Below, one piece after another: positions 1 through 64,000 of a DNA stretch of 64,000 bases. The notes under the pieces were generated by a model. That model made no database searches. It was not told where the DNA came from and saw only the letters and a program-made list of their open reading frames with translations. The number at the start of each line of letters is the position of its first letter. The stretch's first letter is position 1. Origin of the DNA: Alphaproteobacteria bacterium (GTDB taxonomy: Bacteria; Pseudomonadota; Alphaproteobacteria; Rhodospirillales; Magnetospirillaceae); contig JAJPHO010000174.1 of the NCBI GenBank assembly GCA_021325215.1, forward strand, positions 1 to 64,000, read 5' to 3'. The position numbers were made by a program, and so were the translations under genes.

Positions 1-193
1 ACAGCAGGTCGCCCAGCTCGTCCTTCAGCGCGGCGCGGTCGCCGGCCTCGATGGCTTCGACCACCTCATAGGCCTCTTCCAGCGTATGCGGGGCGATGGT
101 CGAGAAATCCTGCTCGAGATCCCACGGACAGCCGCCCTCCGGATTGCGCAGGCGGGTCATGATGCTTAGCAGGCGGTCCATCGAGGAAGACAT
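1..193 (-). CDS. mazG: MazG nucleotide pyrophosphohydrolase, 5' end only
   Basis: Only the first 64 codons lie in the window; the rest runs off the left edge. The ATG is the complement of 191-193. The translation begins [20 protein letters not shown] and continues with the GGCPWDLEQ and HTLEEAYEV segments that open the first MazG domain; the EExxE-type metal-binding helix starts at the edge (DELGDLL). MazG hydrolyses nucleoside triphosphates to monophosphates and pyrophosphate and is cytoplasmic. It is divergent from the ClC gene to the right. The motif match is strong, but full length and integrity cannot be judged. Confidence 0.9.
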
Positions 194-277
194 CGGAATC
201 CCTTATTTGTCGCTGGCGTCCCGAGTGTCGAAAACAGGGGAACTCAATAATCGCCGCGCTATCGAATGATCACCCAA

Positions 278-302
278 GGGCGCCTTGCTGGCAAGAGCGC
301 CC
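278..302. promoter_or_regulatory. hairpin in the mazG/ClC divergent gap
   Basis: GGGCGC (278-283) and GCGCCC (297-302) form a perfect 6-bp stem, extended inside by TTGC/GCAA with small offsets. It lies between the divergent mazG and ClC genes, about 35 bases before the ClC start. There is no T-run on the plus side, so a leader structure is as likely as a terminator. Function unknown. Confidence 0.35.
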
Positions 303-337
303 GGGGGTTATATCTACGCGGAAGAAAAGGAGATTTC

Positions 338-2155
338 ATGGAGATGCGGGTCAGGGAAAGCGCCGTGCGCCTGTGGTCGCGGTGGAGCCGGCCGATGCGC
401 TGGTCCCTGCGCGACAACGAGCCGGTCCTGATCGCTTTGTGCGCGCCGCTGGGAGCCCTGGTCGGCTTCGCGGTGGTGACGATGCATGAGGGGGTCGCCG
501 CCATCCATTGGCTGATCTATGGAATCTCGCTGGAAAGCTCGCTCAGCGCGGCGCCGAACCTGCCCTGGATGCGTATCGCCGTCATTCCGGCGGCGGGCGG
601 GTTGGGGCTCGGTCTGCTGACCGTGCTGCTGCGCCGTTTCCGGCAAAGCGAGATCGTCGATCCGGTCGAGGCCAACGCGCTGCATGGCGGGCGCATGTCC
701 TTCGTCGATTCCTGCCGTCTGGCGGCGGCGACGCTGATCTCGAACGGAGTCGGCGCGGCGCTGGGACTGGAGGCCGCTTTCACCCAGATCGGCGCCGGAT
801 TGATGTCGGTGGCCGGACAGAGGCTGCGTCTGCGCCGCGCCGATCTGCGGATCTTCGTCGCGTCCGGAGCGGCGGCCGCCATCGCCGCCGCCTTCAACGC
901 GCCGCTGGCCGGCGCCTTCTACGCCTTCGAGCTGATCCTCGGCAATTATGCTCCGGCCGCGCTGGCCCAGGTGGCGATGGCTTCGCTGGCGGCCACCCTG
1001 GTGATGCGCGGTACCATCGGCGTGGCGCCGATCTTTCTGGTCAATGCGCCGGCCATGTCGTTCCACGAGTGGCAATATCCGCTGTTCGTCCTGCTGGGTA
1101 TCGGCGCCGCCGGGATAGGCATCACCACCATGCGCTCGGCCACCTGGATCGAGACGCAATTGCGCCGCCTGCCGACCCCGGATTGGCTGCGCCCGGCCTT
1201 CGGCGGACTGATGCTGTCGCTGGTGGCGCTGCCGTTTCCGCAGGTGCTGGGCAGCGGCCATGGCGCGATTCAATGGCTGTTCGACAGCACGCCGCCGATC
1301 GCGCTGCTGCTGGTGCTGCTGGTCGCGAAGATCGCCGCGTCGGCCTTGTCGCTGGGCGCGGGGTTCCGCGGCGGCCTGTTCAGCACGTCTTTGTTCCTCG
1401 GCTGCCTCTATGGCGACGGCGTTTCGCGTCTTTTCGGGCTGTTCGGACCCTGGCTGGCCGGTTCCTACACCGTCTTCACCCTGGTCGGGATGGGGGCGGT
1501 GGCGTCGACGATCGTCGGCGCGCCGGTGACCATGGTGCTGCTGGTGCTGGAAGTGACCGGCGATTTCAATGTCGCCCTGGCCGTGCTGGCCGGCGTGGTG
1601 ACCGCCAACACCATCACCCGCTTCCGCTTCGGCTATTCCTTCTCCACCTGGCGTTTCCACCAGCGCGGCAAGCAGATCCGCGGCGCCTACGACGTCGGCT
1701 GGCTGGCCGATCTCAAGGTCAGCAAGATTCTGCGCGCCGACGTCACCCTGATCGGACGGGCGACGCCGCTGATGCAGATGCGCGAACTGGTGCCGCTGGG
1801 CAGCCGCAGCACCGTATTCGCCGTCGACGAGGGCGGGCGCTATGTCGGCGCCATCGATGTCGGCGCCATCCACGATCAGGAACTGGACGACGCGGCCGGC
1901 GTGGTCGTAGCCGGAGATCTGTCCGGCAATCGCGGCCATTTCCTGCTGCCCGACATGGATGTGCGCACCGCGCTGTCGCGCTTCGAGGACAGCGAGAGCG
2001 AGACTTTGCCGGTGCTGGCCGCCGCCGATGATTCCCGCGTCATCGGCTATGTCAGCGAGGCCTACGCGCTGAAGCGCTTCGCCCATGAAATGGAGCGCCA
2101 GCACAGCGCCCAGGTGGGCGAGCGCGATCTTTTCAATATCGGCTCGGCGAAGTGA
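338..2155 (+). CDS. ClC-family chloride channel/transporter with C-terminal CBS pair
   Basis: This 605-residue membrane protein resembles ClC chloride channels and Cl-/H+ exchangers. ATG 338 was chosen because AAAAGGAGAT precedes it by about 5 bases; the frame is open upstream to 266 without such a site. About ten hydrophobic segments fill residues 30-440, and two CBS-like regions (about 460-590) lie in the cytoplasmic tail. The ClC signature loops are altered. The GREGP loop is read as GLEAA (glutamate kept, arginine and proline lost). The GxFxP loop is read as GGLFSTSL (proline lost). The GSGIP region is DPVEANAL. Family membership is secure from the fold-wide pattern (GAGFRGGLF, GMGAVASTIVGAPVT). 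Whether it carries chloride, another anion such as fluoride, or works as channel or exchanger cannot be read. It stands alone, between divergent mazG and a signalling gene. Confidence 0.88.
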   Translation: MEMRVRESAVRLWSRWSRPMRWSLRDNEPVLIALCAPLGALVGFAVVTMHEGVAAIHWLIYGISLESSLSAAPNLPWMRIAVIPAAGGLGLGLLTVLLRRFRQSEIVDPVEANALHGGRMSFVDSCRLAAATLISNGVGAALGLEAAFTQIGAGLMSVAGQRLRLRRADLRIFVASGAAAAIAAAFNAPLAGAFYAFELILGNYAPAALAQVAMASLAATLVMRGTIGVAPIFLVNAPAMSFHEWQYPLFVLLGIGAAGIGITTMRSATWIETQLRRLPTPDWLRPAFGGLMLSLVALPFPQVLGSGHGAIQWLFDSTPPIALLLVLLVAKIAASALSLGAGFRGGLFSTSLFLGCLYGDGVSRLFGLFGPWLAGSYTVFTLVGMGAVASTIVGAPVTMVLLVLEVTGDFNVALAVLAGVVTANTITRFRFGYSFSTWRFHQRGKQIRGAYDVGWLADLKVSKILRADVTLIGRATPLMQMRELVPLGSRSTVFAVDEGGRYVGAIDVGAIHDQELDDAAGVVVAGDLSGNRGHFLLPDMDVRTALSRFEDSESETLPVLAAADDSRVIGYVSEAYALKRFAHEMERQHSAQVGERDLFNIGSAK

Positions 2156-2231
2156 CCGCCGTCGCTTGCCATCGGCGGTAGCTTTATTTTACAGTTGCTT
2201 AAAATAGAATTTGAATATCGGGCGGGGGTAC

Positions 2232-5200
2232 ATGCCGGACGTGTCGAGTTGGCTGGCGGGGATTGGATTGGGCCAATATGCCCAATTGTTCTCCGATAAT
2301 GCCGTCGACGGCGAAATCCTCTTCGATCTGACCGATGCTGATCTTGCCGGACTAGGAATTGTTCTTGGTCATCGCAAGAAAATTCTCAAGGCAATAGAAC
2401 AGCTTAAACCGACCAGTTCACTTCCGGCCGAAGCGTCGCGGCATGAGGCCGAGCGCCGTCTGCTGACGGTGATGTTCTGCGATCTGGTCGGCTCGACCGA
2501 GCTTTCCTCGCGTCTGGACGCCGAGGATCTGCGCGAGCTTCTGCGCCACTACCAGCAGGCCTGCACCAGCGTGGTGGCGGCCTATGACGGCTTCGTCGCG
2601 CAATATCTCGGTGACGGCATCATGGTCTATTTCGGCTATCCGAAAGCCCGCGAGGACGCTGCCGAGCGCGCCATCCACGCCGCGCTGGACATCGTCGAGG
2701 CGGTCAAGGGCCTGCGCGAGGGCACGCCGCTGCAGGTGCGCATCGGCATCACGACGGGCAGCGCGGTGGTGGGGGACGTGGTCGGGCAGGGCAGTCTGGC
2801 GCAATTGCACGCCGCCAGCGGCCAGACGCCCAATCTGGCGGCGCGCATCCATTCCCTGGCCGAGCCTCAGCAGATCCTGATCGGCGAAGCGACCCGGCGC
2901 CGCGTCGGCGGTCTGTTCGATTGCGAGGATCTGGGCGCCGTCCAGCTGAAGGGCATCCCCGAGCCGGTTCAGCTCTGGCGCGTGATCGCCGAAAGCAAGG
3001 TCGCAAGCCGGTTTGCCGCCGTGCGGTCACCCAATCTCGCCCCCCTGGTCGGGCGGCGCGACGAGAACCAGGCGCTCGACACGCTGTGGCGCGAAGCGCA
3101 AGAGCAGGGCGGGCGCGCCGTACTGATCAGCGGCGAGGCCGGCATCGGCAAGTCGCGCCTGGTCGAAGCCCTGCGTCACCGTCTGCGTGATCTGCCCCAT
3201 GCCGAACTGCGCTGGCAATGTTCGCCGCGCCATGCCAACACCCCACTGCATCCCTTCGCCGAGCAGCTGGCCATCGCCGCCGACCTGTCCAGCCAGCAGG
3301 GCGACGCCGCCAAGGTCAACCGGCTGATGGCGCTGCTGTCGCGCACCGGCCAGCATGCGACATTGGACCTGCCGCTGCTGGTGCATCTGCTGTCGATCCC
3401 GACCACCGGCCTGATGTCGCTGACCGGGCTGACGCCGGCGCGCCAGCGGGCTCAGACCATCGACGCGCTGATGCGCTATATCGGCGGGCGGGTCGGCACG
3501 CTGCCGGCGTTGCTGGTGTTCGAGGATGTGCATTGGATCGATCCCAGCTCTCTCGATGCCTTGTCGCAGCTGATTACCGCGTTGTCGCGCTGGCCGGTGC
3601 TGCTGGTGATGACGGCGCGGCCCGATTTCGTACCGCCGTGGGGCGACGGCGTCGCCGTGCTGTCTTCGGGCCGGCTCGCGCCCGGCGAGGCCAAGGCGAT
3701 GATCGGCGGCGTGACCGGCTATCGCGAGCTGCCGACCGAAGTCGAGGAGATGATCATCCGCAAGGCGGACGGCAATCCGCTGTTCGTCGAGGAACTGACC
3801 AAGCTGGTGATGGAATCCGGCCTGCTGCGCGAGGAGGAGGGCGAATTCGTGCTGACCGGTTCGCTGGCCTCGCTGTCGGTGCCGGAAACCCTGCAGGATT
3901 CGCTGATGGAGCGCCTCGACCGCTGGCCGGCGCTCAAGGAAGTGGCGCAGATCGGCTCGGTGATCGGGGGCGAGTTCTCCTATCGCATGATTTCCGCGGT
4001 ATCCGACATCTCCGAGCGCATTCTGCAGGGCTCGCTGCAGCAGCTGTCCTCGAGCGAGATCATCCGCGGCCAGGGCGTGGTGCCGGATGCAGAGTTCATC
4101 TTCAAACATGCGCTGATGCAGGATGCCGCCTATGCCAGCCTGCTGCGCAGCAAGCGCCAGAAGCTGCATAAGCGCGTCTCGGACACGCTGCTGACCCTGT
4201 TCCCCGACATCGTGACCGCCGCGCCCCATGTGATGGCGCATCACCTGATGGAAGCGGGCGAATGGCTGCCGGCGATCGAGTATTTCCATCAGGCCGGCCT
4301 GCGGCTGATGCAGCGCTCGGCCAATGTCGAGGCTGCCCGCCATCTGTCCGACGGCATCGCGCTGCTGGCCAAGCTGCCCGAAGGGTTCGAACGGACCAAT
4401 TGGGAGTTCAATCTCAACCTGTCGCTGGGCCAGGCCAGTTTCGTCATCCATGGTCCGGCCTCTCACGAAACCACCGAGGCTTTCGCGGTGGCGCAGCGCC
4501 TGCTGGAGCAGATCGGCGACCAGCGCCAGCGCTATGATGTACTGTGGGGCCTGTTCGGCGGCTATATTCTGACCTCGCGCTTCGAGCTGGCGGCCGGTCC
4601 GGCCCATCGCGTGCTCGACATGGCGACGCGGGCCGGCGACGGCGGCTATCGCTGCCTGGCCAACCGCATGTTGGGCGTTCTGGCGGTGCATAAGGGCGAT
4701 TTCGTCACCGGACGCGCGCATCTGGAACAGGCGGTGCGGGATTACGACCCGGAACTGTACCGTCCGCTGGCGTTCCGCTATGGCGGCGACATCCAGGTGA
4801 TCTCGCAGCTCTACCTGGCCGGCATGGAATGTTTCGAGGATAAGCGCGACGCGGCTTACGAGCGCGCCGACGCCGCCCTGGCCGAAGCGCATTCGATGAA
4901 CCATGCGCTGTCGATCGGCCAGTCCTATGCCTATTGCTGCTATGCGCGCTTCTATTTCAACGACATCGAAGGGGCGCTGGATCTCGCCGACCTCGGCTAT
5001 TCCTTTTGCAGCAAGGCCAATGTCGCTGTTTTTGCTTTCATTTTCCGTATCGTCACTGCATGGGGGCAGCGCCGGGACGCTGCCGTGATCCGCCAGATGA
5101 TGGCGGGCTATGCCGATGCCGGCGGGGTGATCGGCATGCCGCTGTTCTCGACCATGCTGGCCGAGGTGCTGTTGGCCCAGGGCGACAGCGAGGCGGCGGT

Positions 5201-5453
5201 GACCGAGATGCGAGGCGCGCTGGAAGCGGTGCGCCGGACGGGTGAATTGTTCTTCGAGCCGTTGGTTCTGCAGGTGCTGGGGGAGTGTCTGCGGGCCGAA
5301 GCGCGGCTGGATGAGGCCCAGATCTGCCTGGAGGAGGCGCTGGCCGCCGCCGGGCGGATGGGGGCGGCGCTGTTCGTGCGCCGGGCGCGGGAGACGTTGG
5401 CATCACTCTATAACAACGAGGATGCCGGTCATGAATTATCTGGAGGTACCTGA
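2232..5453 (+). CDS. SAM domain - class III adenylate/guanylate cyclase - AAA ATPase - TPR protein
   Basis: A cytoplasmic signalling protein of 1073 residues. ATG 2232 follows a purine-rich GGGCGGGGG stretch; a TTG at 2211 is an alternative. Domains in order: SAM domain (about 3-58, WLAGIGLGQYAQLF); class III cyclase domain (about 75-250) with metal-binding Asp84 in MFCDLVGST and Asp128 in YLGDGIMVYFG; linker region (250-280); AAA/NACHT-like ATPase with Walker A GEAGIGKSR (Lys307) and Walker B LLVFEDVHWID; then a long C-terminal helical TPR-like region. Proteins of this layout are annotated as adenylate/guanylate cyclases in many alphaproteobacteria and some other groups; the signal sensed is unknown. 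The 3' end overlaps the next gene by 23 bases, suggesting translational coupling with the patatin-like protein. The cyclase substrate (ATP or GTP) cannot be fixed from the motifs alone. Confidence 0.88.
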   Translation: MPDVSSWLAGIGLGQYAQLFSDNAVDGEILFDLTDADLAGLGIVLGHRKKILKAIEQLKPTSSLPAEASRHEAERRLLTVMFCDLVGSTELSSRLDAEDLRELLRHYQQACTSVVAAYDGFVAQYLGDGIMVYFGYPKAREDAAERAIHAALDIVEAVKGLREGTPLQVRIGITTGSAVVGDVVGQGSLAQLHAASGQTPNLAARIHSLAEPQQILIGEATRRRVGGLFDCEDLGAVQLKGIPEPVQLWRVIAESKVASRFAAVRSPNLAPLVGRRDENQALDTLWREAQEQGGRAVLISGEAGIGKSRLVEALRHRLRDLPHAELRWQCSPRHANTPLHPFAEQLAIAADLSSQQGDAAKVNRLMALLSRTGQHATLDLPLLVHLLSIPTTGLMSLTGLTPARQRAQTIDALMRYIGGRVGTLPALLVFEDVHWIDPSSLDALSQLITALSRWPVLLVMTARPDFVPPWGDGVAVLSSGRLAPGEAKAMIGGVTGYRELPTEVEEMIIRKADGNPLFVEELTKLVMESGLLREEEGEFVLTGSLASLSVPETLQDSLMERLDRWPALKEVAQIGSVIGGEFSYRMISAVSDISERILQGSLQQLSSSEIIRGQGVVPDAEFIFKHALMQDAAYASLLRSKRQKLHKRVSDTLLTLFPDIVTAAPHVMAHHLMEAGEWLPAIEYFHQAGLRLMQRSANVEAARHLSDGIALLAKLPEGFERTNWEFNLNLSLGQASFVIHGPASHETTEAFAVAQRLLEQIGDQRQRYDVLWGLFGGYILTSRFELAAGPAHRVLDMATRAGDGGYRCLANRMLGVLAVHKGDFVTGRAHLEQAVRDYDPELYRPLAFRYGGDIQVISQLYLAGMECFEDKRDAAYERADAALAEAHSMNHALSIGQSYAYCCYARFYFNDIEGALDLADLGYSFCSKANVAVFAFIFRIVTAWGQRRDAAVIRQMMAGYADAGGVIGMPLFSTMLAEVLLAQGDSEAAVTEMRGALEAVRRTGELFFEPLVLQVLGECLRAEARLDEAQICLEEALAAAGRMGAALFVRRARETLASLYNNEDAGHELSGGT

Positions 5454-6615
5454 AGTCAGCCGTTTCACCTCGCGCCAGGGCAAAGTGGCGCGGGAGACCG
5501 GGGCGGATGCCGATTCCAAGCAGCTTCCCGAGGATGCCGCGGCTTTCCGCCCGGTTCCCAAGGCCGGAACGATTCCGAAACCGAGCCTGCGCAGCCGCTC
5601 GGCGGTGGCGCTGGGCGGCCTGGCCGGCAATAACGCGCATGGGGCCGGCTTTCTCGAAGCCCTGCGCCGCAGCGGCAAGCAGCCGCAGATGGTGACCTGC
5701 ACCTCGGGCCAGATCCTGCATGTGGCGAAATGGCTGCAGGGCGCGGATATACAGGTGTTTTTCGAAGAATCGATGCAGCAGACCCAGCCCTTCGGCAACT
5801 GGCTGGATGCCAATCTGATCTACAAGCAGCTGTCGGCCAACAGCCAGGTGATCCGGCCCTCGACCAGCGAATTCCCGATGGATGTACTGGCCAATCTCGG
5901 GCGCAGCTGGCACCGGGCCTGGACCGATCCCAAGAATTTCTCGCTCTTCCGCGAGATGTACAACGTCATGCCGGCCCGCTCGCTGGTTCCGGCCTTTCCC
6001 GGCGATTTCTACAGCGGCATCGCCGACTCGCTGAACGGCACCAGGATCGGTGTGGTGTTCAACGCCTATAATTTCGAAGACGGACGCGAATACGTCTATA
6101 TGAACGAAGCCGCCTTCAAGCTGACCGGCAAGAAGCCCGGCGTGCATGAGGACAAGGCCTGGATCGATTACCAGCCGATCAATGCGGACACCGCCGAACA
6201 GGCTTTGTATCTCTATCAATACGGTTTCAAGGCCAGCACCCAGACCGTCGACGGCGCCTATGTGCGCGATGTTGTTCTGAGTGAAATTCCATCTGAAAAC
6301 AATGAAATAGACCGCATTGCTGCGATCCGGCCTCAACCCGACAATTGGCTGGGCGGGCCGCCTTTGAGCAATGTCGATCTGCAAAGCCTGCAGACGCAGG
6401 TAGCGTTTAACGCCACCTATATCGGCGAGCGCGAGCGGATACGTCTGATGAACCGGCTGTCGGGAAAGCTGAAGGGCGAAACCCAGCCGCGCCTTGTCTC
6501 GATCCTCGAAATGCCGCTGGCCGAGGCGCGCACCTGGTGGGATTATGTGGTCGAGAGCGAGCAGATCTTCCGCAGCGCCTATTGGCGCGGCGTCGAACTG
6601 GCCGAGTATCTATAG
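5431..6615 (+). CDS. patatin-like phospholipase, divergent active site
   Basis: A 394-residue protein. ATG 5431 lies inside the end of the cyclase gene; an in-frame extension upstream only reads cyclase sequence. Residues 57-100 look like a patatin core: glycine-rich loop ALGGLAGNNAHGAGFLEAL, then a strand leading to CTSGQ with candidate nucleophile Ser92. Residues 272-290 carry VDGAYVRDVVLSEIP, matching the patatin DGG/DGA motif (Asp274), followed by IDRIAAIRP, as in patatins. The usual GxSxG nucleophile elbow is C-T-S-G-Q, so the two flanking glycines are absent at their normal places. Patatins are serine-aspartate lipid acyl hydrolases. Overlap with the cyclase suggests a cyclase-regulated or co-produced lipase. 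Its last 147 bases recur at 15844-15990. Assignment is by motif reading, moderate confidence. Confidence 0.65.
   Translation: MNYLEVPEVSRFTSRQGKVARETGADADSKQLPEDAAAFRPVPKAGTIPKPSLRSRSAVALGGLAGNNAHGAGFLEALRRSGKQPQMVTCTSGQILHVAKWLQGADIQVFFEESMQQTQPFGNWLDANLIYKQLSANSQVIRPSTSEFPMDVLANLGRSWHRAWTDPKNFSLFREMYNVMPARSLVPAFPGDFYSGIADSLNGTRIGVVFNAYNFEDGREYVYMNEAAFKLTGKKPGVHEDKAWIDYQPINADTAEQALYLYQYGFKASTQTVDGAYVRDVVLSEIPSENNEIDRIAAIRPQPDNWLGGPPLSNVDLQSLQTQVAFNATYIGERERIRLMNRLSGKLKGETQPRLVSILEMPLAEARTWWDYVVESEQIFRSAYWRGVELAEYL
6469..6615 (+). repeat. direct repeat, copy A (3' end of patatin-like gene)
   Basis: This 147-base stretch recurs in the same orientation at 15844-15990, offset by exactly 9375 bases without gaps. 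The core 6532-6602 (71 bases) is identical to 15907-15977; outside it the copies differ at several positions. Both copies encode the same protein tail (TWWDYVVESEQIFRSAYWRG...) ending in the same stop. Confidence 0.95.
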
Positions 6616-6648
6616 TTTCGTCAATTTCCCAATCGCGATAGGTGAACG

Positions 6649-7344
6649 ATGAGCCGAAGCCACAAGGAGCGCCATCTGGTGCAACGCATGGGCTGGCTAA
6701 GAGCGGCGGTATTGGGGGCAAATGATGGGATCATTTCGACCGCGAGCCTGATAATGGGGGTGGCGTCAGCCGCGGCTTCCGAACATGAGACCTTGCTTGC
6801 CGGCATTGCAGGCCTCGTCGCGGGCGCGATGTCGATGGCCGCCGGCGAATATGTATCGGTGAGTTCACAAGCGGATAGCGAACACGCGGACTTGACGCGT
6901 GAAAAGCGTGAACTGGTGTCGGCTCCCGAGCACGAAAGGGAGGAGCTGGCCCAGATCTATGTGGTGCGCGGCGTCGAACCGGCGCTGGCACGCCGGGTAG
7001 CGGAACAACTCATGGAAAAGGACGCGCTTGGAGCCCATGCGCGCGACGAGCTGGGCATTTCGGAAATCACGTCAGCGCGGCCGGTTCAAGCGGCGGCGGC
7101 ATCGGCCGTGTCATTTTCGATCGGAGCGGCAGCGCCGCTTCTGTTTGTGCTGATCTCGCCTTCGGGCTGGTTGCTGGCCCTCGTCTCTCTGGGGTCCCTG
7201 ACGTTCTTGGCCCTGCTCGGGGCCATGGGTGCCTATGCCGGTGGGGCCAGTCTCGTCAAGCCGACCTTGCGCGTGGCCTTCTGGGGCGCTCTGGCCATGG
7301 CGACGACCACGGGGATTGGCGCACTTGTCGGTAAAGTCCTGTAA
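6649..7344 (+). CDS. VIT1/CCC1-family Fe/Mn transporter
   Basis: A 231-residue inner-membrane protein with the VIT family opening LRAAVLGANDGIISTASLIMG, the EYVSVSSQ segment ending the second membrane helix, and a charged, glutamate-rich cytoplasmic loop (about 80-135). Three further hydrophobic helices follow. VIT1/CCC1 proteins move Fe2+ or Mn2+ out of the cytosol, usually by H+ antiport; the charged loop is the metal-collecting domain in plant VIT1. It opens the repeat-bounded block, 33 bases after the patatin stop and 13 bases before apbE, so VIT and apbE probably share a transcript. The block also holds an iron-type TonB system, which fits a metal-homeostasis role. Metal specificity is not visible. 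Confidence 0.9.
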   Translation: MSRSHKERHLVQRMGWLRAAVLGANDGIISTASLIMGVASAAASEHETLLAGIAGLVAGAMSMAAGEYVSVSSQADSEHADLTREKRELVSAPEHEREELAQIYVVRGVEPALARRVAEQLMEKDALGAHARDELGISEITSARPVQAAAASAVSFSIGAAAPLLFVLISPSGWLLALVSLGSLTFLALLGAMGAYAGGASLVKPTLRVAFWGALAMATTTGIGALVGKVL

Positions 7345-7357
7345 GTCCGGCACAACG

Positions 7358-8266
7358 ATGATTCCCAAGGTCTATACCTTCAGAGCCATGGGAACGCTCT
7401 GCTCTTTGCATCTGTTCGCCGAATCGGAGGCGCGGGCGGGGGTGCTGGGCGCGATGGCGGTCGCGGAAGTCGACCGGATCGAGAGGAAATTTTCCCGCTA
7501 CGACCAGAGCAGCAGTCTTTCGATCATCAATCGCAAGGCCGCGATCGGTGAAACGGTTCGCGTCGACGAGGAAATGGCGGGATTGCTCGATTTTGCCGTC
7601 GCTTGCTTCGAGAAAAGCGACGGGCTCTTCGACATCACCTCCGGCATCCTCCGCCGAGCCTGGAATTTTGCATCCGATCGCTTGCCGACGGACGGTTCCA
7701 TTGCATCTCTCCTGCCGCGAATCGGTATGGATAAACTCGTCTGGCGGTCGCCGGATTTGAGCTTTTCCGTAGCCGGTATGGAACTGGATTTCGGGGGCAT
7801 TGGCAAGGAATATGCCGTCGATCGCCTGGCGAGCCTGCTCGCCGCCGAAGGGGTCACGCAGGGTATGATCGATCTGGGGGGCGATTTCTTCGTCCTGGGG
7901 CCGCACCCCGGCGGGAATGCCTGGCAGATCGGATTACGAGATCCCGACAATCCCGGTCAACTGACCGATGCCGTCGCCATTTCGTCCGGGGCCTTGGCGA
8001 CCAGCGGCGATTACGAGCGTTGCTTGACCGTCGACGGCCGGCGCTACGGCCACATCCTCGATCCCCGCACCGGATGGCCGGCGCGGGGATTGTCTTCCGT
8101 GACGGTTCTGGCTCCTCAGTGCATGGTCGCGGGAGCGATGTCGACGATCGCCATTCTGAAAGGATCGGATGGCGCAAAATGGCTTTCCGGCCTTGGTGTT
8201 CCCCACCGATGGGTGGATGAGTTGGGACGGCAGGGCGGTGAGCTGCCCGGCGTTTCGCCAATTTAG
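7358..8266 (+). CDS. apbE: FAD:protein FMN transferase (ApbE)
   Basis: A 302-residue protein from ATG 7358, 13 bases after the VIT stop. ApbE cleaves FAD and attaches FMN covalently to Thr/Ser of target flavoproteins, needing Mg2+. Visible family motifs in order: AMGT near the N-terminus, SRYDQSSSLSIIN, GLFDITSG, DFGGIGKEYAVD, GMIDLGGDFFVLG, and the C-terminal HILDPRTG with following VTVLAP. Length is typical of the mature domain. There is no clear signal peptide or lipobox, so it would act in the cytoplasm unless a different start is used. No classical flavinylation target (FMN-binding domain, NqrC/RnfG) is adjacent; the nearest partners are an EF-hand protein on the other strand and a cytochrome b561 in the same block. 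Confidence 0.92.
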   Translation: MIPKVYTFRAMGTLCSLHLFAESEARAGVLGAMAVAEVDRIERKFSRYDQSSSLSIINRKAAIGETVRVDEEMAGLLDFAVACFEKSDGLFDITSGILRRAWNFASDRLPTDGSIASLLPRIGMDKLVWRSPDLSFSVAGMELDFGGIGKEYAVDRLASLLAAEGVTQGMIDLGGDFFVLGPHPGGNAWQIGLRDPDNPGQLTDAVAISSGALATSGDYERCLTVDGRRYGHILDPRTGWPARGLSSVTVLAPQCMVAGAMSTIAILKGSDGAKWLSGLGVPHRWVDELGRQGGELPGVSPI

Positions 8267-8279
8267 CCGCCCCTCGACC

Positions 8280-8666
8280 TCAGACCAGGATATTCACCAG
8301 CGATTGCGTCGCCGTGGCCGACGTCTGCGCGGCCGCAGAAGCGGAAGCACCGTCGGTGCCCTGCCGCAATTGAACCATCTGGTTCTTCATGCCGTTGACG
8401 AAATCCTGCTGGGAGACGCTTCCGCTTCCGTTGGGATCGAGATTGTTCCATACGGCGTCAGCCCCGGCCGATTGAAAGGCTCCGGGCGGGTTCATTGTCT
8501 GGAAAGCTTGATTGAACTGGGCCTGGGTGATGGATCCCGTGCCGCCGGTATCAATCTGATTGTACAGATTGGTCATCTTCTGCTGTGGGGGCATGCTTGG
8601 ACTTGCACCCGACACGCCGTGGGGCATTCCGCCGCCACCGGCACCCGTTACCGCCATGCTCATCAT
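8280..8666 (-). CDS. small EF-hand protein
   Basis: A 128-residue protein convergent with apbE. ATG 8666 or the next codon 8663 fits the AAGGAGA just upstream (4 or 7 bases spacing). Two EF-hand loops are clear: DTGGTGSITQAQF (about 39-51) and DPNGSGSVSQQDF (about 75-87), both with acidic or hydroxyl ligands at the calcium positions. A Gly/Pro-rich N-terminus and an Ala/Ser/Thr-rich tail surround them. No signal peptide is apparent. EF-hand proteins bind Ca2+; the partner of this one is unknown. The tail contains TSAT, the end of the ApbE target consensus, but without the preceding D-G pair. Confidence 0.82.
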   Translation of the reverse strand: MMSMAVTGAGGGGMPHGVSGASPSMPPQQKMTNLYNQIDTGGTGSITQAQFNQAFQTMNPPGAFQSAGADAVWNNLDPNGSGSVSQQDFVNGMKNQMVQLRQGTDGASASAAAQTSATATQSLVNILV

Positions 8667-8670
8667 CCAT

Positions 8671-8940
8671 TCTCCTTGCGCTAATAGCCTCGCAACCGAG
8701 AATGTTCGAGCAATCCGCATGCCATGAAAATCTGGTAATTCTTGCGAATTTCCTAGTTATTCTAGCGTTTTAGACGAGGAAAAGACGCAGGACGGCAAGT
8801 TCTTGGGCAGAATTTGCCGAGAGGCGGCTATTTGTTCCGGCATATGCACCAATGTTCCCGATGCAGCCAGCAATTGCCGTCATGTTCGTGAGTGTCGAGC
8901 CGACGTCGACCTGTTCTTGGTATCGATCGGTCATTTATTC
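8671..8940. other. gene-free gap, AT-richer
   Basis: This stretch of about 270 bases between two minus-strand genes shows no convincing coding sequence on either strand. It is visibly less GC-rich than the surroundings. Promoter and ribosome site of the EF-hand gene lie at its left edge. Nothing else was recognised. Confidence 0.5.
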
Positions 8941-9198
8941 TTATCGTGAATTCCGACTATTTTTGTGTAAAATAAATATATAAAAAATTCCGCCACTGGC
9001 CACGCCGTAGATTATTTTAAAAAACAATAGAAATTCCATATACCAATAGTACTGATGTATATTTTCAAGCATGCTGTTTTTAATTATAGCGCCTGCGCTA
9101 TGGGCCGCTGCATATCCGGTAAAAAGTGTCATCAATATAATTTTTGCTGTGTGAGCAAACTGTTTTGCATCAAATTTCGTGAGGATCGCTGTAAGCAT
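8941..9198 (-). CDS. small AT-rich membrane protein, unknown
   Basis: An 85-residue reading frame starting at ATG 9198, preceded by AGGAACC. It contains two hydrophobic stretches (about 18-35 and 53-75, the second rich in Phe, Ile and Tyr) and a basic C-terminus (HKNSRNSR), so it could be a two-helix inner-membrane protein. Base composition is far more AT-rich than any neighbour, which points to foreign origin or non-coding drift. I do not recognise the family. It lies upstream of the EF-hand gene and downstream of the GT39 gene, all on the minus strand. It may not be a real gene. Confidence 0.45.
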   Translation of the reverse strand: MLTAILTKFDAKQFAHTAKIILMTLFTGYAAAHSAGAIIKNSMLENIHQYYWYMEFLLFFKIIYGVASGGIFYIFILHKNSRNSR

Positions 9199-9228
9199 GG
9201 CGGGGTTCCTTTCGGCGAATCCGATTCG

Positions 9229-10860
9229 TCAGAAGTAAAGCTTGAGCGCCTGCCAGTCGGCGGCGAATGGGAGCTTGCGGTTGCGACAGAGCCACAGCGT
9301 CAGCCCCCGCTCGAAGGGGGACGCATAGGGGCTGTTGATGGAGGCGACCGCCTCGGCCGTCTCATAAGTCTTGAGGAGTTCCGCCTTCACGTCGGGCAGG
9401 TCGCCGATGCGCATCTCGGTTCCCATCGCGGCATAGGCCTTGAGGAGGTCTGCGCGCGGGGCCGTGCTTAACAGCAGGACGACTTGCCCGTCATAGTCAC
9501 GCGGACCCCATAGGAAATAGTTGTTATTGGCGCTGATCGCCGGCGGCAGGTTCCAGGCTCGACCGAACACATCGACGGCAGCCGCCTCGCCGTAATTGCG
9601 GGCGAAAAATACGGCCCGGGCACGATCTGTCGGCGGCAGCGCCTGATAGGCCTGGCCGACGGCGGCGGCCATCTCGCGCCATCCGAACATATTGGCGTAA
9701 TTCGGAGGAAGCTCGCCCATCGGCTGCTTGTCGACAGCCACTTGCTCGGATTTGAGCAAAGTGGCCTCGCCAAGGCCGCGCTCGTAGGCGATGAACCGAT
9801 CGATCGGCAGGATCGGCAGGGTGAAGGGCGCCAGCATCGCTCCGGCGAGCGCCGTCGCGGCGACGATCGCCGAGCGCGCAACGCGGCCTCGGATCATCGC
9901 CTCGACCACCACGGCGCCGCTTGCCAGAAGGATCGGATAGATCGCGGCCGGGTAATAGGACTTGCCATGGATCAGCAGCATCAAAACCATCAGTACGGCC
10001 CAGGTGATCGCCAGCCAGCGCTTCGAGGCGAACCGCGGCCAGAAGGCGAGGCCGGCCACCCCCGCCATCCAGATCGGCGCGGTGAGAGGGCCGGCGATCA
10101 GGATCTCCTGAAGCAGATAGGTTGCGGGGCCAAAGGTGATGTTGCGGCCATTGAACGCCGCTGCGTTGAGTTGCAGGAATGGCCAGGCGTGACTTTGCTG
10201 CCAAAGCAGATTGGGCAGGACGATAAGCAACGCCAATCCGGCGGCCAGCCACGGTCCGGAAGAGGCCAGCACCCGACGTTGCGGAGTCAAGATTATCCCG
10301 ATCCCGGCCGCGATCAGGAAAAACGCCATCACATATTTGGCCATCAGGGCCAACCCGGCGATCACGCCCAAGGCGATCCAGGCGATTCGCCGCGTTCTGG
10401 CGTGCCGATTTTCCATTGCGGCAATCAGGGTCAAGGACCCGGCCAGCCACGCCAGGGGTTGAAGGGTGTCGGCCGAGAGCAATAGCCCGTCCGCACTGAG
10501 CACCGGCGAAGCCAGCACGGCAAGTCCCGCCAGCCAGCGCGCGAAGAGCCGGCCGCCCAGTCTGCGCGCCGCTTCAGTGGTTAGTGCCACCAGCCCCGCG
10601 GCGGCGTAAGCCGGAACCAGGCGTAGCCCGAGCAGGTTGTCGCCGAATACTTCGCGCGCGATGCGTGCGATGAGCGGCACGAGAGGGGGATGATCAATAT
10701 AGCCCCAGGCCAGATGCTGGCCGCAGACGATGAAATTCAGTTCGTCGATGAAATAGTCGTAGCCCGTGTTTGCCCACAAATGGAGGCTCAACGCTGCCGC
10801 CGCTAGGATCAGTCCGGGGTGATCCGCAAGCCACGCCGTGATCCGTTCTCTCTTTGTCAT
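9229..10860 (-). CDS. GT39-family (ArnT/PMT-like) membrane glycosyltransferase
   Basis: A 543-residue polytopic protein with about 11-12 hydrophobic helices in residues 1-350 and a soluble C-terminal periplasmic part. The first periplasmic loop has the acidic catalytic-type motif in YDYFIDELNF, followed by GYIDHPPLVPLIARI, the pattern of ArnT/dolichyl-phosphate-mannose-type transferases (GT39/GT83, PMT_2 domain). These enzymes move a sugar from a polyprenyl-phosphate carrier to lipid A, protein or another acceptor on the periplasmic face. No dedicated sugar-synthesis genes are nearby, so donor and acceptor are unknown. It is divergent from the sigma-factor gene with a gap of 78 bases that must hold both promoters. 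Confidence 0.88.
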   Translation of the reverse strand: MTKRERITAWLADHPGLILAAAALSLHLWANTGYDYFIDELNFIVCGQHLAWGYIDHPPLVPLIARIAREVFGDNLLGLRLVPAYAAAGLVALTTEAARRLGGRLFARWLAGLAVLASPVLSADGLLLSADTLQPLAWLAGSLTLIAAMENRHARTRRIAWIALGVIAGLALMAKYVMAFFLIAAGIGIILTPQRRVLASSGPWLAAGLALLIVLPNLLWQQSHAWPFLQLNAAAFNGRNITFGPATYLLQEILIAGPLTAPIWMAGVAGLAFWPRFASKRWLAITWAVLMVLMLLIHGKSYYPAAIYPILLASGAVVVEAMIRGRVARSAIVAATALAGAMLAPFTLPILPIDRFIAYERGLGEATLLKSEQVAVDKQPMGELPPNYANMFGWREMAAAVGQAYQALPPTDRARAVFFARNYGEAAAVDVFGRAWNLPPAISANNNYFLWGPRDYDGQVVLLLSTAPRADLLKAYAAMGTEMRIGDLPDVKAELLKTYETAEAVASINSPYASPFERGLTLWLCRNRKLPFAADWQALKLYF

Positions 10861-10938
10861 CGGTCCCCCATCTAGCCAGGCCTCGTATGACGCCGCCGGT
10901 CGGGGAGCACCCTACGAGATTTATTTCTGCCTGCGCCG

Positions 10939-11553
10939 ATGGCGTCAGGGCGTTCATGGAGCTATCTTACTTGTGCGGGCGTCACGCCGCCTGCTATCGC
11001 CCGCCCAAGCGGCGCATTTCATGGAAACCGCACAGACCGGACGCGGAAGATTCTTTTCGACACCTATCTCGCTTATCGGGGCGCGCTGATGCGGATGCTC
11101 AGGGCGCGGCTCGGTAACGAGCAGGACGCGGAGGATCTGGTTCAAGAGCTCTATCTTCGACTTGCGCGTTCAGCCGAACCCGAGGTTCGAGAGCCCGCCG
11201 CCTATCTCTACAAAATGGCGCTCAACCTGGCCCGCGATCACCAGCGCGAGCGCCATCGCAGCCGGGCGCGGGACAGGCAATGGGTCGATGCGACCCAGAC
11301 CGAGCTTGGTGGCGAGCCGGTGGTCGGCGAGACGCCCGCCGACATCGCTTACAGCGCCAAGCAAAAACTGGCGCGGCTCATGGCGGCCCTCGAAGATTTG
11401 TCGCCCCAGTGCCGCACAATCTTCACCCTCCACAAGGTCGAAGGACTTTCGCATGCCGAAATTTCCACCCGGCTCGGTATCGGGCGCAGCACAGTGGAAA
11501 AGCATATGACGACGGCCTTGAAGCATCTGGTGAAGCGGCTCGGACGTGACTGA
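10939..11553 (+). CDS. ECF sigma factor, FecI-like
   Basis: A protein of up to 204 residues. Region 2 is ILFDTYLAYRGALMRMLRAR with the helix EQDAEDLVQELYLRLAR; region 4 is the HTH GLSHAEISTRLGIGRSTVEK. ATG 10939 is the only in-frame ATG before region 2 and gives about 35 unconserved residues. The true start is uncertain because no good ribosome site precedes it, and another frame has ATG 11021 close to the conserved part. It is followed by FecR and a TonB receptor, the classical FecI-FecR-FecA signalling order: the loaded receptor signals through FecR to release the sigma factor, which transcribes the receptor gene. The presumed target promoter upstream of the receptor was not identified. Confidence 0.85.
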   Translation: MASGRSWSYLTCAGVTPPAIARPSGAFHGNRTDRTRKILFDTYLAYRGALMRMLRARLGNEQDAEDLVQELYLRLARSAEPEVREPAAYLYKMALNLARDHQRERHRSRARDRQWVDATQTELGGEPVVGETPADIAYSAKQKLARLMAALEDLSPQCRTIFTLHKVEGLSHAEISTRLGIGRSTVEKHMTTALKHLVKRLGRD

Positions 11554-11691
11554 AATGCCGCAGCGACAGATTTTTATTCGATCGAGCGTCGATTTGTTGG
11601 TGGTTCGGCCGGGGCCACGGCGTCCCTACGGGTGGACCACGTTGGAGCGGAGCAATGCCCCGACGCGGAAACATCTGCGGATGGCAAGATC

Positions 11692-12702
11692 ATGAGCGAA
11701 GACTTCCTAAACGCGCTTTCCGGCGAACCGCTGAACGACGCCGCGCTGTGGCATGCGCGGTTGCGGCGAACGGATGCTCACGAACCGATCTGGGTCGCAT
11801 TCACCGAATGGCTGGAGGCGGACGTCAGCCATCGTCTGGCCTATGACAGGGTGGAGGCTCTGTATGGCGATATGGATGAAATAGGCGCCATGGTCGGACC
11901 CGGCATTGGGCGGATCATCAGCGGCGATTCTGGCGTTGAGCCCTTGCGGCACAACGTGTCACGTCGACCGCGATGGATTGCCGGAGCCGGCCTCGCCCTG
12001 ATTGCCGCCTCGGTCCTTGTCGCGCTCGTCCTGCCGCGGTCGCTCCCCCCGGCACCCGAGCTCGAGCACATCACGACGGACACCGGGGAGACCCAGCATG
12101 TCGTCGCCGCCGACGGGTCGGTGATCGATGTCAACGGAGGAGCCTCATTAACGATCGCTTTGTCGTCCAGCGAGCGGCGCATCCAATTGGACCGCGGTGA
12201 GGCCTCGTTCCATGTCGCCGCCGATCCGCGACGGCCCTTCGTGGTTGCTGCGGGCGGCCATGAAATCCGCGATATCGGTACCGTCTTTGACGTGGTGAAG
12301 GCGGATGGCCTGACCCTGGTCAGTGTCGAACAGGGAAAGGTGTCGGTTTCGGGCGGCGTAGCGCAACCCGTTCTCCTATCGGCGGGCGAAAGATTCGAGC
12401 AGAGGGACGGCGGCGACGCTACGCTGCGCTCCATCGATCCCGCCGCGGCGGCCTCGTGGGTGAAGGGGTATCTCATCTATGAAGACACGCCATTGCCGCA
12501 GGTAGTGGCGGATGTAAGCCGTTATGGGCCGCGCAAGATCGCGTTGCTGGGGCCGGACTCTTCGTTCCGCCATTTCTCGGGTATATTGAAGATTGATTCC
12601 GAAGACGCCATGCTGGAACGGCTTGGTCAGTTGCTCTCCCTCTCCATCGATCGGGCTGGCGATGGGCCAGTCACGGTGCGCGCCGTATCCCCGGCAAAAT
12701 GA
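11692..12702 (+). CDS. FecR-family anti-sigma regulator
   Basis: A 336-residue inner-membrane protein from ATG 11692 (a GTG 20 codons upstream is an alternative). The N-terminal DUF4880-like cytoplasmic part contains ALWHARLRRTDAHEPIWVAF; one transmembrane helix (about 97-117, WIAGAGLALIAASVLVALVL) leads to the periplasmic FecR domain (about 130-225) with the motif TDTGETQHVVAADGSVIDVN and the RGEASFHVAADPRRPFVV segment. A C-terminal secretin/TonB-like region (about 245-335, YLIYEDTPLPQVVADVSRY) would contact the receptor's signalling domain. It lies between the sigma factor and the TonB receptor, matching the Fec-type transmembrane signalling cascade. Confidence 0.92.
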   Translation: MSEDFLNALSGEPLNDAALWHARLRRTDAHEPIWVAFTEWLEADVSHRLAYDRVEALYGDMDEIGAMVGPGIGRIISGDSGVEPLRHNVSRRPRWIAGAGLALIAASVLVALVLPRSLPPAPELEHITTDTGETQHVVAADGSVIDVNGGASLTIALSSSERRIQLDRGEASFHVAADPRRPFVVAAGGHEIRDIGTVFDVVKADGLTLVSVEQGKVSVSGGVAQPVLLSAGERFEQRDGGDATLRSIDPAAAASWVKGYLIYEDTPLPQVVADVSRYGPRKIALLGPDSSFRHFSGILKIDSEDAMLERLGQLLSLSIDRAGDGPVTVRAVSPAK

Positions 12703-12738
12703 CCGTGCAGGCCGTATTCGCTGGAGGGTGACGGGGCA

Positions 12739-15165
12739 GTGTCGCGATATCGGCCGGCTCGCAGGTTTCGTCTTGCGTTGGGTATGGCGGTTTGGTGCGT
12801 TGGCCGCTCGGCACCGGCGGCCGCTCCGGATACCGCCTTCCACATTCCCGCCGAACCCTTGACCCAAGCCATTGTCGACCTTGCCATTCAGGCTCGTGTG
12901 TCGATCGGCCATGCTGGGACCAATCTTCGCGGCGCGGGTGGCAATGCGGTCGAGGGCAGATTAACCCTGAGACAGGCGCTGGATGCCCTGCTGGCCGGCA
13001 GCGGATTTGGCTATGTTTTTCTCGATTCCGAGACCATCGATATCGTTTCGCTGGCGGCTTCGGCACCAACGGCGCCGGCTCCTGCGTCCTCCACCATCGA
13101 GGATGTGGTGGTCACCGCGACAAAGCGTCCGGCGGTGGCGCAAACGCTGCCCCAATCTCTCGTTACGATCGGCGGGGCGGAACTCGCTGAGGACGGGGCC
13201 ACCAGCGCGGGCGACCTGGCCAGACATGCGGCCGGGGTAACCGCGACCAATCTCGGGGCCGGGCAGGACAAATTGTTTCTCAGGGGGCTCTCGGATAGCG
13301 TGTTGTCCGGCCGAACGGAATCCATGGTCGGGCTCTATCTCGACGAATCGCGGATCATCGACGATACGCCGGACCCGGCGCTGAGATTGATCGACATTGA
13401 TCGGGTCGAGATCGTTCGCGGGCCGCAGAGCACGCTCTATGGTGACGGCGCTCTGGGAGGCGTGGTGAGGATCATCACCAATCAGCCGAACCTCGACCGC
13501 ACCGAAGCGATGGTCCAGACCGGCGCCGCGCTGTCCGCCGGCGGCAGCCCGTCCGGCAGCCTGGACGCGATGGCGAATATTCCGCTCATCGACGATGTCC
13601 TCGGCCTGCGGGTGGTCGGCTACGGCACGCAGGAAGGCGGGTATATCGACGATATCCGCCTCGGGCTGAAGAATATCAACCAGACCTCCGATCAGGGAGG
13701 GCGTATTGCCGTCCGGTGGGTGCCGGCAGAAGGCTGGAATTTATCGTTCGGGCTCGTTGGGCAGTTCATCGCCGCGGCGGATTCGCAGTATGGGCAGGCG
13801 GGGCTACCCTATCTTGAGCGTGCGAACTATGAGCGGGAACCCCACCGGGACGGCTTCCGGCAGGCCAACGTCACGGTCCAGGGGCCTCTCGGTTGGGCCT
13901 TCCTGACCTCGGCGTCGACCTATACCGATCGAAAGATCGATACCGTCTATGACGCGTCGCTGGCGTGGCCTTCGCTAACCGGGTTTCCGGTCGGCCCGAG
14001 TTTGTTCAGCGACAACCGCGTCATTCGAACCGTCAGTCATGAGACGCGGCTGAACTCCGTAGGGGATGGCGACTGGCGCTGGGTCGGGGGGGTAACCGGA
14101 TCGCATCGCGACGAGGGGTACCAGTCGCGCCTGCTCGGCCCGGGACTGGGGGGCGTTCCGTTCGTCGCGCTTGCGGAGACGCGTGCCGACCATGCCGACG
14201 AAGCCGCCTTGTTTGGCGAGGCTACTTATCGTGCCACCGACTGGTTGGATCTGACCGCCGGCGCTCGGATTTTTTATTCATCGACGGGAGCCGACGCGCA
14301 GGTTTATCAGAGCTCGACGGGGGCGGTGGCAAAGGCCAGCGGAAGTAAAGCTGAGTCGGATATGACGCGAAAAGCCGTCATCAGTGTGCATCCCGACGAT
14401 GAAACGACTCTTTACGCAAGCATGGCTGGAGGATTTCGTCTGGGCGGAATCAGGATCGACAATCCGGCGGCGGCGGCCAATGTCAATGCCGGCGGTGGCG
14501 AGCAGAGCGAGGGGGTGAGCGTCAACGCATTCGCCTCGGATACGCTTACATCTTATGAACTGGGCGCCAAATCGAGTCTGCTGGATGGCGCGCTGATCGC
14601 CAATGGAGCCTTCTTTCTGACCCTCTGGGACAATATCCAGAGCGACCAGATGCTCTCGAATGGACTTCTCTATATCGCCAATGCGGGGAATGTCCGCGCA
14701 CCCGGGGCGGAAACCGATCTCAGCTATCAGCTGACACCCCATTGGCATGCGCAAGTGAATGCCTTTTGGAACGATCCGAAACTATCGCACATCAATCCGT
14801 TGCTGATTCAGACAGTCGGCCGATTGCCGGGGGTCCCCGAAAGCAGCGCCGCGCTGTCGGTGCGCTATGACTTTTCTCTATCCAACGACGATGACGTGTT
14901 CGCCATGCTCGGCGGACAATATATCGGCGGCTCATACGCCGGGTTCGACGTGAAAAATTCGCCGCGGATGGGGAATTACCTCACGACGGACTTGCGTCTG
15001 GGCGTGCGACACGACCTTTGGCGGGCGACGCTTTCCGTCGACAATCTGGGCAATGTGCGCGCCAATACATTTGCCTATGGAAATCCGTTCACCGTCGATA
15101 AGCAGGAACAGACCACGCCACTACGGCCTCTCACGATTGGGCTGAGTCTGAGCCGTTCCTTCTGA
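12739..15165 (+). CDS. TonB-dependent outer-membrane receptor with N-terminal signalling (STN) domain
   Basis: An 808-residue protein starting at GTG 12739, with GGAGGG about ten bases upstream. A signal peptide (about 1-30) is followed by the STN domain (about 33-102: FHIPAEPLTQAIVDLAIQA ... LTLRQALDALLAGSG), a TonB-box-like DVVVTATKR near 117, the plug (QSLVTIGGAEL, FLRGLSDSV, RVEIVRGPQSTLYGDGALGG) and a long beta-barrel ending in the outer-membrane signature LSLSRSF with terminal Phe. STN domains are found in receptors that signal through FecR, so this is the FecA-type member of the trio. The ligand, probably a ferric chelate, cannot be read. TonB-ExbB-ExbD are not in this window. Cytochrome b561 follows after 34 bases. 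Confidence 0.93.
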   Translation: MSRYRPARRFRLALGMAVWCVGRSAPAAAPDTAFHIPAEPLTQAIVDLAIQARVSIGHAGTNLRGAGGNAVEGRLTLRQALDALLAGSGFGYVFLDSETIDIVSLAASAPTAPAPASSTIEDVVVTATKRPAVAQTLPQSLVTIGGAELAEDGATSAGDLARHAAGVTATNLGAGQDKLFLRGLSDSVLSGRTESMVGLYLDESRIIDDTPDPALRLIDIDRVEIVRGPQSTLYGDGALGGVVRIITNQPNLDRTEAMVQTGAALSAGGSPSGSLDAMANIPLIDDVLGLRVVGYGTQEGGYIDDIRLGLKNINQTSDQGGRIAVRWVPAEGWNLSFGLVGQFIAAADSQYGQAGLPYLERANYEREPHRDGFRQANVTVQGPLGWAFLTSASTYTDRKIDTVYDASLAWPSLTGFPVGPSLFSDNRVIRTVSHETRLNSVGDGDWRWVGGVTGSHRDEGYQSRLLGPGLGGVPFVALAETRADHADEAALFGEATYRATDWLDLTAGARIFYSSTGADAQVYQSSTGAVAKASGSKAESDMTRKAVISVHPDDETTLYASMAGGFRLGGIRIDNPAAAANVNAGGGEQSEGVSVNAFASDTLTSYELGAKSSLLDGALIANGAFFLTLWDNIQSDQMLSNGLLYIANAGNVRAPGAETDLSYQLTPHWHAQVNAFWNDPKLSHINPLLIQTVGRLPGVPESSAALSVRYDFSLSNDDDVFAMLGGQYIGGSYAGFDVKNSPRMGNYLTTDLRLGVRHDLWRATLSVDNLGNVRANTFAYGNPFTVDKQEQTTPLRPLTIGLSLSRSF

Positions 15166-15199
15166 GGGCGAGCAGTACCACACGGAGAGGAGTTACTGA

Positions 15200-15757
15200 A
15201 TGCAGACTGTCGAATCCGATGCCCCGCGCTACGACGCCACGACGATATATCTTCATTGGGCAACGGCCATACTGGTGGCGCTGCAATGGCTTGGCGCTCA
15301 GGTGATCGACTTGCTGCCGCGCGGGCCGCTGCGTATTGATGCGCGATCCTTGCATATCGTTGGCGGGCTGCTCCTGGCAGGGCTCATCGTCGGTCGTATC
15401 ATCTGGCGCTTACGCTGGGGGCGTCGTCTTTCTCCCGATGGGACCCGGCTCCTCGCCTTGGCCGCCAAGTCGGTGCATTACGGCCTTTATCTCCTGCTGA
15501 TTGGCATGGTGGTAGCAGGCGTCGCACTGACCTGGGTCAGAGGGGACAGCATCTTCAACGTGTTCGCCATCCCCGCCTACGACCCCGGCAACCGAGCTCT
15601 GGTGAAACAGGTGCAAGGGATTCACGAGACGATTGGCAACCTCATACTTGTGTTCGTCGGGTTGCACGTCGCAGCTGCGCTACTCCACCACTATTTTTGG
15701 AGAGATAGGGTGCTCGCCCGGATGTCACATCCTAGGTCTCACAGCGAACTCAAATAA
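15200..15757 (+). CDS. cytochrome b561 family protein
   Basis: A 185-residue four-helix membrane protein starting at ATG 15200 after GGAGAGGAG. Haem-ligand type histidines are in YLHWATAILVALQW (helix 1), LHIVGGLLLAGLIVGRI (helix 2), VHYGLYLLLIGMVVAG (helix 3) and HETIGNLILVFVGLHVAAALLHH (helix 4; written here in pieces, the HETIGN and LHVAAALLHH ends carry the ligands). Bacterial b561 proteins pass electrons from quinol or superoxide at the inner membrane. It follows the TonB receptor closely, so it may be co-transcribed with the iron-uptake set; a reductase role there is a guess. Its last 19 bases overlap the tail of a cytochrome c remnant on the other strand. Confidence 0.9.
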   Translation: MQTVESDAPRYDATTIYLHWATAILVALQWLGAQVIDLLPRGPLRIDARSLHIVGGLLLAGLIVGRIIWRLRWGRRLSPDGTRLLALAAKSVHYGLYLLLIGMVVAGVALTWVRGDSIFNVFAIPAYDPGNRALVKQVQGIHETIGNLILVFVGLHVAAALLHHYFWRDRVLARMSHPRSHSELK

Positions 15758-15843
15758 TTCGCCAGGGCCGATATTTCGGAATCGGTCAGATTGAGAGCGT
15801 TCTGGTGCATCGTTTCATTGGCCCGGGCGTTGCTGCGGAAATG
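15739..15843 (-). pseudogene. c-type cytochrome C-terminal remnant
   Basis: Read on the minus strand, about 33 codons end at a TGA (complement 15739-15741) and encode the typical last helix of a c-type cytochrome: HQNALNLTDSEISALANYL. Upstream of this the frame runs straight into the second copy of the patatin-gene tail (15844-15990), which is coding on the other strand, so the haem site (CxxCH) and the rest of the gene are missing. It is a truncated gene left at the right border of the accessory block. A cytochrome c next to cytochrome b561 would have been a plausible redox pair before truncation. Confidence 0.65.
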
Positions 15844-15990
15844 GTGAAGGGCGACAGTCAGCCGCGGCGCATTTCGATCCTCGAACTGCCTTTGGCCGAG
15901 GCGAGGACCTGGTGGGATTATGTGGTCGAGAGCGAGCAGATCTTCCGCAGCGCCTATTGGCGCGGCGTCGAACTGGCGGAATATCTATAG
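15844..15990 (+). pseudogene. direct repeat, copy B: 3' fragment of a patatin-like gene
   Basis: This repeats the last 147 bases of the gene at 5431-6615 in the same orientation, including the stop codon; 15907-15977 is identical to 6532-6602. The encoded tail differs by few residues (EMVKGDSQPRRISILEL against KLKGETQPRLVSILEM). No patatin core precedes it, so it is a fragment. It may be a decayed paralogue or the second border of an inserted segment. Confidence 0.85.
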
Positions 15991-17343
15991 CTAACTGCAG
16001 CCCGCAGGCGGGAGCAGGGTCGGCAGGCCTTTACAGTCCGAGATGTCTATGCCGACCCCGACCAGATATTCGCGTTTGCGGATCACCACCCGGCGTCCGG
16101 TGAATAGATAGGGAATGGTGCGATTGTCCTTGGTCAGGAAAGGGGCCTCGACCCAGGACTCGCCCTTCTCGAACACCTCGTCGATCCGGCCGCGCAACAA
16201 GGCGCGGTCTTCGGCATGGAAGAAATCGAGCGGGTGCATGGTAGCGATTTCCTCGTCGCTATAGCCGGACACCAGCGAGAAATTGCGGTTCCAGCGCTCG
16301 AAATGGCCTTCATAATCATAGAAGTAAATGATGCCGGGCGTGCTCTCCATCATCGATTCCGAGAATATCCGTTCGTCGCGGGCGGCTTCCTCGGCGGCCT
16401 TGAGCGGGGACAGATCGAGCAGGGTGGCGACGTAATGGGTGACGGCGTCGGCGCTGTCGCGCACCACGGTCAGTCCCAGCAGGGCCGGGAATGGGCCGCC
16501 GGTCTTGCGGCGGCAGCGTATCTCACCCTGCCAGTTGCCGTTGGTTTCGACGCTGCGCCAGATTTCGGAGAAGGTCTTTTCCTCATGCCCGGCCACCAGC
16601 ATGCTGGGATGCTGTCCGACGACGTCGGCGATCTCATGGCCGGTGATGCGGGTGAAGGCGGGATTGACCGAGAAGATGCGGCCTTCGCGGTCGGCGATCG
16701 CCAATCCCTCGACGCCGGTGCGCAGCGCCGCCGTCAGCATCTGGATGCGGCGCTCCTGCAGTTCGGCCTGGGCCCGGGCTTCGCCATAGGCGGCGCGGGT
16801 CCGCAAGATGTCGATGCCATAGCCGATATCGTCGCCCAGCTGGCGGAACAGGGCCGCCTCGGCCTCGCCAAAGGCGTGCTGATGACGTGAATAGACCGTC
16901 ATCGAGGCGATCACCGAGCGGCTGGGCAGGCGGATCGGCAGGGACAGGCTGGATTTCAGCCCGAGCCGGCGCATCCAGTCATGCCAGGGCTTGGGGCTGG
17001 GGTTTGAGGCATGGTCGTTGCAGATCTGCAATTGTCCGGTGCGGATGGCGGTGCCGGTCGGGCCGCGGCCCTCGGGCACGTCGGCCCAGCGTATGTCGAG
17101 GCCATCGAGATGGCAGGCCAGCTCGCCGGCGCGCGCGCCGACCACCACCGTGCGCTTCTCGTCGTGACGCGGCAGGCCGATCCAGGCGACATCGTAGAAA
17201 TTCTGCCGGGTTGCCGCTTCGCAGGCGGCCAGGAATACTTCATGCTCGGTTCGGGCCCGGACCAGGACGCGCGTCACATCGGTGACCGCCGCCAGGGACC
17301 AATTGAGCCGCTCGATCTCGGCCGCGATGCTGCCCGACTGCAT
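15991..17343 (-). CDS. GAF-PAS-PAS sensor protein without output domain
   Basis: A 450-residue cytoplasmic protein from ATG 17343. The N-terminal GAF domain spans about 20-185; PAS 1 spans about 205-320 (ALRTGVEGLAIADREGRIFS ... ITGHEIADVVGQHPSML, with a PAC end HYVATLLDLSPLKAAEEA); PAS 2 spans about 330-435 (GIIYFYDYEGHFERWNRNF ... YLVGVGIDISDCK). In most such proteins a histidine kinase or GGDEF/EAL domain follows the last PAC segment. Here the frame stops after the short tail KGLPTLLPPAGCS, and the stop codon abuts the copy B repeat exactly. It is therefore either a stand-alone sensor or, more likely, truncated by the rearrangement at that border. Ligand unknown. Confidence 0.8.
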   Translation of the reverse strand: MQSGSIAAEIERLNWSLAAVTDVTRVLVRARTEHEVFLAACEAATRQNFYDVAWIGLPRHDEKRTVVVGARAGELACHLDGLDIRWADVPEGRGPTGTAIRTGQLQICNDHASNPSPKPWHDWMRRLGLKSSLSLPIRLPSRSVIASMTVYSRHQHAFGEAEAALFRQLGDDIGYGIDILRTRAAYGEARAQAELQERRIQMLTAALRTGVEGLAIADREGRIFSVNPAFTRITGHEIADVVGQHPSMLVAGHEEKTFSEIWRSVETNGNWQGEIRCRRKTGGPFPALLGLTVVRDSADAVTHYVATLLDLSPLKAAEEAARDERIFSESMMESTPGIIYFYDYEGHFERWNRNFSLVSGYSDEEIATMHPLDFFHAEDRALLRGRIDEVFEKGESWVEAPFLTKDNRTIPYLFTGRRVVIRKREYLVGVGIDISDCKGLPTLLPPAGCS

Positions 17344-17449
17344 GAGCTTTTCCCCTTCAAGGAAAAGTCATACTACCACAAGTTTTACTCATGGCTCGCC
17401 AGAGGCAATCTCGTTTGTGCGGATTGCCGCGACCGGCGATCCTGCGGCC

Positions 17450-18313
17450 ATGAAAAAGAACCTTTCCACAGCGGCCCTGATTGCCATGCTCGCTTTGCCG
17501 GCCGCGGCCGCCGATCCACTGACCGCGCCGATCGAGTGCCGGGACTGCCAGGTCTGGAACCAGGCCGAGCCGCCGGTCCATATCTACGGCAATTCCTATT
17601 ATGTCGGTGTCGTCGGGCTGTCATCGGTGCTGATCGTCACGCGCGACGGGCTGATTCTGTTGGATGGCGACCTGCCGCAATCGGCTCCGCTGATCGAGAA
17701 GAACATCAGGACGCTGGGCCATCAGATGCGCGAGGTGAAGCTGATCCTGGTATCGCACGAGCATTTCGATCATGTCGGCGGGATCGCCGCGCTGAAACGC
17801 GACAGCGGCGCGCGGGTCTTGGCCGGCGCCGACGCCGCCAAGGCGCTGGGGCAGGGGCATCCGACCGAGGCCGATCCGCAATATGACAAGACCGGCAAAT
17901 TTCCGTTTCCCAAGGTGGCCGGCGTCGAGACCGTAACGGATGGACAGGCGATTACCCTGGGCGACGTCACCGTGACCGCGCACCGCACGCCGGGCCATAC
18001 GCCGGGCGGCACCAGCTGGAGCTGGAGTTCCTGCGAGAAGGATCGATGCCTCGCCATGGTCTATGCCGACAGCCTGACCGCGATGTCCACCGCTGCCGGC
18101 TACCGCTTCGCGCCGGTGGCGGACAGCTTCCGCGCCAGCATCGCCAAGGTGAGGGGCCTGCCGTGCGACATCCTGGTCAGCACACACCCGACCGTTTCCG
18201 GCTTCTGGAAGAAGATGGAGAAGGGCAGCTTCGTCGATCCCGAAGGCTGCCGCGAACTGGCCGCCGGCGCCGAGGCGGCGTTGGAACGCCGCCTGGTGGA
18301 AGAGGCGCGCTGA
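17450..18313 (+). CDS. subclass B3 metallo-beta-lactamase-like hydrolase
   Basis: A 287-residue protein from ATG 17450 with a signal peptide (about 1-21, cleavage after AAA), so it is periplasmic. The zinc motif is SHEHFDHVGG (His103, His105, Asp107, His108), then TPGHTPGGTSW (His183) and STHP (His246). This HxHxDH/H/H set with the GHTPG(G/S)TSW context and the absence of a Cys ligand is the subclass B3 beta-lactamase pattern; length also fits. B3 enzymes hydrolyse penicillins, cephalosporins and carbapenems, but close relatives in environmental bacteria can have weak or no such activity. It is divergent from the GAF-PAS gene and followed by a convergent VOC protein. No AmpR-like regulator is beside it. 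Confidence 0.82.
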   Translation: MKKNLSTAALIAMLALPAAAADPLTAPIECRDCQVWNQAEPPVHIYGNSYYVGVVGLSSVLIVTRDGLILLDGDLPQSAPLIEKNIRTLGHQMREVKLILVSHEHFDHVGGIAALKRDSGARVLAGADAAKALGQGHPTEADPQYDKTGKFPFPKVAGVETVTDGQAITLGDVTVTAHRTPGHTPGGTSWSWSSCEKDRCLAMVYADSLTAMSTAAGYRFAPVADSFRASIAKVRGLPCDILVSTHPTVSGFWKKMEKGSFVDPEGCRELAAGAEAALERRLVEEAR

Positions 18314-18317
18314 AAAC

Positions 18318-18734
18318 TCACTCCGCCCAGGGATCGTAGCTGCCGACGCTCCACAGATGGCCTTCCGGATCGCGGCAGGTGAAGCCGCGGCCGCCATAAT
18401 CCTGGTCTCTGATATCGAGCACCATTTCGGCGCCGGCCGCCTTGGCCCGGGCGTAGATGGCATCGCAATCCTCGACGGCGATATAGGGCGACTGGGTTTC
18501 GGCCTTGTTCAGCTCGTCGGGCTGGCGGATCAGCTCGGAATGAGGCGAAGCGTTGGTGACCGAGCCCAGCATGATCATGCCGCCGCCCAGAACCAGCTGG
18601 GCATGGGCGATGCTGCCGTCGGGATTGGGATAGACCGCATGCTTTTCGAAGCCGAAGGCGCGGCACAGCCACTCGATCATCGCCGGGGCATCGCGGTAGC
18701 GCAGGGCGGGAATGACGGTCGATCCGGATTTCAT
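18318..18734 (-). CDS. VOC (glyoxalase/bleomycin-resistance fold) protein
   Basis: A 138-residue cytoplasmic protein starting at ATG 18734 after AAAGGGA. It shows two beta-alpha-beta-beta-beta units of the vicinal oxygen chelate fold: VIPALRYRDAPAMIEWLCRAFGF with AHAQLVLGGGMIMLGS, then YIAVEDCDAIYARAKAAGAE and GRGFTCRDPEGHLWSVGSY. The last motif is typical of the PhnB/glyoxalase-like subgroup. Such proteins are metal-dependent lyases, dioxygenases or drug-binding proteins; the substrate is not visible. It is convergent with the B3-type hydrolase (4-base gap). Confidence 0.85.
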   Translation of the reverse strand: MKSGSTVIPALRYRDAPAMIEWLCRAFGFEKHAVYPNPDGSIAHAQLVLGGGMIMLGSVTNASPHSELIRQPDELNKAETQSPYIAVEDCDAIYARAKAAGAEMVLDIRDQDYGGRGFTCRDPEGHLWSVGSYDPWAE

Positions 18735-18789
18735 GATCTAATCCCTTTGGCGCAAAGAGATACGGGTCCGTATTTGCTATGATACGTCA

Positions 18790-19275
18790 ATGCGGAACCT
18801 GGCGGCCATCATTCTGCTGACCTTGAGCCTGGCGGCCCGCGCGGCCGAGCCGCCCACGGTGGTTTTCGCCGGCTTCAACATCATCAACACCTCGCTGGAA
18901 CCAACAAGCGACGCGGAAAGGGCGCGCCTGGCGATGATCGGGCAAGAGTTGCTGAGCAGGCTCGGCAAATCGGGCCGCTATCGCTTCGTTCCCCTGCCGC
19001 CGGATGCCATCGCCGACGCCAAGGCGCATCCGGACGTTTCGGGCTGCGGCGGCTGCCAGCTGGTTTGGGGGCGGCAGGCGGGGGCCGATCTGGTGATATG
19101 GGGAACGGTGCAGAAAGTCAGCAATCTGATCCTCAACATCAATCTCTATATCGACGACGTCAAAACCGGCCGCAAGTTCCTGGGCACCAGTGTCGATATT
19201 CGCGGCAACACCGACGAATCCTGGCGCCACGGCATCCGCTATCTGGTCGAGAACAATCTCGGTCTACCGTCCTGA
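18790..19275 (+). CDS. secreted DUF2380/DUF3280-like protein
   Basis: A 161-residue protein with an N-terminal signal peptide (about 1-19, ending ARAAE). The body has a Rossmann-like start, VVFAGFNIINTSLEPTSDAE, a CGGCQL pair of cysteines, and GADLVIWGTVQKVSNLILN, a pattern of DUF2380/DUF3280 periplasmic proteins of unknown function. TATGAT at 18777-18782 lies where a -10 box would put the transcript start at or just before the ATG, so the mRNA may be leaderless; no ribosome site is visible. It is convergent with ccdA (7-base gap). Confidence 0.7.
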   Translation: MRNLAAIILLTLSLAARAAEPPTVVFAGFNIINTSLEPTSDAERARLAMIGQELLSRLGKSGRYRFVPLPPDAIADAKAHPDVSGCGGCQLVWGRQAGADLVIWGTVQKVSNLILNINLYIDDVKTGRKFLGTSVDIRGNTDESWRHGIRYLVENNLGLPS

Positions 19276-19282
19276 ATTCGCC

Positions 19283-20005
19283 TCAATAGCGAGTCGTTAA
19301 ACTCGTCAGCCATTCAGGCGAGACGGCGACCAGGTAAGCCTCCAGCTGTTTGTCGGCCCCGCTCAGGATAAGGACGCCGAACAGAACCAGGGCGCCTCCC
19401 AACGCTCGTTTGCCGAGATCGCCGGTCTTCGCCAGCTGTGTCCGGCGTCGTTTCAGGGCTTCCTGGGACAGGGCTCCGAGCACTAGAAGGGGCAAAGCGG
19501 CGCCGAGCCCGAAAATCGCCATTGTTCCCGCGACTTGGACGAGGCTCTTGCCCTGAGAGGCGAGGACTGACGCCGCGCCGAGAGTGGGGCCTACGCAGGG
19601 GCTCCACACGGCCCCGAGCAGCAGCCCCACACCAAATTGCCCGGTGAGGCTGTTGCCCGTGGCCATGCCGAACCGGCTTTGGATCAGGTTTCCGATCGGG
19701 CTGAGCAATGCCGACAGGCGGTCTTGCAGTCTCTTGATCAGCAGGAGCGCGCCGACGGCAGTCATGAGCACGGCGGAGACGGTTCGAAAGCTTTCGCCAT
19801 TCAATCCGATGGAGAAGCCGATCGTAGCGACGAAGAGACCGATCGCCACGAAGGAAATTGCCAGACCCGCGGCCAGCGCGACCGGACCAAAGCGATGGAC
19901 GGTCAGCGCGGCACCCAGGACCAGCGGGACCAGCGGCAATACGCAGGGCGAAAGGGTCGAAAATATCCCCGCCAAAAAAGCGATCGCGAGACTGCCGCTG
20001 ATCAT
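19283..20005 (-). CDS. ccdA: CcdA/DsbD-type thiol-reducing membrane transporter
   Basis: A 240-residue protein with six hydrophobic helices. It carries two symmetric SPC motifs, STLSPCVLPLVPLVLG near the N-terminus and WSPCVGPTLGAAS mid-protein, the redox-active cysteines of the CcdA/DsbD transmembrane family. These carry reducing equivalents from cytoplasmic thioredoxin to periplasmic thiol-disulfide proteins. It lies 8 bases after the secreted thioredoxin-like gene, clearly one operon, and the thioredoxin-like protein is the obvious acceptor of its electrons. Possible targets include cytochrome c maturation or periplasmic cysteine repair. Confidence 0.88.
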   Translation of the reverse strand: MISGSLAIAFLAGIFSTLSPCVLPLVPLVLGAALTVHRFGPVALAAGLAISFVAIGLFVATIGFSIGLNGESFRTVSAVLMTAVGALLLIKRLQDRLSALLSPIGNLIQSRFGMATGNSLTGQFGVGLLLGAVWSPCVGPTLGAASVLASQGKSLVQVAGTMAIFGLGAALPLLVLGALSQEALKRRRTQLAKTGDLGKRALGGALVLFGVLILSGADKQLEAYLVAVSPEWLTSLTTRY

Positions 20006-20013
20006 GGCGGGAC

Positions 20014-20403
20014 CTACAGCGACTTGTGGAGCAGGGCGCTGATCGACGCTTCGGCGGTATCGCCCGTGGAGCGCCCTTGTTCGGTCTTGCCCTTATAGAC
20101 GATCAGCGTGCTTTGCTTCTGGACGCGGAGGCTGCGCAGCAGATCGGTCTGGCTATCGAAGTCGATGTCGAAAATCTTCAGATCCTTGTAGGCGGGATCT
20201 GCGGTCAGCTTTTCGAGGATGGGCTTCTGCGCTTTGCAGGTCGGGCACCAGGGGGCGCTGACATCCAGCAGAATCGGGAGGTTGGAGGCTTGCGCCGCCT
20301 CGAAGGCTTTTTGATCATAGGCGGAGCGATCGGCGGCAAAGCTTGCAGCCTGGCTCATCAGCGCCAACGCGACGAACGGGAGGAAACGCTTGAAAGCACT
20401 CAT
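20014..20403 (-). CDS. periplasmic thioredoxin-like protein
   Basis: A 129-residue protein from ATG 20403 (an in-frame extension to 20493 lacks a signal peptide at its front). The signal peptide covers about 1-24. The thioredoxin motif is WCPTC (Cys53, Cys56) within DVSAPWCPTCKAQKPIL, and the cis-proline region is read as KQSTLIVYKG with Ser-Thr where cis-Pro normally sits. It resembles the C-terminal gamma domain of DsbD/thioredoxin_7 proteins. With the following ccdA it forms a two-gene split DsbD-like system for delivering electrons to the periplasm. Confidence 0.85.
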   Translation of the reverse strand: MSAFKRFLPFVALALMSQAASFAADRSAYDQKAFEAAQASNLPILLDVSAPWCPTCKAQKPILEKLTADPAYKDLKIFDIDFDSQTDLLRSLRVQKQSTLIVYKGKTEQGRSTGDTAEASISALLHKSL

Positions 20404-20581
20404 GGCAGGGCCTCGTGGGGGCAGGTTCGATAGGCACATCCTGGCCAAGCCCGACGGGGGTGTGAATGTATCGATTCGATAGCTGAATCGCACAGCGGTG
20501 CCATATCCGCATAAACATTTGTCGCATAATGTATATTATGACGTTTATGTGTGTAGCCACCGGTACTAGCGAGCTTGAATG

Positions 20582-21604
20582 TCAGTTGGATGGCCGTCTT
20601 GCCGCCTCGACGAGCTGCCGAAACGCCTCGATCACGACGTCCGGCTTTTCCCGATGAATGCGATGGCCAGCGCCTTCGACGGTTTTGTGCACGCCTTGCG
20701 TCGATTCGTGCGCAATCTCTTCATGGGCCTTGAACCAGGCGGCGTATTGCGTTCTGGCGGCGTCCTGATCGGGCTCGCCGTCGATCCACTTAGCCTCGTC
20801 CTCCGTGAGGACGATCAACGGCATTTTCCCCAAGGTGTGCTTAGCCTTGTCGAGCTCATCCGAACTTGTGCCATCGAAACTTTGCTGTTCGGACAACGCG
20901 GCTTCTTGCGTGGCGGCCCGACCCAAATCCGCGACGATCTTGTCGGCCATGGATTGCGACCAGTCGTGGGCAATATCGTAGACACACGGATGTTCCTCAC
21001 CGGGCAGAACTTCATCCAGCTTGAGCGGGCTGATGCGCGCCCGATCGAGACATTTCGCCATGAACCGCTCAACTTCCGTGAGCTCCTTTGCCGATATTCC
21101 GAGACGTTCGTGCGCGTGTTCGAAGGCCGGCTCGATCAACAGCATTCCAGCGACATCCTTCGGATGCAGAAATGCATATTCCTGGTCGATCGCGCCACCC
21201 CACGAATGGGCGACCAGCAAAAAGGGCTTAGGAATGCCGGCCGCGGCGACGGCGTCATGCAGATCTTTCGCTTCGGCCAAGACATCGCGCGGCAAGGGTC
21301 CGGGGTCGCTGAACCCATAACCGGCGCGATCGACGGCGCAGACACGGGTAATTTTCGCCAGCTCCGGTTGAATGACGCGAAAATCGGTGCTCCACGCACG
21401 ATGGCCGGCATCCAGAATCGCGACCGGCGATCCCTTTCCGCTGCAGAACATGTTGTATTTCCGCCCATCGGGCAGCCGCACGAGAGTTTGAGGCTTCAGA
21501 TAGACATCGAGGGCGTTGGCGGCGTCACGTTCGGCAGCCGACGTGGCATGTCCGCTCAGCGCAAGGATGAGGCAGATCGCGGTAATGGCGGGCCGGTGCT
21601 TCAT
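20582..21604 (-). CDS. secreted alpha/beta hydrolase
   Basis: A 340-residue protein from ATG 21604 (ATG 21613 also possible); signal peptide about 1-26. The alpha/beta hydrolase fold is seen in CSGKGSPVAILDAGHRAWS (oxyanion strand), VCAVDRAGYGFSDPG, and the nucleophile elbow VAHSWGGAIDQEY with the Ser in HSWGG. The catalytic His is in VEGAGHRIHREKPDVV near the C-terminus, as in epoxide hydrolase/haloperoxidase-like enzymes. The substrate is unknown. It lies downstream of the 146-residue membrane protein with a 58-base gap, and its less GC-rich sequence resembles that neighbour. Confidence 0.85.
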   Translation of the reverse strand: MKHRPAITAICLILALSGHATSAAERDAANALDVYLKPQTLVRLPDGRKYNMFCSGKGSPVAILDAGHRAWSTDFRVIQPELAKITRVCAVDRAGYGFSDPGPLPRDVLAEAKDLHDAVAAAGIPKPFLLVAHSWGGAIDQEYAFLHPKDVAGMLLIEPAFEHAHERLGISAKELTEVERFMAKCLDRARISPLKLDEVLPGEEHPCVYDIAHDWSQSMADKIVADLGRAATQEAALSEQQSFDGTSSDELDKAKHTLGKMPLIVLTEDEAKWIDGEPDQDAARTQYAAWFKAHEEIAHESTQGVHKTVEGAGHRIHREKPDVVIEAFRQLVEAARRPSN

Positions 21605-21662
21605 TCTTCTCATTCCTACTGGATTGGTGCCACCCGGCATCACGCCCTTGTCCTTGTGCGGA

Positions 21663-22103
21663 TCACTGGCGGAAGTACGCCGGAGCACAGAAGACCGCGA
21701 TGAGCACGATAAAAAGCCAGTACGCACCAAGAGGAACGTCAATCGATAGCAACTGCCCAATTTGTTCGAGGGGGCCTTTGGAATGCTCTATGGCTAATTT
21801 CAGACTCGTGAGATCGGATATCCCAGTCACCCCGATAGCTCCAAATATCGTGGTCAGCATCTTCGATGGGAAATAGAGCAACGCAGCCCCTCCAAAGAGA
21901 AAGCCCCATAAGCCCGACAGTGCGAATTGTGTCGTCGGCGCTGCCGTCAAAGCATATATCGCCACTGAGACTGCTATGACGACCGCAACGCAGCCGGCGT
22001 AGACCTTATCTCCGGTCTTTTCTGGGGTTCCACCCACCAAGCCGCCTGCCGCACCTGCAGTCTTCGTCCACCATTGCCCGAGTTTCCGCCGATACCCCTG
22101 CAT
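21663..22103 (-). CDS. membrane protein of unknown family, protease operon
   Basis: A 146-residue protein starting at ATG 22103 with an excellent AAGGAGATAAAC site. A short basic N-terminus is followed by three to four hydrophobic segments: VYAGCVAVVIAVSVAIYALT (about 34-53), FALSGLWGFLFGGAALLYF (about 60-78), a weaker one near 85-95, and LGAYWLFIVLIAVFCAPAY at the C-terminus. It follows the trypsin-like protease gene by 30 bases and is the third gene of that operon. GC is below the window norm. I do not recognise the family; it may anchor or be a substrate of the protease. Confidence 0.75.
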   Translation of the reverse strand: MQGYRRKLGQWWTKTAGAAGGLVGGTPEKTGDKVYAGCVAVVIAVSVAIYALTAAPTTQFALSGLWGFLFGGAALLYFPSKMLTTIFGAIGVTGISDLTSLKLAIEHSKGPLEQIGQLLSIDVPLGAYWLFIVLIAVFCAPAYFRQ

Positions 22104-22133
22104 GTTTATCTCCTTGTTCGACTCGCAATCGGC

Positions 22134-23273
22134 TTATAGCGGTGCGAGCTGTTTGCCCCAATTGGTGTCTGCCCAGGCCTTGATCGACTCTGCGAAAACC
22201 GAGATTCCGCGCCCTGCCCTTACCGCGACCAGCATCCCTGCCAATGCGCAGGCGTGGTCCTTTTCATGCAGTACCCAGGCTCCAGAATCCCCCTGAACGG
22301 GTAATAGAGCCAGGGCCCGCTGCAAACGACTGTCAGTATCCTGGGCAAAGTCAAATACGTCGGAAAAGCAGAAATAGTCGCTTGTTCCCTTTAGGCCCAC
22401 CTTCTGGCTTACGCCGTATCCTTGGAGAATGTAGTCGTGAGGTCCGGTAATTGCGCCGCGTACTTTGACGATAGATCCTGACCCCAAATCAGACTTATCG
22501 TAGATCGCATCGATCCGACCCGCGATTCCATTCACTGTGTCCTGAGGGGTATATTTTCCGTCGATCTCAAGGAGAGCCAGGTCGACGCCTATCGCCGTTC
22601 CGTCTCCGGGGTCTTTGCATAGGTCTTGCGCTCCGATCCTTTTAAGGTCGGTGAAATTAGAGTAGCGGACCGTGCCAGCTAGCGGATCGCGCCCCCCGCC
22701 CACATTCTCCAAAACCACCGATATGCCAGCTGCTTGTGCGACGTGGCCGCAGGTAATGCCCCATGTTTCGCCATTCTGATCTTTCAGAAATCCGCCAAGC
22801 GTCCCCGACATGGTCGCGCTCATGTCGGCCGCGCCCTCGACCGCAGTCGCCATCATCGGCAGCGGTTCGTCGATAACGACTGTGAAGAACGGCTGCTTTT
22901 GCGCGTAGTCCTCAAGAGTTTTACGAAATGGCCGCGTCCCGGGCGTTGTCGGTAGGACGTAGATTTTTACGAGGAACTGCCCTTCCTTCTGGTGCCGCGA
23001 AAGGATGTGCTGCCACAGATCAGGGACTTGTGAGAGGTCATATGGCCCATTCCATGACGGGGCTATCTCCACCCATTTTTCACGCCACGGCGAAAAAAAA
23101 TCCCAATCAAAGCCGGCATCCCATGCCCGCTGCATGTCGATCAGGCGGCGCCACATCGGATGCATTTCGATAAAAACTCCATGAGCGATCTTCCGAGCGC
23201 CTTCCAGCTCATTCAAGCCATTAAGGAATTGGCTGAACTGCTCACCACGTGAAAAATTGATTTGATCTCTCAT
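22134..23273 (-). CDS. trypsin-like (S1 fold) serine protease with unknown N-terminal domain
   Basis: A 379-residue protein. ATG 23273 has GGAGG five bases upstream and overlaps the stop of the small upstream gene (ATGA). Residues 1-135 form an unfamiliar, Trp- and acid-rich domain without signal peptide. Residues 155-375 show a chymotrypsin-type triad: His177 in GITCGHVAQ, Asp231 in GVDLALLEI, Ser330 in VQGDSGAWV. The protein ends with strand-like GMLVAVRAGRGISVFAE. Trypsin-fold domains without export signals occur as effectors or processing enzymes in bacterial conflict and defence loci, but nothing here proves such a role. It sits between two small membrane proteins in a lower-GC operon. 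Confidence 0.78.
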   Translation of the reverse strand: MRDQINFSRGEQFSQFLNGLNELEGARKIAHGVFIEMHPMWRRLIDMQRAWDAGFDWDFFSPWREKWVEIAPSWNGPYDLSQVPDLWQHILSRHQKEGQFLVKIYVLPTTPGTRPFRKTLEDYAQKQPFFTVVIDEPLPMMATAVEGAADMSATMSGTLGGFLKDQNGETWGITCGHVAQAAGISVVLENVGGGRDPLAGTVRYSNFTDLKRIGAQDLCKDPGDGTAIGVDLALLEIDGKYTPQDTVNGIAGRIDAIYDKSDLGSGSIVKVRGAITGPHDYILQGYGVSQKVGLKGTSDYFCFSDVFDFAQDTDSRLQRALALLPVQGDSGAWVLHEKDHACALAGMLVAVRAGRGISVFAESIKAWADTNWGKQLAPL

Positions 23274-23440
23274 CCGCACCTCCCAGCCGCGGAGGTTTCA
23301 TCGACCAGACCGGAGGATAGAACCGAGCCTCTGATCTCATCGATGGTTGCCATGGTGCGGCAATCCGTGATCACTAGCGCTACCGCGGAAAAGAGCGCCA
23401 CGATCGCTATCAGTCGATACAGGATGTGGCGAAGATCCAT
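23270..23440 (-). CDS. 56-residue single-helix membrane protein
   Basis: A short frame from ATG 23440 to TGA (complement 23270-23272). It encodes MDLRHILYRLIAIVALFSAV followed by a polar tail, so one N-terminal transmembrane helix or signal anchor (about 6-25). Its stop overlaps the ATG of the protease gene in the ATGA arrangement, and the protease ribosome site lies inside its last codons, implying translational coupling. No good ribosome site precedes its own ATG. Family unknown. Confidence 0.55.
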   Translation of the reverse strand: MDLRHILYRLIAIVALFSAVALVITDCRTMATIDEIRGSVLSSGLVDETSAAGRCG

Positions 23441-23509
23441 AATTCACGGCCTAAACAACCAGTGAGTGTTTAAGCGTCTCACAAAGACTTCTTTTGCGTC
23501 AACTAACGG

Positions 23510-24607
23510 CTACTCCCGCAGCAGGCTCTCCGCCTGCGCCATATGCGCCGCCGAAACCGTGATCAAACCGTCATTCGCCATGCGGTCGAGCACCCAGTCG
23601 CGGCGCGCCTTGGCTTTGGCCTGGTCATAGGCGTCGGGCAGGTTCGGGCGGTATGCGTTGGGTGCTTTCGGCAGGCCGGCCATCACGGCGGCTTCCGCCA
23701 CGGAGACGTCCGCCAGCGGTTTCGCGAAATAGCGCATCGAGGCTTGGGCGACGCCATAGCTGCCGCTGCCCAGATACACTTCGTTGAGATAGACCTCGAG
23801 GATGCGGTCCTTGGAAAGCGACTGTTCCATGCGGTTAGCTAAGATAGCCGCCTTGAGGCGCCGCGCCAGAGAGCGCGGTTCGTTGGTCAGCAGCAGGTTC
23901 TTGGCGACCTGTTCGGCGATGCCGGTGCCGCCCGCCCCCGGCTTGCCGCTGATCAGCGCGCCGAGGCTGATCGCCGTGGCGCGTACGACGCCCAGGGCCG
24001 ATGTCCCGCCATGGCCGTAGAAATCCTTGTCTTCCGCGGCCAGGAAGGCCTTCACCACATGCGGCGGGATCTCGGCCAGCGGCACGAAATCGGGCCGGTC
24101 GGCAAGAGCCGCCACCTGAGCGGGGTCTGGAAGGTCCTTGCCGATATACCAAAGCGCTCCGCCGCCGGCGGCAAGGCTCGCCGTGACGGTGAAGGCGATG
24201 GCCGCCATGCCGTTCAAAGCCCAGCGCCGCACATTGGAGGCGGGCGTGCGGGGGCGGCCGCCCAGCGCGGCGGCGGGGATCGCCCAGGCGCTCGAGATGG
24301 CGTCGATCATATCGGCGGTGAGGGCGCGGCGGCGGTTGAGGATTTCGCTGGCGCGCGAGCGGGAATTCAGCGCGCCGGCGAGGTCGCTCTGGCTGCGGCC
24401 TTGCGCCTTCATGGCAAAGGTCAGGGCGTCGACCGGGTCGGCATCGTCCAGCGGAAAGTGGCGGGCCTCCCAGGCGGCGGCAAGGATGGTCAGCACCTCC
24501 AGCCGATCGGCTTCGGGCGTGCCGGGCTGGGCGCCGAACAGCACCTCGATCTCGTCCAGCACGGCCTTGTGGTCGTCAGCGTTTCTGATCGGCTTGATGT
24601 CGGTCAT
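23510..24607 (-). CDS. HigA-type antitoxin fused to GT51 peptidoglycan glycosyltransferase
   Basis: A 365-residue fusion protein. Residues 1-116 match a stand-alone HigA-type antitoxin: IRNADDHKAVLDEIEVLF, GTPEADRLEVLTIL, then the XRE helix-turn-helix ALTFAMKAQGRSQSDLAGAL with RASEILNRRRALTADMI. Residues 128-154 form a single transmembrane helix. Residues 172-365 are a GT51 transglycosylase: AEDKDFYGHGG (catalytic Glu192), the second motif GGTGIAEQVAKNLLL (altered from the usual GGSTITQQLAKN form), RRLKAAILANRMEQ, KDRILEVYLNEVYLG and AEAAVMAGLPKAPNAYRP. This topology puts the HTH in the cytoplasm and the glycosyltransferase in the periplasm, where lipid II is polymerised. It starts one base after the toxin-like gene's stop. 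Whether GT activity survives the motif II changes is open. Confidence 0.85.
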   Translation of the reverse strand: MTDIKPIRNADDHKAVLDEIEVLFGAQPGTPEADRLEVLTILAAAWEARHFPLDDADPVDALTFAMKAQGRSQSDLAGALNSRSRASEILNRRRALTADMIDAISSAWAIPAAALGGRPRTPASNVRRWALNGMAAIAFTVTASLAAGGGALWYIGKDLPDPAQVAALADRPDFVPLAEIPPHVVKAFLAAEDKDFYGHGGTSALGVVRATAISLGALISGKPGAGGTGIAEQVAKNLLLTNEPRSLARRLKAAILANRMEQSLSKDRILEVYLNEVYLGSGSYGVAQASMRYFAKPLADVSVAEAAVMAGLPKAPNAYRPNLPDAYDQAKAKARRDWVLDRMANDGLITVSAAHMAQAESLLRE

Positions 24608-24608
24608 T

Positions 24609-24884
24609 CTATGCCTCCGCTACAGAGAGAATCTGGACGAGCTGCCTGGGATAATCGATGCGCAGGACCAGCCGGAAATGGCCGTCCGGGTCGGTGATGG
24701 TCACCCACCCCTCGCCCGCATAGGCCGCCGCCGTGCCGAGATGCCTGGCGATGTCGCCGTCGCTCTGCCAGGCCGCGGCGGCGATGATGGCCGCGGCGCC
24801 GCGCAGACCGCTTTCGCTGTCCGGGTGGCGCTGCCAGAAGTCAGGCAGAAGATGGCGGCCGAGAATGTCCATGAGCAGAAGCAT
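24609..24884 (-). CDS. higB: HigB-type toxin-like protein, possibly degenerate
   Basis: A 91-residue protein from ATG 24884 (ATG 24872 possible). It matches the HigB_toxin family (mRNA-cleaving RelE-like fold): ILGRHLLPDFWQRHPDSESG, then a helix, DIARHLGTAAAYAGEGWVTI and the strand HFRLVLRIDYPRQLVQIL. Family members usually continue with a conserved Thr-His-x-Glu-Tyr-Asp tail; here the end reads SVAEA and stops, so the His and Tyr of that tail are absent and ribonuclease activity is doubtful. It is immediately followed by the antitoxin-transglycosylase gene, the toxin-first order typical of higBA. The two palindromes just upstream are the likely autoregulation sites. Confidence 0.7.
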   Translation of the reverse strand: MLLLMDILGRHLLPDFWQRHPDSESGLRGAAAIIAAAAWQSDGDIARHLGTAAAYAGEGWVTITDPDGHFRLVLRIDYPRQLVQILSVAEA

Positions 24885-24889
24885 AGCAT

Positions 24890-24932
24890 GTTCCCGAGTG
24901 CGGGAACAAGGGCCATTCCCAATTGCGGGAAC
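24890..24932. promoter_or_regulatory. two palindromic operators of the higBA-like locus
   Basis: TTCCCGAGTGCGGGAA (24891-24906; arms extend to GTTCCCG/CGGGAAC) and TTCCCAATTGCGGGAA (24916-24931) share 14 of 16 bases and are spaced 25 bases start to start. They lie directly upstream of the toxin ATG, the usual position for binding by an XRE-type antitoxin. The ribosome site region of the toxin gene overlaps the first palindrome. Autoregulation is inferred from position and symmetry. Confidence 0.75.
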
Positions 24933-25029
24933 AAAAAATACGTTGCCCGCTGGAATAAAACCGGTGCTTGAAGTGTCTTGCTGTCGGCATCACCTGCAGG
25001 GGTGCCATCCATCGGATGAAGGAAAGATC

Positions 25030-25410
25030 ATGTCCAAGACCGTTTCCGCTCTCGGCGCTTTCGCCTGTGCCGCCCTCCTCGCTTTGCCCGCTTATGCCGA
25101 CGCCGTGCAGGAGATCAACACCGCCGCCGCCCATGCCGGCATGGCGGCGGCGGCCGACACGACGAAGACTCTGCATTTCCATATCCAGCACACGCTGAAC
25201 TGTCTCGAGGGCAAGGCCGGCCCCGATTTCAACGCCGGCCCGGGCAATCCTTGCGATGATATGGGCAAAGGCGCCATTCCGGACTCCGCCCCCGCCGACC
25301 AGAAGTCGCTGAAGGAGGCCGTGGTCAAGGCCAAGCAGGCCCTGGCCGAGCCGGATTTCGAAAAGGGCAAGACCCTGGCCGCCGACGCTCAGACCATTCT
25401 GAGCAAGTAA
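25030..25410 (+). CDS. small secreted protein, unknown
   Basis: A 126-residue protein from ATG 25030 with GAAGGAAAG just upstream. It has a clear signal peptide (about 1-24, ending PAYA-D). The mature part is Ala-rich and helical, with HIQHTLNCLEGKAGPDFN and GNPCDDMGKGAIPD holding one cysteine each, likely forming a disulfide, and a C-terminal helix rich in Lys and Ala. A histidine-rich HFHIQH segment could bind metal. I do not recognise a named family. It is divergent from the higBA-like locus. Confidence 0.75.
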   Translation: MSKTVSALGAFACAALLALPAYADAVQEINTAAAHAGMAAAADTTKTLHFHIQHTLNCLEGKAGPDFNAGPGNPCDDMGKGAIPDSAPADQKSLKEAVVKAKQALAEPDFEKGKTLAADAQTILSK

Positions 25411-25552
25411 GAGCCCGACCCGAAACTCGGACCAGTGCCGTAGATGCTAGGCGCGAGCAGCGCAAAACCGGAGCGTAGCAGCGCTACGTGAGGATTTGAG
25501 CAGCGCAGCAACGACGCAGATGCGGCGCTGGAGCGGGTTTCGGGTCAGGCTC
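25411..25552. repeat. REP/MITE-like intergenic palindromic element
   Basis: Outer arms GAGCCCGACCCGAAAC (25411-25426) and GTTTCGGGTCAGGCTC (25537-25552) are inverted with one mismatch. An inner hairpin CGTAGC-AGC-GCTACG lies at 25474-25488. The element starts directly after the stop of the secreted-protein gene and ends just before the stop of the convergent gene. The layout is that of a dispersed intergenic palindromic repeat; it may also end transcription from both sides. Copies elsewhere cannot be checked here. Confidence 0.6.
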
Positions 25553-25560
25553 TAAGGCGG

Positions 25561-26301
25561 TCAATAGTCGCGATAGCTTCGCTCGATTCGGGCGTAAGCG
25601 CCGCTTTTCCGCAACTCGGCCAACCCGCGGTCGAAGGCGGCGCAGCGTCCCGGATCGGCAAAGGCGACACTGTACAGGACAGGTGGGAACAGCTCGTAGG
25701 TCGTGACCGGCTGGGTGACGTCGACTTGGCCTGCGGCGGCGCGGTTGAAATAGGCGATGATGCGGGTATCCCCGACGATCACATCGATCCGGCCGCTGAA
25801 CAGCAGCAGATTGCGGGTGACCTGGTTGGCCTCTTCGCGATAACGGGGATTGGCTTCGGCCATGCGCCGGTAATCCTCGCCCAGCAGCTCGCGTGAGCGT
25901 TGAAACGAACTCACCGAATAGCGGCCCAGATCCTGGACGGTGCGGATCTCGAAATGATGCGCCGCCAGCGCCATCGCGACATTGTGATATTCGATATAGG
26001 GCGCGGTATAACAGGCGACGTCGCTCGATTGCGGGCCGGTCGTGGTGATCGCGTCGAGCGCCCGCTCGGCGAACAGATGGCGCAGGCGCTCCAGCGGCGC
26101 GAATACCGGCTGGACCTCGAACCCGGCCTGGCGGGCGGCATCGACGACGATGTCGAACTCCAGCCCGCGTTTCTCATTCTCGAAGACATAGGGCGGCTTG
26201 TTGGTGCCGAAACCGATGCGCAACAGCCGGAGCTCGTCGTCGGCCGTCGCGGACGAGGAGATCAGCATGCACAGCGTCATCAGGTGCAGCGCAGGACGCA
26301 T
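25561..26301 (-). CDS. periplasmic solute-binding protein, family 3-like, orphan
   Basis: A 246-residue protein from ATG 26301, with GGGAAGGGG upstream (a GTG two codons earlier is an alternative). Signal peptide about 1-21. The mature part has the family 3 pattern: LRIGFGTNKPPYVFENEKRG, LEFDIVVDAARQAGFEV, ALDAITTTGPQSSD, and the late segment IDVIVGDTRIIAYF. Such proteins bind amino acids or related small molecules. No permease or ATPase is adjacent, so it may serve a distant transporter or act as a stand-alone sensor. It is divergent from pqiA. Confidence 0.82.
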   Translation of the reverse strand: MRPALHLMTLCMLISSSATADDELRLLRIGFGTNKPPYVFENEKRGLEFDIVVDAARQAGFEVQPVFAPLERLRHLFAERALDAITTTGPQSSDVACYTAPYIEYHNVAMALAAHHFEIRTVQDLGRYSVSSFQRSRELLGEDYRRMAEANPRYREEANQVTRNLLLFSGRIDVIVGDTRIIAYFNRAAAGQVDVTQPVTTYELFPPVLYSVAFADPGRCAAFDRGLAELRKSGAYARIERSYRDY

Positions 26302-26373
26302 CGGCACCCCCTTCCCCGGCAGAATAGCAGATTTAGACTAGAGTATCTGTTTGAACTCAGTACACTTTTCGCC

Positions 26374-27591
26374 ATGAGCGCGAGCCATTGGCTGGAATGT
26401 CCCGATTGCGGGTTGCTGCAGGTGCTGCCGCCGCCGAGGCCCGGTCATGTCCGCCGCTGCCCGCGCTGCCATCGCTCTTTCGGCGACGGCACCAATCATG
26501 GGGACGCCGCGCGCGCCCTCACCCTCACCGCCCTGATCCTGTTCGCGCTGGCCAATCTCAACCCCTTCCTGGGCCTGAGCTTCGGCGGGCGGGAAACCAC
26601 CATCCATCTCGGCTCCGGCGTCGAGGGCATGGCCAGCCATGGCAGCGATCTGCTGCCGGTCGCCCTGATGGTGCTGGCCATATCGATCCTGGCGCCGCTC
26701 GGCCGCCTGACGGCGCTGGGGCTGGTCCTGCTGCGCCTGAGGCATGGGCGCAATAACCGGCTGACCGCCCATCTGATGCGCTTCGCCGACCGCCTGCGCG
26801 TGTGGTCGATGCTGGATGTTTTCCTGGTCGGGGCGCTGATCGCGCTGACCAAACTGCACGACCTCGCCACCGTCGAGGTTGGAATCGGCCTTTATATGCT
26901 GGGCGCGCTGGTGCTGATCCTGGCTTTGCTGGAAATGGCGATCGACCGCCACGCCATCTGGAACCAGATCCATCCCTCCCCCTCGGCCGACATCCCTGCC
27001 CGTCCGGATTGGCTCGGCTGCTCCGAATGCGCCATGGTGCAGGAGCCGGGCGAGCGCTGCGTCCGCTGCGGGTGTCCGCTGCACCGGCGCAAGCCGCACA
27101 GCCTGGACCGCGCCGGCGCCCTGGTGGCGACCGGATTCGTGCTCTATCTGCCGGCCAATCTCTATCCGGTGCTGACCGTGATCAGCCTCGGACGGGGGGC
27201 GCCCGCGACGATTCTGGGCGGCGTGATGGAATTGCTGAACGGCGCGGACTGGCCGCTGGCGGTGATCGTTTTCACCGCCAGCGTCGCGGTCCCGCTGATG
27301 AAACTGTTCGGGCTGGCCTGGCTGATCCTGTCGGCGCAGCGCGGCGTGGACTGGGGCCTGCCCGATCATACCCGCCTGTATCGCCTGATCGACCTGGTCG
27401 GGCGCTGGTCCACCGTCGACGTGATCGTGGCCGCGCTGTTGACCGCGCTGGTGACCCTGGGCAACATCGCCGAAGTGCTGCCCGGCCTGGGCGTGCTGGC
27501 GTTCGGCGGAGTGGTGTTCGTGACCTTGCTTGCCACCGAATTCTTCGATCCCCGGCTGTTGTGGGACGCGGCTGGAGAAAATAATGCCTGA
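26374..27591 (+). CDS. pqiA: paraquat-inducible protein A (PqiA)
   Basis: A 405-residue inner-membrane protein from ATG 26374. Two homologous PqiA halves are visible, each led by a zinc-ribbon pair: CPDCG...CPRCH (about 9-32) and CSECA...CVRCG (about 216-236). Each is followed by four hydrophobic helices, with the conserved LFALANLNPFLGL and LYLPANLYPVLTV segments at the starts. PqiA works with PqiB and PqiC in envelope lipid transport and membrane-stress resistance. The stop overlaps the pqiB start, so the genes are translationally coupled. Confidence 0.95.
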   Translation: MSASHWLECPDCGLLQVLPPPRPGHVRRCPRCHRSFGDGTNHGDAARALTLTALILFALANLNPFLGLSFGGRETTIHLGSGVEGMASHGSDLLPVALMVLAISILAPLGRLTALGLVLLRLRHGRNNRLTAHLMRFADRLRVWSMLDVFLVGALIALTKLHDLATVEVGIGLYMLGALVLILALLEMAIDRHAIWNQIHPSPSADIPARPDWLGCSECAMVQEPGERCVRCGCPLHRRKPHSLDRAGALVATGFVLYLPANLYPVLTVISLGRGAPATILGGVMELLNGADWPLAVIVFTASVAVPLMKLFGLAWLILSAQRGVDWGLPDHTRLYRLIDLVGRWSTVDVIVAALLTALVTLGNIAEVLPGLGVLAFGGVVFVTLLATEFFDPRLLWDAAGENNA

Positions 27592-29224
27592 CCCTTACGA
27601 ACCTCCTGTCTCCACCTTTCACAAGCGGCGCTTTCCCCTGGTCTGGCTGGTGCCGGTCGTCGCCCTTTTGGCGGCGGGCTGGCTGGGCTGGCGGACTCTG
27701 GCCGGACGCGGTCCGATGATCGAGATCTCGCTGGCCAGCGCCGAGGGCATCGAGGCCGGCAAGACCAAGATCAAGCATCACGACATCGAGCTGGGCACCG
27801 TGGAAACGGTCGATCCGTCCGAGGATCTGTCGCGTGTCACCCTGCATGCCCGCATGAACGTCCATGCCAAGTCCCACCTGACCGAGGGCACGCGCTTCTG
27901 GGTGGTGCGGCCGCGCCTGTCCGCCGAGGGAATCAGCGGTCTCTCGACCCTGATCTCGGGCTCCTATATCGAAATGGACCCCGGACAGGGCGCCTCCGAG
28001 CGCCATTTCACCGCGCTGGAAGACCCGCCGGTGATCAGTGCCGACGCGCCCGGCACTCATTTCGTGCTGAAGACCGGGCGGCTGGGCTCGATCATCCAGG
28101 GCGCGCCGATCTCGTTCCGCGGCATCAAGGTCGGCCAGGTGCTGGGCTATCAGCTGTCCGACGAGGATGGTACCGCCACCGTGCAGATCTTCGTGCAGAA
28201 GCCGCACGATACGCTGGTGCATGAGGGATCACGCTTCTGGAACGCCTCGGGCTTTACCGTCGAATTGGGCAGCGCGGGCCTGCGCATGCAGACCGAATCG
28301 ATCCAGGCCATCCTGACCGGCGGCATCGCCTTCGACGTTCCGCCCGGCGGCGAGAGCGGCGAGATCGCCAAGGCCAATTCGGTCTTCGAGCTGTATCCCA
28401 ATGTCGACAAGGCGCGCGATGCGCTGTTCACCCGCAAGATCCCGTTCCTGCTGCATTTCCAGGGTAGCCTGGACGGGCTGGCGCCGGGCGCGCCGGTGCG
28501 TCTGCAGGGCATTCAGATCGGCAACGTCACCGACATTCATCTCGAATATGACGCCAAGACCGACCGCGAGACCGTGCCGGTGCTGATCGACGTCGAGCCG
28601 CAGCGCGTGCGCCTGCTCAACGAGCCGGACCTCAAGGAGACGGAGTTCCGGCCGCATTCCTATGCCACCTTCCGCCGTTTCGTGCAGCGCGGGCTGCGGG
28701 CGCGCCTCGCCTCGGGTAGTCTGATCACCGGCCAGAAGCTGATCGCGTTGGATTTCATGCCCGACGCGCCCAAGGCCGAGATGATCGAAACCGGGCCGAT
28801 CCCCGAGATTCCGACCGTTTCCGCCTCCGACATCGATTCGGTGATGCAATCGGCCAAGGGTGTGCTGGTCAGCGTCAAATCGGCGGTGGACGGGCTGGAC
28901 GGGATCATCCGATCGCCCGAGCTGAAGCACGCGGTGACCGCGCTCGACCATACCATGACGAATTTCGACGCGATCAGCCGCGAAGCCCAGCCGCAGATCG
29001 GGCCGATGCTGGCCGAACTGCGCGCCGCGTCGCATTCGGCGGATATGGCGCTGAAGCAGGCGGCGGAGTCGCTCGGCACCGTCAGCGGCGCGCTGTCCTC
29101 GGACGCGTCCGGCGGCGATCTGGCCGGCACGCTGACCGAACTGCGCAACGCGGCGGCATCGCTGCATCAATTGACCGATTACCTGGAAAGCCATCCGGAA
29201 TCGCTGATCAGGGGCAAGAAATGA
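27584..29224 (+). CDS. pqiB: PqiB, MCE-domain intermembrane lipid transport protein
   Basis: A 546-residue protein from ATG 27584, overlapping the pqiA stop. After a short basic segment a single N-terminal membrane helix (about 15-38) is followed by three MCE/MlaD domains: IEISLASAEGIEAGKTKIKH (about 47-), GSIIQGAPISFRGIKVGQVLG (about 165-) and LDGLAPGAPVRLQGIQIGNV (about 290-). A C-terminal helical region (about 420-546), rich in coiled-coil pattern, would form the long needle. E. coli PqiB makes stacked hexameric MCE rings and a syringe-like tube between inner and outer membranes. Length equals the E. coli protein (about 546). Confidence 0.95.
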   Translation: MPDPYEPPVSTFHKRRFPLVWLVPVVALLAAGWLGWRTLAGRGPMIEISLASAEGIEAGKTKIKHHDIELGTVETVDPSEDLSRVTLHARMNVHAKSHLTEGTRFWVVRPRLSAEGISGLSTLISGSYIEMDPGQGASERHFTALEDPPVISADAPGTHFVLKTGRLGSIIQGAPISFRGIKVGQVLGYQLSDEDGTATVQIFVQKPHDTLVHEGSRFWNASGFTVELGSAGLRMQTESIQAILTGGIAFDVPPGGESGEIAKANSVFELYPNVDKARDALFTRKIPFLLHFQGSLDGLAPGAPVRLQGIQIGNVTDIHLEYDAKTDRETVPVLIDVEPQRVRLLNEPDLKETEFRPHSYATFRRFVQRGLRARLASGSLITGQKLIALDFMPDAPKAEMIETGPIPEIPTVSASDIDSVMQSAKGVLVSVKSAVDGLDGIIRSPELKHAVTALDHTMTNFDAISREAQPQIGPMLAELRAASHSADMALKQAAESLGTVSGALSSDASGGDLAGTLTELRNAAASLHQLTDYLESHPESLIRGKK

Positions 29225-29739
29225 AGAAAAGCCCGATAGTGGCCGTCGCTCTGCTGCTGACCGCCTGCGCCGGCAGCCCGGACAATCGCTACTACACCTT
29301 GTCGGCGGCCGCGCCCGCGCAGGTCTCTTCCGGCGGCCGGCCCGCGGTCCATCTGGCGGCTTTACGGCTGCCCGAACTCTATGACCGGCCGCAGATGGTG
29401 ACGCGCACCGGACCGCAATCGGTCGATATTGACGAATATGACCGCTGGGCCGAGCCGCTGGAGCGCATGGCCACCCGCATTCTGGCCCAGGATCTCGCCG
29501 CCCGCCGCACGGGCGGCGCTGAATCGCCGTCCGCCTTTGTCCTGGTGGATGAGTTCGCCGCCGACCGCTCGGGGACCGCGCGGCTGTCCGGCAGCTGGAA
29601 GATTACCGAGACCGACGGCACAACGCGCAGCCGCGCTTTCTCTTTGGCTGAACCGCTGTCGGGCGGCGATCCCGCTGCCGCGGCGGCGGCGATGAGCGCG
29701 CTGCTCGGCAAGCTGGCCGACGAGATCGACCGGAACTAG
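29221..29739 (+). CDS. pqiC: PqiC, outer-membrane-side lipoprotein
   Basis: A 172-residue lipoprotein whose ATG overlaps the pqiB TGA by four bases. The lipobox is LLTAC (Cys about 17). The ABC-type transport auxiliary (DUF330-like) fold is suggested by YYTLSAAAPAQ, AALRLPELYDRPQMVTR and IDEYDRWAEPLERMATRIL, typical PqiC segments. PqiC docks the PqiB tube to the outer membrane. It ends the pqiABC operon; the next gene is convergent and overlaps by four bases. Confidence 0.92.
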   Translation: MKKSPIVAVALLLTACAGSPDNRYYTLSAAAPAQVSSGGRPAVHLAALRLPELYDRPQMVTRTGPQSVDIDEYDRWAEPLERMATRILAQDLAARRTGGAESPSAFVLVDEFAADRSGTARLSGSWKITETDGTTRSRAFSLAEPLSGGDPAAAAAAMSALLGKLADEIDRN

Positions 29740-30284
29740 GGAATCTTCACTTCCGTCGCCGCCCTGTCGAGGGCGGACTTGGTGTTTGCCAGGGCATTTT
29801 CCAGCTGCTCGCGGTTCTGCCGCTGGGTGGCCGGCGGATCGTGCGAGTCCGGGATATGGGCCAGCGCGTCGAGGGTGTTGCGGGCGACCGCCCGCAGGCT
29901 GGGGGAACCCTCGCCGCTGATCTTGTCGAGCGCGGCGATTTCCCTGTCCGGATTGTTCTGGAACCTGGTCTTCAGATAATCCTCGATGTCGATTCCGCCC
30001 GCGGTGAAATGGGCGTAGAGACCGCTATCCGCCGAGCTGACCGTGGACAGGATGTCATAGGCGAGCATACCCATGGAAAAATCGGAAATGGCCTTGCCGT
30101 GCTGGGCGTCGCGCAGCATGTCGCTGACCGAGCCCGAATAGTCCTGCAGCGATTTCTGAAACTCCAGGGCCTCGTCATGGTCTTCCAGGGTGATCATGCG
30201 GCTGGGACTGCTGCACGCGGTCACGGCGACCAGCATGGCAACGGCACAGAAACGCACCCCCCCGATGAAAGACCTTCCGACCAT
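29736..30284 (-). CDS. lipoprotein of unknown function
   Basis: A 182-residue protein from ATG 30284, with AGGAGG ten bases upstream. Signal peptide with lipobox VTAC (Cys about 24), so membrane-anchored. The mature part is helical and charged, with LEDHDEALEFQKSLQDYSGS and DKISGEGSPSLRAVARNTLD. No domain was recognised. It is convergent with pqiC and overlaps its last four bases. A stand-alone gene with its own promoter in the gap to the oxidoreductase gene. Confidence 0.7.
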   Translation of the reverse strand: MVGRSFIGGVRFCAVAMLVAVTACSSPSRMITLEDHDEALEFQKSLQDYSGSVSDMLRDAQHGKAISDFSMGMLAYDILSTVSSADSGLYAHFTAGGIDIEDYLKTRFQNNPDREIAALDKISGEGSPSLRAVARNTLDALAHIPDSHDPPATQRQNREQLENALANTKSALDRAATEVKIP

Positions 30285-30335
30285 CCCGTTGCCCCTCCTC
30301 GGCGATGTCACACTATTGTCGCACGAGGCCGTCGT

Positions 30336-31340
30336 TTATGAGAGTCCGAGTTCTATCAATCGCATAACGTCCAGCGCCTGCTCGCCGGGTACCGGATTGG
30401 CGCCCGTCCCGGCAATGGCGTCGCGCACGCCCATATAGAAGCGGCGATAGTCGCCGGCGTCCAAAGTCAGCGGCGCGGACCGGGTGGTGTCGCCCTCTCC
30501 CGCCACGGTCAGGAACACGGCGCCGTCATCCTCGCCCCAGCCGGCATCGCCGGGGATGCGGCCGATCTTGAGCGCGTCCTCCTGGCGGTCCAGGCCATGC
30601 TTGACCAGGCTGCCTTTGGTGCCGTGAACGGCCAGGCGGAAACGGCTGTCGGCCACCAGGCAGCTGCTGTGCAGGATGACGCGGACGTCCGGATAGCGCA
30701 GCACGGCATGGAAATAGTCCGGCGCCTTGGCGCCGTCGCGCTGTTTCTGGATGTCGGCGGTGAGCGAGTCCGGCTTGCCGAACAGCACCAGCGCCTGGTC
30801 GATGAGGTGCGGCGCCAGATCATACCAGGTGCCGGCGCCCGGCACGTCCCGTTCGCGCCAGCGGTCGCGCACGATCGGGCGGAAGCGGTCGTAATGCGAG
30901 GTGAATTGCCGCACCTTGCCCAGGGTTCCCTCGCCGATCAGCCTTTGCAGGGTAAGGAAATCGGCGTCCCAGCGGCGGTTATGAAACACCGAGAGCAGCC
31001 GGTTGGCGCTCTTGGCATGGGCGATGACCGACTCCGCCTCTTGCACGGTCAGGGTGAAAGGCTTGTCGACGACGACATGCTTGCTGGCCTCCAGCGCCTG
31101 ATGCGCCTGGGGAGCGTGCAGCTCGTTGGGCGTGGCGATCACCACCAGATCGATCTCGGGATCGGCCAAAGCGGCGGCGAGATCGGCCTGAACCTTGGTG
31201 TTCGGGTAATCGGCCCGCACCGTGTCGGGCTTGCTCGATACGATGGTGTGCAGGGTCAGGCCGGGCGTCGCCGCGATCAGCGGCGCATGAAAGGTCTTGC
31301 CGACATAGCCATAGCCGACCAGCGCGACATTCAAGCTCAT
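30336..31340 (-). CDS. Gfo/Idh/MocA-family oxidoreductase
   Basis: A 334-residue cytoplasmic NAD(P)-dependent dehydrogenase. The Rossmann motif is VALVGYGYVGKTFHAP at the N-terminus, followed by VVIATPNELHAPQAHQAL, and the EKP-type motif is read as HVVVDKPFTLT. The C-terminal alpha/beta domain has TWYDLAPHLIDQALVLFG, typical of the YhhX/YdgJ-like subgroup that acts on sugars or inositols. It overlaps the PhnP-like gene by four bases and so forms one transcript with metG-tatD-PhnP. Substrate unknown. Confidence 0.9.
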   Translation of the reverse strand: MSLNVALVGYGYVGKTFHAPLIAATPGLTLHTIVSSKPDTVRADYPNTKVQADLAAALADPEIDLVVIATPNELHAPQAHQALEASKHVVVDKPFTLTVQEAESVIAHAKSANRLLSVFHNRRWDADFLTLQRLIGEGTLGKVRQFTSHYDRFRPIVRDRWRERDVPGAGTWYDLAPHLIDQALVLFGKPDSLTADIQKQRDGAKAPDYFHAVLRYPDVRVILHSSCLVADSRFRLAVHGTKGSLVKHGLDRQEDALKIGRIPGDAGWGEDDGAVFLTVAGEGDTTRSAPLTLDAGDYRRFYMGVRDAIAGTGANPVPGEQALDVMRLIELGLS

Positions 31341-32104
31341 AGGCTCAGCACCAATCCGTCATAGCCGGGCTCGACACCCTCGGGCAGCTCGCGCCGCAGG
31401 GTGTCGTAATCGAGGCGCGGGCTCATATGGGTGATCACCATATGCTTGGGCTTCAGCCGCTCGCGCCATTCCAGCGCCTTGCCGACATGGGCGTGGGTGG
31501 AATGGGGAATGTCGAGCAGACAGCCGACGATCCACAGATCCAGCCCTTCCAGCTGCGCCATCGATTCCTCGGGCAGATGCAGTACGTCGGTCGAATAGGC
31601 CATGGCGCCGATCCGATAGCCGGTGGTGCGCGAATAGCCGTGATCCTGCTCGAAGGAAATGGCGGGAATGCCGGCCGCTTCGAAGGGGCCATCCACGCAG
31701 TGCGGGATCAGCCAGGGCTTGTAGATGCCATATTTGGTCGGGTCCAGCGGCGCGAACACATAGTCGAAACGCTCGCTGATCTCATCCAGCGTGTGCTGGG
31801 CGGCATAGACCGGCACCGAGGCGTTCATGGCGCGGTTGATCTCGCGCATATCGTCGATGCCATGCAGATGGTCGGCATGACCATGCGTGAAAAGAACGGC
31901 GTCTATATGCCTGATTTCAGAGGATAAAAGCTGCTCACGCAGATCGGGGCTCGTATCGACCAGAATGGTCTTTCCGGCCTCCTCGATCAGGATCGACGGA
32001 CGGCGGCGGCGGTTCTTCGGATTGGCCGGATCGCAGCGTCCCCAGCCGGAGCTGATCATCGGCACGCCGCCGGCCGCGCCGCTGCCGAGAATAGTGACTT
32101 TCAC
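31337..32104 (-). CDS. PhnP-like metallo-beta-lactamase-fold phosphodiesterase
   Basis: A 255-residue cytoplasmic protein. N-terminus VTILGSGAAGGVPMISSGWG and CDPANPKNRRRRPSILIE are typical of PhnP/PqqB-type proteins. The zinc motif is FTHGHADHLHGIDDMREIN; further ligands are likely in YSTDVLHLP and THMSPRLDYD, and STHAHVGKALEW is another family segment. PhnP is a cyclic phosphodiesterase (5-phosphoribosyl 1,2-cyclic phosphate). Here, as in many alphaproteobacteria, the gene follows tatD (4-base overlap) rather than phn genes, so the substrate may differ. Confidence 0.88.
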   Translation of the reverse strand: MKVTILGSGAAGGVPMISSGWGRCDPANPKNRRRRPSILIEEAGKTILVDTSPDLREQLLSSEIRHIDAVLFTHGHADHLHGIDDMREINRAMNASVPVYAAQHTLDEISERFDYVFAPLDPTKYGIYKPWLIPHCVDGPFEAAGIPAISFEQDHGYSRTTGYRIGAMAYSTDVLHLPEESMAQLEGLDLWIVGCLLDIPHSTHAHVGKALEWRERLKPKHMVITHMSPRLDYDTLRRELPEGVEPGYDGLVLSL

Positions 32105-32877
32105 CGCGGGACCTTCGTGAACAGCGTGAAGAAATTATCGGTGGTGACGTCGGCCAGCGCCGGCGGAGTCAGGCCCTTGATGTCGGCCAGCACGGCGGCG
32201 GTCTGCGCCACATAGGCCGGTTCACAGCGCTTGCCGCGATGAGGGATCGGCGCCAGGAACGGCGAATCGGTCTCGACCAGCAGACGGTCGAGCGGCACGT
32301 CCTTGGCGATGGCGCGCAGATCCTCGGATTTCTTGAAGGTCAGGATGCCGGACAGCGAGATGTAGAGCCCGAGCTCCAGAGCCTTCTCGCCCAGGGCGCG
32401 GCCCGAGCTGAAACAATGGACCAGGCCGGGAAACGCGCCCTTGGCGACTTCCTCTTCCAGGATGGCGGCCATGTCATCGTCGGCGTCGCGAGTGTGGATG
32501 ATGATCGGCAGCTTGGCCATGCGCGCCGCCTGGATATGGGCTCGGAAGCTGCGCTTTTGGGCTTCGCGCGGGCTGTGCTCATAATAGTAATCGAGCCCGG
32601 TTTCGCCGAAACCCACCACTTTCGGATGCTTAGCCAACTCGACCAACTGCTCGGCGGTGACCTCGGTCTCCTCGCCCGCCTCGTGCGGATGGATGCCGAC
32701 GGTGCAATAGACATTGTCGAAGCGCTCGGCCACCGCCAAAACCCGCGGGAATCGCGACAAATGGGTACAGATGGTCAGCATGAGGCCGACATTGGCCTCG
32801 GCCGCCCGGCTCATGATCTGTTCGAAATCCTCGGCGAATTCCGGGAAATCGAGATGGCAGTGGCTATCGACGAGCAT
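32101..32877 (-). CDS. tatD: TatD-family metal-dependent deoxyribonuclease
   Basis: A 258-residue cytoplasmic protein from ATG 32877, one base after the metG stop. It begins MLVDSHCHLDFPEFAEDFEQ with the HxH metal motif. The Glu ligand is in GFGETGLDYYYEHSPREAQ, further His ligands in IIIHTRDADDD and LVHCFSSG, and the Asp in LLVETDSPFLAPIPHRGKR. TatD/YcfH proteins are TIM-barrel hydrolases with DNase activity or D-aminoacyl-tRNA deacylase-like roles. It is commonly found after metG in this order. Confidence 0.93.
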   Translation of the reverse strand: MLVDSHCHLDFPEFAEDFEQIMSRAAEANVGLMLTICTHLSRFPRVLAVAERFDNVYCTVGIHPHEAGEETEVTAEQLVELAKHPKVVGFGETGLDYYYEHSPREAQKRSFRAHIQAARMAKLPIIIHTRDADDDMAAILEEEVAKGAFPGLVHCFSSGRALGEKALELGLYISLSGILTFKKSEDLRAIAKDVPLDRLLVETDSPFLAPIPHRGKRCEPAYVAQTAAVLADIKGLTPPALADVTTDNFFTLFTKVPR

Positions 32878-32878
32878 G

Positions 32879-34432
32879 TTAAGACGCCGCCTCCTCCGTT
32901 TCGACATGGCGCGGGAACACGCCCTGCGGCGCCGGCAGCGCGGTTCCGCCGACCAGCGCATCGTCGAAATGGACGAAGGCGCGCTTATCGGCCGGCACGG
33001 CCAGCTGGTCCAGCATGCGGGCGATCGAGTCCGGCATCACCGGCTGCAGCAGCAGGGCGACGCGGCGCACGGTTTCGGCCAGCACATAGAGAACCGTGCC
33101 CATGCGGGCCAGATCCGTCTTTTTCAGCGACCACGGCGCCTGGACGTCGATATAGCCGTTGGCGGCCCGCACCACGACCATGATGGCCTCCAGCGCGTCG
33201 TGGAACTGCTGCTGGTCGAGCGCTTCGCGCACCGTGCCCAGCAGCGCCTTGGCCTGGCCGAGCAGCGCCTCGTCCTCTGCGGTGAAGGCGCCGGGAACCG
33301 GCAGATTGCCGTCGCAATTCTTGGCGATGATCGACAGCGAGCGCTGCGCCAGATTACCCAGGCCATTGGCCAGCTCGGCATTGACGCGGTTGACCATGGC
33401 GCGGTTCGAGAAATCGCCGTCATTGCCGAACGGCACTTCACGCAGCAGGAAATAACGGGTCTGGTCGAGGCCGAATTTCTCGACCAGCTTCACCGGATCG
33501 ATGGTGTTGCCTAAGCTCTTCGAGATCTTCTGGCCCTCATTGGTCCACCAGCCATGGGCGAACACCCGCTTGGGCGGCGCCAGGTCGGCGGCCATCAGGA
33601 AAGCCGGCCAATAGACGGCGTGGAAGCGAACGATGTCCTTGCCGACCATGTGCAGATCGGCCGGCCAGAACTTGGCGTAGTCGCCGCCCTGGTCGGGGAA
33701 GCCCAGCGCGGTGATGTAATTGGTCAGCGCGTCGAGCCAGACATACATGATATGGGCCGGATCGTTCGGCACCGGCACGCCCCAGGTGAACGAGGTGCGC
33801 GAGATCGACAGATCCTGCAGCCCGCCCTTGACGAAGCTGATCACCTCGTTGCGGCGGCTGGCCGGGCCGATGAAGTCCGGATTGGCCTCGTAGAAGGCCA
33901 GCAGCTTGTCGCCCCATTCGGACAGCTTGAAGAAATAGCTGGGTTCCTTGACCCATTCGACCGGAGCGCCTGTCGGGGCGATCTTGGAGCCGTCGGCGGC
34001 GGTCTGCAGCTCGTCCTCGCCCCAGAAGGCCTCGTCGCGCACCGAGTACCAGCCCTCATAGCCGCCTAAGTAAATGGCGCCGCGCTCGACCAGACGGTCC
34101 CACAGGGCCTGCACCGACTTCTTGTGGCGCTCTTCGGTGGTGCGGATGAAATCGTCGTTGGAATAGTTCATCAGGCCGGCCAGGTCGCGGAAATTCTTCG
34201 ACACCCTGTCGGTGAAGTCCTGCGGCGCGATGCCGGCGGCCTGAGCCGATTTCTCGACCTTCTGGCCATGCTCGTCGGTACCGGTCAGGAATTTGACGTC
34301 GAAGCCGTCCAGGCGCTTGAAGCGCGCCAGCACGTCGCAGGCCAGAGTCGTGTAGGCGTGCCCGACATGGGGGGCATCGTTCACGTAATAGATCGGCGTG
34401 GTGACGTAATAGGAGCGGGAATTCCCCGACAT
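32879..34432 (-). CDS. metG: methionyl-tRNA synthetase
   Basis: A 517-residue class I synthetase from ATG 34432; in-frame codons further upstream are not conserved. The HIGH motif is in VNDAPHVGHAYTTLACDVLA and the KMSKS motif is KISKSLGNTIDP. The anticodon-binding helices contain WSLKKTDLARMGTVL. The zinc-knuckle insertion is reduced: YSVRDEAFWGEDEL has no CxxC set, the short-type MetRS form. There is no C-terminal EMAP-like domain. It charges tRNA-Met with methionine. In related genomes holB directly precedes metG; here they are separated by about 6.4 kb. Confidence 0.97.
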   Translation of the reverse strand: MSGNSRSYYVTTPIYYVNDAPHVGHAYTTLACDVLARFKRLDGFDVKFLTGTDEHGQKVEKSAQAAGIAPQDFTDRVSKNFRDLAGLMNYSNDDFIRTTEERHKKSVQALWDRLVERGAIYLGGYEGWYSVRDEAFWGEDELQTAADGSKIAPTGAPVEWVKEPSYFFKLSEWGDKLLAFYEANPDFIGPASRRNEVISFVKGGLQDLSISRTSFTWGVPVPNDPAHIMYVWLDALTNYITALGFPDQGGDYAKFWPADLHMVGKDIVRFHAVYWPAFLMAADLAPPKRVFAHGWWTNEGQKISKSLGNTIDPVKLVEKFGLDQTRYFLLREVPFGNDGDFSNRAMVNRVNAELANGLGNLAQRSLSIIAKNCDGNLPVPGAFTAEDEALLGQAKALLGTVREALDQQQFHDALEAIMVVVRAANGYIDVQAPWSLKKTDLARMGTVLYVLAETVRRVALLLQPVMPDSIARMLDQLAVPADKRAFVHFDDALVGGTALPAPQGVFPRHVETEEAAS

Positions 34433-34538
34433 TGGACAAACTCCGGAAATCGATCGGGCTTTGTCCCATAGGGGCCGGCCGCGATCAAGGTCTTCAAGAT
34501 GGAGGTTCCCATCAGGATCGGCATATACTTGCCGCAAG

Positions 34539-35300
34539 ATGCGGAACCAGGCACAGCGTCGCGCAGCAGGTTATTGGGTCATGATCCAGCTGATGGCTGG
34601 TGCTATCGCCCTGCCCATATCCTTGTCCGCGCGGGCGGACGCCCCCTCGATAATCTTCATGGTGCCCGCCAACGAATCCATGCCTCTGGCCGGATACGAA
34701 AACGGACATCTGGCAGCCGGCCTGTACAAGGATCTCGGCGAGACCATCGCCGGGCGGCTGGGCCTTCGGGCCGATTACGTCGTGGTGCCGTCGGCGCGGC
34801 TCGGCGAGGGAATGGCGGCGGGACATGCCGACGCTTTATGCTATGTGCAGCCCGCCTGGCTCGAAGGCGCCTTCGATTGGAGCGTGCCGCTGCTCGACGA
34901 TGCCGAACTGGTCATCGCCGAAGCCGGCGCGCCTCCGGTCAGACGGATCACGGACCTTGCCGATCAGCGCGTCGGCACGGTCATCAGATATCATTATCCC
35001 GAGCTTCAAAATCAGCTCGGCTCCCATTTCCTGCGCGACGATTCGCAGGATATGGGGATGAGTATCCGCCGTGTCGCGGCCGGCAGGCTCAAATATGCCG
35101 TCGTCGAAAAGCTGCTCTATGATTATTTGACGCGCGGCGCGCCCGATTCGCGGGTGCGGGTCGATATGAGCTATGCTCCCATCACCAGGATGTGCGCGTT
35201 TTCGCGCAGGTCGGGAATCCCCTTCCAGCGCTTCGACGCGGCTGTGAAGGCGGTGGTGGCCGACGGCACGATGGAACGGATACTCGAATCCTATCGGTGA
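34539..35300 (+). CDS. periplasmic solute-binding protein, family 3-like, orphan
   Basis: A 253-residue protein from ATG 34539, with GCCGCAAG upstream. The signal peptide extends to about residue 33 (LPISLSARADA). The mature part has the lobe pattern AGLYKDLGETIAGRLGLRAD, YVQPAWLEGAFDWSVPL, a hinge VGTVIRYHYPELQNQLG and the last segment FQRFDAAVKAVVADG. No transporter genes accompany it. It is divergent from metG and 50 bases ahead of the PspA-like operon, beyond that operon's own promoter. Ligand unknown. Confidence 0.78.
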   Translation: MRNQAQRRAAGYWVMIQLMAGAIALPISLSARADAPSIIFMVPANESMPLAGYENGHLAAGLYKDLGETIAGRLGLRADYVVVPSARLGEGMAAGHADALCYVQPAWLEGAFDWSVPLLDDAELVIAEAGAPPVRRITDLADQRVGTVIRYHYPELQNQLGSHFLRDDSQDMGMSIRRVAAGRLKYAVVEKLLYDYLTRGAPDSRVRVDMSYAPITRMCAFSRRSGIPFQRFDAAVKAVVADGTMERILESYR

Positions 35301-35304
35301 CGAT

Positions 35305-35350
35305 GTACACTAGTTGACATTGGTCGGGGCCTGCGTACACTAGTGTACCA
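35305..35350 (+). promoter_or_regulatory. promoter with two palindromic operators for the PspA-like operon
   Basis: GTACACTAGTGTAC (35335-35348) is a perfect 14-base palindrome; GTACACTAGTTGAC (35305-35318) matches it at 12 of 14 positions, exactly 30 bases earlier (three helical turns). TTGACA (35314-35319) and TACACT (35336-35341) fit -35 and -10 boxes with 16-base spacing and overlap both operators. A start about seven bases after the -10 box would fall at the ATG 35351, implying a leaderless transcript under operator control. Confidence 0.65.
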
Positions 35351-36358
35351 ATGACGGAAGATCAGAAGCTATCGCGACAGGCCCTTTATAATCGCCGCAA
35401 ACGTCTGGAAAGCGGCGGGGCGGTCTATGTCGTGCCGAGGGACAAGGCGGCGATGGATGTCGCCGTCGAGGAAGCCGGCATAAGTCAGGCCGAATGGCTG
35501 CGCGATGCCATCGATGAGAAAATCGATCGTGAAATTCCCGAATTGATGACGTGGAGAGCCACGTCGGGTGGCAAAAGGAGATCCCCCATGTTCGAGTTCT
35601 TTGCCGCATTCGGCCTGATCAAGACCAAGAAGATCGCCAAGGAATTGGCCGGCCTGTTGGCCATGACCGACAAGGACGCCGCCGGCCAGGCGGATCTGGC
35701 GGTCAAGGAGAAGACCCTGGATGCGGCCGGCAAGCTGCTGATGGAGCTGCGTCAGTCGCATGCCCACGAGGTCGGCGAGTTCGAGAAGCTGGACACGCTG
35801 TACAAGCAATATCTCGCCGCCGCCGAAAAGCTGCAGGCGCGGATGCAGGACGCCGCCACCTCCGACGCCGATAAGGGCCAGATCGAAGCCGGCCTCAACG
35901 AGCTGGTCGACAAGCTGGAGAAGATGGCGCCCGAGCTGGAACAGCATCGCCGCGACGTCGATGATTCCGCCGGCCTGCTCAAGGAAGCGACCGAGGCTTA
36001 CGAGGAAAAGGCGGCCGATCTCAAGACCGCCAAGATCCAGCTCGACGAGGCGCAGCGGTCGCTGACCCGTGCCCAGATCGACGCCCAGCGGGCCCGCGAA
36101 CAGGCCGAGAAGGCCGCCCGCATCGCCGGACTGCGATCGGATGATCAGGCCAGCGGCGTCAATGTCGCCTTGTCGGCCATGAACGATCAGGCCGCCAAGC
36201 TGCGCGCCAATGCCGAGGCCAACCGCCTCAAGGCTCAGGTGCTGGCCAAGACCCCGGCGGCGCCCGAGAACCAGTTCGTCGCCGAGGCCCTGGCCCAGGC
36301 GTCCGACAATAAACCGGCTCAGTCGGTGCTCGACCGTCTGGCCGCTCTCAAGAAGTAA
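35351..36358 (+). CDS. PspA/IM30 (YjfJ-like) coiled-coil protein with N-terminal DNA-binding-like extension
   Basis: A 335-residue protein from ATG 35351. Residues 1-60 (LSRQALYNRRKRLESGG, then AVEEAGISQAEWLRDAIDEK) look like a small ribbon-helix-helix or related DNA-binding segment. From residue 80 (MFEFFAAFGLIKTKKIAKEL) the sequence turns into a long heptad-rich coiled coil (about 105-290) and ends ENQFVAEALAQASD with AQSVLDRLAALKK, as in YjfJ-type PspA/IM30 members. A strong AAAAGGAG lies seven bases before an internal ATG at 35588, so a 256-residue form without the extension is likely made too. Downstream DUF1190, ATP-grasp and DUF350 genes are the partners seen in the E. coli yjfIJKLMC cluster. 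The role is probably membrane stress or envelope maintenance. Confidence 0.75.
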   Translation: MTEDQKLSRQALYNRRKRLESGGAVYVVPRDKAAMDVAVEEAGISQAEWLRDAIDEKIDREIPELMTWRATSGGKRRSPMFEFFAAFGLIKTKKIAKELAGLLAMTDKDAAGQADLAVKEKTLDAAGKLLMELRQSHAHEVGEFEKLDTLYKQYLAAAEKLQARMQDAATSDADKGQIEAGLNELVDKLEKMAPELEQHRRDVDDSAGLLKEATEAYEEKAADLKTAKIQLDEAQRSLTRAQIDAQRAREQAEKAARIAGLRSDDQASGVNVALSAMNDQAAKLRANAEANRLKAQVLAKTPAAPENQFVAEALAQASDNKPAQSVLDRLAALKK

Positions 36359-36363
36359 CGATA

Positions 36364-36945
36364 ATGACCCGCTCCGGCCGGATGGCCGCACTGGCGGCGG
36401 CGGTTTCCGCCGCCGCCCTCCTCTCGGCCTGCGACGACAAGCAGCCGCAGCGCCATTCGCAGGTCGGCACGCCGCAGGGCCAGCAGCAGCAGGTGGTCTA
36501 TCGCAATCTCGACGCCTGCCTGGCGCAGGCGACCGACATGACGATGGTCCAGGCCTGCCGCGACGGTTATGCCCAGGCCATGGAGAAAATGGCCGAGGCG
36601 CCGAAATACGAGACCCAGGCGACCTGCGAGGACGTCTACGGCCCCGGCAATTGCGTGCCGCGCGGCAGCGTGGTGCATGAGGGCGGCGGCTCCTTCATTC
36701 CTTTCATGATGGGCTACATGATCGGCGGCGGCTTCGGCCGCTCGACGGCCTATTACCCCGTCTATGTGGATCGCGGCGGCACCACTTTCGCCGGCGGCTA
36801 TGGCGGCGGCGCCAACACTGTCGTCAGCACGCCGTCCTGGCAGGGCGGCGCGCCGACGGCGGTCCGTTCCTCTTCTTCCTCGGTGGTCCGCGGCGGCTTC
36901 GGCAGCACCGCGATGGCCAGCGCCCACGCCACCTCCGGAGGCTAA
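36364..36945 (+). CDS. DUF1190 (YgiB/YjfM-like) lipoprotein
   Basis: A 193-residue protein five bases after the PspA-like gene. Signal peptide with lipobox LLSAC (Cys about 23). DUF1190 features are VYRNLDACLAQATDMTMVQA, CRDGYAQAMEKMAEAPKY, QATCEDVYGPGNCVPRG with paired cysteines, then a Gly/Ser-rich tail (FIPFMMGYMIGGGFG, SSSSSVVRGGFG). In E. coli YgiB/YjfM are outer-membrane-linked proteins next to the ATP-grasp genes ygiC/yjfC, matching the order here. Function is unresolved. Confidence 0.88.
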   Translation: MTRSGRMAALAAAVSAAALLSACDDKQPQRHSQVGTPQGQQQQVVYRNLDACLAQATDMTMVQACRDGYAQAMEKMAEAPKYETQATCEDVYGPGNCVPRGSVVHEGGGSFIPFMMGYMIGGGFGRSTAYYPVYVDRGGTTFAGGYGGGANTVVSTPSWQGGAPTAVRSSSSSVVRGGFGSTAMASAHATSGG

Positions 36946-36951
36946 GGTTCA

Positions 36952-38115
36952 ATGCAGCGCGAACTCATCACCGCCCGTCCCGACTGGCAGTCGGCGGTCG
37001 AGGCGGTCGGCTTCGATTTTCACACCTTCGACGCCGCGCCCTATTGGTGCGAGGACAATTTCTGGGCTTTCACCTCGGCCGAGATCGACGGGTTGGAGCA
37101 GGTCGGCAACGAGCTGCACAAGATGTGCATGCAGGCCGTCCAGCAGGTCATCGACGACCGCCGCCTGGCCCTGTTCGGCATTTCCGGCCTGGCCGAGGAT
37201 CTGGTCAAGCACAGCTGGGAGCGGCGTGATCCGCATCTCTATGGCCGCGTCGACCTGGCCTATGACGGCTCCGGCCCGCCCAAACTGCTGGAGTACAACG
37301 CCGATACTCCGACCTCGCTATTCGAGGCGGCGATCGTGCAATGGTATTGGAAACAGGCCTGCTATCCGCAGATGGACCAGTTCAACAGCCTGGAGGAAGG
37401 GCTGATCGAACGGTTCCGCGCGCTGATGCGCGGCATTCCCAGCCAGGACCCGCGCCGGCACCTGCATCTGTCCTGCGTGATGCCCAATGTCGAGGATGAG
37501 GGAAACCTCAAATATATCGAGGCCTGCGCCATCGATGCCGGCTTCACCACCACCCGCATCGATATCGCCGATATCGGCTGGGACAAGGGCCGCGAGAAGT
37601 TCGTCGATCTAGACGAGAAAGTGATCGCCCGCCTGTTCAAGCTCTACCCCTGGGAATGGATGGTGAAGGAAAGCTTCGGCTTCAACATCCCCATCGCCGG
37701 CACCCAATTCATCGAGCCGGCCTGGAAGATGGTGCTGTCGAACAAGGCCATCCTGGCGCAGCTGTGGGAGATGTTCCCGCAGCATGATTACCTGCTGCCC
37801 GCCTCTTTCGAGCGCGAGAAGATCATGGCGCAATCGCCGCTGGGCGTGGTGCGCAAGGCCCTGCTCGGCCGCGAAGGCGCCAACATCACCATCTACGACG
37901 CCCAGGGCAACGTTATGGAAAGCCAGGACGGCGATTACGGCGCCGAAGGCTATGTCTGGCAGGCCCGCGCGCCGCTGGCCCGTGCCGGCGCCCGGGGGTC
38001 CGCGGTGCTGGGCGTCTGGATCATCGGCGACGAGGCGCGCGGCATGGGCATCCGCGAGGCCGAGGGCCTGATCACCACCGATATGTGCCATTTCGTTCCC
38101 CATGTATTTTCTTGA
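36952..38115 (+). CDS. glutathionylspermidine synthase family ATP-grasp protein (YgiC/YjfC-like)
   Basis: A 387-residue cytoplasmic protein six bases after the DUF1190 gene. It has the GspS C-terminal domain: FHTFDAAPYWCEDNFWAFT, VDLAYDGSGPPKLLEYNADT (metal-binding Glu/Asn/Asp), SLFEAAIVQWYW, and IEPAWKMVLSNKAILAQLWE, ending in GEYxW-like EGYVWQARAPLARA. Family members form amide bonds between glycine and an amine using ATP; the E. coli homologues YgiC and YjfC lack the amidase domain, as does this one. Its true peptide and amine substrates are unknown. It is part of the PspA-DUF1190-ATP-grasp-DUF350 operon. Confidence 0.92.
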   Translation: MQRELITARPDWQSAVEAVGFDFHTFDAAPYWCEDNFWAFTSAEIDGLEQVGNELHKMCMQAVQQVIDDRRLALFGISGLAEDLVKHSWERRDPHLYGRVDLAYDGSGPPKLLEYNADTPTSLFEAAIVQWYWKQACYPQMDQFNSLEEGLIERFRALMRGIPSQDPRRHLHLSCVMPNVEDEGNLKYIEACAIDAGFTTTRIDIADIGWDKGREKFVDLDEKVIARLFKLYPWEWMVKESFGFNIPIAGTQFIEPAWKMVLSNKAILAQLWEMFPQHDYLLPASFEREKIMAQSPLGVVRKALLGREGANITIYDAQGNVMESQDGDYGAEGYVWQARAPLARAGARGSAVLGVWIIGDEARGMGIREAEGLITTDMCHFVPHVFS

Positions 38116-38133
38116 ACGAGGATTTGAGACATC

Positions 38134-38544
38134 ATGATTTCAGCCTTGATTCCCCTGGATAATCTTATTTCCTTCGCCGCTCATTTCGCGGTCGCTTCGG
38201 TCATGCTGGTGATCTTCGCGGCGCTGTGGCTCAAGGCCACGCCGTTCGACGATATCGGCCTGATCCGCGAGGGTAATGCCGCCTCGGCCATCTCGTTTGC
38301 CGGCGCGCTGATCGGCTTCGCCATTCCGGTCGCCGGCGTGGTGCGGGCCTCGTCCTCGCTGTGGGAGGTGCTGCCCTGGAGCGCCATCGCCCTGGTGGCT
38401 CAGCTGTTGGGATTGTGGGTGGTTACCAGAATCATGCACGGTCTGGTCAAGCCGATCGAGCGCGGCGAGACGGCGGCCGGCATCTTCGTGGCCGGCGTCG
38501 CCGTCACCATCGGCATCCTCAACGCCGCCTGCATGGGGGGCTGA
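38134..38544 (+). CDS. DUF350 (YjfL-like) inner-membrane protein
   Basis: A 136-residue protein 18 bases after the ATP-grasp gene. It has four hydrophobic helices in two similar halves: FAAHFAVASVMLVIFAALWL, SAISFAGALIGFAIPVAGV, WSAIALVAQLLGLWVV and GIFVAGVAVTIGILNAAC, with a charged loop GLVKPIERGETAAG, the DUF350 pattern. DUF350 proteins are consistently found with ATP-grasp/GspS-like proteins. This closes the operon. Confidence 0.9.
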   Translation: MISALIPLDNLISFAAHFAVASVMLVIFAALWLKATPFDDIGLIREGNAASAISFAGALIGFAIPVAGVVRASSSLWEVLPWSAIALVAQLLGLWVVTRIMHGLVKPIERGETAAGIFVAGVAVTIGILNAACMGG

Positions 38545-38643
38545 AACCAAGACAACAGGCCGTTACCATTTAACTACACGATATAACCCGGTTTCCCGGC
38601 GGCCTTCTCTACCATCAGGAGGAGGTCACGGGAGACGGGAGAG

Positions 38644-40149
38644 TTGGACAGTCTATCGTCGCATGCCGCGGCGCGGGTCGAGGAATTGCAGCGCGTCCTG
38701 GCCGGGGACCCGTTCCAGGCGGAAACCCATTTCGTCCTCTCCATGCTCCACACCGAGCTGACGAAGCTCGAGGCCGCGACCCTCGATCTGAAGCGGACCA
38801 TCGCCCTGGCACCCTTTGCCGCCTCGGCCTATAACAATCTCGCCAATCTGTTCGAACGCGCCGGCGATTTCGCCGAGGCCTATGGTCCGAGCCGCCGGGC
38901 GGTGCAGCTGGTACCCGCCGATCCCCTGTTCCAGTCCAACTTCGCCTCGTTCAGCTCCAAGGTCGACCACGCCGCCGATGCGGTGAACCATTATAGGGCG
39001 TCGCTGGCCCTCGCCCCCGCCGCGGTCAAGGCGAACAAGGATTTCGCCATCATCCTCGGTGAATTGGGACGCGGCGCCGAGGCGCGCGAGATCTTCCTGC
39101 GCGCGTCGGCCCTGATGCCCGACGCCGTCGACCTGGTCCGCAATTGCGTCGAGCTGGAGACCGTGACGCCGGATCACCCGGCGCGCGCGGCTTTGACGCG
39201 GCTGGCCGGGCGCCAGGATCGCATGAGCCTGCGCGATCGGATCGAGCTGAATTTCGCCCTCGGCAAAAGCCATGACGATCTCGGCGAAACCGCTGCCGCC
39301 TTCGCCTGCTGGACCAGGGCCAATCTGATGCTGCGCCAGGTGGTGCCCTATGACGAGGCGCAGGCGATGCGCAAATTCGACGCGGTCACCGGGCAATTCC
39401 CGGCGGCTGCCTTCGAAGAGGCGCAAGGTCGGGGCTTCGCCGGCGCCCGGCCCGTCTTCATCGTCGGCATGCCCCGCTGCGGCAGCACGCTGATCGAACA
39501 GATCCTGGCCAGCCATCCGGAGATAAATGCGGGCGGCGAGATCAATATTCTGGAAAGACTGATCGACCGCCATGGCGCCGAGGGCTATCGGGCGGTCGGC
39601 GAAGCCTATATGGCCCGATTGGCGCGCCTGCATCCCGGCGCCGTCCGCGTCACCGACAAGATGCTGGGCAATTATCTGCGCGTCGGCTTCATCGCCGCGG
39701 CGCTGCCCGATGCCAGGATCGTCCATGTCCGCCGCGATCCGCTCGACACCTGTCTGTCCAACTATTCGCGGCTGTTCGTGGAGAACCATCCCTACGCGTC
39801 GGATCTCGGGGAACTGGGCCGCTATTACCGCCGTTATGCCGAGCTGATGGCTCATTGGCGTGCAGCCCTGCCCGACGGGCGCATGATCGAGGTGGATTAC
39901 GAGGCGGTGATCGGCGATCTGCCGGGCCAGGTCCGCCGCCTGCTCGATTTTCTCGATCTGCGGTGGGATGAACGCTGCCTGGCCTTCCATGAGACCGAAC
40001 GTTTCGTGCGGACCGCCAGCCAGTGCCAGGTGCGCGAACCGCTCTATGACCGGGCGGTCGGGCGCTGGCATCGTTATGCCGGCCATGTCGGCGCGCTGAT
40101 CGAGGGGCTTGGGCCGGAGGCCGGCAGGCATTATATGTTCGGCGCATAG
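38644..40149 (+). CDS. TPR-sulfotransferase family protein
   Basis: A protein of up to 501 residues beginning at TTG 38644, with GGGAGA about six bases upstream; no in-frame ATG fits better without cutting the first TPR. Residues 1-190 form TPR-like helix pairs (ASAYNNLANLFERAGDFAEA, KDFAIILGELGRGAEAREIF). The sulfotransferase domain starts near 275 with the 5'-PSB loop FIVGMPRCGSTLIEQILASH, and the 3'-PB segment IVHVRRDPLDTCLSNYSRLF follows. Such enzymes transfer sulfate from PAPS to an unknown acceptor. It is the first gene after the DUF350 operon, separated by 99 bases that hold a weak hairpin. A paralogue lies at 60411-62231. Confidence 0.87.
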   Translation: MDSLSSHAAARVEELQRVLAGDPFQAETHFVLSMLHTELTKLEAATLDLKRTIALAPFAASAYNNLANLFERAGDFAEAYGPSRRAVQLVPADPLFQSNFASFSSKVDHAADAVNHYRASLALAPAAVKANKDFAIILGELGRGAEAREIFLRASALMPDAVDLVRNCVELETVTPDHPARAALTRLAGRQDRMSLRDRIELNFALGKSHDDLGETAAAFACWTRANLMLRQVVPYDEAQAMRKFDAVTGQFPAAAFEEAQGRGFAGARPVFIVGMPRCGSTLIEQILASHPEINAGGEINILERLIDRHGAEGYRAVGEAYMARLARLHPGAVRVTDKMLGNYLRVGFIAAALPDARIVHVRRDPLDTCLSNYSRLFVENHPYASDLGELGRYYRRYAELMAHWRAALPDGRMIEVDYEAVIGDLPGQVRRLLDFLDLRWDERCLAFHETERFVRTASQCQVREPLYDRAVGRWHRYAGHVGALIEGLGPEAGRHYMFGA

Positions 40150-40175
40150 TTTTTCTTCCGCGAAAGCCTCTTCCC

Positions 40176-40484
40176 ATGTCCCTCCCCCGCCTCGCTTCTG
40201 CTCTGGTTCTGGCCGCCGCCCTGTCGGGTTGTGCCGTCGAGACCTGCAACGACCATCCCTGCACGCCCGACGAGAAGCTGATCGAGGCGGTCAAAGGCAA
40301 TATCCGCCAGCATTCCGCCCTGCTGACCGACCAGATCCGGGTGCAGTCGCAGGATGGTACCGTCTATCTCTATGGCCGGGTTTCGACCAATGTCGAGCTG
40401 GTCCTGGTCGAGGATGTCGCGAAGTCGACTGCCGGTGTCAAAAAAGTGGTTAACCTCTGTACGATCGAGAACGTACAGCGGTAA
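40176..40484 (+). CDS. BON-domain lipoprotein
   Basis: A 102-residue protein from ATG 40176. Signal peptide with lipobox LSGC (Cys about 19). One BON domain: DEKLIEAVKGNIRQHSALLT, QIRVQSQDGTVYLYGRVS and VAKSTAGVKKVVNLC. BON domains bind phospholipids and occur in osmotic-stress OsmY-like proteins. It sits 87 bases before a second BON gene of the same size, a tandem duplication. Confidence 0.85.
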   Translation: MSLPRLASALVLAAALSGCAVETCNDHPCTPDEKLIEAVKGNIRQHSALLTDQIRVQSQDGTVYLYGRVSTNVELVLVEDVAKSTAGVKKVVNLCTIENVQR

Positions 40485-40570
40485 AACAGAATTTAAAGTA
40501 ATTTAATAGGGAACAACTTGGTGGTGGCGTAGAGTTTGTTTCATCAACATTTCGTCAAAGGATTGTCGAA

Positions 40571-40861
40571 ATGAAGAAACAACTCTCACTGGCAAGCTTG
40601 GTTCTTGCCGCAACGGTGGCGGCTTGCGCCGCCCCGAACAGCGAAGACATGAAATTGTCTTCCGACGTCGAACACAGCATCAATTCTCACCCGGCCTTGC
40701 TGACCGACCTGCTGCATGTGCAGGCCCTCAATCATGTCGTCTATCTGAGCGGCGCTACGGATACCTGGCTCGAACGCACCGATGCGGAAGAATTCGCCCT
40801 CGCCGTCCCCGGCGTGACCCGCGTGGTCAATAATATCGAAGTGAAGGCACCGCCGATTTGA
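40571..40861 (+). CDS. BON-domain lipoprotein, second copy
   Basis: A 96-residue paralogue of the preceding protein, from ATG 40571. Lipobox VAAC (Cys about 19), then one BON domain with VEHSINSHPALLTDLLHVQA, VVYLSGATDTWLERTDAEEF and VPGVTRVVNNIEV. The 5' gap contains AT-rich sequence (TAATTTAATAGGG) that may hold a promoter of its own. It is convergent with holB, whose stop directly adjoins. Confidence 0.85.
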   Translation: MKKQLSLASLVLAATVAACAAPNSEDMKLSSDVEHSINSHPALLTDLLHVQALNHVVYLSGATDTWLERTDAEEFALAVPGVTRVVNNIEVKAPPI

Positions 40862-41944
40862 CTACCGACAGGCTTTCTCGACGGCAAGGAAGGCGTTCAG
40901 GATTACTTGCTTGCCGTCGAGATTGACTGCGTCGCCGCGCTCGAACAGCGTCGAAATACGTTCCCACAGCGCGGTCCATCGCTCCAATCCGACCCGCGAG
41001 ACGAGGCGGTGCTGCACCTCTCCCTCGCCCGCGACGACTTCCGAGCCCCGGCCGCCGGCGGCGCGGCGCGCGCCCTGGGCCAGCCAGCCCGAGAACAGCT
41101 CCCCGAACAGCGAGACACTGTCGGCCTGTCGGCCGATCTTCTCGGCGAAATCGTGCAGCGCACTGCCTTGCAGTTTCGGCAGGCCGGCGAGAAGCCCGAC
41201 CATGACGTTGTACAGTTCCATGCCGCCTTGCTCGTGCAGCGCAAGCGCCCGGCCGATGCTGCCATCGGCCAGGGCGGCCAGGCCTTGCAGCTCGGATGCC
41301 GGCATGTCCGGATGGTGGCGGCGCAGCAGTTCGATCACCGCGTCATGGCTCAAGGGCGGCATCGCCAGCCGCCGGCAGCGCGAGCGGATGGTCGGCAAAA
41401 GCCGGCCCGGGCTATGGCCCACCAGCAGCATGAGCGCGTGTTTCGGCGGCTCTTCCAGCACTTTCAGGATGGCGTTGGCGCTGTTGCGGTTCATCTCGTC
41501 GGCGGCGTCGACGATCACCACGCGCCAGCCGCCCTCGGCCGCGGTCAGCGACATGAAGGAGCCGACATCGCGCACATCGTCCACGGTGATCTCGCTTTTG
41601 CGTTTGGTCTGCTTGTCGTCGGACCAGCCGCGCTCGATCAGCTTGAAATCGGCGTGGCCGCCCGAGGAGATGCGGCGGAACACCGGGTGATCGGGCGCCA
41701 TCTGCAGGCTGGCCGCCGGCGCGGCATCGCCGAACAGCCCGCCGCCGGAGGATTCGCCGCCGCCCGCCAGCACGAAGCGGGCGATGCGGAAGGCCAAGGT
41801 CGCCTTGCCGATGCCCTTGGGACCGGTGATCAGCCAGGCATGGGCCAGGCGCCTGGACTCCCAGGCCTGCAGGAACGCCTTCTCGGCGGCGTCCTGGCCG
41901 GTCAGGTCCGGATTGTCGCGGGGGGCGAGAGGTTCGCTGCTCAT
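40862..41944 (-). CDS. holB: DNA polymerase III delta-prime subunit
   Basis: A 360-residue clamp-loader subunit. Walker A-like GPKGIGKATLAFRIARF near residue 40, the VRDVGSFMSLTAAEG region, VVIVDAADEMNRNSANAILK (Walker B with sensor) and LLVGHSPGRLLPTIRSRCRR (SRC motif, which stabilises the ATP site of gamma). The short C-terminal collar follows. There is no CxxC zinc set in the usual place between Walker A and B, which is common in alphaproteobacterial forms. It acts with gamma/tau and delta to load the sliding clamp. Gene order tmk-holB is conserved. Confidence 0.93.
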   Translation of the reverse strand: MSSEPLAPRDNPDLTGQDAAEKAFLQAWESRRLAHAWLITGPKGIGKATLAFRIARFVLAGGGESSGGGLFGDAAPAASLQMAPDHPVFRRISSGGHADFKLIERGWSDDKQTKRKSEITVDDVRDVGSFMSLTAAEGGWRVVIVDAADEMNRNSANAILKVLEEPPKHALMLLVGHSPGRLLPTIRSRCRRLAMPPLSHDAVIELLRRHHPDMPASELQGLAALADGSIGRALALHEQGGMELYNVMVGLLAGLPKLQGSALHDFAEKIGRQADSVSLFGELFSGWLAQGARRAAGGRGSEVVAGEGEVQHRLVSRVGLERWTALWERISTLFERGDAVNLDGKQVILNAFLAVEKACR

Positions 41945-41973
41945 GAGGCGTTCCCGGTGGAGCCGGCTGATGG

Positions 41974-42099
41974 AACCGCAGAGGCGCAGAAACGCAGAGG
42001 GATGGTGCGGTTCAAAGCGCCTGCGGCAATCGAAGCCTGGTAGATTGCCGCAGGCGCCGCCGCCCCGAGGCGCCTCTGCGTTTCTGCGCCTCTGCGGTT
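41974..42099. repeat. nested perfect inverted repeats between tmk and holB
   Basis: An outer pair of 27-base arms (41974-42000 and 42073-42099) is perfectly complementary. Inside, a 15-base pair GCGCCTGCGGCAATC (42017-42031) and GATTGCCGCAGGCGC (42043-42057) is also perfect, with an 11-base loop. The outer arm is built of GCAGAGG/GCAGAAAC-like units. It lies in the 169-base gap between the holB start and the tmk stop and could form a very stable cruciform or RNA hairpin. Confidence 0.9.
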
Positions 42100-42113
42100 A
42101 ATGAACGCCAGCC

Positions 42114-42740
42114 TCACGATAACCGCTCGTCAATCACGGCCAATATCGCACCAAAAACCTCATCCTCACCCCGATCCGCCGGCACCACGGCGCAGCGGTC
42201 GGGTTCGGCGGCGGCGATGGCCAGGAAGCCGTCGCGCAGGCGCTGGTGGAACCCGCCTTTCATCTTCTCATAGCGGTCTTCCTCGCCGCCCCGGCCGGCG
42301 GCGCGCGCCAGGCCGGTTTCGACCGGGAGATCGAGGATCAGGGTCAGGTCGGGTTTGAAATTCCCCACAGCGATCCTGTAGAGGTCGCGGATCGCCTCAT
42401 GCGGCAATCCATGGCCGTAGCCCTGATAGGCCAGAGTCGAATCGGCGAAACGGTCGCACAGCACCCATTTTCCGGCTTCCAGCGCCGGCCAGACCGTGCT
42501 GCGCAAATGGTCGCGGCGCGCGGCGAAATGCAGCAGCGCCTCGGTCATGCCGTCCCAGCGGTCGGGATCGCCCGACACCAGCAGGCCGCGGATCTGTTCG
42601 GCACCCGGCGAGCCGCCCGGCTCGCGGGTGGTGATCACGTCGCGGCCGCGGGCGCGCAGGGTTTCGGCCAGCCGGCGCAGCTGGGTGCTCTTGCCGGCCC
42701 CTTCCCCGCCTTCGAAGGTGATGAAGCGGCCGGCAGTCAT
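42114..42740 (-). CDS. tmk: thymidylate kinase
   Basis: A 208-residue cytoplasmic kinase that converts dTMP to dTDP. P-loop FEGGEGAGKSTQLRRLAE, the DRX motif in LCDRFADSTLAYQGYG, TREPGGSPGAEQIR, and the lid region around GRGGEEDRYEKM. Length is typical. It follows the D,D-carboxypeptidase gene by 7 bases, so one operon with it. The inverted repeat to its right in the direction of transcription may uncouple it from holB. Confidence 0.96.
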   Translation of the reverse strand: MTAGRFITFEGGEGAGKSTQLRRLAETLRARGRDVITTREPGGSPGAEQIRGLLVSGDPDRWDGMTEALLHFAARRDHLRSTVWPALEAGKWVLCDRFADSTLAYQGYGHGLPHEAIRDLYRIAVGNFKPDLTLILDLPVETGLARAAGRGGEEDRYEKMKGGFHQRLRDGFLAIAAAEPDRCAVVPADRGEDEVFGAILAVIDERLS

Positions 42741-42747
42741 GCTGTTA

Positions 42748-43887
42748 TCAGCCGCCGATCAGGCCGCTGAGCTTGCGGCGCAGCTTGCCCATGAAGCCCA
42801 GGGCCTCGACGTCGCTGGCGGCGACCAGGCTCACGGTCTGATCGGGACGGCCCGGCACGCTGATGATCGCCTTGCCGATCTCCTGGCCCTTCTTGACCGG
42901 CGCCTTCAGGTCGTCGAGATGGGTGACCGAGGTCTTCATGTCGTTATGGGCGATGCGCTGCAGGGTCAGGTCGACCTGCTGGGTGGTGACCATCTGCACG
43001 GTCAGGGCCTTGCCGTCGGCCACCGGCACGTCGCCCAGCACTTCGCCGGCCTTGTAGACATGATAATCGTCGAACTCGCGGAAGGCCCATTCGGCCAGCT
43101 TCTGCGATTCCTCGGCGCGCTGCTTGATGCTGCCCAGGCCGTTCAGCACCAGGATGATGCGGCGGCCATTGCGCTGCACCGAGCCCACTTCGCCATAGCC
43201 CGCCTCTTCGGTATGGCCGGTCTTCAGGCCGTCGGCGCCGGCGATTTCGCCCCAGATCAGCGGGTTGCGGTTGTCCTGCTTGATGTTGTTATAGGTGAAG
43301 GTCTTCTCGGAGAAGATCGGATAGTAATCCGGGAAATCATTGATCAGATGCGTGGCCAGGATCGACAGGTCGCGCGCCGTCATCTTGTGGTCCGGGGCCG
43401 GGACGCCGCTGGCGTTGCGGAAGGTCGAATGCTGCAGCCCGATCTCGCGGGCGCGCTTGGTTTCCTGCTCGGCGAAGGCTTCCTCGCTGCCGGCCAGGCC
43501 CTCGGCCAGGACGGAACAGGCGTCGTTGCCGGACTGGATGATGACGCCCTTCAGCAGCTCTTCGACCGTCGGGTTCGAGTTGAGCGGCAGGAACATCAGC
43601 GATTCGTCGGTCTTGTAATGCTTTTTCCAGGCGGTCTCGCTGACCGGCATGGTGTCGGTGAATTTGATGCGGCCCGATTTCAGGGCGTCGAACACCAGAT
43701 AGACCGTCATCAGCTTGCTCATCGAGCTGGGGGTCATCAGCTCGTCGGCATTCTTCTCCAGCAGCGTCGAGCCGGTGTTGTAATCGACGATGATGGCCTG
43801 CTTGGCCGCGGTTTCGATGGTTTCGGCCGAAGCGCCGGTGGCGGCGGCCAGCAGGGGAAGAACCCGGAAAAGCAAAGAACTGCGCAT
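42748..43887 (-). CDS. D-alanyl-D-alanine carboxypeptidase (DacA/PBP5 family)
   Basis: A 379-residue exported peptidase S11. Signal peptide about 1-21. Active-site motifs: SxxK in MTPSSMSKLMTVY, SxN in IIQSGNDACSVLAE, KTG in DGLKTGHTEEAGYG. The PBP5 C-terminal domain follows (about 285-360, VPVADGKALTVQMVTTQQVD), and the tail LRRKLSGLIGG could be the amphipathic membrane-anchoring helix. It trims the terminal D-Ala from peptidoglycan pentapeptides. It is between rlpA and tmk, the usual rhodospirillalean order. Confidence 0.95.
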   Translation of the reverse strand: MRSSLLFRVLPLLAAATGASAETIETAAKQAIIVDYNTGSTLLEKNADELMTPSSMSKLMTVYLVFDALKSGRIKFTDTMPVSETAWKKHYKTDESLMFLPLNSNPTVEELLKGVIIQSGNDACSVLAEGLAGSEEAFAEQETKRAREIGLQHSTFRNASGVPAPDHKMTARDLSILATHLINDFPDYYPIFSEKTFTYNNIKQDNRNPLIWGEIAGADGLKTGHTEEAGYGEVGSVQRNGRRIILVLNGLGSIKQRAEESQKLAEWAFREFDDYHVYKAGEVLGDVPVADGKALTVQMVTTQQVDLTLQRIAHNDMKTSVTHLDDLKAPVKKGQEIGKAIISVPGRPDQTVSLVAASDVEALGFMGKLRRKLSGLIGG

Positions 43888-43913
43888 GAAACGAACCTTG
43901 GACTAGGGAAAAC

Positions 43914-44885
43914 TCAATCGACGATGACGCGGGCGTCCGGATAGCCCGAGGCTATCACTTTCTCCAGCAGAGCGTCGGCGTCGGCGACGCTGTTCAGCGG
44001 GCCCAGGCGAACCCGGAAGAACGGGCCGGCCTTGGTGTGGACCTGCGAAATCTGGGCCGGCCACACGCCGGACAGCGCGGAGCTGACCCGGTTGGCATTG
44101 TCATAGCGGGTGAAGGCGCCGGCCTGGATGAAGATCTGGGTGGAATGGGGCGCTGCCTGCTGCGGCGTCTGGGACGCCAGACGCAGGTCCTCCTCGGCGG
44201 GCGTCGAGGCGACCGCCTCGCCGGCTGGCGCGCTGGACGGCGCCGGGACCGGCTTGGACGAGCGGTTCTTCGGCGTCGCCTCGGCCTTGATGCCCTTGGG
44301 CGGCGCCAGGTTCTCGGCCTGCATGGCGACACTCGGCGCGGCGGCGATCGGCGGGGCGTCGCCGCCCTTCAGCTGCAGCGCCAAGGCGCGGCTTTCGTCG
44401 GCCATGATCTGCACGCGGACGCGGGCAGTGCCTTGCATGTCCATGCCCAGCAGCTCGGCGGCGTGCTTGGACAGATCGAGGATGCGGCCATGGGCGAACG
44501 GGCCGCGGTCATTGACCTTGACCTCGATCGAGCGGCCGTTTTCCAGATTGGTCACCTTGACGATCGACGGCATCGGCAGGGTGCGGTGCGCGGCGGTGAC
44601 GCCGTTCTGGTCGAACACATCGCCATTGGCGGTATATTTGCCGTGGAAATCCGGCCCGTACCACGAGGCGATGCCGGTCTCGTCATAGGAATAATCCTCG
44701 GACGGATAATACCAGACGCCGTTGATCTGATAGGGCTTGCCCACCTTGTAGCCGCCGGCCGGTGCCGCCGTCTGGGCGTCCTTGACCTGATAGCCGTCGG
44801 GGGAGGCTTTCTGTCCGCCGCCGCAGCCCGCCAATAGCAGACAGCCGGCCACGATCCACAGCGGAGACCGCATCATCTGGGGCAT
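43914..44885 (-). CDS. rlpA: septal ring lytic transglycosylase RlpA with SPOR domain
   Basis: A 323-residue lipoprotein. Lipobox LLAGC (Cys about 21). The double-psi beta-barrel domain is in GIASWYGPDFHGKYTANGD, YDVFDQNGVTAAHRTLPMPS-like segments, and VKVNDRGPFAHGRILDLSKH. A low-complexity Ala/Pro linker leads to a C-terminal SPOR domain (about 250-320, IFIQAGAFTRYDNANRVSSA). RlpA cleaves denuded glycan strands, and SPOR targets it to the septum. The mltB gene lies 30 bases upstream, so the cell-wall genes are probably co-expressed. Confidence 0.94.
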   Translation of the reverse strand: MPQMMRSPLWIVAGCLLLAGCGGGQKASPDGYQVKDAQTAAPAGGYKVGKPYQINGVWYYPSEDYSYDETGIASWYGPDFHGKYTANGDVFDQNGVTAAHRTLPMPSIVKVTNLENGRSIEVKVNDRGPFAHGRILDLSKHAAELLGMDMQGTARVRVQIMADESRALALQLKGGDAPPIAAAPSVAMQAENLAPPKGIKAEATPKNRSSKPVPAPSSAPAGEAVASTPAEEDLRLASQTPQQAAPHSTQIFIQAGAFTRYDNANRVSSALSGVWPAQISQVHTKAGPFFRVRLGPLNSVADADALLEKVIASGYPDARVIVD

Positions 44886-44915
44886 ACCCGATCCAAAATT
44901 AGCATATGTGGTAGA

Positions 44916-45905
44916 TTATCGGCTTGCGACACGATCGGCAAGTGTTCCCGCCGCCAGCGCGAAGAAGAATGACCGGTTCCAGTGCAGCAGGGCGCGAAAA
45001 TTGTCGCCGACCAGATAGATCTGGCCGGTTCCGCCGGTGCCGTCCTTGCCGGCGTCGGCGCGCAGCAGGGCCAGCTTCATTTCGGGCGGGCCGGTCAGCT
45101 TCTTGCCGTCGGCGCGCCGCACGCCGAGACGGCTCCAATCCTTCAGCGGGCGCGGACGGTCGAGGCCGAACAAAGCCGGCGCCAGGCCGCGCTTGGGCAG
45201 GCTGATGGCCATGCCCCAAGGCTCGCCGGGCTTCCAGCCGAGGCCGGACAGGTAATTGGCGGTCGAGGCCCAGACATCCTCCTGATTGCTCCAGATGTCG
45301 GCAGGGCCCTGCCCCGACGCAGACTGCGCGTAATTCAGATAGGTCGAGGGCATGAACTGGCACTGGCCCATCGCGCCGGCCCAGGAGCCGCGCATATTCT
45401 CGGGGCGCACGCCGTGCGACGCCATGGTCAGGGCCTTCATCAGCTCGCCGCGGAAATATTGGCTGCGCCGTCCGTCATAGGCCAGGGTCGCCAGTGCCTG
45501 GATCACCGAGAAGCTGCCCATGTTGCGGCCGTAATTGCTCTCGATGCCCCACATCGCCACCATCTGCTGGGGCGGCACGCCATAGCGGCGCGAGAGCTTC
45601 TTCAGCGCGGCACGGTTCTGCGCCAGCTGCTTTTTGCCGTCCTCGACCCGCTGCGGGCTGGCGGTGTGCGCCAGATAATCGTCCCAGGTCATGGTGAATT
45701 CGGGCTGCTTGCGGTCCAGCTCCAGCACCTTGTCGATCGGCTGGAGGCTGTCGAGCGCCCGGCCGGCCAGGGCGGGATCGATGCCGTTCGCGACGGCTTC
45801 GGCCTTGAAAGCGGTCAGCCAGTCGGCGAAGGAAAGGTCGGCGGCGCGGGCGGGAGACGACAGGCCCAGCAGCAGGGCGATCAACAAAATCGGTAAGCTA
45901 CGCAT
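44916..45905 (-). CDS. mltB: membrane-bound lytic murein transglycosylase B family
   Basis: A 329-residue protein from ATG 45905, with a signal peptide (about 1-21, SSPARAADL). The SLT_2 domain contains the catalytic Glu in AMWGIESNYGRNMGSF, preceded by RYGVPPQQMV; family segments SWAGAMGQCQFMPSTYLNYA and NYLSGLGWKPGEPWG follow. It lacks the lipobox of E. coli MltB and the C-terminal peptidoglycan-binding domain. It cleaves the glycan backbone to 1,6-anhydro-muropeptides. It is immediately upstream of rlpA. Confidence 0.93.
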   Translation of the reverse strand: MRSLPILLIALLLGLSSPARAADLSFADWLTAFKAEAVANGIDPALAGRALDSLQPIDKVLELDRKQPEFTMTWDDYLAHTASPQRVEDGKKQLAQNRAALKKLSRRYGVPPQQMVAMWGIESNYGRNMGSFSVIQALATLAYDGRRSQYFRGELMKALTMASHGVRPENMRGSWAGAMGQCQFMPSTYLNYAQSASGQGPADIWSNQEDVWASTANYLSGLGWKPGEPWGMAISLPKRGLAPALFGLDRPRPLKDWSRLGVRRADGKKLTGPPEMKLALLRADAGKDGTGGTGQIYLVGDNFRALLHWNRSFFFALAAGTLADRVASR

Positions 45906-46090
45906 GGCGTTCCTTGTGCCACGGCGCGGACCCGCCTGGCAACCGGCAACCAGCATTATGTTTGGACAGTCGCCGGAGGAGCGCAGCGTAGGACCCCGAG
46001 GGCGCGGGGGCGAAGGTCCCAAGGTTCCGGGCGGCGGCAAAGCCGACGTCTGGAATGAACCGGAGGGAGGCTACCCCGCTCACATATGAA
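45906..46090. other. gap between ydcF-like and mltB genes
   Basis: No gene was found in these 185 bases. The left part must hold the mltB promoter. At the right edge, inside the last codons of the YdcF-like gene, AGGGGCCC and GGGCCCCT (46092-46115) form a GC-rich hairpin that could end its transcript. Confidence 0.4.
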
Positions 46091-46882
46091 TCAGGGGCCC
46101 GGGAACAGGGCCCCTGTCCAGCCACGGGCTCGGTAATAAGCCATGCCGACCAGTTCATGCAGGGTGCGGCTGAGGAAATAGAGCCGCTCGATCGGAACGT
46201 CCTCGTTGGCCCATTCCTGTTCGCCGCCGGTCAGGTAATTGACCGGCCAGGGGATCACAGTCCAGCCCATCTGGCGGAACACGCCGACCGAGCGCGGCAT
46301 ATGCAGGGCCGAGGTAACCAGAATCCAGGTGCCCTGCCCGTGATCCGGCGCCAATTCCTTGCTGAACAAAGCGTTCTCATAGGTGTTGCGCGACCGGGTC
46401 TCGAGCAGCAGGCGGCTTTCATCGACGCCCATATCCTGCAAAGCCCGCCCGGCGAAATCGGATTCCCGTGCGGCCGTGCTCAGCGGGTCGGCGCTGCCGC
46501 CGGTGAACAGCACCTTGGCTTCGGGATGCAGATGGGCCAGGCGGGCGCCTTCGATCAAGCGCTCCGCCGCGTCATTGACGGTTGGACGGCCGCGCGCCTG
46601 GCTGACGGCGGGGCGGATCATGCCGCCCAGGATGATGATGCCGTCGATATGGTCGGGCAGTTTCGGCGCCTGCGGGAACCGGTTTTCCACCACGCCGGTT
46701 ATCGCGGGTTGAACTGGAAGGAAGGTCAGGCTGGCCACGGTCAGCACGACGATGCTCAGGAATGTCCGCCCGCGCTGCCAGCGCCTGCTCCACAGCAGCG
46801 CGGTCCCGATCAAGAGGGAGAGCATCAGGAGGGTGCCGCTGGTGGTCAGCAGGCCGAGCAGCTTGGAGGCCAGATAATCCAT
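46091..46882 (-). CDS. YdcF-family (DUF218) membrane protein
   Basis: A 263-residue protein with two N-terminal membrane helices (LLTTSGTLLMLSLLIGTALL and TFLSIVVLTVASLTFLPV). The DUF218 domain contains IDGIIILGGMIRPAVSQARG, AKVLFTGGSADPL, LETRSRNTYENALFSKEL and WILVTSALHMPRSVGVFRQM. ElyC and SanA of this family act in envelope biogenesis. It is divergent from the PleD-like gene. Confidence 0.92.
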   Translation of the reverse strand: MDYLASKLLGLLTTSGTLLMLSLLIGTALLWSRRWQRGRTFLSIVVLTVASLTFLPVQPAITGVVENRFPQAPKLPDHIDGIIILGGMIRPAVSQARGRPTVNDAAERLIEGARLAHLHPEAKVLFTGGSADPLSTAARESDFAGRALQDMGVDESRLLLETRSRNTYENALFSKELAPDHGQGTWILVTSALHMPRSVGVFRQMGWTVIPWPVNYLTGGEQEWANEDVPIERLYFLSRTLHELVGMAYYRARGWTGALFPGP

Positions 46883-47007
46883 GGCTTCAAGGAAATAGCG
46901 TCTGCGACGCCCCTCGGCAATAGATTGAATTGCCCCCCTCCCTGACCCCGCCGAAACTTGCTATGGTGAGGTTTGGTAAGACTCAATCTGGGCGGGATGC
47001 CAGCCTT

Positions 47008-48327
47008 ATGATCCATCTGGCGAATATTCTGATCGCGACCGACGATTCCGCTTTTGGCGCGGATCTCCTCAACAAGCTCCACCGGAACCGTTATGAGGGG
47101 CAAGTGGTCGCCAGCCAGGAGGAAGCCATTGCCGCCGCGGTGCAGGAGCGCCCGGACATCGTGCTTCTGGGAAGCTCGATCCGGGGCGGCGACCCGATGA
47201 CCCTGACGCGGATGCTGAAGGCGTCGCCCGAGACCGGCGATATTCCGGTGTGCCTGCTGGCCAGCGAAGCCTCGGCCGAACTGCAGAACCGCGCCTTGGC
47301 GGTCGGCATCGCCGACGTGCTGACGCCGCCGCTGTCCGAGACCAAGCTATTTTCCCGCCTGCGTCCGCTGGTGCGCCTGGCCTCGATGCAGACCGAGCTG
47401 GTGCAGCGCGGTCTGGTCGCCCAGAAGTTCGGTATCGCGATCGAGACCAAGCTCAATCGCCGCAAGGACGACAAGAGCGAGCGCATCCTGCTGATCGGCA
47501 AGCCTGCCGATTACCTGTCCAAGCATCTGCCGCACGCGACCATCTCGTCGGTCGTCGATCCCTATCAGGTCGAAGCCGAGCTGGAAAAAAACAGCTACGA
47601 CGCGGCAATCGCCATTCCCAATGGCGATCCGGCCCGTTATCTCGATCTCTGTGTGCAGATCCGCAACAATCCGCGCCTGTTCAACCTGCCGGTGATCATG
47701 GTCGCCAAGGCAAATGAGATCGACGAGGACACCGCCTATCAGCACGGCGTCTCCGGCTATTTCAAGGAACCGGCCGACCCGTTCGAGCTGAACAACACCG
47801 CCTTGTTCATGGTGCGCCGGCAAAAGCTGCGCTGGCAGATTCGCGAGGCGCTGGGCGAGGCCGAGACTCCGCTGATCAAGGATGCCGCGACCGACGTGTT
47901 CAGCCGCGCCTTCTTCGACGCCTATGTCTCGCAGCGCGTCACTTACGCCCTCAATCATGGCCGCCCGTTGTCGATCGGCTTCTTCCGGGTGCCCGACGTC
48001 GAGAACATCCGCCAGCGTTTCGGCGAGGAACAGGCGAACCATCTGCGCCTTCAGGTGTCGCAATGGATATCCGGCCTGCTGCGGGTCGAGGACATGACCG
48101 CGCGCTATGAGGACAATGAATTCTGCGTTCTGCTGCCCGACAGCCCGCAGACCGAGGCCAGCCTGGTGATCAACCGCATCGCCGGCGTGCTGGCCTATAC
48201 CGATTTCGCCGTGCGCGACGTCTATGAGCCGGTCAAGGTCTGGGTCCGCGCCGGCTATGCCGAGCTGATCGACGGCGATACGACCGAAAGCCTGATCGCG
48301 CGGGCGCGTCAGGCCATGGTGGCGTAA
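47008..48327 (+). CDS. PleD-like protein: REC-REC-GGDEF with degenerate active sites
   Basis: A 439-residue cytoplasmic protein from ATG 47008 (ATG 46963 in frame is possible; neither has a good ribosome site). Layout equals Caulobacter PleD: receiver 1 (about 5-120), receiver-like adaptor (about 150-285), GGDEF domain (about 295-435). The phospho-acceptor position reads DIVLLGSSIRGG with Gly55 replacing Asp. The GGDEF signature is replaced by YEDNEF (about 367-372), and the DxLT part reads DAATDVFSRAFFDAY. Both catalytic and phosphorylation residues are thus missing. It may bind c-di-GMP or a partner protein rather than synthesise it. A DsbA-family gene follows after 15 bases. Confidence 0.82.
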   Translation: MIHLANILIATDDSAFGADLLNKLHRNRYEGQVVASQEEAIAAAVQERPDIVLLGSSIRGGDPMTLTRMLKASPETGDIPVCLLASEASAELQNRALAVGIADVLTPPLSETKLFSRLRPLVRLASMQTELVQRGLVAQKFGIAIETKLNRRKDDKSERILLIGKPADYLSKHLPHATISSVVDPYQVEAELEKNSYDAAIAIPNGDPARYLDLCVQIRNNPRLFNLPVIMVAKANEIDEDTAYQHGVSGYFKEPADPFELNNTALFMVRRQKLRWQIREALGEAETPLIKDAATDVFSRAFFDAYVSQRVTYALNHGRPLSIGFFRVPDVENIRQRFGEEQANHLRLQVSQWISGLLRVEDMTARYEDNEFCVLLPDSPQTEASLVINRIAGVLAYTDFAVRDVYEPVKVWVRAGYAELIDGDTTESLIARARQAMVA

Positions 48328-48342
48328 GAAAGGAGAGACAGA

Positions 48343-48984
48343 ATGCGCATCGACATCGTTTTCGATGCCGTCTGCCCCTGGTGCTTCATCGGCAAGCACC
48401 GGATCGAGCGCGCTCTGGCCATGCGTCCCGACGTGACGCCGGAGATCCGCTGGCGGCCTTTTCTGCTGAATCCGGAGCTGCCGCCGGGCGGCATCGACCG
48501 CCAGGCCTATCTGGAACGTAAGTTCGGCAGCAATTACCGCATCCAGCGCATCCACGCCGCCGCCTTGCAGGCCGGCCAGGGCGAAGGCATCACCTTCAAT
48601 TTCGACACTATCCGCCGCATGCCCAACAGCATGAACGCGCACCGCCTGATCAATTTCGCCGGCATCCACCAGAGCGAGATCGTCGAGGCGCTGTTCCAGG
48701 CCTATTTCGTCGAGTCCATCGATATCGGCGAGATCCCCAACCTGGTGAAGATCGCCACCGCCCACAGTCTCGACGGCCGCGAGGTCGACGATTACCTGCG
48801 CAGCGGCGCGGGCATCCTGCAGGTCGAAACCGAGAACGCCCGCATGCACCGCCTGGGCGTTTCCGGCGTGCCCTGCTACATCTTCGAAGAGCATTACGCT
48901 ATCGCGGGGGCTCAGGAGCCGGAGATCGTGGCGCGGCTTTTGGACATTGCGCGCGAAACACAGCTGGAAGCGGCTTCCCGGTAG
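48343..48984 (+). CDS. DsbA-family oxidoreductase, FrnE/HCCA-isomerase-like
   Basis: A 213-residue cytoplasmic protein, preceded by AAAGGAGAGA. It has a thioredoxin fold with helical insertion. The active site is DAVCPWCFIGKHRIERAL (Cys11, Cys14), then IRWRPFLLNPELPPGG and the cis-Pro region GVSGVPCYIFEEHYAIAGAQ. FrnE-like proteins are disulfide isomerases or oxidoreductases; no signal peptide is present. It is co-directional with the PleD-like gene. Confidence 0.9.
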   Translation: MRIDIVFDAVCPWCFIGKHRIERALAMRPDVTPEIRWRPFLLNPELPPGGIDRQAYLERKFGSNYRIQRIHAAALQAGQGEGITFNFDTIRRMPNSMNAHRLINFAGIHQSEIVEALFQAYFVESIDIGEIPNLVKIATAHSLDGREVDDYLRSGAGILQVETENARMHRLGVSGVPCYIFEEHYAIAGAQEPEIVARLLDIARETQLEAASR

Positions 48985-48988
48985 TTTT

Positions 48989-49080
48989 ATTCACCACGAA
49001 GGACACTAAGAGCACAAAGAAAGGCACGAAGAATTTCTCTTGGTGTGCCCTTCGTGTGCTTTGTGCTCTTTGTGGTGAAA
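48989..49080. repeat. imperfect long inverted repeat between convergent genes
   Basis: The left side (TTCACCACGAAGG..., with AAGAGCACAAAG and GGCACGAAG) and the right side (CTTCGTGTGC, CTTTGTGCTCTT, GTGGTGAA) are inverted copies with small insertions. It fills most of the gap between the convergent DsbA-like and DUF885 genes. Repeats of this purine-rich CACGAAGG type are scattered in many bacterial genomes. It could act as a two-way terminator. Confidence 0.75.
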
Positions 49081-49093
49081 TAATTGGCTTCGC

Positions 49094-50728
49094 CTACTCC
49101 GCCATCTCCTGTTCGGCCAACGCGAACGGCACGATTCCCGTCCGGTTGAATCGCGCGAAGAAAGCCGGAAAGTCGAAGGGATCGCCCTTTTCCTCGGCGC
49201 GGTGGGAGGCGGCGGCGATCAGATGTTCGAAGCCGAGTTTGCCCGTGATGTAGCTGGTGCCGTAGCCGGGCTGGCGGAGATAGAGCAATTGCTCGAAGCC
49301 GACCAGATCACTGGTGGCGTCCGACCATCCGCGCGGCGTCCAGCGGGCATGAAAGCGGCCGGCTTCGTCGAGCTTGATTTCATTGGCCTGGACGCGCAGC
49401 GAGGCAAGGCCGCGGGCGGCGCGGTTGGCCAGCATGGTCCAGACGATTTCGCGGCCGCGCGGATCATCGTCATAGAGCCCGGCCTGCATCAGCCATTCCT
49501 CCATGGCGGTGGCCAAGCCTTCCGAGCGCGTGTCGAACATGTTGAAGAGAATGGGCAGGCGGCGGATCGGGCTGTCGTTCGGCTCGTGCCTGAGGCGGGC
49601 CAGTTCGATCCAATGATACTTGTGGGAATCGAGCCCGAGCGGATCGTAAGCCATTGTGTGGTCGAAGAAATTCCGCTTGTCGGGCGCGGCCCACTCGCCG
49701 GTCTGCTGTTGCATCGCCGAGCGGTAATAGTCTTTGTCCGGAACGATCCCCGCCCCGATCATGAAGTCGGTGATCCTGGCGATTTTCGCCGCGGCATAGG
49801 CGTTGAAGGCGGCTTCGTCATTGACGGGCTCCTGCTTGGGCAGGGCGCGGTTCCTGAATTCCTCGGTGCGTAATCCGGCCAGAGCCCTGTCGAGTTCGCG
49901 CTGAAGCAGAATCCTCTGTTCCTCCCAGGTAAGAGGAAGCAGATGGACGTTGCGCTCATACCAGTCGTAATTGGCTTTGCCGACGCCCGACGGGCCGGTC
50001 TTGCGCGGAGCTTCCGTGGCGACCCAGCGCTCGAAATCCACAGTGGCTGTGCGGGCGGCCTCTACGGCGGACACCAGCGCCGGCCCGGCGCCGGCCAGGC
50101 TGCCATGGACCGGCCCTTCCAGGGTTCGCATGGTCAGCGTGCCGGCCTGGAGCGCGGCCAGGTCCGCCGCCTGCTCGTGGAGGGCGCGGCCGGCATAGCG
50201 CCACAGATCGGCGGCATTGCCATCCTTGAGATTGGTCCTGGCATCGGCCAGAAGCGCGGGAATCGCGCCGATCTGGCAGGCCAGTTTCTTCTGGTCGTCC
50301 GCGGACAGCGGATAGCCATAGGCGAACAGGTCGATCACCGGTTCGGCAGCACTTCCCTCATGCGCGGGGACGTCGCTCTGCTCATCCTTGATCGTGGCGT
50401 AGAAGGAGGGATCGCGAGCCCAGGGCTGCAGCACCCGGAGATCGAAGTCGAGCCCGTTCATTTCCGCTTCGATCAGGCGGTAATCGTCCGCCTGCGCAGT
50501 GGTCCAGCCTTTGCGGTCGATGGCGGCAAGGCGGGTACGGAACAGCTTCAATCCGGCGGCTTTGCGCGCCAGCGCCGTCTTGCCGTAATCGGGGCGGCAA
50601 TCATGGATCTCCGGCGCGGCGAAGGCCCGCCAGTCCTGGGCAAGGTCGACGAGCGACCGGTAATCGGAAGCCTTTGCCTGGCCGGTCAGCAGGAAAACGG
50701 CCAGCGGCACCGCGAGCAACAAACGCAT
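49094..50728 (-). CDS. secreted DUF885 family protein (metallopeptidase-like)
   Basis: A 544-residue protein from ATG 50728 after GGGGAGGG. Signal peptide about 1-20. DUF885 hallmarks: YRLIEAEMNGLDFDLRVLQP, LLPLTWEEQRILLQRELDRA, FFDHTMAYDPLGLDSHKYHW and YLRQPGYGTSYITGKLGFEH. Note that the classical DUF885 zinc-type HExxH is not apparent; HKYHWIEL may be the counterpart. Function is probably peptide or ester hydrolysis in the periplasm. It is the third of three consecutive minus-strand secreted hydrolases (M20, serine hydrolase, DUF885) spaced by 1 and 23 bases. Confidence 0.82.
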   Translation of the reverse strand: MRLLLAVPLAVFLLTGQAKASDYRSLVDLAQDWRAFAAPEIHDCRPDYGKTALARKAAGLKLFRTRLAAIDRKGWTTAQADDYRLIEAEMNGLDFDLRVLQPWARDPSFYATIKDEQSDVPAHEGSAAEPVIDLFAYGYPLSADDQKKLACQIGAIPALLADARTNLKDGNAADLWRYAGRALHEQAADLAALQAGTLTMRTLEGPVHGSLAGAGPALVSAVEAARTATVDFERWVATEAPRKTGPSGVGKANYDWYERNVHLLPLTWEEQRILLQRELDRALAGLRTEEFRNRALPKQEPVNDEAAFNAYAAAKIARITDFMIGAGIVPDKDYYRSAMQQQTGEWAAPDKRNFFDHTMAYDPLGLDSHKYHWIELARLRHEPNDSPIRRLPILFNMFDTRSEGLATAMEEWLMQAGLYDDDPRGREIVWTMLANRAARGLASLRVQANEIKLDEAGRFHARWTPRGWSDATSDLVGFEQLLYLRQPGYGTSYITGKLGFEHLIAAASHRAEEKGDPFDFPAFFARFNRTGIVPFALAEQEMAE

Positions 50729-50751
50729 AGATCCCTCCCCTTGCCCGGTTC

Positions 50752-52116
50752 TCATCGAGCGAACCGGATATTGCGCGAACGGTCGCTGGTGAAGATCAGC
50801 GCTTCCGGCGACAGATCGACCCGCCACATTCCGTCCAGGCTTATGAACTTTCCGGCCGTGGTCGGCCGCAGCGTGATCTCGCGGCCGGAGGACGAGCTCA
50901 GCACCAGCTTGTCGCCGGACACCCGCGCCGTCAGTTCGGCACGCGCCTCGTCGCTGTAATAGCGCCCGGTAAGCGCGGCGAGATCCTCGGTGGAGAGTTG
51001 CCATTCGCTGGCCGGCTCGGCTTTCGGCGCGTTGGGTGGCTGGAGCTTGGCCGTTTTCGAGAAGATCGCCTCCAGCTTGTTCCAGTCGAGCCCGCCTTTG
51101 ACCGTCCCGCTATTGCACAAGGTGGCGATCGACAGATCGTTTCCGGGAAAACGGCCTATGAAGGCGCGATAGCCGGCGGTCGAGCCGGTATGGTCGATCG
51201 CCTCATCGCCATTGACGGTGGTGAGCGCCAGGCCCAGGGCGTAATGCGCCATATGTCCATCATTGAGGCGGGCATCCTGGGTCATCATCGGCACCCAGGA
51301 CATGAAAGCCGCCGGCGGATGGGACAAAGCGCGGTTCCAGGCCAGCAGATCGCCGACCGTGGTCAGAAGTCCGGCATGGCCGATCACGTTCTCGAACGGC
51401 ATGTCGAGACGCCAGCCTCCCGCGCCGTTGCCGTCATAGGCCTGGGCGCGGCCGGGCACGATGCGGGTGAAGTCGCCGCGCCAGGAAGTGTGCGTCATGC
51501 CGGCGGGCCGGAACAGATTGTCGCGGGTGAAGGCTTCCAGGCTCTGGCCGCTGACCCGCTCGACCACCAGCACCAGCAATACATAGTTGGAATTGCTGTA
51601 GAGATATTCGGCGCCGGGCACGAAGTTCAGCGTCTTCTGGCGGAAGATCGCCTGGGCGGCGTAATCCTCGGAAATCGCCCGGCTGGTGCGCGGCCATCCC
51701 TCCAGCTCGACGATGTCGCTCCATTCCTTGATGCCGCTGGTGTGATGCAGCAGATGGTTCAGCGTCACCTTCACACCGTAATCCGGCAGTTCGGGCAGAT
51801 ATTTGTGGGCGTCATCGTCGAGCGCCAATTTGCCCCGGGATGCCAGCACGGCGATCGAGGCCGCGGTGAATTGCTTCGAGATCGAGCCCGCCTCGAAGAT
51901 GGTGTCGGGCGTAACAGGCCGGGCGCTTTCGAGATCGGCCATGCCATAAGCCTTGGTGAACAGGCGCTTGCCGCCCTGCTCCACCCCGACGGCGCAGCCG
52001 GGCGTGGTCTTACCGAACCGCGAAAACCATTGATCGACCGCTTTGGTCTGTTCGGGAGTAGCTGCGAGGGTAACGGCAGGAACCAGCGCCGCCAGCAGCG
52101 GCAAAACATATTTCAT
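50752..52116 (-). CDS. secreted serine hydrolase, class C beta-lactamase/PBP4*-like
   Basis: A 454-residue protein. Signal peptide about 1-19. SxxK motif IFEAGSISKQFTAAS (Ser78, Lys81), Tyr motif EYLYSNSNYVLLVL, and a third motif in DEAIDHTGSTAGYRAF (HxG). The C-terminal domain (about 360-454) looks like the lipocalin-like extension of such esterases or D-aminopeptidases. A beta-lactamase role is unlikely with this extra domain; peptidase or esterase activity is more likely. It lies one base after the M20 peptidase stop, so the hydrolases form an operon. Confidence 0.87.
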   Translation of the reverse strand: MKYVLPLLAALVPAVTLAATPEQTKAVDQWFSRFGKTTPGCAVGVEQGGKRLFTKAYGMADLESARPVTPDTIFEAGSISKQFTAASIAVLASRGKLALDDDAHKYLPELPDYGVKVTLNHLLHHTSGIKEWSDIVELEGWPRTSRAISEDYAAQAIFRQKTLNFVPGAEYLYSNSNYVLLVLVVERVSGQSLEAFTRDNLFRPAGMTHTSWRGDFTRIVPGRAQAYDGNGAGGWRLDMPFENVIGHAGLLTTVGDLLAWNRALSHPPAAFMSWVPMMTQDARLNDGHMAHYALGLALTTVNGDEAIDHTGSTAGYRAFIGRFPGNDLSIATLCNSGTVKGGLDWNKLEAIFSKTAKLQPPNAPKAEPASEWQLSTEDLAALTGRYYSDEARAELTARVSGDKLVLSSSSGREITLRPTTAGKFISLDGMWRVDLSPEALIFTSDRSRNIRFAR

Positions 52117-52117
52117 T

Positions 52118-53638
52118 TCAATACCCTGTCAGCAACAGCCCGAGCATCGAGCGCATCCCGGTCAGGAACTGGCCCATGCGGAGATTCTCGTCATAGGTAT
52201 GCTGGTTATCGTCGGCATTGACGGTGGGAACCAGCAGGAACGGCAGCTTCAGCGGCTCGACGATATCGGCGGTCGGAACCGTGCCGCCCATCTGGCGCAG
52301 CTGGACCGGCGTCTGGTCCGAAGACGTCTTCAGCGCCTTGACGGCCCAATGGCCGATGCGCGAGTCCATGTCCTGGCGGGCGCCCTCGTCGCCTTTGCCG
52401 ATCTTCAGCTGGGCGATCCTGGCGTGGGATGCGCGTTCCTCGTCGGTCGGATCGTGATCGACCAGGAAATAGCCCTGCTTGACGATGTAATCCTTCACCA
52501 GACCGGACAGATACGGCCCATCGGATTCCACCGTGGTGCGCAGATCGATCTCGGCGACGGCCTGGGCCGGCACGATGGTCGCCACCTTGTCGCCCACACC
52601 GCCCGCCGCCATGCCGCGCACATTGAGCGACGGATATTGCAGGGCTTCCTGATAGCTGGCCCCGACCTTGTCCGGCTCGGCGATGCCCAGGCGCTTCTTC
52701 AGCGCGGCTTCGTCGTCGGGCACTTCGGCCATGATCTTGCGGTCGGAGTCGGTCAGGCGGGTGTGGTCGTAATAGCCGGGAATGGTGACCCGCCCGTCAT
52801 CATCCTTCATGCCGGCCAGCAGGCGGGCCAGGCGCTGCGCGGGATTGGGCGCGTAATTGCCGTAATGGCCGCTGTGCAGCGGAACCTTCGGCCCATAGAC
52901 GGTCAGGGTCAGAGGCGTGACGCCGCGATTGCCGAACAGGATGGTCGGGTGGCCGCTCGGATGTTCGGCGGCATCGAACACCACCAGCGCGTCGGCCTTG
53001 AACAGCGCCGGATCGGCGGCGATGGCGGCGGGGATGCCGGCCGAGTTGGATTCTTCCTCGGAATCGAGCAGCAGCTTCACATCGACCGCCGGCAGCCTCT
53101 TCTTCTCGCGCAGCAGGTCGAAGCTGGCCAGGAACATGGCGATCGGGCCCTTATCGTCGGCGGCGGCACGGGCGAAGACGCGCAGTTCGGGATCGAAATC
53201 GGGGCGGAACAGCTCGCTCTTGTCGACCTCGGTCCACTTGCCGTCAGCGCCGCGCTTCTTGACCACCGGGCTCCACGGGTCCTTCTGCGACCATTGCGAC
53301 GGGATCACCGGCTGGCCGTCGAAATGGATATAAAACAATATGGTAGGACGCTTTCCGGTATTGCCGTCATAGGACGCGAAGACCAGCGGCTTGCCCTTGT
53401 TCTCCAGCTCGCGGGCCTTGAAGCCGCGTTTTTCGAAGGCTTTGACCAGCCAGGCGGCGTTCTTCTGGATGTCCTCCGGCTTGATCGAGTCGGACGGCAT
53501 CGAGAGAAGCTCGAAATAATCGGGGAACGAAGCGGCCGCAGCGTGGCGGATGGCTTGTTCGTCTATACCGTCGGGCAACGCGGCGCGGGCGGTTGCAGAG
53601 ATCAAAACGCAGAGTGAAAAAATGGCGGCAAGGCGCAT
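52118..53638 (-). CDS. secreted M20-family metallopeptidase
   Basis: A 506-residue protein from ATG 53638, with GGGAGACC upstream. Signal peptide about 1-20. Zinc ligands of the M20 fold: His in FYIHFDGQPVIPSQW, Asp in AAADDKGPIAMFLASFDLL, Glu-Glu in LLDSEEESNSAGIPA, then GGVGDKVATIVPAQAVAEID from the dimerisation/lid domain and the late His in DDNQHTYDENLRMGQFL. M20 enzymes remove terminal residues from peptides or dipeptides. First gene of the three-hydrolase operon, which suggests uptake and breakdown of peptides in the periplasm. Confidence 0.9.
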   Translation of the reverse strand: MRLAAIFSLCVLISATARAALPDGIDEQAIRHAAAASFPDYFELLSMPSDSIKPEDIQKNAAWLVKAFEKRGFKARELENKGKPLVFASYDGNTGKRPTILFYIHFDGQPVIPSQWSQKDPWSPVVKKRGADGKWTEVDKSELFRPDFDPELRVFARAAADDKGPIAMFLASFDLLREKKRLPAVDVKLLLDSEEESNSAGIPAAIAADPALFKADALVVFDAAEHPSGHPTILFGNRGVTPLTLTVYGPKVPLHSGHYGNYAPNPAQRLARLLAGMKDDDGRVTIPGYYDHTRLTDSDRKIMAEVPDDEAALKKRLGIAEPDKVGASYQEALQYPSLNVRGMAAGGVGDKVATIVPAQAVAEIDLRTTVESDGPYLSGLVKDYIVKQGYFLVDHDPTDEERASHARIAQLKIGKGDEGARQDMDSRIGHWAVKALKTSSDQTPVQLRQMGGTVPTADIVEPLKLPFLLVPTVNADDNQHTYDENLRMGQFLTGMRSMLGLLLTGY

Positions 53639-53722
53639 GGCAGGGTCTCCCTGCCGCCATTGTGCCCTAGAGACACTGCCGATCAAGTAGGATCGCCAGT
53701 GTCTCCAGGGGTTTATATGACA

Positions 53723-53780
53723 CCTAAGCTCCGCTCGGGCTTAGGAGCATTTCGCGATTCTGAGGAATCGCAAAACGCTC
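53723..53780. terminator. two adjacent hairpins after the chemoreceptor gene
   Basis: CCTAAGC (53723-53729) pairs with GCTTAGG (53739-53745). Directly next to it, GAGCATTTCGCGATTC (53745-53760) pairs with GAATCGCAAAACGCTC (53765-53780), 14 of 16 positions, loop TGAG. The second reaches into the chemoreceptor stop codon on the minus strand. This is the right place for a terminator of that gene; the second hairpin also looks like a dispersed intergenic repeat of alphaproteobacteria. Confidence 0.6.
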
Positions 53781-55474
53781 TAGGCCGCTCTGATCTTCAG
53801 CAGGAAGTCGTCGACCTTGCGACGTAATTCCTGCGATTCCCCGGTCAAGGTCCCGGCAGCATTCAGCACGGTGCTGGCAGCGACGCCGGTGCTGCTGGCG
53901 GCTTCGGTCACGCCCGAGATATTGGACGACAACTCGCCGGTACCGGCCGAAGCTTCCATGACGTTGCGGGCGATTTCCTTGGTGGCGCTGTCCTGCTGCT
54001 CGATAGCCGCTGCGATCATGGTGGTGGCGCTTTCCACCTCGCTGATGCTGCCGCCGATGGTGCGGATGGATTCCGCGGACTGCGCGACTATGCTCTGGAT
54101 GGCGTTGATCTGCACGGTGATGTCCTCGGTGGCGCGCCGGGTCTGGTTCGCCAGCTCTTTGACCTCGGTCGCCACCACCGCGAAACCCTTGCCGGCCTCG
54201 CCGGCGCGGGCGGCCTCGATCGTGGCGTTGAGGGCCAGCAGGTTGGTCTTGCCGGCGATCTGCTGGATCAGGCCGATCACATCGCCGATCTGCTGGGCCG
54301 ATTTGGTGAGGCCGGCGAATTCGCGCGCCGTCGAATCGGATTCCTGCACGGTCCGGTCGACGATGCGCGACGAGGCCGTCACCTGGCGGGAAATCTCGGC
54401 TACCGACGAGGACAATTCCTCGGCCGCTGCCGAAACCGTCTGCACATTGCTGGCGGTCTGCTGGGCCGCGCTGGCGGCGCTGGTTGCCTGGCGTGAGGTC
54501 TCCTCGGCGGTGCCGGACAGCCTTTTTGCCGAATCCTCAAGTGTTTCAGCGGTCGTGGTCACCTGCTGCACGATGCCATAGACGGCATCCTGGAAATCGT
54601 CGGCCATCTGGCGCAGGGCGGATTTGCGCTCGACCTCGGAGGCGAGTTTCATCTCCTCCTGCTCCAGGCGCATGCGCTCAAGCGCCACGCCATTGGCGCG
54701 GAAGATCTCGACAGCGCGCGCCATTTGTCCGACTTCGTCGCGCCGGGCCGCTTCGGTGACGTCGATGGCCAGATCGCCGCCGGCCAGCAGGCCCATCTTG
54801 CCTTCCAGCGAGGCCAGCGGACGGCCAATATTGCGCGATACCAACAGGCCGAACAGGATGGTGACCACCAGCACCGCCAGGGCGGCCAGAGCCAGACGGG
54901 TCAGCACGACACGATATTGCGCCTCGAGGTCATCCATATAGAGCCCGGTGAACACGAACATGTCCCACGGGCCGAATTTCTTGAAATAGGTCAGTTTCTC
55001 GATCTGCTGGGTGCTGCCCGCCTTGGGAAACAGATATTGCATCGAGCCGCCTTCGCTGCCGCGCAGCATCTCGATCATGTCGTGGATAATCGGGCGGCCC
55101 CTCCCGTCTTTCACCTCGAGAGCGCTCACGCCTTCCTTGGCCTGATTGGGCGGAAACGCCAGGTAACGGCCGTCCATCCGCACGGTGGCGAGGTAATTGG
55201 CGTCGTCGCCATAACGGGTCGCATCGACGTCCTTGCGGAAAGCCTCGTAAGCCGCGTCCCGGGTGAGTTCCCCTTTGTTGACCCGAGCCTCCAGGGCCTC
55301 GGCGGTGCCGATCTGGACTTCGACCAGATTTTTAAGCCCGGCAACCCGCTCGGACACCATTTCGTGATGCAGGGAATTGGCTGCCAATAGAACCGTAAGC
55401 ACAAGCGCCGCCGCGGACAATCCGACGAGCAGGGTCAGCTTGCGCGTGATCTTGATGTTATCGAGAAACTTCAT
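53780..55474 (-). CDS. methyl-accepting chemotaxis protein with single-Cache sensor
   Basis: A 564-residue chemoreceptor from ATG 55474, five bases after GGAGG (GTG 55480 alternative). N-terminal membrane helix (about 8-30), periplasmic sCache_2 domain (about 35-185: [52 protein letters not shown]), second helix (about 190-212), HAMP (about 213-265) and the MCP signalling hairpin with the conserved tip [20 protein letters not shown] and [20 protein letters not shown]. No methylation-receptor pentapeptide at the C-terminus. Cache_2 receptors often bind small organic acids. It is divergent from a LysR regulator with a palindrome in the gap. No CheA or CheW gene is near. Confidence 0.94.
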
Positions 55475-55532
55475 CTCCACCTCCGCACAGCCATCCCCGG
55501 TTGTGCAGGAGGTTTGACAGGGCCGCCGTCAT

Positions 55533-55550
55533 AGATAAAATGAATTATCT
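55533..55550. promoter_or_regulatory. palindrome in the LysR/chemoreceptor divergent gap
   Basis: AGATAA (55533-55538) and TTATCT (55545-55550) form a perfect 6-base dyad around AATGAA, with outer CATAG/CTATG bases extending the symmetry by one offset. It lies 32 bases before the LysR start and 58 bases before the chemoreceptor start. LysR proteins commonly bind interrupted dyads between divergent promoters, so it is the candidate site. Confidence 0.55.
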
Positions 55551-55581
55551 CTATGACGACAATTCCGTATTGGAATAGATC

Positions 55582-56472
55582 ATGGATCTCAAGGCTCTAC
55601 GATATTTTGTCGAAGTGGTTCGGCAAAAGAATTTTACCCGCGCAGCCGAGTTACTTCATGTAACACAGCCGACTCTGAGTAAAATGATCAGGCAGCTGGA
55701 AGAGGAATTGCGCTCAGACTTGCTGGTGCGCAGCAGCCGCGGCGTATGGACCACCGATGTCGGCGACATTCTCTATCGCCATGGCTGCCAGATCCTCGAA
55801 CAGGTGCGTTCTGCGGTGGACGAGATAGCCGAGGTCGAGGGACTTACCCGAGGTGAATTGAGGCTGGGCCTGACGCCGATGATGGGTGCCGCCCGGTTTC
55901 CCGACGTACTGCGGACGTTTCGCAAGCGCTATCCCAATATCGCGCTGACCGCGATTGAATATGGCAGCAAGCGCATGGCGCAGTCGATCCTGGACGGCGA
56001 GGTCGAACTCGGCGTAATGGTCGAGCCGGTCGATCAAGTCCTGTTTGACGCGCGCCGGATTTATCGAGGCGAAGTCTGCCTGGTGGTCCCGGCTGAAAGC
56101 CCTTGGGCGCAGCACGATTCGGTCGCGATCGCCGCGCTGGCCGGCGAGAATTTCCTGATGCCCACCGACGACTTCATGCTGCCCCATATGGTCCGCAGCT
56201 ATTGCCGCGCGGCCGGGTTCACGCCGAAAGAGGTCGGACATAGCGGCCAGTGGGAGGTATTGCAGGTCATGGTGGAGACCGGGATGGGGCTGGCGATGCT
56301 GCCGAGGGCGGTTTGCCGCCTGCTCGACCCTGGTAAGGTGGTGCCGGTGCGCCTCGATAGCCCATCCCTGACGATCGATGTGTCCCTGGCCTGGCGCCGC
56401 GGCGGATATCCGTCCTTCGCCGCCCGCGCCTGGATCGAGGTCAGCACCGAGCTGTTCTCGCAGGGAATTTGA
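55582..56472 (+). CDS. LysR-family transcriptional regulator
   Basis: A 296-residue cytoplasmic regulator. The winged HTH (about 2-60) contains ALRYFVEVVRQKNFTRAAEL and VTQPTLSKMIRQLEEEL; the effector-binding domain follows (about 90-290, ELRLGLTPMMGAARFPDVLR and ELGVMVEPVDQVLFDARRIY). It resembles CynR/CbbR-like members. It is divergent from the chemoreceptor gene and may control it; the effector is unknown. Its stop directly adjoins the end of the convergent mfd gene. Confidence 0.92.
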   Translation: MDLKALRYFVEVVRQKNFTRAAELLHVTQPTLSKMIRQLEEELRSDLLVRSSRGVWTTDVGDILYRHGCQILEQVRSAVDEIAEVEGLTRGELRLGLTPMMGAARFPDVLRTFRKRYPNIALTAIEYGSKRMAQSILDGEVELGVMVEPVDQVLFDARRIYRGEVCLVVPAESPWAQHDSVAIAALAGENFLMPTDDFMLPHMVRSYCRAAGFTPKEVGHSGQWEVLQVMVETGMGLAMLPRAVCRLLDPGKVVPVRLDSPSLTIDVSLAWRRGGYPSFAARAWIEVSTELFSQGI

Positions 56473-59400
56473 TCAGGCCGTCGTTAACCCGGCGATGGTT
56501 TCCATCATCTCGGTGACGCCCTTCAGGCGCGCCGCCGGATCGTCCCAGGCGCGCTGGAAGACCAGCTTGTGGTCGGGGCGCAATTTCACTGTGCCGAGCT
56601 GGCGGCTGATCCAGGTGACCAGGCCGAGCGGATTGACGAACTGGTTGTTGCGGAAGGTGACCACCGCGCCCTTCGGCCCGGCATCGACCTTCTCGACTCC
56701 GGCGGTCTTGCACAGCGCCTTGATGGTGACGATGCGCAGCAGGTTGTTCACCTCGGGCGGCAGCTTGCCGAAACGGTCGATCAGTTCGGCCGCCAGCGCC
56801 TCGATCTCGGCGCGGTCGGTAAGCGAGCCCAGACGGCGATAGAGCGCCAGGCGCACCGACAGATCGGCGACATAGGTCTCGGGGATCATCACCGCCATGC
56901 CGAGGGCGATCTGCGGCGACCAGTCGCTGTCGGGGATCTGTCCATCCCCTGCCCCTTCGCGGGCCGCGGCGACGGCCTCTTCCAGCAGGGTCTGATACAG
57001 CTCGACACCGACTTCGCGGATCTGGCCGGATTGCTCGTCACCCAGCAGATTGCCGGCGCCGCGGATGTCGAGATCGTGGCTGGCCAGGGTGAAGCCCGCC
57101 CCCAGGGAATCCAGGGTCTGCATGACCTGCAGGCGCTTTTCCGCCGATTTGGTCGGCGCCTGGTTGGGCGACAGGGTCAGATAGGCATAACCACGCGTCT
57201 TGCCGCGCCCGACGCGGCCGCGCAGCTGGTAGAGCTGGCCCAGGCCGAACATGTCGGCGCGGTGGATGACGATGGTGTTGACGCGCGGCATGTCGAGGCC
57301 GCTTTCGATGATGTTGGTCGACATCAGAACGTCGTAAGCGCCTTCGCCGAAGGCGTTCATGGTGTCTTCCAGCTCGGTCGGCGACATCTGGCCATGGGCG
57401 ACGGCGACGCGGATCTCCGGCACCAGCTGTTCCAGGCGTTCCTGCACGCGCGCCATGTCCTGCAGGCGCGGGCAGACATAGAAGATCTGACCGCCGCGAT
57501 ATTTCTCGCGCAGGATGGCTTCGCGGATCACCACGCCGTCGAACGGCAGCACGAAGGTGCGTACCGCCAGGCGGTCGACCGGCGGCGTTGCGATGACGCT
57601 CATCTCGCGGATGCCCGACAGCGCCATCTGCAGGGTGCGCGGGATCGGGGTCGCGGTCAGGGTCAGCACATGGACGTCGGATTTCAGCGCCTTCAGCCGT
57701 TCCTTGTGGGCGACGCCGAAATGCTGCTCCTCGTCGATGATCAGCAGGCCGAGATCCTTGAATTCGATGGTCTTGGCCAGCAGCGCATGGGTGCCGACGA
57801 CGATGTCGCACTGCCCGGCGGCCAGATCGGCCTTGGTCTGCGCGGCCTGCTTCGGGGAAACCAGGCGCGACAGCTGGGCGACCTTGACCGGCAGTCCGGC
57901 GAAGCGCTCGGCGAAAATGCGGTAATGCTGGCGGGCCAGCAGCGTGGTCGGCACCACCACGGCGACCTGGCGGCCAGATAGCGCGGCGACGAAGGCGGCG
58001 CGCAGAGCCACTTCGGTCTTGCCGAACCCGACATCGCCGCAAATCAGCCGGTCCATCGGGCGGCCCGAACCGAGATCGGACACCACGTCCGAGATCGCTT
58101 TCAGCTGATCGTCGGTCTCGGCATAGGGGAAGCGTGCGCAGAACTCGTCATAGAGCCCTTCGGACGGCGCCAGGCCTTCGGCCTTCTTCAGCTGCCTTTG
58201 CGCGGCGACGGCGATCAGCTGCTCCGCCATGTCGCGGATGCGCTGCTTGAGCTTGGCCTTGCGCGACTGCCAGGACGCGCCGCCAAGCTTGTCGAGCTGA
58301 GTGCCCGGGCTTTCGGTGCCATAGCGCGACAGCACGTCGATATTCTCGACCGGCACGAACAGCTTGTCATCGCCGGCATAGAGCACGCGCAAGCAGTCAT
58401 GCGGCGCGCCGGCCACTTCGATGGTGACCAGCCCGTCATAGCGGCCGATGCCGTGATCGACATGCACCACCAGATCGCCCTCGGCCAAGGCGGAGGCCTC
58501 GGCCAGGAATTGCTCGGCGCGGCGCTTCTTCTTGCGCTGCGGGCGGGCCATGCGATCGCCCAGTATGTCCTGCTCGGCGATCACCGCCATCCGGTCGGTG
58601 ACGAAGCCATGCTCGATGCCCAGCACGGTCAGTACCGGCTGGTCGGAGGATTCCGCTTCCGTCCAGCCGGAAACGATCTTCAGGCCTTTCAAGCCATGCT
58701 CGTCCAGCACGGCGCCCAGTCGGTCGGCCGAGCCTTCGCTCCAGGCCGCGAAAACCACCTTCTTGCCGGCGGCGCGCAACTCGGCGACGTGGCGGACCAC
58801 ACCGTCATAGACATTGGCGCCGGGAGTCGCCCGCAGCTCGGCGAAGTCGTGGCCCTGGCGGGCGCCTTCATCCACCATGTCCGCGGCACCGTCGGCCGGG
58901 GCGAACGGCCACAGCTGGCCGCCTTCGCGGGCATTGATTGCGCGGTTCCACTCATCCTCGTCGAGGTAGAGCATCCTGGGCGGCACCGGCCGATAGGGCA
59001 TCTCGCCGCTGGCGGGCTCTTCAAGCCGGGCTTCGTAATATTCGGCGACCAGGGCGGCGCGCGCTTTGCGGGCGTCCTCCAGATTGGCGTCGAGGGTCAC
59101 CTGGGCGTCGGGCAGATAGGCGAACAGATCGTCCAGCCCGTCATGAAACAAAGGCAGCCAATGCTCCATGCCGGCGAATTTGATGCCGGCCGACACCGCC
59201 TCATACAGCGGATCGTCGCCGGTGACCGGCCCGAACAGCTCGCGATAGCGGGTGCGGAAGCGCTGGATCGAGACCTCGTCGAGGGTCGCCTCGCCGGCCG
59301 GCAGCAAAGCGAATTCGGTCAGCTTGCCGGTCGAGCGCTGGCTCATCGGATCGAAGCTGCGGATTTCCTCGACATCGTCGCCGAACAGATCGATGCGCAA

Positions 59401-59910
59401 AGGCTCGGCCGAGCCCGGCGGGAACAGATCGATCAGGCCGCCGCGCAGGGCATATTCGCCCGGTTCCATCACCGTGTCCGAGCGGGTATAGCCGTGACGG
59501 TTCAGATAGGCCTGCAAGGAGTTCATATCGAGCGGACGCCCGATCGACACTTGCAGCGCGACGGCGGCAAAGCTCTCGATGGGCGCCAGACGCTGCATCG
59601 CCGCGGAAACCGTGGTCAGCACGATACGCGGACGACCGCCGGCGCCGCGCCCGGCTAACTTGGCTAACGTCTCGACCCGGCGCGCGACGATCTCGACATG
59701 GGGCGAGACGCGGTCATAGGGCATGCAGTCCCAGGCCGGGAATTCCAGGATCTCGGCGTCGGGAGCGAAGAATTTCAGCGCGTCCGACAGGCGCGCCATG
59801 CGGGCATCGTCGCGGGCGACATGCAGCAGATTGCCGCCCCTGGCCACCCGGCGCGCAAGGGCCAGCGCATCGGCGCCTTCCGGCGTTCCCGCGAGTATCT
59901 GTCGAGTCAT
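56473..59910 (-). CDS. mfd: transcription-repair coupling factor
   Basis: A 1145-residue ATPase that removes stalled RNA polymerase and recruits UvrA. Domains: UvrB-like N-terminal region (about 1-330), the CarD-like RNA-polymerase-interacting domain (about 465-560: AEGDLVVHVDHGIGRYDGLV), the RecG-like translocase with Walker A GDVGFGKTEVALRAAF, DEEQ box LLIIDEEQHFGVAHKERLK, TATPIPRTLQMAL, TNIIESGLDMPRVNT and QLRGRVGRGKTRGYAYL, and the C-terminal TRCF domain. Length is normal. Its start is 133 bases after the sdhE stop, but the two were probably joined by a four-base ATGA overlap before a small element was inserted. Confidence 0.97.
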   Translation of the reverse strand: MTRQILAGTPEGADALALARRVARGGNLLHVARDDARMARLSDALKFFAPDAEILEFPAWDCMPYDRVSPHVEIVARRVETLAKLAGRGAGGRPRIVLTTVSAAMQRLAPIESFAAVALQVSIGRPLDMNSLQAYLNRHGYTRSDTVMEPGEYALRGGLIDLFPPGSAEPLRIDLFGDDVEEIRSFDPMSQRSTGKLTEFALLPAGEATLDEVSIQRFRTRYRELFGPVTGDDPLYEAVSAGIKFAGMEHWLPLFHDGLDDLFAYLPDAQVTLDANLEDARKARAALVAEYYEARLEEPASGEMPYRPVPPRMLYLDEDEWNRAINAREGGQLWPFAPADGAADMVDEGARQGHDFAELRATPGANVYDGVVRHVAELRAAGKKVVFAAWSEGSADRLGAVLDEHGLKGLKIVSGWTEAESSDQPVLTVLGIEHGFVTDRMAVIAEQDILGDRMARPQRKKKRRAEQFLAEASALAEGDLVVHVDHGIGRYDGLVTIEVAGAPHDCLRVLYAGDDKLFVPVENIDVLSRYGTESPGTQLDKLGGASWQSRKAKLKQRIRDMAEQLIAVAAQRQLKKAEGLAPSEGLYDEFCARFPYAETDDQLKAISDVVSDLGSGRPMDRLICGDVGFGKTEVALRAAFVAALSGRQVAVVVPTTLLARQHYRIFAERFAGLPVKVAQLSRLVSPKQAAQTKADLAAGQCDIVVGTHALLAKTIEFKDLGLLIIDEEQHFGVAHKERLKALKSDVHVLTLTATPIPRTLQMALSGIREMSVIATPPVDRLAVRTFVLPFDGVVIREAILREKYRGGQIFYVCPRLQDMARVQERLEQLVPEIRVAVAHGQMSPTELEDTMNAFGEGAYDVLMSTNIIESGLDMPRVNTIVIHRADMFGLGQLYQLRGRVGRGKTRGYAYLTLSPNQAPTKSAEKRLQVMQTLDSLGAGFTLASHDLDIRGAGNLLGDEQSGQIREVGVELYQTLLEEAVAAAREGAGDGQIPDSDWSPQIALGMAVMIPETYVADLSVRLALYRRLGSLTDRAEIEALAAELIDRFGKLPPEVNNLLRIVTIKALCKTAGVEKVDAGPKGAVVTFRNNQFVNPLGLVTWISRQLGTVKLRPDHKLVFQRAWDDPAARLKGVTEMMETIAGLTTA

Positions 59911-60052
59911 TTATGTGCCCTCAGACGCCGGGCGCGGCCGCGGGCCGCCAGGCTACGCTCCGACTTCCCTCCTCGGCTACGCGCCTCGTCGTCGCTCCGC
60001 GGGCACGCAGTCGCGTGCCTATCGCGAACTCTCACTAGTCCGCTCATTTATG
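59907..60052. mobile_element. 128-base intergenic element with 9-base target duplication between sdhE and mfd
   Basis: TCATTTATG occurs at 59907-59915 and again at 60044-60052; the sequence between (59916-60043, 128 bases) is unlike either gene. Removing the element and one repeat rejoins the sdhE stop and the mfd start as an ATGA overlap. The element has a GC-rich centre and a GGCACGC/GCGTGCC hairpin (60002-60019 region). It encodes no protein. It resembles a MITE or dispersed intergenic repeat. Confidence 0.65.
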
Positions 60053-60304
60053 CGCGTGATCCAGGGTGAAGGATTTCAGCATCGCCATGACGTCGTTGTC
60101 ATAGCGCTCCGGCACCGGCTTGGCGCCGGTCACCCACAGGAACAGGTCGGGGTCGTTGACGTCGAGCAGGTCCTGAAAGCGGTCCAGCTGCTCTTCGCTC
60201 AGGTCGGCCAGATGCTTCTCGGCGAAGCCGCCGAAGAAGATGTCGTTTTCGTTCGTGCCCATATGGCGGGCGCGGAACAGAAGTCTCTTGCGCGCTGTGT
60301 CCAT
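60044..60304 (-). CDS. sdhE: SdhE, succinate dehydrogenase flavinylation factor
   Basis: An 86-residue cytoplasmic protein. The family pattern is ARKRLLFRARHMGTNENDIF followed by FGGFAEKHLADLSEEQLDRF and FLWVTGAKPVPE. SdhE helps attach FAD to SdhA and FrdA. The usual RGxxE motif reads RHMGTNEND, the alphaproteobacterial form. sdhE next to mfd is a common rhodospirillalean arrangement. Confidence 0.92.
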   Translation of the reverse strand: MDTARKRLLFRARHMGTNENDIFFGGFAEKHLADLSEEQLDRFQDLLDVNDPDLFLWVTGAKPVPERYDNDVMAMLKSFTLDHAHK

Positions 60305-60410
60305 GATCGGCGCGCACCATACACGAAGGGAATGGCACCGCCAAGTTGGTGGCCGCGCCGTTCCGCCGGGGGTACCATTGCAGCTCGGCCGTTGGCGTTC
60401 GGGATGACCG

Positions 60411-62231
60411 GTGGTGCCTGCATCGACTATTCATGACCTGAACTCCGCGGAAGCCCCGGCCGAGGACGCGCGGAGCGGCCTGGCCTGGAAAGCGCTGGGT
60501 GCCGTCCAGCGCCGGCGCGGCGGCCTCCTGGAGGCCCGCGAGGCGATGCGCCAAGCCGCGCTGCGGCTGCCGGAAGATGCGGAGGCGCAAAGCAATTTCG
60601 GGCTGGTGCTCGACGCCCTCGACCGGCCGGCGGAGGCGGCGGCGCAGCATGTCAAAGCGATCGCGCTCGCTCCCGGATTCGGAGGCGCCTACAGCAATCT
60701 GGGAATCTGTCTGCGCAAGCTGGGGCGGCCGTCCGAAGCGGTTATCCAATGCGGGCGCGGCGTGGTGATCGCGGCAGACAATGCGGAGGCGCAGAACGCC
60801 CTCGCCAATGCCCAGAGAGAGGCCGGCAATTTCGACGCGGCGGAAACCGGCTATCGCCGAGCCGTCGCCCTGTCGCCCGGATCGTCCTTCGCCTATGGCA
60901 ATCAGGGCGCGGTCCTGGCCAGCCGCGGCAGGACGGCCGACGCGGTGCGCGCCTATCGCCGGGCGATCCTGCTCAGCCCCTGGGACGCCGACCCGCGCGG
61001 CAAGATGGGCTCGCTGCTGAAGGATCTCGGCCGAACCGCCGATGGCGCGGGCTTTTTGCGATCGGCCATGGCGCTGTCGCCGCAGGCGGCGGACGCCTAC
61101 AATAATCATGGCATCCTCAGCCAGATCCTGGGCGCGCCGCAGGCGGCGAAGCGCGATTTCGAGCGGGCGCTTCGGCTGCGGCCTCATTTCGCGGAATGCT
61201 ACAATAATTTCGCCCTGCTGCATCGTTTCCGCGCCGGCGAACGCCCTTTCTCCGATCTGGTTCGTTCATTCGAAACGGCACGGACACCCCGGGATCGCAT
61301 GCATCTCGGCTTCGCTCTCGGCAAAGCGTGGGAGGATGTGGGCGACCCTGACCGGGCTTTCGCCTGTTACCGCGCGGCCAACCAGCTCAGGCGGCGGGAC
61401 CTCGCCTACGACGTCGAACGGGACCGCGCGCTGGGCGCCCTGGTGATGGACAAATTCGCCGGGCTGCCCGCCATCGAGCCGATAGAAACGGGACGGGCCC
61501 GGCCGCTGATGATCGTCGGCATGACCCGTTCGGGATCGAGCCTGGTGGAACAGATCCTGGCGTCTCACAGCGCCGTCCACGGTGCGGGAGAGCTGGAAAT
61601 TCTGCCTGAGCTGGCGGCCCGGCGCTTCCTGTCCCATCCCGACGATGATCTATCCGGCACCTGCCGGCAAATCGCTGCCGCCTATGGGGCCGGAATCGAC
61701 GCTCTAAACCCCGGCCGTCCGGTCATCATCGACAAGATGCCGCGGAATTTCTTCTGGTTGGGGTTCGTTTTGCACGCGCGGCCGGATCTCAAGGTGATCC
61801 ATACCATCCGCGATCCCCGCGCCGTGTGCTGGTCCAATTATCGCGGGTACTTCTCCCCGCCCAGCATGGGCTATGCCTATGATCTGCGGGATCTGGCGCT
61901 CTATTATCGCCTTCATGACCGGATGATGGGCTTTTGGAAGGACCTCTTTCCCGGGCGGATCTACAGCCTGTTCTATGAGGGCCTGACCGAGAGCCAGGAA
62001 CAGGAGACCCGCGCTCTGCTCGATTTTTGCGGCCTGCCGTTCGAGGCGGCCTGTCTCGACTTCCAAAAGACCGAGCGGCCGGTGACGACCGCCAGCGCCG
62101 GTCAGGTCCGCAGGACGATGTATCAGGGCAGCTCAGATGCCTGGAAGCCTTTCGCCAGGCATCTGGAACCGCTTTTAACCGCGCTCGGCCTGCCGGAGGA
62201 CCACCCTTGGCACGGGGTGCTGCCGCCATAG
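60411..62231 (+). CDS. TPR-sulfotransferase family protein, second copy
   Basis: A 606-residue protein starting at GTG 60411 (a second GTG follows at once); no in-frame ATG is near. Residues 20-290 form several TPR pairs (WKALGAVQRRRGGLLEAREA, AYSNLGICLRKLGRPSEAVI, AYGNQGAVLASRGRTADAVR). The sulfotransferase domain starts near 363 with the PSB loop LMIVGMTRSGSSLVEQILAS, and the 3'-PB region is VIHTIRDPRAVCWSNYRGYF. Same architecture as the protein at 38644-40149, with more TPRs and moderate similarity. The acceptor is unknown; its TPR part may bind a protein target. Next to DUF4214 genes, which hints at modification of surface proteins. Confidence 0.88.
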   Translation: MVPASTIHDLNSAEAPAEDARSGLAWKALGAVQRRRGGLLEAREAMRQAALRLPEDAEAQSNFGLVLDALDRPAEAAAQHVKAIALAPGFGGAYSNLGICLRKLGRPSEAVIQCGRGVVIAADNAEAQNALANAQREAGNFDAAETGYRRAVALSPGSSFAYGNQGAVLASRGRTADAVRAYRRAILLSPWDADPRGKMGSLLKDLGRTADGAGFLRSAMALSPQAADAYNNHGILSQILGAPQAAKRDFERALRLRPHFAECYNNFALLHRFRAGERPFSDLVRSFETARTPRDRMHLGFALGKAWEDVGDPDRAFACYRAANQLRRRDLAYDVERDRALGALVMDKFAGLPAIEPIETGRARPLMIVGMTRSGSSLVEQILASHSAVHGAGELEILPELAARRFLSHPDDDLSGTCRQIAAAYGAGIDALNPGRPVIIDKMPRNFFWLGFVLHARPDLKVIHTIRDPRAVCWSNYRGYFSPPSMGYAYDLRDLALYYRLHDRMMGFWKDLFPGRIYSLFYEGLTESQEQETRALLDFCGLPFEAACLDFQKTERPVTTASAGQVRRTMYQGSSDAWKPFARHLEPLLTALGLPEDHPWHGVLPP

Positions 62232-62238
62232 AGCCGCT

Positions 62239-63654
62239 TCAGATCACATAGAGGAAATGCTGCGCATCGGCGGGATGTTGCGCGGTGATCCGCACGTCGT
62301 TCAGGAACTCGCTCGAACTGGAGAAATCGGTCAGCACCTGGGCCCGCCCCGCCAAATCCGACACCGACTGGCCGATCACCGCCTGATAATAGGAAACGGC
62401 GCCCGCCTCCGGCGCCCGGTGCAGCAGAGCATTGTAGAGAGCCGTCACGAACTGCCCGTCTCCGGCGGCCGACGCCGCGAATTGATGTGCCGGGTTGTCG
62501 GCGCTCTCCGGCGACAGCAGGAATTGTTGCGCGAGCTGGTTCAGGGACAGGCCGGGCGTGTCGACGAGCGCCATTTCGTAATAGGCCAGGCCGGCGACGT
62601 CCGGTGTTCGTCCCAAAGCGGCGGCGTAGAGCGCGACCACATTGCCGCTGGTGGCGGCGCCCGTGGTGGCGGGAGCTTGAGCGATGAAATCCGTACCGTC
62701 GCTGAACTCCAGGGCGGTGATGCCGCTCAGATGGTCGACGCTGGCGCGCCCGGTGCCGACATCGGTGACGGTGAAGGAGACGCCATCGCCGGCAGGCATG
62801 ATTTGATAGTGCGCCGCCCGGCCGGTGAAGGCCACGACCGTTCCCCGTCCCGGCGTTCCGGCCAAGGTCAGGTTAGCCGCGGTTCCATCGATGGCCAGAG
62901 TATAATTGCTGGTGACGTCCCGCAGCAGCGCCGCGTCGGCGGTCAATTGATCGGGCGTCAGCGCCAGGGCGGGAACCCCGTCGTCGAAGGCGATGGAGAC
63001 GTCATGCCCGGTGGCGATGAGCCCGTTCAGCGTGCTGGCGTTGGCCAGGACGTTGTCGGCGCTGTCGCTGATCGCGATCGCGGCGACATGAGGAAGGGCG
63101 GCGACCGTCGCGGCGTCGGCGGCGATCACGCCGCTCACCTTCAGGCCATAAGAGCCGCCGATGACGCCGAGGGCGTCCGCGTCCGCCGTCAGCTGCGTCA
63201 GGGTCAGCGACAGCTGCGGCGTGCCGGAATCGCTCAGAACGATCGACAGGTCGTGATGCTGAGCCTGAACGGCCTCCAGCATGTCGAGGTGCGACGACAC
63301 GTTCGCCGCACTGTCGGCGACGTCGATCGCCGCGACATTCCGCACGGCCGCGTCGGATTGCGCCTCGGCGGCGAGAGCGCCGGTCACGGTGAGCTTGTAA
63401 GGGGTGGCGATGCTCTCGATCACGGGCGAAGCCATGTCGAGCTGGTTCTGCGTCAGGGTTTCGCTCACCACGCCCGGATCGGTCAGGGTTATCGCTTCGC
63501 TTCCGAAGTAATTGACCGAGAAGGCGTAGGAAAGCTGCGGCAAATTATTGAAAACATTGGCAGCACTGTCGGCGATGGCGATCTGGCCGAATTCCGGCGG
63601 CGTGGAAAGCAGCATGGCCACGGTCTGGGGTGCGTGGTTCTCTGACATGGGCAT
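62239..63654 (-). CDS. repeat-containing DUF4214 protein, probably secreted or surface-associated
   Basis: A 471-residue protein from ATG 63654 (ATG 63648 or GTG 63657 also possible). Residues 24-250 hold three repeats of about 85 residues, each opened by IAIADSAANV, IDVADSAANV and IAISDSADNV. Then come a beta-rich part (about 262-320, GRGTVVAFTGRAAHYQIM and FSDGTDF, like RTX-associated segments) and a DUF4214 domain (about 325-455: VVALYAAALGRTPDVAGLAY, ALYNALLHRAPEAGAVSYYQ). No signal peptide is visible, so type I secretion is a possibility. The last 14 residues AQHPADAQHFLYVI recur in the next gene. It is convergent with the TPR-sulfotransferase (7-base gap). Confidence 0.83.
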   Translation of the reverse strand: MPMSENHAPQTVAMLLSTPPEFGQIAIADSAANVFNNLPQLSYAFSVNYFGSEAITLTDPGVVSETLTQNQLDMASPVIESIATPYKLTVTGALAAEAQSDAAVRNVAAIDVADSAANVSSHLDMLEAVQAQHHDLSIVLSDSGTPQLSLTLTQLTADADALGVIGGSYGLKVSGVIAADAATVAALPHVAAIAISDSADNVLANASTLNGLIATGHDVSIAFDDGVPALALTPDQLTADAALLRDVTSNYTLAIDGTAANLTLAGTPGRGTVVAFTGRAAHYQIMPAGDGVSFTVTDVGTGRASVDHLSGITALEFSDGTDFIAQAPATTGAATSGNVVALYAAALGRTPDVAGLAYYEMALVDTPGLSLNQLAQQFLLSPESADNPAHQFAASAAGDGQFVTALYNALLHRAPEAGAVSYYQAVIGQSVSDLAGRAQVLTDFSSSSEFLNDVRITAQHPADAQHFLYVI

Positions 63655-63770
63655 CACGGCACAGGCTCCGATAAGGGTGTCTCCCCCCTCGGTGTTTCAG
63701 ATCGGCCTGGGCCCGGCTTTATTCCCGGCGCCTGTCGAAAATATGCTGTTCCGATGGTCGGGCGGTTCGC

Positions 63771-63805
63771 AGGCGGAAGAACGGACTGGTCCCGTTCTTC
63801 CGCCT
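63771..63805 (-). terminator. perfect 14-base hairpin after the partial DUF4214 gene
   Basis: AGGCGGAAGAACGG (63771-63784) and CCGTTCTTCCGCCT (63792-63805) are perfectly complementary with a 7-base loop. It starts 9 bases after the stop of the partial gene on the minus strand, so it is probably its terminator, although no T-run follows. Confidence 0.7.
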
Positions 63806-63813
63806 CGCAGACC

Positions 63814-64000
63814 TCAGATCACATAGAGGAAGTGCTGAGCATCGGCCGGATGCTGGGCGGTGATCTGCACGTCGCCGAGATATTCCGGCGAAGCGGAGAA
63901 ATCGACCAGCACCTGGGCATGGCCGGCCAGCGCCGCGGCGGCATAAGCCGCCGTGCCGGGCGTCAGGCCGTTGGTGAATTGGGCGATGACGCTCTGATAA
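63814..64000 (-). CDS. DUF4214 protein, C-terminal part only
   Basis: About 61 codons of a minus-strand gene whose start lies beyond the window. The translation has YQSVIAQFTNGLTPGTAAY, then AQVLVDFSASPEYLGDVQIT and the ending AQHPADAQHFLYVI. It is paralogous to the C-terminal DUF4214 region of the gene at 62239-63654, with an identical last 16 residues (ITAQHPADAQHFLYVI). The identical tail in two adjacent proteins may serve as a secretion or anchoring signal. Confidence 0.85.
   Translation of the reverse strand, partial: YQSVIAQFTNGLTPGTAAYAAAALAGHAQVLVDFSASPEYLGDVQITAQHPADAQHFLYVI

Follow-up and report, generated by a model that had tools for sequence, protein, structure and literature searches.

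An RHH (ribbon-helix-helix) autorepressor appears to stand in front of a Yjf-type operon, joined to the coiled-coil body of the operon's first protein, with that body probably also made independently; we hold this reading at about an even chance. It concerns the ORF at 35351-36358 (+; 335 aa), which lies in the analyzed window, a stretch of 64,000 nucleotides, and is open throughout, including across the junction between head and body. The case for a probable autorepressor lies in operator-like sites that are unique in 4.88 Mb, their overlap with a promoter, a coding head, RHH relatives of that head, and a strong Shine-Dalgarno (SD) sequence. Counting against it are the weak domain scores of the head, its atypical DNA-face residues, and the occurrence of the same head and operator in no relative. 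The features are listed in Table 1.

Table 1. Features of the putative RHH-body gene, its promoter region, and the downstream operon
Feature	Position	Strand	Remarks
Upstream operator-like site GTACACTAGTTGAC	35305-35318	.	2 mismatches to perfect palindrome; overlaps -35
-35 hexamer TTGACA	35314-35319	+	
Perfect 14-bp palindrome GTACACTAGTGTAC	35335-35348	.	Covers -10 and predicted transcription start
-10 hexamer TACACT	35336-35341	+	16-nt spacer from TTGACA
RHH-like head, residues 1-61	35351-35533	+	Codon statistics, weak RHH-type matches, small RHH relatives, model and fold search
Junction, residues 62-79	35534-35587	+	Codon usage unlike coding; 3' part serves as upstream leader of the body
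Shine-Dalgarno AGGAGA	35576-35581	+	6 nt ahead of ATG 35588; -8.9 kcal/mol with anti-SD
Coiled-coil body, residues 80-335	35588-36358	+	Conserved unnamed family, likely own start
DUF1190 lipoprotein (YjfM type)	36364-36945	+	E=2.2e-24
Glutathionylspermidine-synthase-like ATP-grasp ligase (YjfC type)	36952-38115	+	E=3.3e-139
DUF350 membrane protein (YjfL type)	38134-38544	+	E=2.4e-33

The sequence-only reading had seen a DNA-binding-like unit at the start of this protein and had proposed predicting its structure. Codon statistics derived from neighboring genes mark residues 1-61 as coding in this frame, and no off-frame gene window scored as high. Searches of domain libraries (Pfam/NCBIfam) returned sub-threshold matches for the head, several of them RHH-type, namely NikA-like, RHH_1, TraJ, and the RepA2/CopB-like PRK13702. 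Scores fell under the Pfam gathering cut-offs (13.5 bits vs 20.5 for RHH_1 and 15.5 vs 27 for NikA-like), a test that has little power here, as the small RHH relatives of the head mostly score low too. An AlphaFold2 model of the head, built with its small relatives, placed helices at residues 29-42 and 46-72, with a pLDDT of ~87 over residues 31-50; the strand (~24-28) was unassigned in the monomer model. Foldseek matches to the head were led almost entirely by RHH proteins (VapB26, CopASO, MazE6, CopG, Arc, and NikA), the best with an E value of 0.45. The RHH-like character of the head is thus supported by several weak lines, namely the domain matches, the relatives, and the model and fold search, with the reservation that domain scores stay below their cut-offs, that the strand is unassigned, and that no fold match is better than E 0.45. 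We consider it very probable that the head is an RHH domain. In our alignment (A2), the head places small or hydrophobic residues (G23/V25/V27 or A24/Y26/V28) at strand positions occupied by Q/T/Y in the antitoxins. These strand positions of RHH proteins usually read DNA, and with such atypical outward residues base reading by the head may therefore be weak or unusual.

Searches of 317 genomes from the order and 385 from the class, and of plasmids, phages, and IMG/VR, returned no homologue of the head. In 398 genomes from the phylum, the top-scoring genuine ORFs encoded proteins of just 65-113 aa, for example MGQVTIYLDDKTEAEM; in most cases the next ORF follows directly, starts MYVLDTNTLIYYFKGMG, and resembles a PIN-domain (VapC) toxin. 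The nearest independent relatives of the head include small RHH antitoxins. The best-scoring relative is the C-terminal RHH-like domain of an ORF of 299 aa encoded by a different genome of the class (L020, 1426-1659), with 46% identity to the head over 41 residues. Type II RHH/VapB antitoxins (L021-L027 and L029) share with the head the small RHH domain and a 'VTIYLDDKTEAEM..AAGISKSKW..EKAG.EWP'-like sequence, and they carry A/T-rich tandem or palindromic repeats just 5' of their start, as found here at 35305-35348, though the operator sequence differs. Whereas those antitoxins precede a putative PIN-type toxin ORF, the head here precedes a coiled-coil Yjf-operon protein, and no toxin gene lies beside it: downstream are the body, DUF1190, GspS, and DUF350. 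Several candidate relatives were rejected. The single locus (L015) from the genome_contigs scan for the head, a pattern search that reaches only close relatives, matched antisense to an acetate-kinase-like ORF, and the weak matches L011, L016, and L028, together with the TAG-broken L012 and L014, fell either within long, unrelated ORFs or in frames that are broken.

Both operator-like sites sit in the 50-bp gap between ORF 35351-36358 and the upstream gene, whose last part scored 25.8 bits against SBP_bac_3, just below the Pfam cut-off of 26.4. The palindrome GTACACTAGTGTAC ends 2 nt ahead of ATG 35351. Two operators 30 bases apart had been proposed; the spacing (30 bp, start to start) and the perfect palindrome stand, but the upstream site GTACACTAGTTGAC is a 10-bp direct repeat, GTACACTAGT (one arm plus the center), and not a full second palindrome. 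When the whole window was shuffled, 2 of 100 shuffles also gave two palindrome matches at ≤3 mismatches, which makes the pattern by itself modestly significant within the window. Across the genome (4.88 Mb), the 10-mer GTACACTAGT occurs only in these two copies and in the second palindrome's complement, and at ≤1 mismatch the 14-mer has its sole genome copy at 35335-35348. The overlap of the sites with a promoter-like TTGACA/TACACT pair, whose predicted start falls at the ATG, was confirmed. TTGACA-16-TACACT, with 10 of 12 consensus positions, was the only sigma70-like site in a scan of 35000-39000; as chance alone would yield about 0.8 such sites over the 4 kb scanned, the match carries weight by its position. 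Judged by spacing, transcription would start at ~35347-35350, 1-4 nt ahead of the ATG, and the RNA would therefore be almost leaderless.

The palindromes could alternatively serve a different regulator, with the head a helical extension that does not bind DNA. The atypical DNA-face residues and sub-threshold domain scores would fit this, but sites unique to this promoter are expected of an autoregulator rather than of a global one, and the fold matches are nearly all RHH; we regard such an arrangement as very unlikely. A separate search of IMG/VR for the operator-plus-ATG pattern gave 11 stretches, none of which opened an RHH protein. Several IMG/VR contigs bearing GTACACTAGTGTAC (L036, L037, L039, and L042) have further GTAC-containing repeats nearby, for example GTACATCTGTACACTAGTGTAC, which are possibly phage promoter/operator arrays unrelated to the window.

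At the junction between head and body, the codons of residues 62-79 score lower than 99.9% of the 18-codon windows taken from neighboring genes. Six bases 5' of ATG 35588, AAAAGGAGA is a strong SD match that reaches -8.9 kcal/mol, a value attained by 2.6% of random positions, and several body relatives have a GGAG/GAGG-type element just 5' of the body start. Independent initiation at Met80 (ATG 35588) is therefore likely, to judge from these sequence features. A random stretch of the same length and composition is open about half the time, so the open junction is weak evidence for a selected fusion. In the +1 frame, tandem stops directly follow the RHH homology, and a frameshift, real or assembly-made, could therefore have created the fusion, which is known from one assembly only, a draft of 195 contigs. 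These same observations, along with the non-coding-like junction codons, would suit an annotation or assembly artefact, in which a separate short RHH gene has its stop hidden by a frameshift and the operator and autorepressor are still real. Against this, in-frame similarity to the 299-aa ORF of L020 reaches about residue 67, and we consider an artefact unlikely.

In the arrangement that we favor, an RHH autorepressor gene that has a promoter and operator of its own would have been inserted ahead of a Yjf-type operon. The RHH unit would be translated from the almost leaderless ATG, 2 nt past the palindrome, and a predicted RHH dimer would probably bind both GTACACTAGT sites, over the -35, the -10, and the transcription start, repressing its own operon. 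The head would be joined in frame to the body through about 14-18 codons resembling a former intergenic region. With the ribosome-binding site (RBS) and ATG 35588 of the body retained, two products are probable, an RHH-body fusion and a free body, and if the two kinds of subunit assembled together, membrane-coupled control of the sort proposed in the sequence-only reading might follow.

Homologues of the body begin at residues corresponding to 76-80 of ORF 35351-36358 and lack the head; of the 385 genomes of the class, 20 have them. DUF350 lies just upstream in 19 of the 26 body loci examined, with DUF1190 and GspS following in a subset; Azospirillum ramasamyi has the arrangement DUF2491-DUF350-'hypothetical protein', the last being the body relative. 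The members (L053, L055, L056, and L060-L078, with the 'hypothetical protein' of Azospirillum ramasamyi at NZ_CP029833.1 353312-354082) form an unnamed conserved coiled-coil family, which apparently replaces YjfJ/PspA beside DUF350 in Yjf-type operons. The body had previously been taken for PspA/IM30, an assignment that we could not uphold by sequence. Neither the body nor its eight aligned homologues matched PF04012 (PspA_IM30), whereas E. coli YjfJ (5e-58) and E. coli PspA (9e-49) matched strongly. Direct BLAST of the body against E. coli YjfJ showed no similarity, and HHalign against PspA gave probabilities of 0.7-1.9%, with PspA profiles that contained just 2-3 sequences. In the predicted structure, the middle helices have a pLDDT of 90-95, and Foldseek ranked Vipp1/PspA chains first (E 0.01-0.04, probability 0.98-1.00), closely followed by coiled coils of YscO, IpaB, and SMC. 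The body is therefore not PspA by sequence, and its resemblance to PspA/Vipp1 (ESCRT-III superfamily) is confined to the predicted fold: the modeled helix order is alike, there is no sequence or profile similarity, and other coiled coils are nearly equal.

The resemblance in fold bears on whether ORF 35351-36358 could be a single dedicated fusion, at once membrane-stress effector and direct repressor, which would be freed from its operator when the body polymerizes on the membrane. A precedent is PutA, which has an N-terminal RHH on an effector, represses its own operon, and can move to the membrane (PMC5293562); the frame open across the junction and the leading Vipp1/PspA membrane-remodeling matches of the body model would also agree with such a switch. 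On the other hand, the junction is non-coding-like and holds the body's RBS, so that an RHH autorepressor ahead of a self-starting body explains the data equally well; in addition, the body fails PspA_IM30, and the fusion was in no other genome searched. We give a PutA-like single fusion a small chance of being right. The fuller version, one protein combining an RHH repressor with an ESCRT-III/PspA-like membrane-remodeling polymer, whose assembly on damaged membrane strips away the repressor to make an envelope-stress switch without PspF, seems quite unlikely. PutA itself is a proline-oxidizing flavoenzyme unrelated to the body, and ORF 35351-36358 had no Pfam match to the proline dehydrogenase or P5C dehydrogenase domains.

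The surrounding genes agree with the earlier proposal of a stress/polyamine operon of Yjf type, as the GspS-like ligase, DUF350, and DUF1190 occur together. The PF04012 member of such operons is absent, with the unnamed coiled-coil body instead. The order here is RHH-body, DUF1190, GspS, DUF350, whereas relatives have DUF350 first. None of the 26 body loci examined showed an RHH gene next to the body, and a scan of eight related-operon loci found no copy of the palindrome. The sequence-only reading had treated an absence of the palindrome from related operons as refuting; palindrome and head are indeed both absent from those examined, which marks the arrangement as specific to this lineage on present sequence comparisons, and autoregulation here is not thereby disproved. 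A canonical PspA is encoded elsewhere in the same genome (L059, 2610-4515; G000:C27:74500-83000), beside a divergent sigma54-activator ORF that we call PspF-like from its sequence and position.

Compared with E. coli yjfIJKLMC and the third group of Ravi et al. 2024 (PMC11237479), the operon shares the cluster of DUF1190, GspS-like ligase, and DUF350. It differs from the Yjf/PspA operons in that no YjfI/YjfJ (PF04012) was recognized and the body comes from another coiled-coil family, and in having an RHH at the front and fused, with DUF350 last instead of first. Since Ravi et al. 2024 (PMC11237479) report RHH genes at the end of certain related PspA operons with DUF350, an RHH regulator has been described in such a setting before; what is new is the fusion at the front. 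Neither RHH autorepressors nor Yjf-type membrane/polyamine operons are new in themselves. An RHH joined to the PspA-position protein of a Yjf-type operon was present in no other genome searched, and our literature search found no description of one. If real, the arrangement would offer a simple one-gene route to how the poorly understood Yjf-type operons switch on, and it points to a coiled-coil family, as yet unnamed, in the place of PspA beside DUF350. Finally, we note a CRISPR-like array ~0.3 kb downstream of the GspS gene in one related operon (L056, 8101-10519; G021:C455), in which a repeat that includes CTTTCCCCGGCAGAAATGCCGGGGCCTCATTGAAGC recurs about 30 times at ~74-bp spacing.
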